Shown: one piece after another, positions 1 to 64,000 of the stretch | Position numbering within the stretch: position 1 is the stretch's first letter | Layout: each line of letters begins with the position of its first letter | Source of the DNA: Arabidopsis thaliana | Taxonomy: Eukaryota; Streptophyta; Magnoliopsida; Brassicales; Brassicaceae | Assembly: GCF_000001735.4 (NCBI RefSeq) | Contig: NC_003070.9 | Location: forward strand, 16,973,971-17,037,970 | Length of the DNA stretch: 64,000 nt | Reading direction: 5' to 3' | Position numbers and translations under genes: made by a program | Notes under the pieces: model-generated | Database searches by the model: none | What the model saw: the letters and a program-made list of their open reading frames with translations, nothing else | What the model was told of the DNA's origin: nothing

Positions 1-487
1 GGTGTCCAGAGAACTCTAAGAGAGGTATTAAAGAACATTTGAGTCAGTTGTTTTGTGAGCTTGTATCTATGGAATTCTGATGTCTGAATTGATGAAAACT
101 CGGTTATTCCTGTGCAGAGTTTCAAACGGTACATTACATACAAAAAGGACTTCAACTCATTGCTGCTCGTTCTTCTCAAAGAGCTCGTAAAGAACGCCTT
201 GAAGTTTGAAGAAATCATTTCAGGATCGAACTCAGGACTACCTACAATCGAGGTTAAGATAGAGGAACTGCAGACAAAGGTAAGTTATCATATGGTTAGG
301 CTAAATTTAGAAGTATGATTCTTAATACCTTTTTAACAACTCTTATGTCTTACATTTGCAGGCCAAGGAATACGACATTGCAGATCTACGACCCTTCTTT
401 TCAAGCACAGATTTTTCCAAAGCTCACTTCGAGTTGGATCATGGCCGAGGAATGATCAAGTGTCCAAAAAGGCTGATCACTTGGTAA
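1..487 (+). CDS. MCM2: MCM2 replicative helicase subunit, C-terminal end only
   Basis: Last three coding exons of a DNA replication licensing factor MCM2, a subunit of the MCM2-7 helicase that acts in the nucleus at origins. Visible exons are 1-24, 118-279 and 362-487, with GT-AG introns and frame preserved (312 nt including the TAA at 485-487). The residues GVQRTLRE, SFKRYITYKKDFN and DLRPFFSS match the C-terminal winged-helix region of eukaryotic MCM2 (the human counterpart reads VMRSMRK then TFARYLSFRRDNN). The AAA+ core, Walker motifs and start codon lie left of the window, so the gene is partial because of the window edge, not broken. From memory it is At1g44900. Its promoter, normally an E2F target, is outside the window. 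Confidence 0.9.
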
Positions 488-803
488 AACAAGAAGACGA
501 GCTTCAAGTTACTATCAACTTAGGTTTATTTATCATTGCATGAAAAAAATGTTGGATATTTAGGAAGATAGTTTCGTTTTGTGTTAAGATTATTAAAGAG
601 CTGCTCAAAGATTTGCTGTTAGGATTATGCAATACTCATCTTAAGATATTAACGAAGCATTCCTCTTCCTCAATACTTTGACCGTTGAATCTGAGTAAAA
701 CTCAGGTGGCGATTTTTCAATCGGTATGTGAGAAAGAATTTCGGATGCTAGCTTTTGATACCGCAAGTTGTTACCAATCAAAGTGGCAGTGTGAAAAACA
801 ATG
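488..803 (+). other. MCM2 3' UTR and downstream flank
   Basis: AT-rich sequence directly after the MCM2 stop codon. It should contain the 3' UTR and poly(A) site, but I see no coding potential. It ends in the 11-bp sequence GAAAAACAATG (793-803), which is the left target-site copy of the adjacent inserted element. Confidence 0.5.
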
Positions 804-1458
804 GAAAAATGTCATTAAAATCCTTCTCTTATGTTGACTTTTCAAAAAATAACCAACTTTTGTTGACATGACCATATTGAGCATTCTGTTATGTAGATTA
901 ATAGATTCCGATAAATGAGAGTAATTTTTTGTTAACAGTGACACCTGTTAATTCAAAACGTTATCATTTTCAACAACAGAACGACGTCGTTTTGTTGTAA
1001 TGACTGAACTAAAATCCCAAATTTAATATACGATTCCTAAATCGAGCAAAATCCCTAATCCTAAATCCCCATACGATTTGAAATCCTTATCCCAAAGTTA
1101 ATATACGATTCCTAAATCGAACAAAATTCCTAATCCTAAATCTCCATACGATTTGAAACTAAGGATTTCATTGAGCCGTTATGACAAACGATGACGTTTT
1201 ATTGTTAGAGGGAACGTTGTCATTTTCAAATAACGAGTCTATTAACACACAATAAATTTATGATAACATGGTCTAACCTACTTAATGTTATGCCTGATAT
1301 GACCAGGTCAACGAAAATTTGGTATTTATTTAAAAAATCAACAAAAATTGAATATTTATTTGGAAAATAATCCTAAGTTTGATATTTATTTCGTTTCGAG
1401 AATTGAAGATTTAAATCAACGTTTTCAATAGGTCGAAGATTTTAGTGACATTTTTCTC
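804..1458. mobile_element. Non-autonomous MULE-like (MITE-type) element with 11-bp target duplication
   Basis: The left end reads GAAAAATGTCATTAAAATCC and the right end, reverse complemented, reads GAGAAAAATGTCACTAAAAT, so the two ends form imperfect terminal inverted repeats of about 25 bp. The element is flanked by GAAAAACAATG at 793-803 and again at 1459-1469. A direct repeat of 9-11 bp is the signature of Mutator-like transposition. It is 655 bp long, codes for nothing, and holds a tandem duplication of 75 bp. It lies between the MCM2 3' end and the PRP40A promoter. Family assignment rests on TIR and duplication length, not on a transposase. Confidence 0.75.
1016..1165. repeat. 75-bp tandem duplication inside the MULE-like element
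   Basis: Two adjacent copies, 1016-1090 and 1091-1165, share AATATACGATTCCTAAATCG and CCATACGATTTGAAA with only a few differences. No known function. Confidence 0.85.
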
Positions 1459-1959
1459 GAAAAACAATGTAATACTTGTTGATCTGGCTTTATCATCACC
1501 ATTGTACTAAGTATTCTAACATTTGAAAGTTAATGAAAAATATTTGGATACATAAGAACTACATGCCGTTTTTACTTTGACAATGTGAACTCCTTGCTGT
1601 TTAAAATACCAAGGCACATTTGTCGACTGATTCGTGTGTTCGTCGAGATTTTTTTTTGTTTATTGCAATTCGGAGAAGTTTGGGTCGTTAAAGTTCGAGT
1701 AGGGTTCATAAATATAGTGAAAACCACCGTTTGGTGATACTTCGTCGTCCTCGACACTCTCAGATTCATCATCGAACCTGGTATGAGCTCTCTTTCGTCT
1801 TTGGTGCTCTACTAGTTAGGGTTTCGCCATTACTATCTCCATCCTCTGTTCCCAGAGTTAGAATTTTTCTTCTGAAAACGCGAATTAAGCTCGACGTTGA
1901 AATGTTTTGCTCTTCAGATTAAGACGCGAATTTGAGAGGAAGCTTTATTTTGTGTGTAG

Positions 1960-4900
1960 ATGGCGAATAATCCTCCGCAGTCTTCTGGTACCCAGGTTTG
2001 CTCTCTCTTTTAGTCGTTTCATGCTTCTATGGAATTCGAAGTCACTCAGAAGTCACTCAATTGATATGTTCTAAGTAATTTGATTTAGCCAAATATAGTT
2101 GATCAATTTCAAGCGTGTTAGGGTTCTTTGATCTTAGTCTCTTTCATTGTTTAATAGCTTGGAGCATTCACTCAATTGATATGTTGTCGCGCCTAAGTGT
2201 CAGAATCAAACATTCAATAGCTGTTATTTGGTGAAAGTTTTGTTTTAGTGTAATAGTTAGTGTGTGAACTATTGGATGTGCTTATGAGACCCTTTTCCAG
2301 CAGTTTCGGCCGATGGTACCTGGACAGCAGGGTCAGCATTTTGTTCCTGCAGCTTCACAACCTTTTCACCCTTATGGACATGTACCTCCAAATGTTCAAA
2401 GTCAGCCTCCACAGTATTCTCAGCCGATACAGCAGCAGCAGCTCTTTCCAGTGAGACCAGGTCAGCCTGTGCATATTACATCATCCTCACAGGCTGTATC
2501 AGTTCCGTATATTCAAACGAACAAGATTCTCACTTCTGGATCTACTCAACCACAGCCAAATGCACCTCCAATGACGGGCTTTGCTACATCTGGACCTCCA
2601 TTTTCTTCTCCATATACTGTGAGCTTCTGCTTTTTTCTTGTATTTGTTATTCGGATAACTTTTTATATATGATTCGTTTTCACTTTGCTGGATTCTTGTT
2701 CCTGCAGTTTGTACCATCATCTTATCCTCAGCAACAACCAACATCCTTGGTCCAACCAAATTCTCAGATGCATGTAGCTGGCGTCCCTCCAGCAGCAAAC
2801 ACTTGGCCTGTTCCTGTTAATCAAAGCACATCACTTGTTTCCCCTGTGCAGCAGACTGGGCAACAAACACCGGTCGCAGTTTCCACAGACCCAGTAAGTG
2901 ACTACGTTTACTGATCACAAATATGTTTTGGTGACTTGTATTGATGCCTATACCTACTATTAATCATGAAACCATCTCTTACTAAAATGCGAATCATATC
3001 ATGTTGAGTTGTATTAATATATAAATTGTGACAACCAACATATGTCTTCTGCCATTTGTAGCATTTCAATCTTTTTCGCTGTATTATTTTGGGATAGTGT
3101 TTTTATCTGAATCGAGTGTTCCTCAGCTTTCTCCGAATTCTTTAGACTTAGTAATTTCATGTACTTCCTCTGGATCGTTACTTAGGTCAAACTCTGATTA
3201 GGTTTGAAAACGTAAGGTTTTGATCTAGAGAATCGTCAAACTCTTTGAAGCCTCAAGAAGCCCCTAGCACAAATTATTTCAGAACCTTGTCCTATTTATA
3301 CTCAATTACTAACTTGCTGATGTGGCATAGTTGATGAACTCTTATCGAACTCATTTGTCTAGTCTTTATGTATGCAATTGTAGCTAAATGTGCTTGTTGG
3401 ATTTTGGTAACAGGGAAACTTGACTCCGCAATCTGCATCTGACTGGCAGGAGCATACATCTGCTGATGGGAGAAAGTATGCTACTAAACTATTATTTCAG
3501 ATTTAGGCCAAATATCTTCCTACATGTCACTCTTTGTACTGTAGATTTGTGTTCATGCAGTTCCAATTTGAAATTGATTACTTTTAGTTGGAAATTGTTT
3601 GTAAGCTTCTTACTTTTTGTACCTTTCATAAGGTCTTCCATGCTTCCTTTTTTTTTTTTTTTTTTCCATGCAGATGTCTGTTTCATGGTTTTGGGTCTAT
3701 GAATTCGCTTTATCTGATATATACTTATCTTTCTAGGTATTATTATAACAAGCGGACAAAGCAATCAAATTGGGAAAAACCTCTTGAACTGATGACACCA
3801 CTTGAGGTAATACTTACAAAGTAGTCTGTCTTCTAAGATGATTTTCATTTTACTGGTTGATTAAGCTTACCAGGCTTTTAGTTGGTGTGCCACTTCACTA
3901 GTGATGTAAATGGTTGCAGCTTTGTCTGGAACAACGTTGTTTAATTTGTATATTTTTTTCACTGATTCGGAAACTCCATAACTGTGGAGATATTTATTAA
4001 GACTGCTACGTGCTCATCTGAAAGCAGCTTTCACTTTATTGAAACAGGCTACCGATGCTTTTCTGTTTCTCATTTTTTTTTTTTTGTGTAAATCGGTGTC
4101 AACTTTGTAGGCAGTTTGGGGATAATTTGCTAATTTTTTATGCTCGTTGGATTAAGAATCTCCTGATAATCCTTATTTCGTTTTTATATTAAGATCAAAT
4201 CTACCGTATCTATGCATGATTTTACAGTTTCTAAAATCTCTTTCTGCAGAGGGCTGATGCATCCACTGTATGGAAGGAATTTACAACACCTGAAGGAAAG
4301 AAGTATGCATCTTTAAATTTCATTTAGTCTTTGTATCATGCTTATTCTCTATTGTTGCAACTGATTAGTTGTTTTAATTTACGCAGATATTATTATAACA
4401 AGGTTACAAAGGAGTCTAAGTGGACAATTCCGGAAGATTTAAAGGTCTACCTATTTATCTCTCTCTCATGCACATTCCCCAATGCAAAGCCTATGTTAAA
4501 CCTGGGTAGTTGTTGTATGCAGTTAGCTCGGGAACAAGCCCAACTAGCTAGTGAAAAAACGTCCCTTTCGGAAGCTGGATCTACCCCTCTATCCCACCAT
4601 GCTGCATCCTCGTCTGATCTAGCAGTTAGCACTGTGACTTCTGTTGTTCCCAGCACATCTTCAGCACTTACTGGACATTCTTCAAGCCCTATTCAAGCGG
4701 GTTTGGCTGTACCTGTCACCCGTCCTCCCTCTGTTGCTCCTGTTACTCCAACATCTGGTGCAATTAGTGACACTGAGGCTACTACAATGTACTATTTTTC
4801 CTTGGGAAGTTTTGTTTGATGTTTATACACTCTGTCAAGCCTTTGAATTTAACTGTTGTGCCTATCATAACAGAAAAGGCGATAATTTATCATCTCGGGG

Positions 4901-7900
4901 GGCAGATGATTCAAATGATGGAGCTACAGCACAAAACAATGAGGCATGATTTTAATTTTCCTTTCTACAATTACTTGCCTAGATTCTAAAAGTCTATTCT
5001 TTTGTATTCCGTTTACCTGCTTTCTACTTCAGCTTCATGAGGTCAATAATAACTTGTACAAGTTATTGGAAGACTTATGCTCAATAATTACTATACATGT
5101 GATGATGTGGTGGTGTCGTTAATATTTATGGTCTAGCGTTACACCTTGGTATGCTTTCTAATTATTTTGAATTTTTTGTTAGGCTGAGAATAAGGAAATG
5201 TCTGTGAATGGAAAAGCCAATTTGTCACCTGCTGGTGACAAAGCAAATGTCGAGGAACCTATGGTATATGCTACTAAGCAGGTACTTTCTTATCCTAATT
5301 TTCTCCTCCTGATATCTCTCATATCTGTACCATAATGTTTTATTTGCCATTCATCAACTTTTGCACTGTTATTTTTTCTAGGAGGCCAAAGCTGCTTTCA
5401 AGTCTCTTTTGGAATCTGTAAATGTTCATTCCGACTGGACATGGGAACAGGTAATCTGGACGCATACGCAAGTATTTGTGTCACTGATCCATATGGCCTG
5501 CATTCTCTCCCTAACCTTCTATTTGGTTCATTGCTGACCTGATCCATCCCCTTATAGACATTGAAAGAGATTGTTCACGATAAAAGATATGGTGCTTTGA
5601 GGACACTCGGCGAGCGGAAACAAGCGTTTAACGAGGTATATAGTTTCTTAGTTCCTAGCTATAATATGCAAATGCATTTTAAGAGCCTGTCTATATAATG
5701 TAATGCAGACTTCCAGTCTTTATTTGTGATGTAATTATTTATTCGCTGGTAGATTTCTACTTTAAGTAGCTTTATGCTTACATCTGATTGTCAAATAAAT
5801 TTTTTCAGTATCTTGGCCAAAGGAAAAAAGTGGAAGCTGAGGAAAGACGAAGGAGGCAGAAGAAAGCTCGGGAAGAATTTGTCAAGATGCTAGAGGTATG
5901 TACTAAAGGAGTCAGAAGTTAGTGTTTGGTTTGATTAGTGTGACTGATTAGCTGATTATGTTATACTAATATTGACCTCAGGAGTGTGAAGAACTTTCAT
6001 CATCCCTGAAATGGAGGTGTGGCTTTCAGTTAATTACAAGATCTTTGGTTCTTGTCTTTATTTTATATGTGACATATGTGCTAATGGAAACTATTCCCTC
6101 ACCAGCAAAGCAATGAGTTTGTTCGAAAATGATCAGCGTTTTAAAGCTGTTGACCGTCCTAGGGATCGTGAAGATCTTTTTGACAATTACATTGTGGAAC
6201 TTGAGAGGAAGGTAACCATCAGACTTTTTCGGGGGGCTTTCGTTTTCATTTGTTGATTTGGCTTTTTGATTGTTTGGTGTGATACTTTGCTCTGCTAAGC
6301 AAAACAATGCATGCCTATGAACATGAAGGCGTTGGACAAAGTTTTTTTTTTTTTTTTGGTTATTACAGTCCAAATAGTTTTCGACCTCAGTATGATCACA
6401 AGAGACATGTCATATTTACGACGAAGCAATTATTTGGGTGGGCATTTAGATTGTGGCTGAGATAAGATCTGGTGAACCAGCATGGTGGCTTTAAGCTTCT
6501 ATAGAGAATATCGTTTGTTGCTTTGTAGAAGAGGCAAATTCATTGTGTTTGAATTGACATTATGAATCTTTTAATCTGCAGGAAAGAGAAAAGGCAGCGG
6601 AGGAACATCGGCAGTATATGGCAGACTATCGGAAGTTTCTTGAAACCTGTGACTATATCAAAGTATATCATTGTTTGTGAAGCTTATTCCTGCGAACCTT
6701 TCTGTTTCATAGACCTTGACATAATGCCTTTTATAATATGTGTTTGAAGGCTGGTACACAATGGCGCAAAATTCAAGATAGACTGGAGGATGATGACAGA
6801 TGCTCATGTCTTGAAAAGATAGATCGTCTGATTGGTTTTGAGGTAAGTAACTTCATCAAGTAGTTCAGGCTGCCACATAGAATTTGTTTATAATGTTTGT
6901 TATTGCAGGAATACATTCTTGACCTAGAGAAGGAAGAAGAAGAGCTGAAGAGAGTAGAGAAAGTAAGGTCAATGTTCAGGGTTGTAACCTCATTTTTTGT
7001 TCTTATGTAGTCCAATGCTCATGGTTTCATTTTCTTGTGGAGCTAGGAACATGTAAGGCGGGCCGAGAGAAAAAACCGTGATGCATTTCGTACACTATTG
7101 GAAGAACATGTTGCTGCAGGCATCCTTACAGCCAAGACGTACTGGTTGGATTATTGCATTGAGGTGTCTGACCAATTTAGATCTTTACTGGACAAATTGA
7201 ATTTTATGTTGGATTCTTTTCCTCACTTATTTTACGTACAGTTAAAAGACTTGCCCCAATACCAAGCTGTTGCATCTAATACATCTGGTTCAACTCCGAA
7301 AGACTTGTTTGAAGATGTCACAGAAGAATTAGAGAAGCAGGTAATTTGGACTACATATATATAGTGTAATTCTCTATTGGTAGAGTATTCCACCTATGCG
7401 TGAATCTGCTAGTTATGATAATCGAACCTTTTTGTGTTTTGATTGACAGTATCATGAGGATAAGAGCTATGTGAAGGATGCTATGAAGTCAAGAAAGGCA
7501 AGTCAAGGATAGCTTCAATTTCTACTTACTAATTTTACCAATTTTTTTTATCTAATCCCTTTCTCTACAGATTTCCATGGTCTCCTCGTGGCTGTTTGAA
7601 GATTTTAAATCTGCTATTTCAGAAGATCTCAGTACTCAACAGATATCAGACATAAATTTAAAGGTAAATAGAACATGTGTCAGTACATAAATTAATCAAC
7701 AGAAACGGCTATGTGTACATTGGAAGATATATTAGGTGTGAAGAAGTTCTTGTAAAGTTCAGTTATATAGGGCTCTGATTCATTTATTTTTCCGTTGTTT
7801 ATCAGCTTATATATGATGACTTGGTTGGGAGAGTGAAGGAAAAAGAAGAAAAAGAGGCCAGAAAGCTTCAGCGTCTGGCTGAAGAATTTACCAATCTGTT

Positions 7901-8848
7901 GCACACTTTCAAGGTATATCTATCTTACCAGGGGTGACTTTCTTTTTGTCTGGATTCACTGGGACGTTAAAGATAATTTTTTGTTTTGGTTAAGGAAATC
8001 ACCGTAGCTTCAAATTGGGAAGATAGCAAACAACTAGTAGAAGAAAGTCAAGAGTACAGGTAAATAATTTATTGCCTTGAATAGGTTGCTTCATGGCTTA
8101 CCTTACGTAAAAAAAGGTTGTGGTATTACCTTCTTAAGGTCCCATTTTGAATATCTTTAGATCGATTGGAGATGAAAGTGTTAGCCAAGGGTTATTTGAG
8201 GAATACATAACGAGTTTACAAGAAAAGGCAAAGGAGAAGGAGCGTAAGCGTGACGAGGAAAAGGTACTGATTCTTCATGCCATGAAATTTATTTGTCTTT
8301 TATGCAAGAACGGATCTCTTAGACTTTTATTGTTGTGGACTTTTCAGGTTAGAAAAGAGAAGGAAAGGGACGAGAAAGAGAAACGGAAAGACAAGGATAA
8401 GGAGAGAAGGGAAAAGGAAAGAGAACGTGAAAAAGAGAAGGGAAAAGAGAGGAGTAAACGGGAAGAATCAGATGGTGAGACTGCTATGGATGTGAGCGAA
8501 GGTCATAAAGACGAGAAAAGAAAGGGAAAAGATCGTGACAGAAAACATCGAAGACGGCATCACAACAATTCTGATGAAGATGTTAGTTCTGATAGGGATG
8601 ACAGAGATGAGTCGAAGAAATCATCCCGTAAACATGGTAATGATCGCAAAAAATCAAGAAAGGTAGGTACACCCTAGACTTGAGTTCTGAAATTCGTTAA
8701 AGATTTAAAATAAAGAGGGATGGTTTTTTCTTGGTAGCACGCAAACTCGCCTGAATCGGAGAGTGAAAACCGGCATAAAAGACAGAAAAAAGAGAGTAGT
8801 CGCCGAAGTGGTAATGACGAGCTAGAGGATGGAGAAGTTGGGGAGTGA
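1960..8848 (+). CDS. PRP40A: Pre-mRNA-processing protein 40A (U1 snRNP-associated, WW and FF domains)
   Basis: Plant PRP40 homologue, a nuclear scaffold that links U1 snRNP, branch-point factors and the phosphorylated RNA polymerase II tail during early spliceosome assembly. I read 27 exons, the first 1960-1995 (MANNPPQ...), then about 2304-2618, 2708-2893, 3414-3475 and 3737-3806, the last ending at TGA 8846-8848, for a protein of about 958 residues. Order: Pro/Gln-rich N-terminus; WW1 near residues 188-218 ([20 protein letters not shown]) and WW2 near 229-261 ([16 protein letters not shown]), both with paired Trp; a Ser/Thr-rich linker; several FF-type helical repeats from about 400 ([36 protein letters not shown]); and a highly charged Lys/Glu/Arg C-terminus with RD/RE repeats. 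No breaks seen. Exon 2 has a CAGCAG tandem acceptor. From memory At1g44910. Confidence 0.95.
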
Positions 8849-9258
8849 TAGTGAAATTCGACATTAATCTGAAACCTTTCTACATCCCAATTACTTTCTT
8901 GATTCATATTTTTACACTGTAATGATATTTTTGTTTTCATTTCATTTCTCTGTTAATTGGATATATACTGAAAATCTTTGATTCTTACTGTCAATGGAGA
9001 AAAACCACCCAAAAAAGAGTACTGGAGTTTACTTCCTCTGTTTATTGTTTGACTTGAGACAAATCATCTCTCATCATTGCTTTCCTCCTCCACTGGCCAC
9101 TGCAACTATATCGATATTACACTTGGTCCTGGAACTTCTCAACACACATATTTATATGATCTGTTAGCGGTTGTGACTTGTGACAAAGTACATTTACATT
9201 TTTGTTGTGCATACTTAAATCTCAACCTCCAACCGACCGAATATTCATGGATGCTCCT
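8849..9258. other. Convergent 3' intergenic region
   Basis: Space between the stop codons of PRP40A (+) and the DUF3054 gene (-). It should hold both 3' UTRs. I see no further gene or repeat in it. Confidence 0.6.
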
Positions 9259-10438
9259 TCACCATCGTCTTATCAATGAAGTAAGCAACTGCAACAACAT
9301 ACATGAATTCACACATCATTCATTAGCATCACCTTTGAACAAACACGGTAAATACTGAAACAGATGTAAGCAAATGTTCCAACTTTCTTCTTGGACTTAG
9401 GAGAATGCATTCACATACCTCAAATAGCTCGAATGCACTACCCTTCCGATACGTATCATCTTTCTTCTTGGACTCTGTAGGAAGCACACTGAATAACAAT
9501 GCTCTCCATCCTATAAGTAAAACAGCAGTACTTCCCATTGTCACCAACACAAAGCTATATGCCGGAATGTGACCTGATGAAGCTGACCTAATGATAATTC
9601 CAAGCTGTAACGAAAGGAACAAGCTTTAAACAGTTTAGTAGAGATACCAACACCCTAAACCTACAATGTCAAAAAGATTGGTAAATGTCGCCTTACCGGA
9701 GTTCCGACAATCCAAGATTTCGCAGCTGCAACCACAGCTTTAGACTTTCCCTTCATTCCTCGTCCTTCCTCCGCATAACCCCCCAAGAAATAAGCACTCA
9801 GAAACCATCCTGCCACATAAAGTTTCCATTTTTACTTGAAACAAAGCTTCTCAAACGCAAGATAGATAACAGAGTAACGAAAACGAATCAATACCCGCAA
9901 TGAAAGGGTCAGCTGTGTGGAGAGTATCAAGAGAAAAAACAGGGAAACCATGGCTAAATCTCCCAATGGCAGAGAAGATAAGCAGAGCTAAAACATCACC
10001 ACCCGCAAGTAAAGCCACACGACTGAAAGAAACAACACAAAACATTTGAGATAACAATACAAAAGCAATCCTTCCTCTAGAGAGACTAAAACAAAGTAAA
10101 GTTAGAGTTTTTAATTACCCCCATTTGGTAATGTTAGAAGATGAAGTAGATGACGGTTTATCGAATTGAATCACGCCCTCGAGAGGAACATTATCTTGAC
10201 CCACGAAAACTGTTTCATCTCCTGAAGAAGGGATTTGAGAAGCTGAGGTTGAGGGTTTTGAGTTGACGCTTCCGTCGGGGTTAGAGAGAGCGAGGACGAC
10301 GCGGGGACGACTCCGGTGAGTGTTTGGTGCAGGGAGGAGCCATGAATCGGGAGAAGAGAAAGGAGAAGGTTTGGATTTGGTGATGAATCTGACGGCGGAG
10401 ACAGGTCCGGTGGGAGTGCGAAGAACTAACATTCTCAT
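9259..10438 (-). CDS. DUF3054 family protein, predicted plastid membrane protein
   Basis: Five exons on the minus strand: 10438-10119, 10022-9895, 9809-9697, 9604-9419 and 9288-9259. They sum to 777 nt, giving 258 residues with every junction in frame. The first about 90 residues are Ser/Thr/Pro-rich and acidic-poor at the start (MRMLVLRTPTGPVSAVRF), typical of a chloroplast transit peptide. The core has the DUF3054 pattern: RVALLAGGDVLALLIFSAIG, DPFIAGWFLSAYFLGGY, SWIVGTPLGIIIRS and a final hydrophobic SYSFVLVTMG-like helix, ending in LLTSLIRRW. DUF3054 proteins occur in cyanobacteria, actinobacteria and plants as four-helix membrane proteins of unknown function. The tiny last exon (30 nt) is easily missed but restores the conserved ending. 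From memory At1g44920. Confidence 0.9.
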
Positions 10439-11130
10439 TGTATCTTGTCAAGCCAATCGTCCGCCACACTCTCATATTCATATCATCAATTTTCTTATCA
10501 GTATAACGAATTTAATTTTTTTATGTAAAAAAAAATAAAAATTATGACAGTGTAATAAAAAAGTGTTTTGCTTTGTGGTGACTATAAATATAAATAATAC
10601 TCCTTTCGTTTTATATTATAAATTGTTTTGAATTAATTATTTTATTTTACAATATAAATTTGTTTCTAAATTTTTATGCAAACTATATATTATTTTAATA
10701 TATTCTAAATATTTATATCATATAATTTTTTTTATGATTGGTTGATTTTTTAAAAGTAAATTTTTTTATCTGTGTGTTTTTTAACTAAAACAATTTAAAT
10801 TATGAAACAGAAAAATAAAATTTTATTTCTTCGAAAAGATCGGAATAGTGTTCTTGTGACTGAAGTAATAAATTATATGTTACAATTTGATCGATCATAT
10901 ACACAAAAAATAAATTAATATGCATACTATGGAGTCTACACAAATTATAATTTATCCTCAATATTCACGTTGGCGCATCAAATTGTTGACATTTTCCAAA
11001 AAGATATTTAGTATTTACCAATTTAGAGATTCAATTTTGAACAATCGTTCCATTGATTATTTTTTTCTTTTTTCAAAGATAGTTCTAAAAAAAGTTTTAT
11101 TTTATTTTATTTTATTTTTTGTTCAGATTT
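10439..11130. other. AT-rich upstream intergenic DNA
   Basis: Divergent flank upstream of the DUF3054 gene. It is made of low-complexity A/T runs with no coding potential. The DUF3054 promoter should lie in the first few hundred bases. Nothing else is recognisable. Confidence 0.5.
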
Positions 11131-11875
11131 TCAACGTTAATGGTGGGGCAAACGGTTATATCGGTTGGTGACGGTCTTGTTTCTCTGACGATAATGAGGT
11201 GCGGTTGTTCCGCCTTCTAATGCGAGTTGTGGTGAACTTCCCGACGACTTTACGCATCCTTCTAGTCGTACCACTGATTTAAAGACACCAAAAGAGGGAC
11301 TAAAGAAAGTTGTCAGCTCACTTGTCGGAAGGGCTGTTGCAACTGGCGGCGGAAGTCAAAGACGGGTTGGTGGGGTTCACTACGAGTCGAGACGATTAGC
11401 GCCAGATTTGTCGGATCTGAGGTGGCTAGGTGTGCAGAGGCGGTTAGGATTTTATTTGAGTCAACCGCTCTAATCATTGTTTTCGTGTGACCGGATTTGA
11501 GGTTGTGGCGGTCATAGAGGAAACTTGTGCTGGTTTCGGCGATGGAGGTGAGAGTTCGATTTAGGTTTTCGGTTACTTGGGTGGGGACTGGTTAAGCGGG
11601 TCTATTGTTTATTGTGAGAATTTTCAGGTCGGCTCTGATGTTGGCTTCGGGTTAGTGGCGAGAATCGATAACTTTGGTCATGTCGCTCGAGTCGTGTAGG
11701 AGCAGCAACGAAGGCCTATTGCTATCGCCGGAGTTGGAGGTGGAGCCGGTGTTGCAGAATTAACAGACTTTTTCAGATTTTTGTGCTTGTGTTGACTAAA
11801 TTTTCCTTTCTCTTTTTATACCGATTAGCCTGTATAAACCTAATATTGTAATGCCCATTGAGAAAAATTAATTTT
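11131..11875. other. Unclassified G/C-enriched relic
   Basis: A sharply bounded stretch of markedly higher G+C (many GGTGG, GTCGG and GGAGGTGGAGC words) inside very AT-rich DNA. It closes with an mRNA 3'-end-like tract (TTTTTATACC, then TGTAATGCCC). Every frame is interrupted within a few dozen codons. It looks like a heavily mutated transposon or retroposed gene fragment, but I cannot name the family. Confidence 0.35.
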
Positions 11876-12065
11876 TTAAAAAAGATATTTACAAATCATA
11901 TTCCTATTTTTTTCTTATTCATTGGTGGCTGGCTCGGTTAAAAACTCATTTTCACAAGACCGATGCCTTTCCTTTTTTTATATAACACTCATCACTATTG
12001 TGCAGCTTAAAAGAAGATTGGCTCATTGTCGCTTTCCATTGAAGAGATCGAGTCCTCAGGTTATA

Positions 12066-13377
12066 GGCCATGTTCGTTTGTACACCTGGATAATGCATCC
12101 AGATGATCCACCTAAATGATGCATTTGAGTGTTCTTTGTTTCCTAATCCGGTAGTCCATCTAGATGAAGCATCTAAATGAATCTTTGTTCGTTTGATTAG
12201 TTTATTACAATTTGTATCTGTATCTAAATGCATGTTGTATTAAAATGACTAAAAATGACATATCTTCATTTAAATCATACTTTTTAGTTTCGGAAAGAAA
12301 ATATTATAGTTTTGATGAAAAAATGCAATTTTATAACTTTGGAAGAAAATGTCATTCTCAAATTTTTTGGTTTTGGCGGGAAAACGCAATTATGCAACTT
12401 TTTCGTTAAAATAGTGATTTTATATGATTTTACGTTTTTGGCGAGAACACGTAAGTCCACCATTTTCCCGCAGAATCATGATTTTATAGTTTTGGAGGGA
12501 AAATATGATTATACGGTTTTGGCGGGAAAATGTAATTCCGCAAATTTCTCGCTAATTTGCGATTTTATTGTTTTGGCGAAAAATATGATTTTTACGCTTT
12601 TGGCGGGAAAACAAAATTCTGTAATTTTCCCGCTAAACCATGATTTTATAGTTCTGGCGGGAAAATATGATTTTACGGTTTTGGCGGGAAAACAAAAATT
12701 TTCAATTTTCCCGCTAAACAGTGATTTTATAGTTTTGGCGGAAAAATATGATTTCACGGTTTTGGCGGAAAAAACGCAATTCCGCAATTTCCCGCTAAAC
12801 CGTGATTTTATAGTTTTGGCGAGAAAATATGATTTTATGGTTTTGGCGGGAAAACGCAATTATGTAAATTTCCCGCTAATTCGTGATTTTATAGTTTTGG
12901 CGAGAAAATATGATTTTACATTTTAAGGCGGAAAAACGAAATTCCGTAATTTTCCCACTAAATTATGATTTTATAGTTTGACGGGAAAATATAATTTTAT
13001 GGTTTTGGCGGAAAAACGTAATTCCGTAATTTTTCCGCCAAAATTATAATTGTCGGTTTTGTTTAAATTTGGTATTTGTGATTTTACAATTTTTAGAGGT
13101 TTTAAAATATAAAATGAAAAAACTAGAAAATAATTAACATTATTTGATTTATGATGTAATTTTTTAGTTTAATAAGGGTATTTTAGTAATTTACAATTTT
13201 TTACTATGCATCATCTAAAATCATCTGAATGCATCTTATAAAATAGACATTTTTTGGATGAGTCTGAGAAACGCATCTGGATACTCCACCCAACTTATAT
13301 GCAAAATTGTACTGAAACGAACATCAATTTGCATCTACGGCTAGTTGCATCAGTGAGATGAGCAAACGAACATGACC
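12066..13377. mobile_element. TIR element (Harbinger- or hAT-like, non-autonomous) carrying an E2F-site minisatellite
   Basis: The left end reads GGCCATGTTCGTTTG and the right end, reverse complemented, reads GGTCATGTTCGTTTG, a 15-bp TIR with one mismatch. ATA flanks both ends (12063-12065 and 13378-13380), fitting a 3-bp target duplication. Both subterminal zones are rich in TGCATC/GATGCA motifs, as expected of transposase-binding subterminal repeats. The middle is an 81-bp minisatellite (see separate entry). There is no transposase gene. GGCC..GTTCG ends and a 3-bp duplication favour PIF/Harbinger, but the family is not certain. Confidence 0.7.
12360..13045. repeat. 81-bp minisatellite with repeated E2F consensus sites
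   Basis: About eight tandem copies of an 81-bp unit. The word TTTTGGCGGGAAAA occurs exactly at 12517, 12598, 12679 and 12841 (spacing 81 or multiples of it) and also at 12371. Degenerate versions sit at 12436, 12760 and 13003. Each unit also has a second GGCG(G/A)GAAAA copy and an opposite-strand TTTCCCGC copy. TTTGGCGGGAAA (reverse TTTCCCGCCAAA) is the canonical E2F/DP binding site. Because 81 is a multiple of three, long spurious reading frames run through the array on both strands. Confidence 0.9.
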
Positions 13378-14200
13378 ATATATGAAAGTTGTCTTTTCTT
13401 TAACAAACTAAAAACCAGCTTGTAAGGAAAGAAAAGAATGTAAAATAAAGAAGGTTGCTCAGATTCTTGCTGAAAAGGTTGAAAAATATCAAAACAGATA
13501 AGAATGAAACAGATTATCAGAATTAGTGAATCAGTTTGAACGTTAAGGGGTTTGCAAAGTGTGTAGAGGAGAAGAGTACAGTCAATTGGGTAAACCACAT
13601 GACCATGAAAGAATCTTTGACGGACATGTTGAGCATGCCTACTAACTTATATCCTCTATTGAATTTTGTTTGTAAATGAAATACCTATTTTTATTTAAGA
13701 AATAGATTTAAATGTCTCAAAAGCAATCTAAAACGTTAATAAGTATATTTTGTTAAAATACAAATCTATATATACATTTTTGCAAGACTTTTTTGAAGAT
13801 AATGTTGAAGATTTGAGTCATAATTCAAGAATTATTTCAAATAGGTGGGTATAACCCGGTTTAACTCTGTTCGGATCCTGGATAACATGTTTAATTCTGT
13901 TTTGATCTTGGATAAAATTAATTTTTGAAAAAGTTACCTAAAAAATAATAATTAAAAACGAAATTAATGATTTAATTACCAAATCTAATATAAATAGTAT
14001 CTCTAAACTAACCATATTTGTTATTTACCTTAACTAATTTCTTATAATAATTCTACCTAATTTAAACCTAAATATATAATTCTTCTTTCACTTTTATTTG
14101 ATCTTATACTTTATTTATTTTGAATTTATATAGTTAATAAAATATTATATTTTATTCTGTATATGATGTAATTTAAATGTTTTTAAACGGACATATATTA
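13378..14200. other. AT-rich intergenic DNA
   Basis: Low-complexity A/T-rich sequence with no coding potential. A short direct repeat (GGTTTAACTCTGTTCGGATC then TGTTTAATTCTGTTTTGATC near 13,858-13,910) is the only local structure noticed. Confidence 0.4.
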
Positions 14201-14224
14201 TTCAATCGATGAAGAAATAATATG

Positions 14225-14290
14225 TGTACAATTTCCCACATTGCTTAGAAAAATTGGACAATGGTTCAGAGCCATATTATAAAAATGACA
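14225..14290 (+). promoter_or_regulatory. Degenerate snRNA-type promoter cassette, copy 1
   Basis: Contains TTCCCACATTG followed about 33 nt later by TATTATAAAA. It is a mutated copy of the cassette at 14,781 and shares the intervening TTGGACAATGGTTCAGAGCC. The upstream element has diverged from consensus, so this copy is probably inactive. Confidence 0.4.
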
Positions 14291-14780
14291 AAAATGATTT
14301 TGATTACAAATGAGCAGGAAGCTTGATTTTTCAGGCGTCTAAAATTAAAATGGTTATCCGGTTTACTTGGGTTCTTTATTTTAAAGAATTGAAACTTTAA
14401 AATGTTTCAAAAAATTATAAATATTTTAACTTTATCAAAAGTTAATTATTATAATTTTAAAAACTTTTTATAAAGTTTATCTTTAAAAAATGTTTTAAAT
14501 ATTTATAATTTTAAAATTTATAAAGTTTTAAAAATTATAATTGAATTTTATAAGAAATTTAAACTTTATAAATATATGTAAAATATATTAATACGGGACG
14601 ATATATTACAGGAGAAATACTCAATATAACAATATTATATTTTTTTGAAGTTTCAAATTTTATAATATTGAAATTTATAAAAAAATGATAAAATTATGTT
14701 TAATTTCACGGGACTAGGTTATATGGTAGGACAAGTTTGGGTGGATAATAACATAGAATGGTATATTACGATTGTACAAT

Positions 14781-14830
14781 GTCCCACATCGCTTAAAAAT
14801 TGGACAATGGTTCAGAGCCATACTATAAAA
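14781..14830 (+). promoter_or_regulatory. snRNA-type promoter cassette: perfect USE plus TATA box
   Basis: GTCCCACATCG at 14781-14791 is an exact match to the plant snRNA upstream sequence element RTCCCACATCG. TATAAAA begins at 14824, leaving 32 nt between them. That is the spacing used by RNA polymerase II snRNA genes in plants (polymerase III genes have about ten fewer). No U1, U2, U4, U5 or U6 sequence is recognisable downstream, where the transcript would start near 14,855. It may be a pseudogene promoter or drive an unknown small RNA. Confidence 0.45.
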
Positions 14831-15977
14831 AGGACCAAAATGATTTCGATTACGAATGAGCATGAAAATTGATTTATGAGGTGTCCAAAATTAAAATGGT
14901 TTGTTTACTAGGGTTCTTTATTTTAAAGAATTGAAACTTTAAAAAGTTTCAAAAAAATTATAAATTAAATTTTACAAGAAATTTAAACAAAATAAAAGAT
15001 ATTAATACGGGACGATATACTACAAGAGAAATCTTAGATATATTGCGAGAGAAATCCTAGATATAACAATCAAAATTCAATGATGAAGTTTGGGTCAATA
15101 TTAATCTTTTTTGAAGTTTCTAATTTTATAAATATTTGAAATTTATAATAAAATGACAAATTTGTGTTTAATTTCACGGGACGGGGTTATATGGTGTGAC
15201 AGGTTTGAATGGATAATAACATGGGATGATATGTTACAGAAAAAACCCTATAATTAACAATCATAATATAATTATACAATCTTAAACACTAAACAAAATT
15301 AACAATATTAAAAAAAAAACACTTAAAACTTTATTTTTTTTAAAACACATTTCGATTATTTTATAAGAAATTTAAACATTATAAATATTTAAACTTTATA
15401 CTACGGATGAAATTTTAGAATTGACTGGTTTGGGTTGATAATAATTTGCGATAGAATTAGGAGTTAAATCCTAGAATGACAATCAAAATATAATTATACA
15501 ATTAAATACTACCTCAGATGAAATCCTAGAATTGACGGGTTTGAATCGATATTAATATGGGATGGTGTACTACGAGTGAAATTTTAGAATTGACTGGTTT
15601 GGATTGATAATAATTTGCGATAGAACTAGGAGTGAAATCCTAGAATAACAATTAAAATATAATTATACAATTAAATACTACCACGGGTGAAATTCTATAA
15701 TTGACGGACTTGATTCGATATCAATATGGGATGGTGTACTACGGGTAAAATCCGAGAAACAACAATCAAAATACAATTATACAATATTAAACATTTAACA
15801 AAATAAACAAATACAACTTAAAACTTTAAAATTTGAATTATAAAATTTTGTCTCGCGATGAATTATACATTTAAATCAAACAATAGCATAAATTTATTAA
15901 ATCATCCTACAAAGTATTCTATTATTTTTTATTTAATAAAAATATAGGCACGCGGTATACCACAAATTAATATCTAG

Positions 15978-16430
15978 TATTATATTAAAAAAATAGAACT
16001 CTACTATTTTTTTTGTAATCTAGTTAACCCCGGTTAAAACATTTATGGATCTACCATTACCATTGCAAATCATATATATAAACTTGAGCTATAGACTTTA
16101 TAATCTAATATTCTAACTTGGTCACTTTTAATTTTAAGTGTATAGTTGAGAATACGTAGTTTGGGAAGATAACAAATTCTAACTTGGTCACATTTTAAAA
16201 CCAAAACGAAACTAATCATCTAAAATGGTTCATGAGATCACAGTGGTTGTTACATCATGGTTAAGCTTTAACCAAAAAACAATTCAAGCCTTCACACTAA
16301 ACCAAAATGTTAAAATTCCGGTTTAGCTCAAACTTGTTGCACATGACAATTATGACGTGTACACAGCTGGAATTTCAATTTCAATTTTTCGAAACGGGTC
16401 TTGGAATCTTGATTTTTCAAATTTTGAATT
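15978..16430. other. AT-rich intergenic DNA
   Basis: No gene recognised. It contains repeated TTCTAACTTGGTCAC words (near 16,112 and 16,166) suggesting a small local duplication, and then the upstream region of a gene-like leader that starts with CCTATATAA near 16,432. Confidence 0.4.
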
Positions 16431-16431
16431 T

Positions 16432-17350
16432 TCCTATATAACGGAAAATTTGGAGTTAGACCGTTTGAAGAAGAAGAAAAACCTCTACAAATCTCTCTCT
16501 GATATCTCTCTTTTTTTAAGAAAACCCTAAATTTTCATTTTCGCAAAATGTCTAGAGATCTTTTTTTTTCCGGTGATCTTGCTTGAGTCACCGACGATTA
16601 TGATCCAGAAACAACGATCTCTCAATTCGGTTAGGATTATCGATTCGAAGGTCAGTTATCAACCTCTCGAATTTAGGGTTTCGCAGAGGCAATTCCGATG
16701 ATTATGAATCCTCAATTGATCTGTTTCTCTGTTAATTGTTCGATTACTGTTACTACATCTCTCGTTCTTTGTGTATGTTACCTAATTTGTTCCATCGGTG
16801 CGTTAATCTTTTGGCGTTTGATTTGCTCGATCGATTTTGTTATTTTCTCGTCAATACCATCTACGATAGTTTTGTGATTTGTTGATTTGGTTTTGTAAAC
16901 GATCGCGAGATTAGGATATCTGTTTTAGGTTTTGAATTTTGTGAATGGTAATCAAAGATCAAGTGGTGTTGTTATGATTTGTATTTGGTATAGATTTTGT
17001 TCTGCATTACTGTGTTTCCGGTATGGTTCTTGGTCTGATTCTTTTGGTTTACTTTTCTTTTTTTTTAGATGGTGTTGAGTTTTCTTTGCCTGAGAAGAAG
17101 AAGAAGAAGAAGATGGTTCATCATAGTTAACCAAGGAAGCGGCTCTAACCTTAGGTATGTTAATAAACACAAAATGTCTTTGGTTTTTTCCAAATATTTG
17201 ATCTCTTCAATCTTTTTCTCTTGCTTGATCTTTTGATATTGTTCTTTAAATATGATGTTAAGTCACGTTTCTTCTGCAGGTGCAATTTCCAGAGCCTATA
17301 ATGTGGCGTTTCTTAGAACTCAGAAAATAGAGAATTCTGGATTCGCAATC
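16432..17350 (+). other. Gene-like leader: possible non-coding transcript or 5' remnant of a gene
   Basis: CCTATATAA near 16,432 is followed by CT-rich leader sequence (ACAAATCTCTCTCTGATATC), an AAACCCTAAA word, and ATG at 16,548 opening a reading frame of about a dozen codons only. A GT-AG style intron layout can be read: donor after GATTCGAAG near 16,650, donor after AACCTTAG near 17,155, acceptor TTCTGCAG near 17,280. The composition resembles a real Arabidopsis 5' UTR with introns, but no protein follows. It may be the promoter and first exons of a gene destroyed by the repeats to its right, or a long non-coding RNA. Confidence 0.3.
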
Positions 17351-17352
17351 AA

Positions 17353-18150
17353 TTGAAGAATGTGTGTACTTACATGCACTTATTCGTATACACATACATG
17401 CCTGCATTCATACATACATACACGTTTGCATTCATGCATCCATGCACGTTTGCATTCATGCATCCATACATGTTTGCATTCATGCATCCATACATGTTTG
17501 CATCCATGCATTCATACATACATGCATACATTGATTAGTTGCCTACTTGCTTCCCTTGCACCCTCTTTTGCTTCTTTGATTATTTGTCTTATACTCTGTT
17601 TACTTACTTCTTGCTTGTTTGCTTCTTTTTTTTCTTCTTCATTCCTTGCTTACTAATCAGCTTCCTTCTTTGGTTACTTGTGCGCTAACTCGATTCCTTA
17701 TTTTCTTCTTTGATTCTGTCTTTACGTACTTGTTACATGCATACATCTATGCATCATATTTGCTTGTACGTACACATTCATAATTTCTTCTATGTTTCTT
17801 TGATTAGTTATTACTCACTTGCTTCCTTGATTGCTTTCTTCTTTTATTTTTTCTTCCTTGCTTTATTACCAGCTTCTTGGTTTGTTTGTTTCCTTTCTTG
17901 CTTCCTTGACTCTTTTGCTTACTTGCTTGCCTTTGTATTTTCTTCCTTAATTCCTTTGTTAATAGGCTTCCTTGTTTCATTGCTTACATGCTTGATTTCT
18001 TACGTACTGTCTTTTTTTTTCTTACTTAATTCTTTGGTTAACTTGCTTCCTTGTTTCTTTACTGTCTTTCTTCCTTAACTACTGAACTTGTTTTAAAATT
18101 TCTTACTTTCTATCCTTATCGCTTGCCATTTTCTGACTAATTGTCTCAGT
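17353..18150. repeat. Tetranucleotide-derived simple-sequence block, left copy
   Basis: Begins with CATACATA/CATTCATG/CATCCATG steps (17,380-17,530) and then grades into CTTGCTTCCTTGCTTA-type CTTN steps to about 18,150. Open frames here are artefacts of the 4-nt periodicity. A block of the same two-phase design occurs at 21,450-22,170. Confidence 0.8.
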
Positions 18151-19930
18151 TTATTTTCCACTAAAATGTGTACTTTGCTTTAGATAGTACTAGGTTACTA
18201 TTTGAAATTCTACAGATGGAGACTCTTAAAGGGTCCATCAAGGCAAAGTCCTCGTCATCATTAGTGGGAAACACAAGGATCAAGTTCTACGATTATTCTT
18301 TTCTATTTAACTTTCTCTCTTCGTTTCAAATTTTAGTATTTGTTAGTTTTAATTGTTCAGGGTTTGAGAGCTTGGTGTTTACTTGCAACCTGCTTCTTGG
18401 ATTCTCTGACACAAGGTTTTAATGTTGAATACCGTGGGAATCAGATAATGTATAACTATTTTAACTTATCTTGAATCAATATACAATTATATGAATCGAA
18501 ATAAGCTAGAGAAAGGTTTATATGTTTGTGGTATAAGCAGTGGCATAAGTTGCTGGAAAACTTGCATCATAGAGTAAAACAAGAAGATCAACCAGCCACG
18601 AACTCCCACTTGTAAGTTACCATTTACAAATCTATGGATAATTTCTATTGGATATGACAATTTGCCTTTTGTTATGTTTGTCTTGCTGGTCTTGTATACA
18701 TTTGCACTGGTGGAACACGTTTTATTCGTATCCGTTTTGGATTTTGTTAGCTTAAAGCACCACAATCCATAGCTAAGAAAACGTGAGAGATCAAGTTCTA
18801 GAGAAAAAAACAAAAGCTGGAGCAAGATTCAGATTTGTGGAAGTAAAGCTTTTCATGGTAATTCAACAAAACCATTTTCAGGTCTTGGTTTCTATTGTTT
18901 TGAACTTATATAGTATGTTTTACAAGTTTTTGTTGTCTTCTCAAATCAGACGCAAATAATGTCGCGGCGTGCCTCTCAAGTTTTTGGTCTATCGCAATGG
19001 AGCTTTAAAACTGTTGTGCGTCATCTTTTTGTTTCCCAAGTATGTTTCTTCAATTCTTCTTTTATGCTTAGTCTTTCGAGTTACTTTCTCTTTTCTTCTT
19101 CTTTTATTCAAGTAGAAGATTATATAGTCTATGTGAGTCTCAAAAACAAAAAATGTTCTATATGGAGATCGGTCATTTATGAGAACTGATCAAACACCCA
19201 TTGGTTGGTTTGTTCCACTTTTCACATTGTTTTACTTTAATGCAGCCATTTGAGTCCAAAGTCAAGATCTACTTAGAGCAGTAAATTACAAATTTTCACA
19301 TGAAGTAATTGTTTATTTGTTTTATTGAAATTGCAAAAGTGAGAATTTACTTGAAGTTTTGTGGTTTTCTTGAATTGGGGAATTTTATTTATTTGCAGGT
19401 TTTCTTTCATCCTTGCACGGTGAAGAACAAAGACTCTAAGAGAACATTATTTATGAAACGAGTTATGCTTCTCTGCTTCCCTTTCCAGGTTTCACTTTGA
19501 TTTTTATCAGATATTTGTCTTTGTGCTAATATATGGTGATGAAATTCTGCTGTTTCATATGGATTTCGTTAATGTGTTCATGTGATTAATACAACAACGA
19601 ATATCATGATTTGGTAAAGGAAACATGAATGCATCAAGGTAAATTAATGTTTTGTAAATTTAGTGTTCTTGTTCCCTATATCTAATCTGGTAAGCCAATG
19701 TGATAGTCGTTATCAGAGAATGACATAATTTAATGTGTTCCTTAATCGTGTTCCTTGTTTGGGAATTAGTACAACATTAAGCTACAGAGAATGACATAAT
19801 TTAGTAAGAGAAACATAAATGCATCGAGGTATTTTAATTTAATGCTCTTTTTCTTATTCTAATCCGGTCATTCATATTTAGGTTACTGAATCATAAGAGG
19901 CACAAAGACTTCCTTACTTAGGCTCGTTAG
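18151..19930. other. Intergenic DNA with gene-like fragments, unassigned
   Basis: Short gene-like patches, for example ATG at 18,216 (METLKGSIKAKSSSSLVGNT) and ATG at 18,959, each run only 75-85 codons and match no family I recognise. Between 19,600 and 19,830 the words AATGACATAATTTA and AAACAT(A/G)AATGCATC(G/A)AGG recur, a local duplication. No supported gene. Confidence 0.35.
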
Positions 19931-19938
19931 AAAAAGCT

Positions 19939-20039
19939 ACTTACTGTATATATGTAAGTGACATAATCTTTAAAAAATATGTAGAGGAAGAAGGATGCTA
20001 TCTCCAAAGATTATGTCACTTACATATATACAGTAAGTA
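19939..20039. repeat. Perfect 34-bp inverted repeat (foldback)
   Basis: Arm 1 (19939-19972) starts TACTTACTGTATATATGTAA and ends GACATAATCTTT. Arm 2 (20006-20039) is its exact reverse complement over all 34 positions. The loop is 33 nt (19973-20005). A transcript would fold into a hairpin with an uninterrupted 34-bp stem. It lies about 70 bp upstream of the H+-ATPase pseudogene. Confidence 0.95.
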
Positions 20040-20103
20040 ACTTTGCATCCAGAACGTTATATTAACAACTTTGTCACAACTTCTTTATAACAATTGCGAT
20101 TTT

Positions 20104-20960
20104 CAGGGTGTGGAGAAAGATCAATTCTATTATTTGCAGCTATGGCTTCCATGGTTGAGAAACCAGGATGCCATTGATGCAACTATGTTTGGGATGCTTG
20201 GTATAACCCTTTTCGGTTCGACCATTTTCACTAAGTGTCCAAGAAACAACTTCTTATGTTTGATTGGGATTTGCGCAGGCTCGAGCTAGAATCATGTTCA
20301 CTTCCTTCCATTCAACCATGTGGATAAGAGAACTGCTTTGACTTACATCAACGACAGTAGTAAACTTTCTCCTGATTAGGTGATGAATCTTCAACCTTAC
20401 CAGCAAATGTCTTTTTTTATCCTTCCTCTTTATACTAATTTGATTTTCCCAGCAATGACCTTAGAAAGAAGGTGCTCTCGATTATTGACATGTGTGGTCT
20501 TAGGTTGTTGGCTGTTGCTTTCTAGGTACTTGTTTGACATTGATACTCATAGTTTCAGTCTTCTTTTGTTATTCTTTTCTGCGTGGAAACAAATGTTCAA
20601 TTGTATGTGTTCTTATTTCCCTTTTTAGGTGGTACTAGATAATTCGAAGGAAAGCCCTGGTGCATGGTGCAACAACATATGGTAATTTGTTAGCTTGTTG
20701 CCACTTTTTGATCCTTACGACATGACAATACTGAAATCATTCGAAGGTTTTCAAATCTCGGTGTTAATATCAAGATGATCACTGGTAAATGTGCTCACCC
20801 ATTGATCTGGTTGTAATAGCAATACATATTTACCATTTTCCACTAACATTCTTTTGGATGACGTAGGCAAGGTGACCAACTTGCTATTGGTAAGGAGTCG
20901 CAGACTTGGAATGGGAATAAACATGTATCCCTTTTTCGGCTTTTCAAGGAGTACGCGCAA
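20104..20960 (+). pseudogene. Unprocessed pseudogene fragment of a plasma-membrane H+-ATPase (AHA, P3A-type)
   Basis: Scattered frames match the cytoplasmic loop of plant proton pumps in the right order: GVEKDQ (20,107), NQDAIDATM (about 20,161), ARAGI-like then VDKRTALTYIN (about 20,318), a LRKKVLSIID-like patch (20,460), KESPGA (20,648), LLPLFDP (20,695), VNIKMITG (about 20,763) and GDQLAIGKE then RRLGMGINMYP (about 20,870-20,930). The last two are the hinge motifs around the nucleotide-binding domain. Frames shift repeatedly and stops interrupt. Remains of introns with intact acceptors (TTTTCAG, TTGCGCAG, CTTTTTAG, GACGTAG) show it arose by DNA duplication, not by reverse transcription. 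The phosphorylation site DKTGT, the N-terminus and the membrane C-terminus are absent. Confidence 0.85.
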
Positions 20961-21450
20961 GCGGTAGGAACCAACAAACCCCATGGACGAATATGTCTCT
21001 CAAAGGTAGCATGTTATGAATATGTTTTAGAACTCTTTGTGAGAACCAAACAGAGTTTTTGCCACATGTTGTAGATTTGGCACATAAGAGACGTAGAGAA
21101 CATACTTGTTGGAGCATCAAATGATTCCTCCAAAGAAAATGATCATATTGGGAAGTTAGTGTCTCGCGGCTGAATAGGTAAGCATGCTCGGAGCAATACG
21201 ACTAGCGGCAAAGTCCAACTGCCATTAGGAACAACCTGAGAGATACTAGCCAGTCGAGAGATACCAAACACTCGAGGGCCAATTGAGCTAGTGATATCAA
21301 AAAGAGGACTAGCTCTTCTAATCATCAAGTAGAGCTAGTAACAAGGTGATAAAGGAGATAGAGTCTTGTTAACGGCCGAAGCTTGATCAGCCTCTTCCAC
21401 ATCCAGCTTCCAGAACTCTGAAAATCTACATCGACCTCTTTGATAGCGTG
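20961..21450. other. Decayed sequence downstream of the H+-ATPase fragment
   Basis: Unique-looking sequence of moderate G+C without a continuous frame. It might be further decayed pump sequence or unrelated. No motif could be placed. Confidence 0.3.
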
Positions 21451-22170
21451 ATAGTCATGTGTGCATGCATATATTCATATGTGCTTACATTCATACATTC
21501 ATACATCCATACATTCATACATTCATATGAACATACATCCATACATTCATAAATTCATGCATGCATACATTCATAAATTCATGCATGCATACATTCATAT
21601 ATACATTCATACATCCATACATTTATATATACATGCATGTATACAATACAATCATGTGTGAATCTATGCCTACATTCATGTATATTTGCTTTCTTGATTC
21701 ATTGATTGCTTCTTTACTTACATTGTTTACTTGCTTTCTTCTTTGCTTCTTTTAATTATTTGATTTCTTAACTAGCTTGCTTGTTTTTTTTTCTCTGTTT
21801 ACTTCTTGTTTGTTACTTTGATTATTTGATCGTAGTTCACTCCTTACTGCTTCATTTCATTTCTTAATTTGTGTGTTTGCTTCCTTCTTACTCCCTTCAT
21901 TGTTTGCTCAGACCATACATGCAATTAACTTGTTTACTTATTATTGCCAGTTTCTTTATTTCTTTTATTATTTGGCATTCGCTTACTCAACTGATTCATT
22001 CATTTGCTTGGCTCTTTTACATGTTTCCTTCTTTGGTTTGTTTCTTTTCTTCTGTCGTTGTTTTCTTACATGCTTACTTGGCTTCTTTTATTTTTTTGTT
22101 TACTCACCTCATTGTTAATTTATTTATTTGCTTCTATTTAGTTCTATGCTTCTTTCATTGTGTGTATAAA
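21451..22170. repeat. Tetranucleotide-derived simple-sequence block, right copy
   Basis: CATACATT/CATCCATA steps (21,460-21,650) grading into CTTGCTTTCTTCTTTG-type CTTN steps. It has the same order and orientation as the block at 17,353, so the two may be products of one duplication flanking about 3.3 kb. Confidence 0.8.
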
Positions 22171-23330
22171 AGATTAATTTTGAATATATATAAAATTTAC
22201 GATAAGATAATTTTGACAATATGTAAAATCGAAACACTAATAAATATTTGAATAACCAAACCGAACCCGAAATATATTATAATTATATTGACTTGATGTA
22301 GCCCAAAATTATTTTTATAAATCCAAAAATATCAAGTACTATAAATAGATCAAAATTACTAAAATACCAAAAATAACCAAAAATCGAAAAATTAAACAAA
22401 ATTTTATCAAAATCTAACCAATTTTTTCATTATTTCGGTACCCGAATCGAAGTAGCCAAAACCAAACGTGGCACGCCTATGCCACCAGGCCTAAACTATA
22501 AAACCCAAAAAACTAGAATCGAACCTGAACTAGTACCCGAACGCCTGAACTAGTACTCGAACGCCTAGGCCTAACAATGTATACGTAAAAATATAAAACT
22601 TTATCACATTTCCCGATTTTCATTAATTGTATAATAATTCATTATATAGGGGTGTAACACTTTAGCTAGAGATATTCCAAAAATAAGTCACTCGGGATTA
22701 GAAGTGGGCGTTTGGATACCCATTCGTTAGGGTATTTCTAAATTTTGGGTTTGGATCGGGGTCAAGTCCGATATTTTGGGTTCGGAAACTGGTTACCCGA
22801 AGTTCTCAAAAATCAAAATTTTAAAACCAAATATATCCAAACTACTCGAAAATACAGAAAATAACTAAAAACCTTGAACACTTTTGTATTCAAATTTACT
22901 CAAAAGTAGATTAAATACCTAAAATTATTTTAAGTATCTGAAAATCTAAATATTTTGACGCTTAGATTATTGCAAATATAAATATTAATACGATCAAATG
23001 ATTCTTCAACTTTTTTTGTTAATCTCCTCATTACTTTTAACAACAAGTCAAGAAATTGCTCGATTTGTTTTGCAATTTCTTGACTTGTCATCACATGTCT
23101 CCACAGTTCTCACATGTCATCACACTACTTAGTGTACCACAAAAAATCTGGTAAACCATACTATCATAAGAGGAACCAGGAGAATGGAGACATTTGTCCA
23201 TGCATCTAGCAAATTAACCAGATACTCATGTTCATCTTCATGTGCCTCATATTCGTGTATTTTTAATACGCGTAGTTAAGCAATATATGATAAGCTAGAA
23301 TTATAGTTTATTTTACTATATTAATTTTGA
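22171..23330. repeat. Degenerate repeat DNA rich in ACCCGAA / TTCGGGT words
   Basis: The left part (22,250-22,590) carries CCGAACCCGAAA, TACCCGAATCGAAG and a duplicated GAACTAGTAC(C/T)CGAACGCCT. The right part (22,700-22,960) carries the opposite-strand style GGGCGTTTGGATACCC and GGTTTGGATCGGGG. This inverted arrangement is common for old DNA-transposon remnants in Brassicaceae. No coding sequence. A short perfect inverted repeat at 23,043-23,088 is listed separately. Confidence 0.4.
23043..23088. repeat. Perfect 17-bp inverted repeat with 12-nt loop
   Basis: ACAAGTCAAGAAATTGC (23043-23059) is followed after 12 nt by its exact reverse complement GCAATTTCTTGACTTGT (23072-23088). A compact stem-loop in transposon-derived DNA. 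Confidence 0.9.
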
Positions 23331-23359
23331 CTCCACACAATGCGTGGAATACCCCCTAG
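23331..23359 (+). mobile_element. Helitron-like 3' terminus, plus orientation
   Basis: TCCACACAATGCGTGGA forms a short hairpin and is followed a few bases later by a terminal CTAG (23356-23359) and T. This is the Helitron 3' pattern. No matching 5' end was located, so only the end is called. Confidence 0.4.
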
Positions 23360-23521
23360 TAAACTATAAAAAAAAATATGAATAGAAAGACGTAAATCTT
23401 TTTGACCTTGAATAAATAAGAAGCTTAACTTAACAAGCATCCAAAATGTATTTTTGTAATCCGTTTAATTTTATCAGAAATATTAAATTTTAAAATTTTA
23501 TGATTGTGTATCATATTTAAA

Positions 23522-24984
23522 CTAGATTTTAATCCGCGGTATATCGCGGGACGATTTATTTTTTAAAAGTAAGATATATTGAAACTTGCAAATTTTATTC
23601 TTATAAAATATTTATATTTTACAGTTTATAATTGTTACCACAATTTTTAGCTTAAAGTTTTATATTTTATAGTTTAATTTTATATATACTAACATTATAC
23701 ATACCACATAACATTTTTGGTTTTATATAATCTTTTCTAAATTAGGATGATTTGATATGTTTAATATTAATGGTCTTAAAAAATAATAAATTAAAGATTT
23801 AACCCGTATTGAAACGGTGATTTAATTATATTTTACTTTTTTTATTAATGTTGATTCAAAAACCCGTCCCTCCAAATCCATCTTGCCAAAAAGCCATTTA
23901 TTTTATTAATATTAATTTTATTTATGATATGACTCTAAATTATAATCTAAACATTTTAGCTAATAACATAGAAGTGCACCATATTTATTTAATAGGGGAA
24001 TGTACCATATGACCCGAATGCACTTTTACCCAAATCCACCAAAAAAGTCTTGCAAAAATACTATAGAGATAAGAAACGATAGTCGGTTTTGATAGGTATA
24101 AGATTAGCAAATATATTAGTTAGCTTAAATTAGTTAAAGAATACAAATTAAAAAGATATATTACACTTTATTCGAATATAGTATAAAAACTTATATAACA
24201 CAGAGATTTGATAATTTTTTAATTGTTGAATACTTTTTTGTGCTAATTTTTATGTGATTAAGATTTAGTTGATTTCGTATATAAAATATTAAATTGTTTT
24301 ACGAACTTATTTGTTTATAATTTGGTAACAGATAGATATTTGAATATTCAGTATATTTTGCTTAAGTTTAGGAAATCTTTGATGACCCGTCTTTAAATCA
24401 AATAAGCCCTATAATTAAGAGATGAACTAGGATTTAACCCGCGGTTTACCGCGGGCAATCGGTTTATTTGGTTCTTATACTAAATATTTGAATAAATTTG
24501 ATATCCTAAACTTATAAATATAAATTTTTTAATCAGACATAACTAAATAATAATTGAGATTTTTTTTTGGTTGTTATTTAGTGATAAGAAGAATGTGTTA
24601 AAATGTGTTTAATTTTTCTTTTGTTATTTACTTATTTTTGTTGAACGGATTAGATTGAAGTGAATTAAAATTATTGAACGGTTTAGATTGAATCGGATCA
24701 TATCAAGTTTAGGAGATTGTTAAGACCAAATTACCCTTAATGATTTTGAATAGCAAAGAACAAAATCCAAAATTGAAATCAAAATTGAGGCCAAATTAGA
24801 CAAAATTTCAATTTGTACTTCCCTTTTAATAATAAGAGGATATTGTCGTTAAAAGATTTTGGTAATTAATGACGTCATTAAAGGATTTTGTTTTTGATTA
24901 AATTTTTCTAATGGCATTGTCATGTAATTAACTACAAAAATTAAGGTTAAATTTAAAATGTACTTCCCAAATAATATAGTAGGA
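23522..24984 (-). mobile_element. Non-autonomous Helitron (outer of a nested pair)
   Basis: On the minus strand the 5' end at 24984 begins TCCTACTATATTATTTGGGA and continues GTAC, the usual Arabidopsis Helitron start. The 3' end is CCCGCGATATACCGCGG (hairpin), ATTAAAAT, CTAG at 23522. Flanking bases are A before the 5' end and T after the 3' end, as expected for A^T insertion without target duplication. It is non-coding and 1,463 bp long, including the inner element at 24427-24840. Confidence 0.7.
24427..24840 (-). mobile_element. Short non-autonomous Helitron nested in the outer one
   Basis: Minus-strand 5' end TCCTCTTATTATTAAAAGGG, then AAGTACAAATTG, at 24840. The 3' end is CCCGCGGTAAACCGCGGG (a perfect hairpin), TTAAATC, CTAG at 24427. 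The host A^T dinucleotide is preserved on both sides. It is 414 bp with no coding capacity. It sits wholly inside the element at 23522-24984, so it is the younger insertion. Confidence 0.8.
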
Positions 24985-25605
24985 TACTTGTAATTTGTAT
25001 CATTTATATGATATTTATATTTATATTTATATTTTATAATTGTCATTAAGTAACGATATACCACATAAGAAGTTTGTTTTGTACAATCTTATATTAATTA
25101 GACAGATGTTATATGTCTAACACTAGTGATATTAATAAATAATAAAATAAGAATTTCATCTGTATTAAAGTAGTAGGTTAATGATGTTTTATTTACTTAT
25201 TAATATTGTTTCAAATCCGTTCCGCCATATAACTCCGTCTCGGAATATAACTCATCGCATATTATTTTAATTTTCCTAATATTATAAACTTTTATTGATT
25301 TTAAATACATCAATCATAATATTAATAATAATTTAAATGAAAAATTATAGAAAATAAATCGTGATTGTCAAGTTTTCACTTTTGATAATTTTTTCTTGTA
25401 ATTAGTCAATTAGTGTTATATTGTGGAGAGTTGAATAGTCTCATTTTGCAATTTTAGAAGATCAAGGGTATATTTCCAAAACATTGCAGTTTTGAGGATT
25501 CAACTTGCAATTTACCCTTTTCAAAAATCACTTTCGACAATTACCAAAAACCAGTTCCCCCATTTCATTTCACGCTTTCTTCTCTTCTCATCTCAGAGCT
25601 CCGTG
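24985..25605. other. AT-rich DNA upstream of the VTT-domain gene
   Basis: The left part (25,070-25,240) resembles 23,700-23,900 (ATACCACATAA, ATTTAATTA/ATGATGTTTTATTTAC, then CCGTTCCGCC/CCCGTCCCTCC words), so it is Helitron-related. The last about 150 bases should contain the promoter and leader of the gene starting at 25606. Confidence 0.45.
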
Positions 25606-27477
25606 ATGAAGAAATGGTTAGCAATCGCAGCGACGGTGGCGATAATTGCAATAATCGTTAGACAAGGCACGACACAATACGGATGGAACAAAGAGGCGGC
25701 GTTGGAAAAGCTAAAGGAATGGTCAGATCGGCTGGGGATTTGGGCGATTCCAACGTATGTAGCGGTTCACACAATAACCTTAGCTCTTTGTCTCCCTCAC
25801 GCCGTCTTCTTTGAAGCTGGTGCTTCTATGCTCTTTGGTTTCCTTCCTGCTCTTCTCTGTGTTTTCTCTGCTAAAGTTCTCGCCGCTTCTTTCTCCTTCT
25901 GGATCGGCAGGTCTGCTTCTCAATTGCACTGTTATGTGATTCAAATTGATCTGTTGGATCGTTAGTTTGTGTCGCTAATGTACGAATTTGATCGAAATGA
26001 TTTGGATTTAGAACAATGATTCTCACATGGCTTATCTTGGCTTCGTAGAAAGTATATGATTCATTAGTAATACACTCTGGTTTAGTTTATGTTATCGTGT
26101 TTTGTGAATGCTTAAGGTTTTACTTGGAGATGGTTTAGATTTTTCTTTAGTGCACCATTGTTGAAACCTTTTGCAGAACGTTTATTGAAATCCATTAAAT
26201 TGTAAGCATGAATGATAGGAAGGGAATGTTTGTGTGAAGAAATGGTGTCATTGTTGGTTATTCAGCGGTAAGATAACACCGTTGTTCACCAAAAAGGCGG
26301 AGAAGATGCATGATATTTTCTTGCGAGATTTAGATGGATGTCTTCAGATTCTATAATGGTGTTTGGATAAGAGTGGTTGTTGTCTTGTGTATGTGACGGA
26401 GATGTAAAGAACCGTTAGATGCTTGTCATTTGCTTGTTAATATATGCTAGGGAATGATTTGCAATATTCACATTTATGCTGGATTTTTACATGGCTTCAT
26501 AGAAACTATATGCTTCATTAGTAACACTCTGATTTAGTTTAAGTTATCGATTTCTGAGATTTTACTTGGAGATGTAGAATAAACTCTTTTGTTGGTTTTG
26601 ATTGTCCTGCTATCGCTGAAACCTCCGTATACAGAAGTTTTCACGAAAATCCATTCTACTCTAAGCATTATAGGAAGTGGATCTTTGTGTAAAGAAATGA
26701 TGTCATTTTGGCTGTTCAGAGGAAAACTAACACCGTTATTCGCCAAAAAGGCGGAGAAGATGCATGTCTTCCTATTCTATAATGGTGTGTGGATGAGATT
26801 GGTTGTTTTCTTGTGTATGTGATGGATATGTATGGACTAATTGTTAAATGCATGCTGTGATTCTAATTGCCAATTAATATATGTAGGAGAATGCAACTAG
26901 GATGTTGATTAACCTTAGCAATGTGATATGCAGTTTTATTTATTTATCTATCTATTGGGAGCACTTGCATTCTCTCATACTTTTTTGAATTTTCAGGTTT
27001 GTTTTTAAGAGTTCCACCAGAGCTACAGGGTGGGCGCATAGCAACAAGTACTTCAATATTCTCTCAAGAGGAGTTGAGCGCGATGGTTGGAAGTTTGTTC
27101 TTCTTGCAAGGTTCTCGCCCATTCCTTCCTATGTCATAAACTACGCTTTGGCAGCTACTGAAGTCCGGTTTGTAGCTGATTTTCTGTTCCCCACGGTTAT
27201 TGGCTGCCTCCCGATGATCCTGCAGAACGCATCAGTCGGTAGCCTCGCTGGTATGGCTGTGGCTTCAGTAGCTGGAAAACAGAAAAGTCAGGTCTGGGGT
27301 TATGTTTTCCCAGTACTTGGGATACTGTCAAGTGTTCTGATTTCATTGAGGATCAAAAAGTACTCAGCTGGAATTACAGAGGCATCATCAGATACCTCTG
27401 CTAACAACTCTAGTTTAGCTTCATCTGAAACTGCGAATCCCGCTTATGGAACCGATGGATCCAAGAAAAGTGAGTGA
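25606..27477 (+). CDS. SNARE-associated Golgi / VTT-domain (DedA-like) membrane protein
   Basis: Two exons, 25606-25910 and 26997-27477 (786 nt, 261 residues), joined in frame across an AG|G arginine codon. N-terminal hydrophobic segment (KKWLAIAATVAIIAIIV), then a VTT domain: LGIWAIPTYVAVHTITLALC, FEAGASMLFGFLPALLCV, and after the intron FVLLARFSPIPSYVINYALA with the conserved F/L..R..P..P....N..A pattern, then FLFPTVIGCLPMI and a final hydrophobic helix. VTT proteins sit in the ER/Golgi or plastid membranes, and relatives (VMP1, TMEM41B) scramble lipids. The specific role of this member is unknown. An upstream ATG at 25492 is in frame, so a longer N-terminus is possible. The 1.1-kb intron holds a tandem duplication. 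From memory At1g44960. Confidence 0.9.
26030..26890. repeat. Intronic tandem duplication, 454-bp period
   Basis: Inside the VTT-gene intron, words such as AAAAAGGCGGAGAAGATGCA (26,291 and 26,745) and CTTC(G/A)TAGAAA(G/C)TATATG (26,041 and 26,495) recur at a constant 454-bp offset. Similarity over the unit is clear but has diverged by substitutions and small indels. Confidence 0.9.
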
Positions 27478-28266
27478 TTATACAAACCATGATGGTGGTT
27501 TTTGATCGCCGGTATTACACTTTGTTTGGTTTGCAGCTATCAGATTCTCAACATCATGGCTTATTTTGGACGAGTTAGGCAGTATCTTAATAGTAACAAA
27601 GCATTAGTTTTTGTACTTCTTAAGTTAAAAGCTTAGAACAAAACAACAGTGTTATTTTCTATACCAGACACAAAAACTGTGTCGTTGTAATAACACTTAC
27701 CATAACATTTTCTTTCAGTGTATGTTTAAAGCCGTTTATATGGTTGAAGCAATGTGACTAAAATTTTTGTAGCATTGAAACAAGCTATATTTGCATTGCT
27801 ATGGTCTTGTTTTGTGACTAAAAGACTTGGATGCAGAATGGATATAAGTTAAATGTCTGATTTTGTAAATAACTTATGAAGAGAAAATCTTTATTCGGTA
27901 AGAGTTGTTTTCTCAATGTAGCAGTTCACTCATCATTTTCAAACTTCAACTCTCAGAGAACACAAAGAGGTTAGACAGTGCAGATGCTTATGGTTGAGAA
28001 GCTTTACCTAACAATGGTACAAGGCGGTTTTGTTGGGATCACATGTGAAGTTAGGCACATGGATTCGTTCTTGGAGTTGGTACAAGGACTTCTAAAAGAC
28101 AACAATGAGGTATAATAAGGACAAGTTGACTATGTCTCTCTCTTTTATCTTAACATTCTAAATTAGGATTTGGTAAACTGAGAGCAGTTAGCTTCTTGAA
28201 TCTCTAAAGTATAAAAACCCTCACCGTTTTACTACTATCTCATCTTAAAACTCCCAAGTAACAAAA
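27478..28266. other. Intergenic: VTT-gene 3' UTR, a small ORF, and the PER9 promoter
   Basis: The first part should be the 3' UTR of the VTT gene. A 43-codon frame at 27984-28115 (MLMVEKLYLTMVQGGF...) is open, but I recognise no family. The PER9 promoter includes AGTATAAAAACC near 28,208 as a TATA box about 58 bases before the start codon. Confidence 0.45.
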
Positions 28267-29593
<1,327 letters not shown>

Positions 29594-30285
29594 AGAAACT
29601 GTGTGTTTTTGCATTATTATTGTATTAAGGGGTGATTAAGAATAAGTCGTGTTATGTTTTTCGATATGTTAGTGATCTAATTAACGTCTTTGAATGAAAA
29701 TGGACGGTTGTTTTAAGAGGTGAACATGAAAATATGGTAGTTTTTACTGTATTCTTTATTTGGGTTGCGTCCGTCTTAAGACAACAAGTATCTTCAGACT
29801 GCAGTTGTCAAAGCGAGTAACCCTGTTTAAATATTTGTAAGTACCGGTCACAAACAAGTACTTAGAATGATACAATATTCTATTAATTTATAGAAGCATT
29901 ATTTATCTATAAATTATACTTATTAATTTATAGAAAGTTTTTTCTATCCACTAATAAGATTTTTTCATTATAAAAATTATCTTTCTAGAATTAATTATCA
30001 ATGTTTAGAAGACAATACCAAACTTTTTTAATGCAATAAAAATATTTGAAATGAACTATAACAAAAACTAATGCGGATTTAAGAAAAAGCAAACAATATT
30101 AGAGTTATATTTCACTAAAGTTTTCTAAATAATAATCATTAAAAATTAAAATTAGATTATCGATTTTATTTTAAATGTAAGCTAATGAAAACAGGTAGCA
30201 AGTATTTTGTAAATAACTAGATCTGGACCTTCGGTGTATCATGTTTCTCACTTTTTCATTTTTGATTCTTTTTAAGTATCATGAA
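29594..30285. other. Intergenic AT-rich DNA
   Basis: 3' UTR of PER9 followed by low-complexity A/T DNA with words like ATTAATTTATAGAA repeated near 29,882-29,936. No gene. Confidence 0.5.
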
Positions 30286-32049
30286 TTATCCATCCATGTG
30301 AACAATTTGGCAGAACTGGAAAACCGCCGCCGCGTTTCCACAAATAAAATCTACAGTGTCCATAAGAAAGTATTCCCTATAACACTGGCGGTTTTTGTGA
30401 GGATACAAGGCATCCTGATATTCCTCGACACGACATCTGTAAATGATGGACATATCACCATTCACACGGAGGGTAACAACTGGTCCTTTCACCGGCCATG
30501 TCGTGTTTCGGAAGCACATGTCTACTCTGATGAATCCATCACCATTAGAAGCTTCGAACATATTTTTAGTATGATGTCTTTAAGAATGTTATAGTTTGGT
30601 ATAAAGAAGAGAAAACTATAAACTATTTAAGAAGAGAAAATTATAAACTATTAAAAAAGAGAACACAAATTCTTACCAAAAGTTGCGGTGTTGAACGTTC
30701 TTTTACTATTGCTAGAGCTTAAATTGAATGTGATGATGGTTGAATCTTGACCATCAGCGATAAGAGTTAAATTGGATTTCATATTCCCAATGACAACGAT
30801 TTCAACATAGATGCTTGTCTTAATATAAATGACGAATCTCTTTTGGCTGTGTTGAGGTGCCGCTGCAATGGCCACATTCACTATATTGTAATTTCCGGTC
30901 ACATCCTTCGCGACCAGAATATCGGTAATTTTCTTTAGAGTCTGATTTATAAGAAACATAAGAAATTCTATGCGCATTAGAAAGAAAAAAAAAGGGGGAA
31001 TTGTTTCTCCATTGTTGCTTAATTTCTGGGACCATATTGGTTTTTGGGGTTTATGGTTATTCATAAATTATAGTGAGCCTTTTGTGATCATGATGCCCAA
31101 CTATGATTGTTTTTATCAGAAACATTGGGCTTTAGATTTTTGGGTTATTATTTTCTTGGTCCATCTTGAGTTTTGATATCTTTTTGGTTAAGTTTTTATA
31201 TAAAGATATGATGAGCTTTTTGTGATTATGATGCGCAAGTAACAACGTTTTTAATAAGAAAATTTAATGTAATGTTTTTAGAGAAATTACCTCTAATAGC
31301 TCCAAAAAATATTAATCAAGCTTTAGAAGAACAAACATCCAAAAATAAAATGAACATAATTTAATTTTTTCCATAATCAAATTAGTTTAGTGAATCTATT
31401 ACACAAAGTGTATATATATTTACGTTTTTTCCTGAAAGATTGGTGTATTTTAAAGGTTACCAGTTTATAGATAGAAATCTAACTATACGATTATCAAATT
31501 ATAACTGAAAAATATTAGGTTTTTGTTTTATCACCTCATCATTGAGATATAGATCTTTCTTGTCAACGTGAGATAACCAAGACGGGCCATTGGGAACCAC
31601 CAAGTTAAGTTCGGTGTTGTCTCTCAGCGAAATAGAGATAAAAAGGGCTAAAGCTTCTCTTGCCCTAGAAGTGAGGTCCTCAAGCTCAGGATCGACCCGA
31701 CGTTTATACATTCACCAATTTCGTCGATATATGTGATGTAGCTAGTAAGAACGCCACTGGAGCCAAGTGTGGACGTTTCAAGATCTAAGATTAGGGAATT
31801 CTCCTCCTAAGATTTCATTCACTGAACGGATCATTCTATTTTCTGCCACTCCATCATCTCCTCAAATAGATTTGTATCCTCCTTCACACCAAGCATATCA
31901 TTCTCCATGTCCTCATGTAGTTTTGAATCTTCCATCACACCAATCATAGCCATGTCGATCCTCCGCACGGAATTTTTCAAAACGATGATCAATAACTCAC
32001 GACGTCTCATCTCCGAGAGTGGTGCGGAAATCGTCTTAAGGTCCAACAA
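30286..32049 (-). pseudogene. Truncated PMEI-pectin methylesterase gene, probably inactive
   Basis: Minus-strand pieces follow the PMEI-PME plan. The inhibitor-like part lies between about 32,049 and 31,700 (RRIDMAMIGVME, and a DVHTWL patch). Linker exon ends at 31,535 (NGPSWLSHVDKKDLYLNDE). Catalytic exon 30941-30677 has ILVAKDVTGNYNIVNVAIAAAP. Exon 30551-30286 has FRNT, IIYRCRVEEYQDALY and DTVDFICGNAAAVFQ. The first catalytic Asp region (YQD) and the DFI.GNAA motif are present. The transition-state Gln of GP.KHQAVAL is missing (here GPVVTLRV). The frame stops soon after, so the final about 150 residues, including the catalytic Arg, are absent. The inhibitor part cannot be read through without a stop. 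A role in cell-wall pectin is inferred for the ancestor only. From memory At1g44980. Confidence 0.65.
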
Positions 32050-32715
32050 AAGGTTTTGACATGACTGTTCATCTCATTCTTTGCTAACGCCAATAACCGT
32101 TGTTATCATCAAGATCGAAAAAGAAAAAAACTTTAACCAACATTTTTGAAAGTTTTTTTTTTTCTTTCTTTCGTCTCTCTTTAGAATTTAGATTATGTGA
32201 ACTGAGGAAAGAGGAGAGAGGTATGGTGGTCTTTTATACAAGCAAAACAACTAAATCAATTTACCTTTTAAATAATTGTATTCAATAAACGACAATAGTT
32301 AGGAAAAAAACTTAATTTTGAGATCAATCTAAACAGTTCAGTGCAATGTGAATTGAAGCTATAATTCAGTGAAGTTTGGTTTAATTATCTACAAAGAGCA
32401 ATTCTTAATTGCGTTGTATTAGTTTCAAGAGCATTCCATTTGAAAGATTATTATGGTCATCTTTTCACATGCATAAAGTCATAAACTAATGAAAATTTCT
32501 TAGCAGTCAAAGAAACAATTATGCATGTGCAAGTGAAATAAATGTCTTAACTAAAACAAATTGGTAGATGATTGTAACTTTGTTTTATCTTTTCTTGTTT
32601 ATAGATAGTTTTTGTTTGTATCTTTCTGAAAATAGTATAAAGACTAAAGTTGTATTTAATGTATGGTCTTAGAGCCATGAGGGTGGAGAGAGAGAAGTAG
32701 ATTTTGACAAATTAA

Positions 32716-32719
<4 letters not shown>

Positions 32720-32752
<33 letters not shown>
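32720..32752. repeat. (TA)n microsatellite
   Basis: Uninterrupted TA dinucleotide run of about 16 units. Confidence 0.95.
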
Positions 32753-32755
<3 letters not shown>

Positions 32756-33589
32756 TTGGATTTGTCCAATATAATACAGATCAAAATAATTAAAAAAAAA
32801 AAAATCTTTGATCCTTGCAAATGAAAGTTTTGCAATATGTTTAGTTTAAAAACTATTTAACCTGTTAAAAACTAATTCTCTTTTTCTTTCTTTTTCAATT
32901 AGAAATAAACTCATTAAATCCAAGAAAAAAATTATTTTTGTAATTTTTGAATTGTTCAATAAGAATCCAAATTTTAGGCGCTAAAATCAACATTGAATCT
33001 TAAAGGTGTGATTGGTGGGAAGTGAGAACTAAAAAAAAAATAGAAAATGAAAAACTGAAAAAGTTAAGAAAAAAATAGAAAAGTGGTCCAAAAATTTCAA
33101 CTAATAAAAGATAGAAAGAAAAATTGTCTTACTTTATCCTTTTTAAGAGAAATTTAGCTTGAATACTTGTTTTCCATGTACTTTAAATGGCTAAAAATGA
33201 ATTTGGTAGAAATTGGTTTCATCCATTTTAGTTTAGGCTAACAACAATGCAATATATTCTCAACCTTAATCTCTTGCGTGTGAGGACAATATATTTTAGT
33301 TTACGCTAACAACAAGACAATATATTCTCAACCTTAATCTCTCGTGTGTGAAGACAAGACATAGCCATTATTATTCTAGTACTAAATAAGACAATATATG
33401 CCTAATAAATAGAAAACCCGTAGGTGTTTTTTGGAGTAAAAAAACATTAAGTGAAATTTGTAAAACTAACCAACAAATAAATTATAATTAAGAAACAAAA
33501 GAGGTATGATATTCTGTGTATAAACTACAATATAAACTAAAATACCCTTATTTTTTCTTGTTTTTTAGTCATTACTCTAGTACACTATA

Positions 33590-33910
33590 ATTACCATCAC
33601 CACCATGCGCTGCAACCATCACCATCATCGCAATTCGCAACCACCATCGCCATGTCGTCACCAGCACTACCACTGCAACTGTCGCCACCATACCAACAAC
33701 CATAGCGCTGTCACTACTACAACCATCACCATCATCACCACCGAAACTGCTACACCACCGCAACCACCTTAATCACGATCATTATTACCATATTGCTACT
33801 ACCCCGACCACCGTAACCATCACCACCGCAATCACCATCACCACTATCAAAACAACCAGCACGTCGTTACCACTACCACCACCATCGTCAGTCCGTCACC
33901 ACCACTATCA
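33590..33910. repeat. CAC/CAT trinucleotide-rich block
   Basis: A 320-bp stretch built of ACCATCACC, CATCACCAC and CAACCACC steps, strikingly strand-asymmetric (almost no G on the plus strand). Interrupted, so old. Open frames through it reflect 3-nt periodicity. Confidence 0.85.
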
Positions 33911-34424
33911 CCAATTTTTGAATAGTTAATAACTTTTTCTTTTTTTTTTATCTAGAACACTTTGTCCTATACTATTTATTCTATTCTATATACCGTTTTT
34001 CATTTGAAAATATACATCATTTTCAATTTTTGAGTTTATACAAGTTTTACACATATAATTATGGTTTGGGTATAAGTTTTTTTGGTTTAGCATTTAGTAT
34101 ATTAAATTAAAATTGATTTATGAATGAGTTATGAAAAATAGTACAATATATTCTTGTTCTATTCCTATACATCCTAAATAGTACAACATATTTTTACTTA
34201 CACATACTATTCACCATTTCACAAATTTACATCTAATTTTAAAATTTTAAACTATGCAATATGTAGAAAAATATGGTTTTTGTGCAAAAAATCCTACAAT
34301 ACAATTTTTTTTTAACCCTTCAATTAAAAAAAAATGCAGGTCAATACTACCAACTTGAAAAGTGAGCCGCAATATAAACTACGTCGTTTTGGATATTTTA
34401 AAATAAAAAGGAATGTTTCAAGAG

Positions 34425-34481
34425 TGTTTTGAACTCAGGACCTCTAGAAGATATAAAACCTTACCTAACCAATTGTGCCAC
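34425..34481 (-). repeat. tRNA-like relic (possible SINE head)
   Basis: On the minus strand GTGGCACAATTGGTTAGG resembles a polymerase III A box and, about 25 bases later, GGTCCTGAGTTCAAAAC resembles a B box (consensus GGTTCGANTCC). It cannot form an intact tRNA. It looks like a tRNA pseudogene or the head of a SINE. Confidence 0.4.
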
Positions 34482-34510
34482 ATAAAATTTATAAACTCTT
34501 AACAATAAAT

Positions 34511-34538
34511 AAATATATATATATATATATATATATAG
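34511..34538. repeat. (TA)n microsatellite
   Basis: Uninterrupted TA dinucleotide run of about 13 units. Confidence 0.9.
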
Positions 34539-35249
34539 ACAGCCTTTATGTTCAACCTGACCAATGCAACCAACGATCTCATCAGAATCACGCCCCTACA
34601 TATCGCATGATTCAATTTTGTAGGCTCTACAACCTTCCATTGAGATGGCAAACCGCCATTGGTTGTTTAAAATCTTATGTAGACGCTCTAGAAGAAAATA
34701 GTCTCGACTTTTTTTTTTTTTTAAAAGAGCAGTTATGTATTTGAGAATGTGCCGGAGAAAAAAAACAATACTATTATATATCAGAATTGAATAATACATA
34801 TGATAAATCATATATATAATGGATAAGGCTAATGTGAGTGTATAAGTCTCCAATGCTTCAAGCTGATTGTACCACCAAATCTTTTTCAAAAAACTAAAAA
34901 TTAAAAATTAAAAATAATTAAAATTTTCAAAAAATCAGAATTTAGGCAGAACAAATTGCAATAAAGTTTTTATTTCTTGTTTCTACAAATTAAAATATTT
35001 CTGGACGTATTTTTTAATCTTAAGAAGATAGGTTTCTTTAATTAATTTTTTATTCTTTATTTTAATTTTTGGAATTGAACAGAAGCTGATGAAGTGAATG
35101 ATAACGGATCCACCCAGCCGGACCCAAATAGCCCCAAAAGCCCTTAATTCATAGCTAACTTAACCCATTCCTCAAGAAAACAAAATTACTTTAAAACAGA
35201 AAAAAAGTTGATAAATTGCTTCAGTGTCAAATTCTGAGATCTGTAAAAG

Positions 35250-37637
<2,388 letters not shown>

Positions 37638-38576
37638 GAAAAGAATAAGCTCAGAGAAGAAGAGAGGGCCTAAAGGGCAGTGAAAAACTCTGTTATTCAC
37701 TTTGAAAAAACAAGCTGATGATTCTGTTTCAGTTTCTCAATGTTTTGTTTTGAGGTTCTAGTAAACACAAAAATTCTTGTTTTAGTAATGACAACTATTT
37801 TCTGTTTGTCCTATATTTTTTTATTTTATTTTCTGATCAAACATGCATCCTGTATATCTAAAATGTCAGAAAACTCAAGTGTCGTAATCACAAATCTTAG
37901 CAATGATTTTTCATATAAAAAATGTTACAAAAATCAATTATTAATTTATAATATTAGTGGGACCATATTTTTATATAAGATTTTTTAAAAAAATTATTAT
38001 CTTATTATTTTATCGATTTTAGTTAATTTTTATATTTGTCCGATCTGGAACTAGCAAAATTTATTAATTTTTCTTGTTTATTAATTTATAAAATTTATAC
38101 TGTATTCCTATCAATAACGATGAGTGCTACAAATGTGTGAAATGCGATTCAGATCTTCACAAAGTATTTGCTAGCCTTCCTTGCAAAAAATATTTACTGC
38201 ACAACTATAAACTCATTCTACAACTTCTGTGAGCTAATCATATCCTATTACGAATGATCAATATAACTTTTACGACTAAGTAATCATTTCTATAGCTTTT
38301 TATGGTGAACGATTTTGTCGACGACTTTATAACTGTCAGTTCTATATGTACCACAAAGATTAACAATAGATGGTTCTACATGCTGATGGTAGACAATTTT
38401 ACTCTTTTGAAAAATGAACCATAATGAACGTTAATTTTTGTCTTAATCTATTGACAAACGTAAAAGCATCCTCAACGGTGAGGCTCTCTGAAATGATCAT
38501 TGGATTAATAGAAAATATTAATTTTATGATTTTCTTATTTAATTAAATTTATAATAATTAATTGAATTCCATCAAT
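37638..38576. other. Intergenic: RPT4b 3' UTR and AT-rich DNA
   Basis: 3' UTR then A/T-rich DNA with no gene. It ends at the left target-site copy of the retroposed insert. Confidence 0.5.
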
Positions 38577-39287
38577 AGATCAAAACATGGTGAATCATCA
38601 AGAGACTCAAACATCCATCCTTTCACTGGACCTGCTTTTGCAACAAATACACCTCGTCTGGTTGAAATTGGTGAATCATCAAGGCAAAGTGAGAATACAG
38701 TGTCTGAGCACTTGATGGAAAAAGGGGATTCATCTAAGAGAAAGAATATGGCTGGTCCTAGGAATGAAGAAACTGTTAGGCAACACAAGCATCAAGATAA
38801 AGATCAAATGATAGGAGGTATTCTGAAACCTCCTAAAAAACGTTAACACTCTGCTAATTCTGTCAAAGTTTTTGTTTAGGCTGCAATGGAGGCAGCTTAA
38901 GGCGTATTGGTTTTTTGATTTAGGCTGCTTTGGTAACTAGTTTAGTTCGGCAGCTGTTGCTTTGAATAACTATGCGGATATGGTCATGTATTAATTTCTG
39001 GTTATGGCATATCTGCTATAGTTTCGTTTGCTTTGAGTTCAAGTGGAGACAGCAGCTCCTGGGTTGCAGAACGATGAGGATAGGGTCATTTTAAGACTTT
39101 TTGGTAATGACTTATCTGTTGTTGGTTCTGTTTAAACATGGAGTTCTTGTTGTTTTAGTTTCAATTCCATGTTGTAGTTTTCTGAATGTTGTCTTATGCT
39201 GTAGTGGAAGTTCCACTTTGTAACTTTTACAAAACTGGTTTGAATAAAAGGCAACTTATGAGAAAAAAAAAAAAAGATCAAAACATG
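38577..39287 (+). mobile_element. Retroposed insert with poly(A) and 13-bp target duplication
   Basis: AGATCAAAACATG occurs at 38577-38589 and again at 39275-39287. Just before the second copy is a poly(A) tract (39,262-39,274) preceded by GAATAAAAGGC, a poly(A)-signal-like word. These are the hallmarks of LINE-machinery insertion. The body starts inside an open frame (HGESSRDSNIHPFTGPAF to LKPPKKR, stop at 38844-38846) followed by about 400 bp of 3'-UTR-like sequence. The 5' truncation fits either a LINE carrying an ORF1-type tail (basic, Ser-rich, GESSR repeats) or a processed copy of a host mRNA. I cannot decide which. The perfect duplication suggests a recent event. Confidence 0.75.
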
Positions 39288-39542
39288 TGGTAAGTGAAGT
39301 CTTAAAAAGTAAAGACACGGCTCTTAAACGAGAGGTTTAAAGTCGGTTGTTTCACGAGTGGGTCTCTCTCCATTTTTTTTTTTATTGTTTCAATTTTTCG
39401 AATTTGTGTGAGAGTTTTCTGTTGGAAATGGTCTGAGACATTTTTTTATTATTATTTTATTAATAAAATAGATAAATGACCATAAATAAAAATAAGAAAA
39501 AAATATTTGGATTGAATCAGCTTTTGTATATCTCTAACTAAG
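39288..39542. other. Intergenic
   Basis: Short AT-rich spacer holding the 3' UTR of the minus-strand TLC gene. Nothing else seen. Confidence 0.4.
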
Positions 39543-41433
39543 CTAAGTAGACTTTTTGTTTGACTTTGGCTTCTTAAAAAGTTTATATCTCATCATCCCG
39601 AAAATTTTATAGAACCAAAAGATGCTCACGAGTTGTAATCCTGATCCCATTGCCTGTAAAAAATAAGTCCACATATCATTAAAGTATCATATTCAAATTG
39701 AAAATTATGATATACTGAGAGATTAATCGACATAATATATATACTTTAGATGATAAAATCTATATTTTGGTTTGGAGAACAATACTTTTGTGTTACAAAA
39801 AAATTCACATATTAACAAAACAAATGGAGAAATTGATGAAATCAAAATATGTAACTAATGTAAAACCAAAGCAAAATTAACATATTATAAAATATGAAGA
39901 TATCTTGTTGACGAAAATAATATAAACACAATTTCTTGGTAGTTGGGAAAGATGAATGAATAAATAAATACCTTGATGAAGATGGGATTATCAGCTGATA
40001 GACTGACGTAAACGAGGAAAGGTCCACACACAATTCTCGCCAATGTGAATATAGTGGCAAAACACACCTATCAATATCATCAGTTAATATAAAGCATGTC
40101 GGTGCTTAAGTTTTTAGAAGCTTCCTTCATACAATAAAATAGATTTAACTTTGACTTAATGAAATATTATAAATAAATCTAGAGAAGTAGATTTGGGTTT
40201 TACAGGAAGACCTAAACTAATAAATCTTCAACGTCAATTTTTTTTCTTTTTCTTTAATAAAGTGTGAAATTTATAGATCGAAAGATAGGTCTATGTACAA
40301 GGTAAAATGTCATAATCTAAAACAGGTATCTAAGCTATTAGAAGCAAAAACAGAACATAACTTAGGGATAATGCAGGTGTGACCATCTCTCCATTAAACA
40401 AAACGTCAAAAAAATTTAACAATTGCAATTGAAAGTTGCCATTCAATGGAATTAAAACCATAACGACCATAGACTTTTTTTTTCTTCATATCCAACGGTG
40501 GTCCCGGTTTTATACTATCCAACTACATAATAAGTATAGCCGTCATCGAACTAGTGACCTAGTGTAGACAGTTTAAGTCAAAAATACTCGATGATTGTGC
40601 ATTATTCCATTTTCTAAAAGAATATACAATCGTTCTGTTTGCATTTAACTAGGAGTTGATGATGGAGTAAAGACTACATTAACATGTTTTAATATCTATC
40701 CATTTAAAACTTGTTTAGATCACACAAAAAGATGATATATGTATACTCACATCGGCAGCTAGATTGAGTTTGGTGTCTTTGTATCCAATCTCTTTGAGAA
40801 TCTCCCTAAGGTGGAAAAAAGGACTTGATATCTCTGCTACCCACAGTGTAGCCACGATCTCAGATCCAGACTTCGAAACAATAAATGATACCAAAACTTA
40901 GTAACCACAAACTCTCATATATCTTCTAATAGTAATCATTGATTTCGAGACAAAAACAATAAAAATACCTTTTGGTATGCAAGTCCAGCTATAAAACCAA
41001 GAATGCTAACGAAATGATGAACCGCGTTATCAATGCTAAACACTTGATCGAAATGACAACATATTAGATCGTAGATCATGTACGACAACGAAAACGCCAT
41101 CACGTCCATCTGTTGTGTGTTTTGTTTTATCACCAGTTTGGTTACAATGTGCAAAAAGAGTGATTATATATAGTTAAGTGAAGTGATGATGTGATTAATA
41201 AGAACCTGTTTATGAGATGGCTTAGAAGCAAGGGGACAAACAGGGCAAGACAAATCTTGAACAGAGAGTGTTGCTAAAGTGACAGCGATAGTCGCGTGAG
41301 CCGTGGAGAGAAGACGGTTGCTGAAGCTGAATGAGTAGCTTGAGAAGATTCTCCGGGTGAGAATGAAGGCCACACCCCATGAGATGACTCCAAATACTAT
41401 TATCTTAATTGCTCTTACTTGTTCTTCCTCCAT
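39543..41433 (-). CDS. TLC-domain (TRAM/LAG1/CLN8) membrane protein
   Basis: Five minus-strand exons: 41433-41206, 41109-40969, 40870-40751, 40067-39972 and 39653-39543, total 696 nt, 231 residues, all in phase. An in-frame ATG 57 bp upstream (41490) would add 19 residues; MEEEQVRAIK was chosen because a membrane helix follows directly. Multiple hydrophobic helices (IIVFGVISWGVAFIL, LLSTAHATIAVTLATLSV, HHFVSILGFIAGLAY, FATIFTLARIVCGPFLVYV, LQLVSIFWFYKIFGMM) and TLC motifs YMIYDLICCHFD, DNAVHHFVSILGF and the E-I-S-S-PFFHLREIL segment (TLC proteins use such His residues). It ends with a Lys-rich cytosolic tail (KKPKSNKKST), a possible ER retention feature. TLC proteins act in lipid sensing or ceramide synthesis. 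This clade lacks the Hox-like domain of ceramide synthases. From memory At1g45010. Confidence 0.9.
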
Positions 41434-41808
41434 ATGATCACTTGATCTCCTTTTTTCGCAAGCCAAGGCAAAATTTTGTTGTGATGACAAGAGAGATGGA
41501 GAGGAATAAAAACATTTCAGTGATGTTAGTAGACCGACATTATTGGTGGTATGTTAGTTGGGAATTTTGGGATTCAATGGTGTGGATCCCATACACATTA
41601 ATGTTTCTGTTAAAAATTGACCTATAAAGATTTGATCCAAAGATTTTGGAATTATTTCGTCTAGCTCTAATCACCCAAGTTATTTCCTTTAAATGGTGAT
41701 CATTTTTTTTGTTTCTTAGAGTATCTTAAGTTTTGTCCGAAAAAAAGAAAAAGAAAAAAGTATCGTAAGCAAGAAAAAGAAAAAAGTACCGTAAGCAGTA
41801 GACATTAT
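41434..41808. other. Upstream region of the TLC gene
   Basis: Promoter and leader of the minus-strand TLC gene, then a spacer with two copies of AAAAAGTA(T/C)CGTAAGCA (about 41,755-41,798). No gene. Confidence 0.45.
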
Positions 41809-42749
41809 GGGACGATTGGTAAGGGTGACTGTAAAGACTTTAACTTTAAAAATAGTAACTGTAGAAAGTTTGGCTGCAGAGACTTTGAATTTTAAAATCT
41901 GATCGGTAACAAAAGCTTTAAAAACTGTTACTGTTATTTATTTATATTTATTACTATTAAATATAAATGATATCAAAATTTAATTATGTTGTAACATAGT
42001 GACAAAACAAATATTTTATTAATAGTAAAAAAAATTAAAATACAAAATTTCTTAAATAAATATTCATAACAAACAAAATGCAAATCTATTACTCATTCAT
42101 TTAAAATTTTAATAACCAAAATTTGCATTAAGAAGTGGGATAAAGTGAGAAAAATTATGGAGCTTCAGGATTATTATGATAAATGTTGTTTTGCTTCGTC
42201 AAATTATCCAAACGATTTTTCCCTTGTTTCGAACATAAATTACTTCCAAAATTATTATTAGTATTCTGAAGAATTCTTTCTTTTTGAATAGCACTTAAAC
42301 CTTTTTTTGTTATTATTCAAATTTTAAATGACCAACATGAACCTTATATTGTTTTTGAAAAATGTTAATTATGTAAACTCTCTTACACTTACATTAATGT
42401 TGATGATGAAAATAAAATAATTATTAGTAAAACAGATCTTAAAAGAAAGAGAAAAAACTAATAATAATTAATTTAAGAAAAATGATTTGTGAAAAAAATA
42501 AATATAAACTTGTGGAGATTTTTAAATTATCATGGGGAAAAGAAAAAAGAAAGTTTTTAATTTTATTTTGTTTGAAAGCCATGTATTCCAGACTTTACAA
42601 AAAAGAAAAGAAAATAAAGAACATACAAAAAACTTAAGGCTATAAGAACTCATTGAAAAACTAAAGTAAAAAAAGCATGATTGGCAAAAATAAAACTTTG
42701 AAGACTTTAGAATACTCTCAAACCCTTGAAAGTTCTTGCCAATCACTCC
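41809..42749. mobile_element. Candidate non-autonomous TIR element
   Basis: The left end GGGACGATTGGTAAGGGTG and the right end reverse complement GGAGTGATTGGCAAGAACTT are similar over about 18 positions. TAT flanks both sides (41806-41808 and 42750-42752). The interior is AT-rich and non-coding. The TIR match is imperfect and the flanking duplication only 3 bp, so this is a tentative call. Confidence 0.45.
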
Positions 42750-45235
42750 TATGTGTTTATTACATATGGAGTGTGTAAAGAGACTAACGACCAACAACTA
42801 ACGACCTCAAGACAAAAGCACTGCATATATGTCTTTTCTATAAAATAAGTTGAGGTCAACTAACTGTATTTTTATAAAAGTCGCTATAAGAAATTTGAAT
42901 TTGTTTTTTTAGGTCGACGGAATTTACTTACTTCCAATTAGATTCTCAATCAAAAGCGGTTTAGAAATATTAAAAATTGACTATACAGTTATTCAAAATA
43001 TCAAGTTATATTCGTTTTATCTTGTCGTATTGATCCACAACAAACCAAATAATATATTGGGTGAATTAAATTTCACTGCTCAGACGAATGCGAAATTAGG
43101 AAAGTATGAGTGATGATTTCATATTTAGTTCTCTCTCCTCCCGACAACAAATTCTGACATATTTGCCCCTACTCAGCAGAGATATTGTTGGATACGTAAT
43201 GATTGTGCAACATTTAATGCCCCTGAAAAAATTATTGCTAATGTTTCTTACATGGAAATATATCCTTAACATAACTTCAACCCAAGTTGTTAGTGGGTAA
43301 GACATGTATATGAATTAGTATAAAAAGAATAATGATACAGTTTAGGATGAACTAAATGTGGCAATAATGTAACCGCTACAGAGCAGTTGGAGTCGCCGAA
43401 GCAGGACACAAGTATGAAGATAATTAGGTTAGTCGATAATAAGTTATTTGATATGGTATCATAGATTATATTAGAAGATAGTTGATAGAAGATAAGAATA
43501 AATAAGACTATGCCCAATAGTAGAAGACGATAACCAGATAGCAGATAATAAAGTTAATATAGTTGTAGGGCTTCACCACTCGTAATGAAATGTTGAGTTA
43601 TTACACGTGTAGTGAGAGTACCGCAAAAATTCGTATACGGTAATAAAGTATCCGATAATAAATCCGTTAGGGGTTAAAACTTCAACACGCGCAATAAAAT
43701 GTCGAGATATTACACAAAGTAAAACAATATGAAATGTCGAGATAATGAGATAGCAGATATTAGAGTTAATATATTCATAATAGAGTTAATATATTCACCG
43801 CTCGCAACACGTGAGACGAATTCTGAACCGCAAAAATTCGTGTACGGTAATAAATTATCTGATAACAAACCAATTAGGAGTTAAAACTTCAAAACATGCA
43901 ATGAAATGTCGAGATAACGAGATAGCAAATAATAGAGTTTATATAGATATAGGTCCTCTCGCAATGAAATGTCGACTTATTACACGTAGGGAGAGTAAAT
44001 AAAATGTAGAATTCTGAAGCGCAATGTCGGTAATAAAGTATCTGATAATAAATCCGTTAGAGGTTAAAACTTCAACACGCGCAATAAAGTGTCGAGATAT
44101 TACACAGAGTGAAACAATATAAAATGTCGAGATAACGAGATAGCAGATAATAGAGTTAATATATTCATAACAGAGTTAATATATTCACTACTCGCAACAC
44201 GTGAGACGAATTTTGAACAGTAAAAACTCGTGTACGGTAATAAATTATCCGATAACAAACCAATTAGGATGAAAGAGACGAAGAAAAAATATGAGGTAAA
44301 TATAGATTGGACCGAAACGACGCCTCGATTGAAAACTATCAAAATAATATAAAATTTTGATTCACCCACCAAAATATCCAAAACAAGATCTTCTACTATT
44401 CACCTGACACAGAGAAATATAAAAGCTACGTTTAGATTTTTACTAGACATAGGGGTACATGCGTCTTTATTTTTGCAACAGTAGCGCCGAAACTTTTGGG
44501 AAATTAGAACCTAAATACTGAATCCACTGAGCATACCTAGTGCAATTTCCCTAATATATTTCTATAATTTCAAAATCATATATTTGCCAACAAAAATAAT
44601 AAATTCCTTGTTGGCTAGCTACAAATTTAGTACAATGAAAAATTAGGAGTGGTTCAATATCTTTTCTCACATTAATGAGATTTAATCAGCAGCAACCAAC
44701 TTGTTGGAAGAAATAAAAATTATTGCTTATAAGCATTCAACTTTGTGGCATAAGTAAAAGAATTCAAATACAAATTCTTTCACACAACAAAATATTGGAT
44801 GGAGAAGGATCAAGAATCATGAAGTAGAAACGAGTGCAATCACCAATTATATTTCATGATATGGTTACCTATTTGACAATCTTACTATTAGACATCTCTA
44901 GCTTCCCTTCCTATTGCTTAATTGTTGATCATTTATTTTTGTTTCTTAGAATTCCTTTGAGTAGACATTATGTTCTTTTTACATATGGAATGTGTAAAAA
45001 GTTACTATATTTAATCGATTTATTTTAAACATTTGAATTTTGTTTTAGGTCGACGGAATGTACTAACTTTCAATTAAATTACCTAGTCAACACTACAACT
45101 AGTTTTGACGATACAAAATAGGTTAGCATATATTAAAAATTGACGTTCGGGTTATTCATAATATCAAGTTACATTTGTTCTGTCGGTTTGATTTGATGCA
45201 CAAAAATCCAAAAAACATAATTTTGTAGAAAAAAC
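42750..45235. repeat. Pair of diverged direct repeats about 2.1 kb apart
   Basis: 42,755-43,080 and 44,972-45,235 share TTACATATGGA(G/A)TGTGTAAA, AGGTCGACGGAAT, ATTAAAAATTGAC and ATATCAAGTTA in the same order and orientation. They could be long terminal repeats of a long-dead element or ends of a segmental duplication. The interior has no recognisable retroelement gene. Confidence 0.5.
43550..44270. repeat. Tandem repeat block, 390-bp period with half-unit substructure
   Basis: GGTTAAAACTTCAACACGCG (43,671 and 44,061) and CTCGCAACACGTGAGACGAA (43,801 and 44,191) recur at a constant 390-bp offset. Each unit holds two related halves of about 195 bp, each with GTAATAAA(G/T)TATC(C/T)GATAA and AATGTCGAGATA. 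Non-coding. Confidence 0.85.
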
Positions 45236-45840
45236 CACACATGCTATAATTCTTTCGTTTCCCTACGAATTAATAGTCTGTAATATAATCATTGGGTTAA
45301 GTTATTCAAAATCGTTATAATAGTTTTCTCAATTTTAAAAATCGGCTAACAGAAATATGATTAGACTTCGTAGTAATTTAATATTTTTTGCTGTTCAGGT
45401 TTAAAAATGTATAGTATCATATTTTGGGTTGGAAAAAGCATCCAACAAATTGTTCTTACTGATTTTGGCCATTTTTCCACACAATGTGCATAGTTTTTTG
45501 GTACCATGTCAAAACTATGTACCACATTACCTATATCTAAAATAGGTTTTGGTGATACAATATTGCGTCGCAAATTCAAACAATACAATTCATTAAAACT
45601 TGCTATAAAACTTGACAAAATATTTGTAATATCCACTCTATTCATAACTTCATGGAACAAAGTAGGGTGAGTTAAGAATATATACATGGAAGAAGTTTTA
45701 ATTAAGAATGTATACATGTAGATTTGATATTTGGGTGAGATTAATCTTGCAACACAAATATTCCAACTATACCCCTATAAGTCAGAGATATTTGTAGGCG
45801 ATTGAAGAAAGATATAGTGCATTAAATGCGTCGACAGAAA
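45236..45840. other. AT-rich intergenic DNA
   Basis: No gene recognised. A 118-codon frame on the minus strand (45,361-45,717) matches no family and has AT-driven composition, so it is not called. Confidence 0.4.
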
Positions 45841-45899
45841 CGGGACATTAAATTAGCATACCTTTAGCAGCTACATATGTAACTAACGATAACATAACA

Positions 45900-46690
45900 A
45901 AACAAGTAAGCAAAATGTTATCGAACTAAGTTATAATCTAACATGCTGATGATTATCCCCCTATAAAGAAATTTAAAACCAAATTAACAATATTGAAGAC
46001 AAGCGGGTTACGAAAATGTTACCCGATAATAGTGTGATTAACAATTAACAAGCCACACAAAGACCTTAACCAAAGGTTGTCAACTACACAACCGTTTTAA
46101 ATATTTATTCAACACACAAACTATCTAACCTGGTCGTTACCGACTGTAGTGTTGTCGCCTCACATATCAATGTCGCCTTACAATAGAAGAGATACAGTCG
46201 GAATTGCGAAGCTAAAGAAGGAGTAAAAACTGGATATTTTGTTTGTTGTCGGATATGTATGTTAATAATTAACAATCTGTTTTGTGTTATCGGATATCAG
46301 ATATTTTGTTATCGGATAAGTATGTTAACAATCGGATATTTTGTTTGTTATCAGATAAGTATGGTAACAGAAGAGATACAGTCGGAATTGCGAAGTTAAA
46401 GAAGGAGCAAAAACTGGATATTTTGTTTGTTATCGGATAAGTATGTTAACAATTAACAATTTTTTTTGTTGACAATCATTTATTTTCGTTTCCGAAAAAA
46501 ATGTATGGACGAAGTGACACTAATCTAACATAACAGGTAAGAAAAATGTTATCGAAATAAGTTACAATCTAACATGCCGATAATCATCCTCCAATAACGA
46601 AATTGAAAACCAAATTAACAATATTTTTTCACGGCCGGTTACTAATTTGTTACCCGATAATAGTGTGAATAACAATCATGTTGGACAATG
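45900..46690. repeat. Local duplications of about 630 bp and 185 bp
   Basis: ATGTTATCGAA(C/A)TAAGTTA(T/C)AATC at 45,914 and 46,545 starts a roughly 130-bp segment repeated at an offset of about 631. Between them GAAGAGATACAGTCGGAATT and GGATATTTTGTTTGTT recur at about 185 bp. Nested local duplications of non-coding DNA. Confidence 0.8.
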
Positions 46691-47666
46691 GTATTTCTCA
46701 TCAATTATGCGGGACAATAATATCTGTTGTCTGACATAATATTAGGCTAAGGGTAATAAAAAAACTTAAAATATAATAGAGGGATACAATAGTATTTATA
46801 AACTGAACATAGAAAAGGAAACAGTAGTATAATGAGTGACTTAATTTTACAGTTTTCTGAGTACATATAGTGATAATACCCAACAAAGTATAGTAAAAGT
46901 TAATATTTGTTGAAACAAAAAAAATTCACAAATTCTAAAATCTGAAAACATAGATATTGTTACACTTTCTATACAATTTACTATCATGGATAGGTTATAG
47001 ATAAAGTGAATTGCAAAACTAACCAAATATAATAATTGAATTAAAAATCTCAGACCTATTTGAAATATTAAGAAAGTAACATATATAGTAAGTAAAATGA
47101 CCAGAGGTGAAAATGGTGGTGGTGGCTTCGGTCCGGTGATGGTGGCTCCGGCAACTGTGTCTCGAAGACAGTGACTCCGGCGGTGGTGAAGATAATAAAA
47201 ATATAATTGTATTTAAATTGTTTATATATATTGGGTTATATATATGCAAATTTCTATAAAAATCAATTCGTGTTCGGCAAGAGCGTGTAATAAAACATGA
47301 GAAATTGTTCAATATCTTTTCAAAGGCAACAAAATAAAACAAAAAGTCAACATCGTGTTGGAAACTATGCCTGAAGCCAAAAAAAATACTAAATTTTATA
47401 GACGAATCATTGAACTCAGTTAATACTTTATTTCTGAAATCATTACACTCAATTTTTTTAAGACTCGCGCGTTACTCGCATATAACGGGGGATATATAAT
47501 ATAGGGATATCGTTTTGATCTGATCAACTAATTTAGCAAAATATTATAATCTACTAGACTATAAAATAGTAAGCATTAATCAAGCATAAGATGTATTACA
47601 CACTTGTTTGTCAAACCAAACAAAAAATAATACATTTTTCCTCTTTGAAGATCGACGAGCTGATCA
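46691..47666. other. Intergenic DNA upstream of the ML-domain gene
   Basis: AT-rich, with a short G/C-rich patch (47,105-47,190; GGTGGTGGTGG, CTCCGGCGGTGG) and a GACTCGCGCGTTACTCGC word near 47,462. No gene. The last 100 bases should be promoter and leader of the next gene. Confidence 0.4.
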
Positions 47667-48644
47667 ATGGCGAAATCTCACTACCAGCCTCTGTTTCTTC
47701 TCCTTGCATCACTCTTGTTCTTGCCTGCTTTGCATGCCGTCGATTTTAAATACTGCAACGGTACGTATCAATTTTTTAAGTCTTAAGTTACTTTGTGGGA
47801 TTTTACCGTGTTGATATATAACACCTATTCTTGTTATTTGATCAATCAAAAGATTTAGTTTGCTCCTATCTCTATAGATAAAACACCTACTCCAAATTAA
47901 TTGACATACCAATTCTCTTTCCATAATATTTTTGTAAACTACGAGAGAAGTCAACCCTGTAGTATCTCGATGTGAATTCCTACCGAGGTTGACCAGATCA
48001 GCCAGTAGAATTTATCATATATATATTTGCATAAAAAGATATGTAGACTTGCCATCTTTGCAACTGTTGTAGGTATTGGATACGTCGATAAAATCACTAA
48101 AGTGGAGATTTCTCCCGATGATCCCTCAACTGTTATTACAATCTCCGGTCTTACAAGTAGGCAATATATTTTCTAATTTCCGTTTCAAATTTCTAACTCT
48201 CTTTTTTTCTAATATATATTTTCTTGATATGATCCTTTTATGCATATATAGGAAGAGGACTCGTCTATGCTGGAACTGTAGTCGTGGCCAGTGGAATTGG
48301 CGAATTTAATATCCCTTTTAAATACTACGACTTTTGTCAGTTGTGTAAATGCCCTATGCTAAGTGGCACCAACTTTGTTTTCACTCTTTCTCAAATTCTC
48401 ATTCCAAAAGCTTTTGCGGTAACTATTCTTAGTTTTTTACCCTTTTCTTAAAGAAACAAATCTGAGATAAAATGCTGAACTAAGCACTCTTTTTCTATTT
48501 TCTTGTTTTTATAACATGTGTTCGTAGAGTGACAAGCTTGCTGTTACGTTGAGTTTAATATCTAGAGATCAAACAGAAGGAGTGTGCGTCTACTTCGATT
48601 TCCCTACTTCAGCTAACTCTATGCTTAATCAAGCTAGCGAATGA
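47667..48644 (+). CDS. ML (MD-2-related lipid-recognition) domain protein, secreted
   Basis: Four exons: 47667-47760, 48073-48156, 48252-48418 and 48528-48644, total 462 nt, 153 residues, normal for plant ML proteins. Signal peptide (PLFLLLASLLFLPALHA) then VDFKYCN. The ML fold is supported by the Cys pattern (KYCN, DFCQLCKCPMLSG, GVCVYF) and by VEISPDDPSTVITISG and FTLSQILIPKAFA strands. ML proteins bind lipids in an immunoglobulin-like pocket; animal relatives include MD-2 and NPC2. Plant members are apoplastic or vacuolar with mostly unknown ligands. All junctions stay in phase and no stop interrupts, so it looks functional. From memory At1g45015. Confidence 0.85.
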
Positions 48645-49165
48645 AAATATGTTTTCAAGTCTTTATCTATATTAGTCTCTCTCTCGCTACCCTTAACCGA
48701 TTTGTTATGTTGTATTGTTGGTTTGGTTTCTATAATCCGGGACGTTATACCCAAGATGAAATTACTTGATGTTATGGCTTCTCTCATCGTTCATAAAATG
48801 AATTTTAATTTATTTTCCAAAGAAATATATCGGAAACGAAACCACGATGATCTTTAACAATGGATTGGCTTTCAACATATAAATACTAGATAAAAGTTTG
48901 TGTCATGCTTCTGCTTTGATTTTATGAGTAGTTTATATATATATATATATTGTTAAATTATATACATTCGATAAATATAAAATATCATTGTTCTACCTTA
49001 AAATAGGTGTGCAGATTCATATAGCTAGATGAAAGGTAAGAAAATGAGGTAGAAAAACAATTTTTATAAAATTATAGTAAAAATGATAATTGTGTTGAAT
49101 AGCACACTGATGAATCTTCTATTTGTATGATAAAACTTGTATGACTTTTTAGATTATTTCTTCAT

Positions 49166-49197
<32 letters not shown>

Positions 49198-49199
49198 TT
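48645..49199. other. Intergenic with (TA)n run
   Basis: 3' UTR of the ML gene and AT-rich DNA, ending in an AT dinucleotide run at about 49,165-49,193 that adjoins the left end of the LINE. Confidence 0.5.
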
Positions 49200-49945
49200 A
49201 CCATATTATAATAACATGTCCAAACTAGGAAACTTAAAACGGAAACGTACATAGTGCCTTCCAAAGCGAGTAACACCTATACCCGCGATAGAAGGACAAT
49301 CACAGAGGACATGTAAGATAGTCTCTTCACCTCCTTCACAAACCTGACATGTACTTGTCTCACCAATGTGTCTACGAAACCTTTTTTCATTTGTCATAAT
49401 CGCTTGGTGACTAACCAACCACAAAAAGCTCGGACTCTCTCTGGTGCAACCACTGTCCATAATCGATCAAAGAAGCTTGACATATTTTGGCTTCGTAACT
49501 CATTATCCGTCAAAAGAGAGCATACGCCGATTTGACTGTAAACCATCCATCCGACGTCTCTCCCATGACAATCTATCCTTTGCTCCGGTCACGTTATCAA
49601 GGACCACCGCTGCCAGCTCTAATCTAATATTATGTGAAACAAAAGGCACAATGTTTTCTAGAACCCAGCCTGTACCATCTCGCTAGTAGTCCTTGAGCCA
49701 CACGTCCACATGACCACTAGGTAACTCCCTGGTTGCTCTCTTTACTAATGATATGTTTGATAACCATTTATCAGCCCAAAATCGTATATTCCAACCATCC
49801 CCTAGCAACCAACTGCTCCCATGAAATATTACTTCCCGCAGGTCTGTCACTACACTCCGCCAAGTTGATGAGCTTTCACTCTTTTTCAACATCCAGGTCC
49901 AGTCTTGTAGATCACCTACCTTATATTTGCTTCTTAATATCTTTG
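49200..49945 (-). mobile_element. LINE (L1-type) inverted segment, distal part: reverse-transcriptase C-terminal region and zf-RVT
   Basis: Minus-strand frames encode the C-terminal part of a plant non-LTR retrotransposon ORF2: STWRSVVTDLREV, GDGWNIRFWADKWL, and the zinc-binding reverse-transcriptase domain (LWLVSHQAIMTNEKRFRRH, CQVCEGGEETILHVLCDCPS). It ends at about 49,206 after FPSLDMLL. Frames are interrupted. The same minus-strand segment resumes at 55,293 on the other side of the copia element. It belongs to the structure described under the twin-priming finding. Confidence 0.85.
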
Positions 49946-50445
49946 TGAAAGTAAGAGCAAGACGGCTACTTTAGGTAATGTTTGAATGAACTTTCCTTTT
50001 GATATTATTTCACTTGAGTTCTAGGTTACATCACAAGTTCCCTTTTATAGCTAAACAATGCTAGGGTTTCAATCATTGTGAACTGACAAATGTCTCAATC
50101 TTGTTATGCTACGCATGTCATCAAGCAATCAAATTTGTTCTCTGTGATGATTGGAGCCGTACAACAAGCGCTCCTCTTCTCTGTCATTATTCTGGCTTTG
50201 TTCTCTTGCACAGGTGGACTTAGCCGTTGAGAAGATGAAGAAGACTTGTTGGGCTTCTCAGACTTGCTGGGCTTCTCATTTAAGTTGATATTGGACTTGT
50301 TAGGTAAGTGGCCCAATATCCCTTTCTCTTTGTTTACTGCAACGACATCGTCTTGACTCCTTGACTTTCAGCTGCATCTGAGTTCTTCTTCGATCTTGTT
50401 TCAGATTCAGGAGCTGAAGGCGGAGCAGTAGAGCTCTTGCTAATA
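49946..50445 (-). repeat. 3' LTR of the copia element
   Basis: 500 bp, same length and almost the same sequence as 54788-55287. On the minus strand it starts TATTAGCAAGAGC and ends ACTTTCA. Confidence 0.93.
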
Positions 50446-51095
50446 TCCCCCTGCAAACCCGGTGTGGGTGGCACAACTACACCGAGTTTGTACCTGAGAG
50501 ATGTAAACGCATTGAACGGAAGCGATTTAGTGAAGATGTCTGCGATCTGCTCATGACCAGGTATGTGTCTGACTTCCAACAGTCCAAGAGCCACTCTTTC
50601 TCTCACATAGTGATAGTGGTTCTCGAAATGCTTTGTTCTCTTGTGAAACGCTGGATTTGCTGTTAGGTAGACCGCAGAGAGATTGTCGCAGTATAGTTGT
50701 GGTGGTTTTAGAAGGGGTACTCGCAATTCCTTCATAATTGAGCTGAGCCATGTGATTTCAGAAGCTGCTTCAGAGAGAGTTCTGTATTCTGCTTCAGTGG
50801 AGCTCTTTGACACAGACGACTGCTTCTGAGAAGACCAGGAGATAAGGTTCAGACCCAGATAAGTGAAGTAGCCTCCGGTTGATCGTCTTGTTTCAGGACA
50901 ACCAGACCAGTCACTGTCACTATAAGCTCGTAATGTGCAATCTGACTTCTTCCTGAAGTTTATTCCCATAGTAACTGTACCCTTAACATATCTTAAAATC
51001 CTTTTCAGCAACAAGAAATCCAGAGTAGTAGGAGCATGCATCTTTTGGTAAACATAGTTCACTGCAAACTGAATATCAGGTCTGGTAAGAGTCAA
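50334..51095 (-). pseudogene. Copia RNase H region (fossil)
   Basis: Recognised by the copia RNase H pattern: YSDSDWSGCPETRRSTGGY, SSTEAEYR, LYCDNLSAVYLTANP and KRTKHFE..YHYVRE. It extends into the 3' LTR as usual for copia polyproteins. Confidence 0.85.
50446..50454 (-). other. Polypurine tract of the copia element
   Basis: GCAGGGGGA on the minus strand directly abuts the 3' LTR, the position where plus-strand DNA synthesis is primed. Confidence 0.7.
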
Positions 51096-51137
51096 ATATT
51101 GGAGCTTACCAGCAAGGCTGCGGAAATATGTTGGGTT

Positions 51138-52109
51138 TTAAAAGGTATCCTGATTCTGTTTCCTTTGTTTGTTTAGCTGAAGAAGCAGAGGAGTCGGCAT
51201 TGGGGCACAGTCACTCATCGATGCTGCAATGGGTAAGTCCTCTGCATACTTTTGCTGAGATAGGAATAGACCTTCAGAATGAAATTGAGCTTGAATTCCC
51301 AAGAAATAATGCATCTGACCCATATCTTTCATCTTGAATCTTTTGTTGAGTTCTGCAAGGAGAGAGGCAAGTGTTTCTGAGCTGTTTCCAGTAATCAGCA
51401 TATCATTGACATACAGGAGAAGAAGAATGATGTCTTTTCCTCTGCTGTAGACGAATAGAGATGGATCTGGAATGCTGCAGTGAAACCCAAATTCCAAGAG
51501 GTATGTACTGAACTTGTCAAACCATGCTCTAGGTGACTGTTTCATCCCGTACAAAGATTTATGAAGATGACAGACATAATTTGGTTTGTCTGGATCTACA
51601 AAACCTGCAGGTTGAGCCATATAGACTGTTTCTGTTAAGTCACCATGGAGAAATGCATTTTGCACGTCCATCTGCTTGATATCCCACTCCATAATCGTTG
51701 CAAGATGTAGAACTCCTCTCACAGTAGCTGTTCTGACGACTGGACTGTAAGTTTCTAAGTAATCTATCCCTTCAGCTTGATTATAACCTTGTGTTACTAA
51801 CCTTGCTTTCAGCTTTTGCAGGGATCCATCTGCATTTAGTTTGGTCCTGAAAATCCATTTGCTGCCTAAAACAAGCATGTCTGGTGTATAAGGAACCAGA
51901 GACCAAGTTTCAGCTTCTTTGCAATTTCCCATTTCTTCTCCCATGGCACCTGTCCATCCTGGGTCTTTTAGAGCTGCAGCAACTGTCTTAGGTTCAGGGT
52001 AAGACACTTTGTGAGTCAGTAAAGCATATCTTGGGTTTGGCTTTCTGATCCCACTCTTTTGTCTTGTGGTCATAGGGTGAGTAGACTGAGTTACAACAGG
52101 CTCTTGCAC
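51138..52109 (-). pseudogene. Copia reverse transcriptase region (fossil)
   Basis: RVT_2-type copia reverse transcriptase: KDPGWTGAMGEEM, LVPYTPDMLVLGSKWIFRTK, KARLVTQGYNQ, QMDVQNAFLHGDLTETVYM, LYGMKQSPRAWF and the LLLYV..ML active-site region. Confidence 0.9.
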
Positions 52110-52115
52110 AGGTTC

Positions 52116-53589
52116 TTAACTAGGTAACATTTCTTCTTGACTTTCATTTTGAGTTGTTGTTGTTGATAACTGATCTAATATTCTTTCTGTAGACTGATCT
52201 GACGTTTCTTCTGCAATACCAGGACTGTGAGAAGAAGAAGAGAAGTTGTTGCCTATAGGAACATGATCTAAGCCCGCCGTACACCCATAACTTCTTTCCT
52301 CTTCCACAGCAGGTACTACAGTCGGTCTTGGTATTGGTATTGGTAGTATAGGTGTTTCTCTTGTAGGTAGTGGAGGAAAATCTTCACTTGTGAATAAACT
52401 GTCATCTGATTTAGGTTGAGGTTTACTTACTGTGTTGATTCCCTTTGTCCAGGCTAGCATCAAAGGAGTAAGACTTCCTGAATTTGGTCTTGAATGAGAC
52501 TGAGCAAAAGGGAAGACAGTTTCATCAAAGATGACATGGCGACTGATGTAAACCCTTCCAGTTGAAGGTAAGAAGCACCTGTACCCCTTGTATTTATCAT
52601 TATAACCCAGAAACACACACTTGAGTGATCTAGGATCAAACTTGTTAGACGCATAATCTCTCAAGGTGGGATAGCAGGCACAACCAAAGACTCTGAGTGC
52701 TGAGTATTCTGGAGGCTTACCATGCAGCTTCTCATAAGGACTGTACTTCTCATCTAGAGCTGTTGTAGGAAGGAGATTGATTAAGAAACTCGCAGTGTAG
52801 AAGGCTTCTACCCAAAACTTCTGAGGACGGGTACTCTGAAACATCATTGAGAGACCAAGTTCAATAATGTGTCTATGTTTTCTTTCAGCTAACCCATTCT
52901 GTTGTGAAGTGTAGGGACAAGAGATAAGCTGTTTGATCCCGCATTGTTGTAGGTGATCAGTTAGCTTTCTGCTTGTGAACTCTCCCCCTCCATCACACTG
53001 GAAAGATCCAATCTTGGTTTGATATTGATTTTCAACCATATCTTGGAACACAGTAAAGGTATGAGTAAAGTCTGATTTGAGCTTTAATGGGTAGAACCAG
53101 CAAAATCTTGAGTAGTTATCAATGAACACTGCATAATAACTGAATCCTTGATTTGATTTAATAGGTCAAGGACCCCAGAGATCACAGTGTATTCTCTCTA
53201 GAGGTCTAGTAGCTACAAAAAGTTGAAGCAGAAAAAGGGAGTCTAACACTTTTCCCAAGCTGGCAAGACTCACACACCATCTTGGTACTTTTATTTCCAA
53301 CACTGATAGATTTGTTTGCAGATAGCACTTGAAGGACTTGAGAGTGAGGATGCCCCAGTCGTTGATGCCATATATCTTCACTCGCTCCTTGCTGTCTTGA
53401 AGAGTAGAGTGCTTGAACTGGTGAGTCCTTCAACACATAAAGTCCCTTACTATGCTTTCCCTTTGTCAACAGTTTCCTTGTTGCCTTATCATAGATTCGA
53501 ACATCATCACAGTCAAATTGAAATACGCAGGGATAGTCATTGGTGAGCTTGGAAACTGACAAAAAGGGTTTAGAGATATCAGGACACAC
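52116..53589 (-). pseudogene. Copia integrase region (fossil)
   Basis: GAG-pre-integrase zinc motif WHQRLGHPHSQVLQVL and CESCQLGK, followed by an rve-type integrase core (HCDLWGP, FIDNYSRFCWFYPLK, FQCDGGGEFTS, SCPYTSQQNGLAERKHRHI) and the usual post-core FGCACYP and LKCVFLGY segment. Confidence 0.88.
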
Positions 53590-53640
53590 AAGAACATCAT
53601 TTAAAGGTAAGTTACCTGAAGTAGAAGGAAGACTGCCTAA

Positions 53641-54765
53641 TCATGTGTGTGTTATGGGAAGAAAGTTTCCATTTCCCACCATTACTGAGTCACTTCCTTC
53701 ATACAGCTGAGTCTGACTGAGCTTGTGAGGTGCATTGGTGATGTGAGCAGTAGAGCCAGAGTCACCTACCCATTCACCACCGGATTGATCTGTGACATCA
53801 GTTATCCTGAGTATTGCAAGAGCTGCTGGCAGATCCTCATCTTGGTAGCTGTTGTTGAACCGATGCCAACACTTCAAAGCATGATGACCAGGTTTGCCAC
53901 AGATCTGACAAATGACTCTTTCTCCATTTGAGTTTTGTGAAATTTGTTGATGAAAACCTCTACCACGTGTGGAGAATGAATCTTTGCTTTTTCCACTCCC
54001 AAATCTTTAGTTGCCTTTTCCTCGGTTGTTGTTGTTGTTGTAGTAACCAGAGGAGTCTGATCTTGAAGCATTGAAAGCCATGTGAGGTGAAGTTTCAGTA
54101 TCAGGACCATAGCTGTTCAGCCTATCAGCAAATCCTGTCAGCCTTGAAATCACACTCTCAAAGGTAGGTGGTGGCTGAGTATCCATTGAACCTTCTACAG
54201 ATGTTTTGATAGGCTCATACTCTCTACCTAACCCATGAAGTGCAGCAAATATCTTCATCTGTTCACTAACAGGACTGCCTATGGAAGCTAGCTGTTCACA
54301 AACCCTCTTTATCTCCTTAAGGTAAGTTTCCATGGATTTATCCTGTTTATCTATGGTTTGAAGCTTTCTCTGTAGCTCAAAGAGTCGTGATGAAGATACC
54401 TTATTGCAGTGTTGAGCCAAAGCATTCCAGACTTGATAGGAGGTGGCACAGTTGACAACTTCCTGCATGATGTCTTCATTCAGAGATCCCAACAGCCAGG
54501 CTCGGACTACTTGGTCAGATCTGTTCCAGGTATGATACTCTGGATTTGGTACCTCAATAGTAAGACCATCGATGTTGTTGAATGGAGTTGTTGCAGGAGG
54601 AGGCTTGAGTGACCCATTGACAAAGCCTAGAAGGTTTTGGCCAGAAAGAAAGGACTCAAACTGTGTCTTCTTAAGAGAGTAGTTTTGCTCATTGAGCTTA
54701 ACAGTGACACAGTTGGAGATGTGAAGAACAGGAGGTGAGTAGAGTTGGATAGATTGATCCATCAT
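53641..54765 (-). pseudogene. Copia gag and protease region (fossil)
   Basis: UBN2-type gag (NEQNYSLKKTQFESFLSGQ, VVRAWLLGSLNEDIM, NKVSSSRLFELQRKLQTI), a CCHC zinc knuckle (CQICGKPGHHALKCW) and the aspartic protease motif WVGDSGSTAHIT. Confidence 0.85.
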
Positions 54766-54775
54766 AGACCGCTGT

Positions 54776-54787
54776 GCTCTGATACCA
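54776..54787 (-). other. Primer-binding site of the copia element
   Basis: TGGTATCAGAGC on the minus strand, directly inside the 5' LTR. This is the standard plant site complementary to the 3' end of initiator tRNA-Met. Confidence 0.92.
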
Positions 54788-55287
54788 TGAAAGTAAGAGC
54801 AAGACGGCTACTTTAGGTAATGTTTGAGTGACTTTCCTTTTGATATTATTTCACTTGAGTTCTAGGTTACATCACAAGTTCCCTTTTATAGCTAAACAAT
54901 GCTAGGGTTTCAATCATTGTGAACTGACAGATGTCTCAATCTTGTTATGCTACGCAGGTCATCAAGCAATCAAATCTGTTTTCTGTGATGATTGGAGCCG
55001 TACAACAAGCGCTCCTCTTCTCTGTCATTATTCTGGCTTTGTTCTCTTGCACAGGTGGACTTAGCCGTTGAGAAGATGAAGAAGACTTGTTGGGCTTCTC
55101 AGACTTGCTAGGCTTCTCATTTTAGTTGACATTAGGCTTGTTAGGTGAGTGGCCCAATATCCCTTTCTCTTTGCTTACTGCAACGACATCGTCTTGACTC
55201 CTTAACTCTTCAGCTACATCTGAGTTCTTCTTCGATCTTGTTTCAGATTCAGGAGCTGAAGGCGGAGCAGTAGAGCTCTTGCTAATA
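54788..55287 (-). repeat. 5' LTR of the copia element
   Basis: 500-bp partner of 49946-50445. It is followed on the plus side by the second CTTTG target copy (55288-55292). Confidence 0.93.
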
Positions 55288-55292
55288 CTTTG

Positions 55293-55655
55293 CTCACAAA
55301 CACGTATGATCATGTAACAGTCTCCATCCTACCTTTGTCACAAGCGATGTGTTCAAATCCTTTCCAGACCACCCTCTGTCCGTGGACGACAAACCCTATC
55401 CCAAGCAACCAAATGTTGTTTTCTCTTTTCTGGTGTACTTCCCCATAAAAAGCCTCTTGAAACTTTATCCAAACCATCGCCAATCGATTTTGGTAAAGAT
55501 ATTGTGCTCATGGTATGAATCAATATAGATGCCAACACTGATTTGGTCAATGTTAGTCTTCTTGCAAACTCAAAGAGCAGCCTTTCCATCCCGGTAGCTT
55601 TGATGACACTTTTTCGAACAAAATAGTATTAGCGCGGAGAAGATGAGAATTCTTT
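55293..55655 (-). mobile_element. LINE inverted segment, proximal part: reverse-transcriptase thumb region
   Basis: Minus-strand frames ANTILFEKVSSKLPGWKG, then RLTLTKSVLASILIHTMST, then DKVSRGFLWGSTPEKRKQHL and LVAWDRVC are the typical end of a plant L1 reverse transcriptase. It was split from 49,200-49,945 by the copia insertion: the CTTTG duplication marks the break. At about 55,650 orientation switches to the plus-strand LINE segment. Confidence 0.88.
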
Positions 55656-56413
55656 AAGGATACTTTTGGGATGGTTGTATGGAAACTTGGGCTGTATGGA
55701 AAAAATGGCGGAAAGCACTTGGTCGACCAATGTTTGCCATGGGAGTTTGGTGGAGCTTGAAATAGAGGTGTGGTTATGTGTTTGGCGAATTGGAAAAATG
55801 TCGGGAAAGAGTAAAGTTTACCAGAGAATTGGGACAAGAAGTAAGCCGTGCACATAACTCACTTCGGGAGAGTATAGGTACGGGTGTGAGAGTTGAGCGA
55901 ATGGTAACGTGGAGACCACCGCGGGACGAGTAGTTAAAGCTAGATACGACTGGTCCTTTCACAAGAATCCAGTTTTGACTACAGCGGGGGGACTCATACG
56001 GGATGCAACAGGTAGTTGGTGTGGAGGATTTGCTCTCAATATCGGTGTTTGTTCAGCTCCTTTAGCGGAACTGTGGGGAGTTTACTATGGACTTTACCTA
56101 ACTTGGGAGAGACATATCACAAGATTAGAGGTCGAGGTTGATTCGGAGTTGGTGGTTGGATTCTTAAGCAAGGGGATTAGTGATTCTCATCCCTTGTCTT
56201 TCGTGGTACATATGTGTCATGACTTTTTATCTAGGAACTAGATAGTCTGGACTTCACATGTATATAGGGAGGCTAACCGCCTAGCGGATGAGTTAGAAAA
56301 CTATGCTTTTACTTTACCATTAACCTTTCATATGTTAAAGGTTGTTCCACATGTTGAGACGATTTTTCAGGATGATGACCGCGAAATTGCGTTTCTGAGG
56401 CATGTCCGTCTTT
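55656..56413 (+). mobile_element. LINE 3' segment, plus orientation: linker and RNase H domain
   Basis: Plus-strand frames encode the C-terminal ORF2 RNase H domain of the same type of LINE: LLGWLYGNLG, GTGVRVERMVTWRPP, TAGGLIRDATGSWCGGFALN, PLAELWGVYYGLYLTWERH, LEVEVDSELVVGFLSKG, VYREANRLADELENYAF, ending at VRL and a stop (56413-56415). Several frame breaks. The domain order continues exactly where the inverted minus-strand segment stops (SLDMLL at 49,206), which supports one element with an inverted 5' part. Confidence 0.88.
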
Positions 56414-56850
56414 AGTTTTTTTTGTTTTTTGGGGGGGGGGGGCGGAAGTTGTTCTCCCGGGTTGCACAGAAATTAGCGAGTAACACCTTAAACACATAAA
56501 ACGACACCAAACCCGAGCACATTATCTATGAAATATACCAAGCCAAGTTAGAAGAAGAGAAACACTTTGAGGATTATAGTGATGCTTCCTTGATAGCAGG
56601 TCAAGTCGGCATCTAATAGAGTTATTAATATCCTGAATTAGAGCTGAGCTTGGCCTCGAAAAGTTATTGTGAGGTCTAGAGATTCTTTCCCTCCAAATGA
56701 GATAAATAGACGCTTGAAAAGCCAACTTAAGAATCAAAGCAATGTTCTTCTTCCTGCTAGGATTTTTAAGCATCTGACTCCTGCATCAAACAAAGATGGC
56801 AGAGAAACATGGGCCTTGCAGTGAAAGAACTCCATACTTCTATAGAGTAA
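56414..56850 (-). mobile_element. 5'-truncated LINE fragment of another subfamily with tail
   Basis: Minus-strand frame LKNPSRKKNIALILKLAFQA, then SIYLIWRERISRPHNN and LLLTWLGIFHR, is the C-terminus of a Ta11-like LINE ORF2. Its 3' UTR runs left to an A-rich tail (plus-strand TTTTTTTTGTTTTTTGGGGG at about 56,416-56,440). It abuts the end of the previous LINE, so it probably inserted into that element's 3' end. Confidence 0.75.
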
Positions 56851-57366
56851 GAGCAATAGAAAAACATATGTTATCTTATATTTTCCTTAATTTTATATTA
56901 ATTCTTTGTAAAGTTTAATTTTCATATTTTTACTACTTTAAAAAGAAATATTTTGTTTTTTTAAAACTTAATAATTGTTTTGTACTTGTAATTGGTTTTA
57001 GAAAGATATTTTTTTATAAAAAAGGGTATTTTTAAATATAATGTCTTTTAAAAACTACAAATTTGCAAAATATTTTTATAAATGAATAATTATTAATTTT
57101 TCATTAAATTAGTACTATTTAAAATTTATAGTTTTTTATCAGTTGCAAGTGCAACATTATTAATTTATAGAGATTTTAGTGTACACTTCTATAAATAAAT
57201 CAATTCATTGAGATTTTTTTTCACTATTCATCAAAAATATTAAAATTAAGAATAGTAAAAAGCTCTTCATTTGCATAAGAAAAAAACAAAAAACAGAAAA
57301 CAAAAAAAAAAGACAAAGTAAGGAGGCCAGACAGCAGACCCGTCTCTCTCCGTCTCCATCTCCGCC
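56851..57366. other. UBC15 upstream region
   Basis: AT-rich DNA, then an A-rich leader and CT-rich sequence (CGTCTCTCTCCGTCTCCATC) just before the start codon. It should hold the promoter. No gene. Confidence 0.5.
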
Positions 57367-58997
57367 ATGACCAGCTCTTCCGCTCCTTCACGCAAGGTCG
57401 CTCTCTTTCTCTCACATGTCTTCAAATTCATGTTTCTCTTTACAAAAACTTTGATGATTCAATCTGAGAAATTGTGTTCTTTCATTCATGCGTAGGCTTT
57501 AAGCAAGATCGCGTGTAATAGGTTGCAGAAAGAGCTTTCTGAGTGGCAATTGAATCCCCCCACTGGATTTCGTCACAAAGTCACTGATAATCTTCAAAAG
57601 TATCAACCTTTATGTCTCTGTCTTTGAAATGAGTTTTTTTTCTTTCTGTGATTTTGATTTGAATGCGTATCTTTGTGTGTGATCTTAAGATGGACAATAG
57701 ATGTTACCGGAGCTCCAGGGACACTTTACGCTAATGAGACTTATCAGCTTCAGGTTGAATTTCCTGAACATTACCCTATGGAAGCACCCCAGGCAAGTTT
57801 TGTTTTTTTTCTCTGATTCGTGAGATTTTGAATCAAACTGTGTTCTTTTGTTGGTTTTGGTGTCTCTTTGGTTGGCTAGAAGTCTCTCACTGATAAAATT
57901 CTTGGGTTTGCTTCTGTAGAGAGACTTTGTTATGGATGTTTCATGTTTTAATTCGAACTTATTGTAAAAAAGTTTTTTGTTTTATGTTTTGGTGTCTCTT
58001 GGATTGGAGCTACTGTGGAGGAGAATGACTTATTTTTCCCTGTTGTGTTGAGCAGGTAGTGTTTGTTTCTCCGGCACCTTCACATCCACATATATACAGC
58101 AATGGACATATTTGTTTAGGTATTGCTTGCTATCTCTTGGTTACTGTCTGCTCTGCATATGCTTATGTTTAGTTTTGATCAAAGCAAGGGTTTGTCGAAT
58201 TGATATGTAGATGTAGAATCGGTTAGACTCTGCATTTCATAGTTTTCTGGTCAAACAAGAAAGTGAATATTGCTGAGTTTTAAGATATGTTGATGATTAT
58301 TGATAAGTGTTATCACTCAAAACTGTTTTTATTGTATACCCCCATGCGTGTAGATCCTTTTCCTTAGTATCTATGATACTTCATTGTTTAAGATAGAGTT
58401 ACTTAGACATGTTGTAGCAGCCTCTCCATGTTTGCTTTTACTTAAACGTTTACCATATGATGAATTGCATTAGAATCGTCTGTCTTAGATTGTAGGTTGT
58501 ATTCTTTACCAAAACCGAAATCTTTTTCAGATATCATAGAGCTCTCATGTGTCTGTACTCATTTGCCTCTAAGTTGGACTCTAATCAAAATCCTCAAAAA
58601 GCTCTGAACCAATCTGAAATTATGCAACTCTTACTACCATTTACGACTTAGCAGTCCAATACATGGTTATCAAACTGAAAAGCTGTGTTGTTGGTTTATC
58701 AGATATTCTATATGACTCATGGTCACCAGCAATGACAGTGAATTCAGTCTGCATCAGCATTCTTTCGATGCTATCAAGTTCACCCGCAAAGGTTCTTTCT
58801 TCTTCTTCGTGTTTCCCTATTGACAAGTTACCCAAAGTACTGTGAATTATGAGGTCTGAAACTAAGAATATCAATGTGTTTTTTATTCCGCCTTATTGCA
58901 GCAACGCCCTGCGGATAACGATCGTTATGTGAAGAACTGTAAGAATGGGAGGTCTCCTAAGGAGACGAGGTGGTGGTTCCATGACGACAAGGTTTGA
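57367..58997 (+). CDS. UBC15: Ubiquitin-conjugating enzyme E2 15
   Basis: Six exons: 57367-57396, 57496-57599, 57690-57792, 58056-58119, 58703-58791 and 58902-58997, total 486 nt and 161 residues, the family size. It accepts ubiquitin from E1 on its active-site Cys and passes it to substrates with E3 partners. UBC fold: LQKELSEWQLNPPTGF, YQLQVEFPEHYPMEAPQVVF, SHPHIYSNGHICLDIL with the catalytic Cys, DSWSPAMTVNSVCISILSML. The C-terminal tail RWWFHDDKV is the mark of the plant UBC15-18 group. HPH instead of HPN before the active site is normal for that group. Intron 3 uses a GC donor (CAG|GCAAGT). From memory At1g45050. Confidence 0.96.
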
Positions 58998-59335
58998 TGC
59001 ACGACCAAGATTAAAGAGAAGCCTTAATATGTTAATGATGACATTTAAAAATGTCAAAACCTAACTTTTTGTCTCACTCTTACTATGGAATATGTCAAGT
59101 GAAGAGCTCTGAATTACATAAGAGAACACTGAGAGCGGGAATCTATATTTCGTACTGAACATGTCCACAAAAAGATCAATTAATGCTAAACAATAAGTTG
59201 TCATTAATGCCAATAGTTATTACACAAATGTTTTTTTCATCCAAATGTCTCTAAAAATGTATATATACATTTATTAGGATTTTTGATTTTCTGATTTGGG
59301 TCTGTCTATTCAATAAATTTCCTCTCTGGTGGAGA
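58998..59335. other. UBC15 3' flank
   Basis: 3' UTR and AT-rich spacer before the next LINE fragment. Nothing else seen. Confidence 0.5.
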
Positions 59336-59830
59336 GGTGACTGTCACCAACTTCTTCCCTAAGCCTAAGGGAAAGATTTGTTAGAGTTGAGCCGAATATT
59401 TCTCTCTCGCCAAATATGGTAAACTGAGGCTTGGTACGCTAATTTGAGAATGAAAGCCACCTTTTTATCCCGGCAAGGATGTCTAAGCCATCTTGCACTA
59501 TCTTTAAACATCCTTGGAGGGGTAACACGTGCGTTAGAGCAGAAAAACGACCATACCTCGTGCGAGAAAGGACAATCAAAGAACACATGCTGCCTTGTCT
59601 CATCAAGCGCATTGCAGAGCAGGCAAAGTGAAGGGACCTGAATCCCCCAACTAATAAACCTATCACAAATATGCAAACGATTTCTATTGGCCACCCAAAC
59701 AATGAAAGCATGAGGGGAAATATTTCAAGAGAACCACACCTAATCATACCAGTCCACTTTAGGACCAGTAGGGTGGAGATGGTGCCAAGTATCACAGGAC
59801 CAAAAGTTGTTTAAAATTGATCACCTCTAA
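59336..59830 (-). mobile_element. LINE fragment (zf-RVT and C-terminal region of ORF2)
   Basis: Minus-strand frame MANRNRLHICDRFISWGIQV, then CLLCNALDETRQHVFFDCPF and SHEVWSFFCSNARV, is the zinc-binding reverse-transcriptase domain. KKVAFILKLAYQASVYHIWR is the ORF2 tail also seen at 56,522-56,773. Frames shift between the two overlapping pieces. No poly(A) or target duplication identified, so it is a remnant. Confidence 0.8.
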
Positions 59831-60097
59831 AACTCAATTGATGGAGTTTCAAGATATTTTCAAAATTGATCACCTCTAAATATTCTCACCAATCTACTTC
59901 AATAAAAAAATATTTATTAAAATAACAATGGGAAGAAACTCCATATACAGTTACATCGATGAAAAATCAGAACTAACAAATAAACAAAACTATGAAAAAA
60001 AATAAGAAAGAAGAGACTTTTAACTAGTAATTAGTTAGCAAATCTTAAACCAATCGAAAACGAAAGTAGCATATGGTTGAGTAGATGACACAGACGC

Positions 60098-60916
60098 TTA
60101 GTGGTGTCTTAAAATGTCTAACCACCTTGTGAGACGCTCTAAAGGTGACAACTTTGGAACATTGAGTGTTGTTCCGACCACGACTTGGAGCTTAAGACCA
60201 GCCCCACAGTGACCCGGTTCTGAGCTAATGAAATAATGGATTCCTGGTTTGGTGAGCTTGATGATATCGTGGCCTGTCTTATGCACGGCTATTGGAGAAG
60301 TCGGGTCGCAGTTTAAGAATTCAAGGTCACCGCTGATCTCGTAGACACCGTTGACTTCATTGTTGTATTCGAAAAGGAGACCGTCTCCGACATTGAACTG
60401 TTTCTCTTTACTCCAGTTGTAATAGAAATCACTGTCGTAAACGCCCCAACTTTTGGAGTCACCAACCTTGTAGACATGTCTAGAAGGAATAATCTTGCTC
60501 GGTAGTGGTAGAGGACTCGGACTCGACGGGTCATGGACGACAAAAACGCCAAGCCTCTGTCCCGATGTACATTGAGTATGGTTTGAGGTGATGAAGTAGT
60601 AAGACCCTGGTTCCGTGAAGGTTACGACATCATGTCCTGTGTTGTAGACGGCTTTAGGAAAAGAAGAGTCGCAGAATTCGTATTCCAAACCACCGGAGAC
60701 TTGTGTGACGTCATTGAGGTTGTGATCGTATTCGAAGATCAAAGAATCTCCCACGTGGATCTCTTTATCCTCGGTCCAATGGTAATAGAGGTGGTCCTTG
60801 GCAGTCCATCCATCGGAGTCTCCCACTTTGTAGACGGTGGCCGAACAACAACCGAAGAGAAGTGTAAATATCACAATCACGAAGCTGAAGATCTTCTTCA
60901 TTCTTGCTGTGGCCAT
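60098..60916 (-). CDS. Double phytocyanin-domain protein (early-nodulin-like), secreted
   Basis: Single exon of 272 residues starting at MATARMKK. An upstream in-frame ATG at 61018 exists, but the chosen start gives a clean signal peptide (IFSFVIVIFTLLFGCCSA). Two tandem phytocyanin domains follow: ATVYKVGDSDGWTAKDHLYY to RLGVFVVHD, and HVYKVGDSKSWGVYDSDFYY to KLQVVVG, joined by a Ser/Pro linker. Structural cysteines are present (YEFCDSS with HTQC; FLNCDPT with GHC). The type-1 copper cysteine of YFIC is replaced in both domains (YFIT and YFIS), so copper binding is unlikely and the protein belongs with early-nodulin-like members. No hydrophobic GPI tail is visible (ends RWLDILRHH), unlike most relatives. 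From memory At1g45063. Confidence 0.88.
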   Translation of the reverse strand: MATARMKKIFSFVIVIFTLLFGCCSATVYKVGDSDGWTAKDHLYYHWTEDKEIHVGDSLIFEYDHNLNDVTQVSGGLEYEFCDSSFPKAVYNTGHDVVTFTEPGSYYFITSNHTQCTSGQRLGVFVVHDPSSPSPLPLPSKIIPSRHVYKVGDSKSWGVYDSDFYYNWSKEKQFNVGDGLLFEYNNEVNGVYEISGDLEFLNCDPTSPIAVHKTGHDIIKLTKPGIHYFISSEPGHCGAGLKLQVVVGTTLNVPKLSPLERLTRWLDILRHH

Positions 60917-61094
60917 GATTCGTTGGTATACACAAAACAAAAAGGAAGGAAGAAAGATGAACAAAAGCTGAGAGGCGAAGAAGAAAAAGGTTATGAGATA
61001 TTGAAGAGGCTGAATCAAAGAGAGAGAGAGTTGTGTTGTTGTTGAACGATATAATGAGTTGTGAAGAGATGACCTAACCTATCATTGTTTATAG
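60917..61094 (-). promoter_or_regulatory. Upstream region of the phytocyanin gene
   Basis: Leader and promoter of the minus-strand gene. It contains a GA/CT-rich tract (AGAGAGAGAG at about 61,021). It is cut off at 61,095 by the start of a MULE, so the proximal promoter is short. Confidence 0.4.
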
Positions 61095-64000
61095 GGTAAA
61101 TTGCACACAGTAGCCATTGATCCACTTTTAATTTCAGATTTTGACAAAGTGGGCAGGGCCTTTCAGCTATTAGCCATTAAGCCAAAAACTGACCAAAATG
61201 CCCCTGACGACCTGACGAAACTGAACCCGGTTTGTACGTACGGACCGCGTCGTTGGAATCCAAAAGAACCGGGTTCGTACGTACGCTGTTCATCGACGAG
61301 AAATGCATTAAATGATTTCTGGGTTTCGGCGAAGTTGACACTTGAGATTGGAATAAAAAAAATTTAAAATTCGTTGGGCTCAGAAGTTTTTAATGCTAAA
61401 TAGTTTTGACAAGACTAAAACTCATGATTACCTATTATAATAGAGATTATATTGTAAGATATTTTGATAATTTAGATTAGAATTCTGGGTAAAAAACGTA
61501 AATCGAAATTCTGTTAAGGTGAAGAAACGAAAATCGAAATTGTGTTACGGTGAAGAATCTGAAGTTTTCAGTTGCTGTTTTACAAAGTTTGAAGGATTGA
61601 AGGGGAGACAATCTGTGTTCTGGGTAAGAAATTCGTGTTAATCCTAATTACACTTGAGAACGTGATTTGAATGATACGTTTTTAAAAATTTCTGGGTTCA
61701 TACATTGTTTTGTTGGAGATTCTATTTGTATTTGTAGATATAAATGAAAGCTCTATGTTTTGTTTAGTTAAATTTATAAGTACATAAATTGTTTTGTTAA
61801 GATTCTTTTTGTCTTCGTTGACATAAATGAAATCCTTCAAAAAAGATCTGATTTTTTTTTATTTAATGTTGGTCTGACCTGAGAAATTTATGTTGCAGGT
61901 ATGGAGTTACCTGTATTAATTATGGTTGGTGAGTGGATATACAAAGAAGAAGGTTGGAAATTTGAAGCTGAAAAAGGAAGTTTCGGACGCTGTGTACGTA
62001 TTATAGACACAACGACGTACACGGATTTGGCAAGTACAATATGTGATGTTTTCAGCTATAAGTTTAGTGAATGGAACCCTATAATAAGTTACTGGATGCC
62101 TGGAAAGATGTCTGATATGATAACAAGTAATCGCCCTCCAGTATATATTGAGAATCAAATCAGCCTGGATACATTTATGTTGATTCGTAATGGCGATCCT
62201 TTTGTTAACTTGTTTGTGTCTTTTTACCCTATCGGCAATGGAGGCAATACAGAGACAGAGGTTACAAATGTTGATGCAGCTCATAATGGTTACGAAGATA
62301 TAAATGTAGATGAGGAGGATGACATAGATGAAGGTGATGAGGATGAACATGAGGATGAGGATAATGAAGAGGACGAAGATATGGATGTACATGACGATGA
62401 CACCGATGGTGAAAGCCGTGGAAGTACACTCGACCCTACAGTAGACTTTAGTGAAGGTAGTAGCGAAGAATACGATTACAATAAATGGGGTGACATGAAT
62501 GTGGAACAATATGGAAATGGTCATGTTGAGGAGGGCGTCGTGAATGACACTCAACATACCGTGGAACCCCCAGGGGAATTCACTCGTCTATTGGCATCGT
62601 GTACGTCGACGGGTACACATGTACCTCATGTAGAACCCACTGGTGTTTTGGTTGACTGTACACCAACCTCTGCTCCATCCCCGACGTGTCAACATGGTTT
62701 GTACCAATGTACGTACACTAGAGTCTGTGCAGAGGAGACAAGATGCGAAAGTGAATTAGTTGAGCACACGGATGATATAGCTGAGAACGTAACTGGAGAT
62801 GATGGTATAGTCGTCCTAGAAGGGGTTTCTGCAAGTGGGTTAAATATTGAATCTGACGACGGTCTAGTGACAACAGGTGAAGCCTACGAAGTGTATAAAG
62901 GGTTTTCTACATTGCATAATGCTGAGAATGAGTTGCTCGATACTGATGCGGATCCTGTATTCGATGATTTAGCCAATGTTCGAGTCGATGTGACAGAAGT
63001 TGAATTGAGTACGTCAGGTCATCCGTTGTATGTGGGAAGTGTTTTCAAAAACAAGCAAGTCATACAGCAGACCATGCGACTTGTTGCAATCAAAAAGTGC
63101 TTCCGCTACAAACAAACTCGGTCATGCCCTAAAAGATTAGAGATGTTCTGCGTAGATCGCAATTGTTCGTGGCATTTGACTGCACATGTCATACCCAATT
63201 CCAAATGTTTCAAAATCACAGGGTATGATTCCATCCATGTTTGCAAGATCGACACTCGAAAGGATTATCGTAAACATGCAACTTACAAGCTTTTAGGCGA
63301 GGTTATGAAGAATAGATATAGTTCTTCGCAACGGGGTCCTAGAGCTGTAGATTTGCCTCGATTGGTCTTAAATGACCTTAACGTTCGGATCTCATATTCT
63401 TCAGCATGGAGAGCTAGAGAGGTTGCAGTAAACTCTATAAGGGGTGATGATATGGCTAGTTACAGGTTTTTACCTACATATCTGTATCTTTTACAATTAG
63501 CAAATCCCGGTACAATCTGTCATCTCCACTCCACTCCTGAAGATAAAGGTCGCCAGCGCTTCAAATATGTATTCGTTTCTCTCTCGGCGTCTATAAAAGG
63601 TTGGAAATATATGAGGAAAGTCGTTGTTGTAGACGGAACCCAGCTAGTCGGTCGTTACAAATGATGCCTCCTTATAGCATGTGCACAAGACGGGAACTTC
63701 CAAATTTTTCCATTAGCTTTTGGGGTTGTTGACGGCGAGACCGATGCTTCATGGATTTGGTTCTTTGAGAAATTATCAGAGATTGTTCCAGATACTGACG
63801 ATTTGATGATTGTCTCGGACAGGCATTCTTCCATATATAAAGGCGTTAGTGTGGTGTACCCGAAAGCCAATCATGGAGCATGTATAGTACACCTGGAGCG
63901 AAACATATCGGTGTCTTACGCAAGGTACGGTGTGTCTGGTTTATTCTTTAGCGCCGCTAAAGCGTATCGGGTTAGAGATTTTGAAAAATACTTTGAAGAG
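61095..64000 (+). mobile_element. Mutator-like element (MULE), 5' part, runs off the right edge
   Basis: It starts with GGGTAAATTGCACACAGTAG, a common MULE terminal sequence, followed by about 800 bp of leader and a MURA-type transposase gene. The leader holds two copies of a GTACGTACG-containing word (61,234 and 61,277). The right TIR and any other genes lie beyond the window. Confidence 0.8.
61901..64000 (+). CDS. MURA-type MULE transposase, partial, with an in-frame stop
   Basis: Open from 61901 to TGA at 63662-63664 (587 residues), with the same frame then continuing to the window edge. The N-terminal about 110 residues form the plant-specific domain found before many MULE transposases. 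An acidic Asp/Glu run lies near residues 133-170. A zinc-binding DNA-binding domain follows (HPLYVGSVFKNKQVIQQTMR, CVDRNCSWHLTAHVI, with further Cys/His). The MULE DDE catalytic core begins with VVVDGTQLVGRYK and continues after the TGA with CAQDGNFQIFPLAFGVVDGE and MIVSDRHSSIYKGV, containing the first two catalytic Asp. The third acidic residue and the SWIM finger would lie outside. The TGA stands where relatives have Gly (GKYKG..L), so this copy is probably inactive. Confidence 0.88.

Follow-up and report, generated by a model that had tools for sequence, protein, structure and literature searches.

Transposons that amplify E2F binding sites have been described in the Brassicaceae (Henaff 2014, Plant J 77:852, cited here through PMC4110626, PMC12595863 and PMC7956360). 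In the available text of the reviews, the carriers are MITEs (hAT, PIF/Harbinger and MULE) and Helitrons, and the sites borne by these transposons are bound by E2Fa, as seen in ChIP, and may alter the availability of E2F (PMC4110626, PMC12595863). The percentages quoted differ between the reviews, with 85% for Arabidopsis (PMC4110626), 85% for the Brassicaceae (PMC12595863) and 73% for Arabidopsis (PMC7956360). RBR has been reported at transposable elements, and its recruitment to them by E2F is described as not directly established (PMC7956360); MITEs are its targets especially (PMC7404004). In a ChIP-seq study of E2FA, E2FB, E2FC and RBR, most of the binding was located immediately upstream of gene starts, and transposons are absent from the text as far as it is available (PMC10477330).

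The element described here was found in a stretch of DNA of 64,000 nucleotides, the whole of which was analysed and is called the window below. The preliminary description of the locus had mentioned reports of an amplification of E2F sites by transposons in Brassica; according to the reviews, such an amplification is indeed published for the Brassicaceae. With elements of the class reported by Henaff the window element shares a transposable element as carrier, with E2F consensus sites inside it, the E2F word, a proposed titration or rewiring and, presumably, the plant family. It differs in that the sites form a tandem array of 27-bp and 81-bp periods inside one element, of which the reviews make no mention in their available text and which the original paper may contain. 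No description of a tandem 27/81-bp E2F array in a plant transposon, or of its identity with the Pfam family DUF321, was found in the literature searched, which does not cover the 2014 original. The kind of carrier, its motif and the idea of titration (2014) are already known; within that literature, the tandem array and the DUF321 identity would be what is added.

The element, its surroundings and its E2F words

The element occupies positions 12066-13377 (1,312 bp, without assigned strand) and is delimited by terminal inverted arms and by a sister element with similar termini. The 5' terminal inverted repeat, GGCCATGTTCGTTTG (12066-12080, plus strand), and the 3' terminal inverted repeat, which reads GGTCATGTTCGTTTG on the minus strand (13363-13377), pair at 14 of 15 bases, and the arms extend to 37 nt with 73% complementarity. 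The words TGCATC/GATGCA occur 2 and 4 times in the terminal 200 bp of the element and not at all in its middle. The trinucleotide ATA flanks the element on both sides (12063-12065 and 13378-13380, without strand) and is a putative 3-bp target site duplication, a weak one, as other small shifts also match in the AT-rich flanks; the chance of such a match of ATA with ATA is about 1 in 50 by our own estimate. The element is a non-autonomous TIR DNA transposon, and its family is by all signs Brassicaceae.

The usual target duplication of PIF/Harbinger elements is the 3-bp TWA, and it goes with a related transposase. The element resembles this group (Tourist-like) in its ends, which start with GG plus TGTTCGTTTG, and in the possible 3-bp duplication, but it differs in the flank, which is ATA instead of TWA, in the sister, which has no clear duplication, and in that a transposase was not found. 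Membership in the hAT class is not supported: with the ends placed at GG and shifts of up to 3 bp allowed, neither the element nor its sister has an 8-bp duplication with at most one mismatch, although an old one may have decayed. MITEs have terminal inverted repeats, lack coding capacity, reach high copy numbers and are usually shorter than 1000 bp (size from PMC7385995, available text). The element has terminal inverted repeats, its length is 1,312 bp, and neither of two frames that were scanned contains a transposase domain.

At the beginning of the window stands the end of MCM2, with only its last residues, the winged-helix end, at about 88-487 (plus strand) and its promoter outside the window. 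It is followed by a WW-domain gene (20.9 bits, below the cut-off of 26.9), which is taken for PRP40-like, and by a minus-strand gene for a DUF3054 protein (start codon near 10438; 110 bits from a hand-joined peptide). No gene start closer to the element was found than that of the DUF3054 gene, at a distance of 1.6 kb. The distance of about 11.6 kb from MCM2 given in the preliminary description stands (the 3' end of MCM2 is near 487), but a role for MCM2 is not supported. The element lies downstream of MCM2, and at least the PRP40-like and the DUF3054 gene intervene, so that no E2F reading of MCM2 follows from it, and a regulation of MCM2 by the element was ruled out on anatomy.

Several other features were observed in the window. 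A G+C-rich island (49-52%) overlapped by open frames lies at 11250-11749, between the DUF3054 gene and the element, and a tandem repeat with a period of 169 bp (2.1 copies), which itself contains shorter repeats, is located at 15399-15751, 2 kb downstream of the element. Minus-strand frames at 50334-54807 resemble, by eye, a Copia-type retrotransposon (integrase, reverse transcriptase, gag), and a frame at 61883-63664 has a weak match to a MuDR transposase DNA-binding domain (21.4 bits, cut-off 25).

The interior of the element is a minisatellite of E2F sites (12361-13060, plus strand), built of 27-bp units in a higher-order repeat of three units (81 bp). TRF reports it with a period of 81 (7.7 copies, 12422-13042) and with a period of 27 (20 copies, 12478-13016). 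Of the three units in each 81-bp block, A and C carry TTTTGGCGGGAAA on the plus strand and B carries the reverse-oriented TTTTCCCGCTAAA; inside most 81-bp units the orientation of the sites is +,-,+. Altogether 25 of the 27-bp units in the array bear a site, be it intact or decayed, over a length of about 700 bp. The TIR element with an internal repeat is thereby borne out, as is a period of 81 bp repeated about eight times; the single site per 81-bp unit of the preliminary description has to be replaced by a base unit of 27 bp and mostly three sites. The array with its alternating orientations also folds well as single-stranded DNA (z=-5.2, 20 shuffles).

The word TTTTGGCGGGAAAA is present in five exact copies, all on the plus strand (12371-12384, 12517-12530, 12598-12611, 12679-12692 and 12841-12854). 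Five TTTCCCGC words on the plus strand between 12464 and 12876 (starts at 12464, 12626, 12707, 12788 and 12869) represent the middle site of the 81-bp unit, which has the reverse orientation. The five exact copies and the opposite-strand words had both been noted before. All five exact copies of the window lie inside the element, as do all six of its GGCGGGAA words. Within one mismatch and in either orientation, TTTTGGCGGGAAAA was found 13 times in the element and not once in the other 62.7 kb of the window. The scan of the window for an E2F consensus that had been proposed earlier yielded ten TTTSGCGS words where 2.27 are expected for the whole window, nine of them in the element; a count of ten was reached in none of 100 shuffles. 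Of 600 random sequences generated by Markov models of the element (orders 1 and 2, 300 each), none contained more than one word within one mismatch. A variant, GGCGGAAA, occurs in the array at 12733, 12760 and 13003. Candidate degenerate units ahead of the array, at 12288 and 12310, have 4 mismatches, a level reached 56 times elsewhere in the window. The CpG observed/expected ratio is 2.24 in the minisatellite and 0.70 outside the element.

Plant E2Fs share the DNA preference of mammalian E2Fs. The HT-SELEX seeds are NTTTGGCGGGAAAN for E2F8 and WWWTGGCGGGAAA for E2F2-DP1, and the crystal structure of E2F8 was made with the preferred DNA TTTTTGGCGGGAAAA (PMC4686757, available text). The word of the array is this E2F optimum, in agreement with the earlier naming of it as the canonical site; the reference proteins are mammalian, and binding at the array is predicted from the sequence. 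The reading that is considered most likely, with a probability of roughly 0.6, is that the array is an E2F-RBR platform, with the element silenced and adding slightly to an E2F sink. Its main rival is a passive minisatellite, in which slippage amplified a 27-bp unit that contained an E2F-like word by chance, and which would be methylated, silent and unbound. This is a possible but on balance unlikely account; against it, the reviews place E2Fa and RBR in vivo at transposons with such sites (PMC4110626, PMC12595863, PMC7956360, available text).

A pattern scan recovered two IMG/VR viral contigs with similar tandem words, seemingly one locus in both orientations, and gave no match in genome contigs. 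A looser pattern recovered three prokaryote contigs with similar tandem words, unrelated in appearance, and none among the viral contigs. That unrelated prokaryote tandem repeats carry the same words speaks for the passive account, and, because plant E2F does not act there, the similar words in viral and prokaryote contigs count against the platform reading. In a Parabacteroides contig, a tandem repeat with TTTTGGCGRGAAAA words is located at 4600-4900 and is apparently an unrelated prokaryote array. Searches of phage and E. coli genomes at E 1e-5 gave no match.

A sister element and the conservation of the words

A search of plasmids for distant relatives of the element returned one record, CP036489.1, which is labelled as Rahnella aquatilis plasmid pMEM40-2 (1-49310). 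Its annotation includes repE, sopA, a resolvase and catA1 at about 25-31 kb and, elsewhere, genes with TIR, NB-ARC, LRR and PPR domains (seven CDSs scanned). Because sopA, repE and catA1 stand together with TIR, NB-ARC, LRR and PPR genes, the record is likely to be a plant BAC clone that was submitted along with a bacterial genome. The element itself points to a Brassicaceae origin of the clone.

The sister element (CP036489.1, 4711-3450) is 1,262 bp long and has the ends GGCCCTGTTCGTTTG and GGTGCTGTTCGTTTG. The similarity between the sister and the window element is 67% across 203 bp of the 5' end and 82% across 65 bp of the 3' end. The flanks of the sister, TAT/ATC, form no clear target duplication, and there is no match at the position of the ATA. 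Its interior consists of 31.3 units of 27 bp with the consensus TTTTGGCGGGAAATTGCGTTTTTCCGG (TRF), so that the E2F-site array is not confined to a single copy of the element, one sister having been found. The reverse-oriented TTTCCCGC word is absent from the sister element.

The presence of the array in both copies would also be expected if the 27-bp unit served mainly for binding of the element's own transposase or for replication-coupled movement, its resemblance to an E2F site being secondary. The array is internal, whereas the ends with their TGCATC/GATGCA words are the more usual place for transposase sites, and a transposase was not found; we regard this explanation as highly improbable.

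In a comparison from which the B units were omitted, the 13-bp site consensus of the sister is identical to that of the A and C units of the window (13/13), and the 14-bp spacer matches at 9/14 positions for A units (p=0.04) and at 8/14 for C units. Exact TTTTGGCGGGAAA words number four in the sister, which has the longer array, and five in the window element, and single sites are more decayed in the sister. The preliminary description had named sister copies with randomised words as evidence that would speak against it; the one sister retains an identical site consensus alongside its decayed single sites, and the proposal is not refuted.

The word is therefore unchanged between the consensus sequences of two diverged copies whose spacers agree at 9/14 positions, which argues against the passive minisatellite. 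Less clear is the conservation of columns within each array. In the window it is 0.913 for site and 0.857 for spacer columns (p=0.08), or p=0.55 when the six central site columns are compared with the spacer, and in the sister 0.892 and 0.852 (p=0.11), all of these p-values and those for CG retention below being optimistic, as the units are paralogues that share changes by descent. Two C units of the window array did not enter the tests: the last, a degenerate one near 13057, and that of the first block, which is missing. Of the 34 rows of the sister, 31 were used for column conservation and 30 for the comparisons of copies and of CGs, partial or gapped rows having been dropped. An uncorrected column test (p=0.001 for A, 0.055 for B and 0.04 for C) was discarded after hand correction of four shifted rows, which gave the overall p=0.08. 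Site columns are thus not significantly above the spacers in either array, as the passive minisatellite predicts.

The retention of CG dinucleotides has points on both sides. In the window, CGs are kept in 23/25 sites and, for the three spacer CGs that occur most often, in 15/27 cases (p=0.004 when units are counted; one rarer spacer CG in C units was excluded), which speaks against passive decay. Counted by eye as events of loss, the same data give 2/25 and 8/27 (p=0.08), and in the sister the ratio of kept to decayed CGs is 22:5 in sites and 36:18 in spacers (p=0.20). Many TG/CA variants are found at the spacer CGs of both arrays, as is expected of methylated DNA and in keeping with the passive account. 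These comparisons are suggestive of selection on the site words but do not establish it.

The open frame through the array and DUF321

An open frame of 212 codons runs through the array (12288-12926, plus strand) and matches Pfam DUF321 (PF03778) with 54.8 bits (cut-off 25); no other family was matched at E 0.01. The frame is open because both periods, 27 and 81, are divisible by three, and it was judged not to be a gene. It stops at 12924-12926, where a unit with an extra base occurs and the repeat continues in another frame. In the sister, the automatically annotated CDS QBJ07452.1 over the array (match at CP036489.1, 3881-4249) likewise exceeds the DUF321 cut-off, with 39.9 bits. The repeat of QBJ07452.1 drifts across frames, from FWREI at first to VLAENYVFPVLAGK in the middle and then to WWEI and GFGGK. 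A real repeat protein encoded by the array would account for the long open frame and for both DUF321 scores, but the window frame is broken by the unit that gained a base, the repeat changes frame within the sister CDS, and the divisibility of the period by three already explains the openness; such a protein is scarcely credible.

What DUF321 scores is a repeat of nine residues: (YDFTVLAGK)x9 reaches 88.2 bits. In the main scan, which used serine as the single substitute and exchanged one residue at a time in all repeats, the losses were 57 bits for V, 55 for L, 55 for K, 50 for G, 43 for A, 35 for F, 10 for T and 8 for D, and serine in place of Y gave a gain of 8 bits. V, L, A, G and K are thus the most strongly constrained of the nine positions under the serine probe. 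In the array, VLAGK is encoded by GTT-TTG-GCG-GGA-AAA, which is the E2F word; judged by the serine scan, DUF321 is thus least tolerant where the DNA spells this word. The losses were smaller with less drastic substitutions (13 bits for L to F, 22 for A to V, 23 for A to T and 9 for G to R), a change of G to E (VLAEK) raises the score by 12, to 100, and RDFI in place of YDFT costs 57 bits. As the RDFI and VLAEK scores indicate, the model also prefers particular residues outside VLAGK and accepts the GGCGGAAA variant. No match to DUF321 was obtained with the B units alone, the minus-strand frame, a hand-scrambled peptide or a peptide with VSSSK for VLAGK. The low-complexity probe peptides drew stray matches to other families, a few of them above cut-off (e.g., RtxA_C, DUF6287).

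A profile search for DUF321 in one sequence record and 14 control genomes gave no match and is uninformative on plants, and no paper with the name DUF321 was found in the literature searched. Pfam reportedly describes the family as confined to Arabidopsis thaliana. In Pfam, DUF321 has the status of a protein family without known function; the repeat here is DNA with E2F words, and DUF321 is probably a translated transposon minisatellite.

Proposed origin and role of the array

The 27-bp unit with TTTTGGCGGGAAA would have been duplicated in tandem inside an ancestral element, a step proposed because the two copies share termini and period. The unit with the reverse site may then have arisen in the window copy, and the block of three units would have been reamplified as the 81-bp repeat. 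If unmethylated, the array would most likely be bound by E2F-DP dimers with their partner RBR, and perhaps by atypical E2Fs, with a local E2F/RBR platform as the outcome. The likely effect would be an RBR-linked silencing of the element, which would also make up a minor part of an E2F sink spread over the genome, and not a regulation of MCM2. The anatomy of the element, the density of its sites and the one relative with the same array were observed directly; binding to the element, its silencing and its role in a sink are what we infer. Titration by a single locus of about 25 sites is unlikely; a family of such elements might achieve it.

It could further be proposed that selection keeps the array as a working part of the element: E2F-DP and RBR would be drawn to it in S phase, expression, silencing or excision would be tied to replication, and the number of units would tune the sink. 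This proposal fits the agreement of 13/13 site positions against 9/14 spacer positions (p=0.04), the serine probes of DUF321 and the retention of CGs in the window. The column conservation in both arrays and the comparison of CGs in the sister fall short of significance, and the proposal is held to be doubtful.

The array offers an explanation for DUF321, a Pfam entry without known function, which would be transposon DNA read as protein. Elements whose arrays hold different numbers of units would constitute a natural dose series for E2F titration by transposons and for recruitment of RBR, ideas that have been discussed since 2014. Besides the copying of elements across the genome, the multiplication of a site inside an element would be a second route by which E2F sites may expand in plants.
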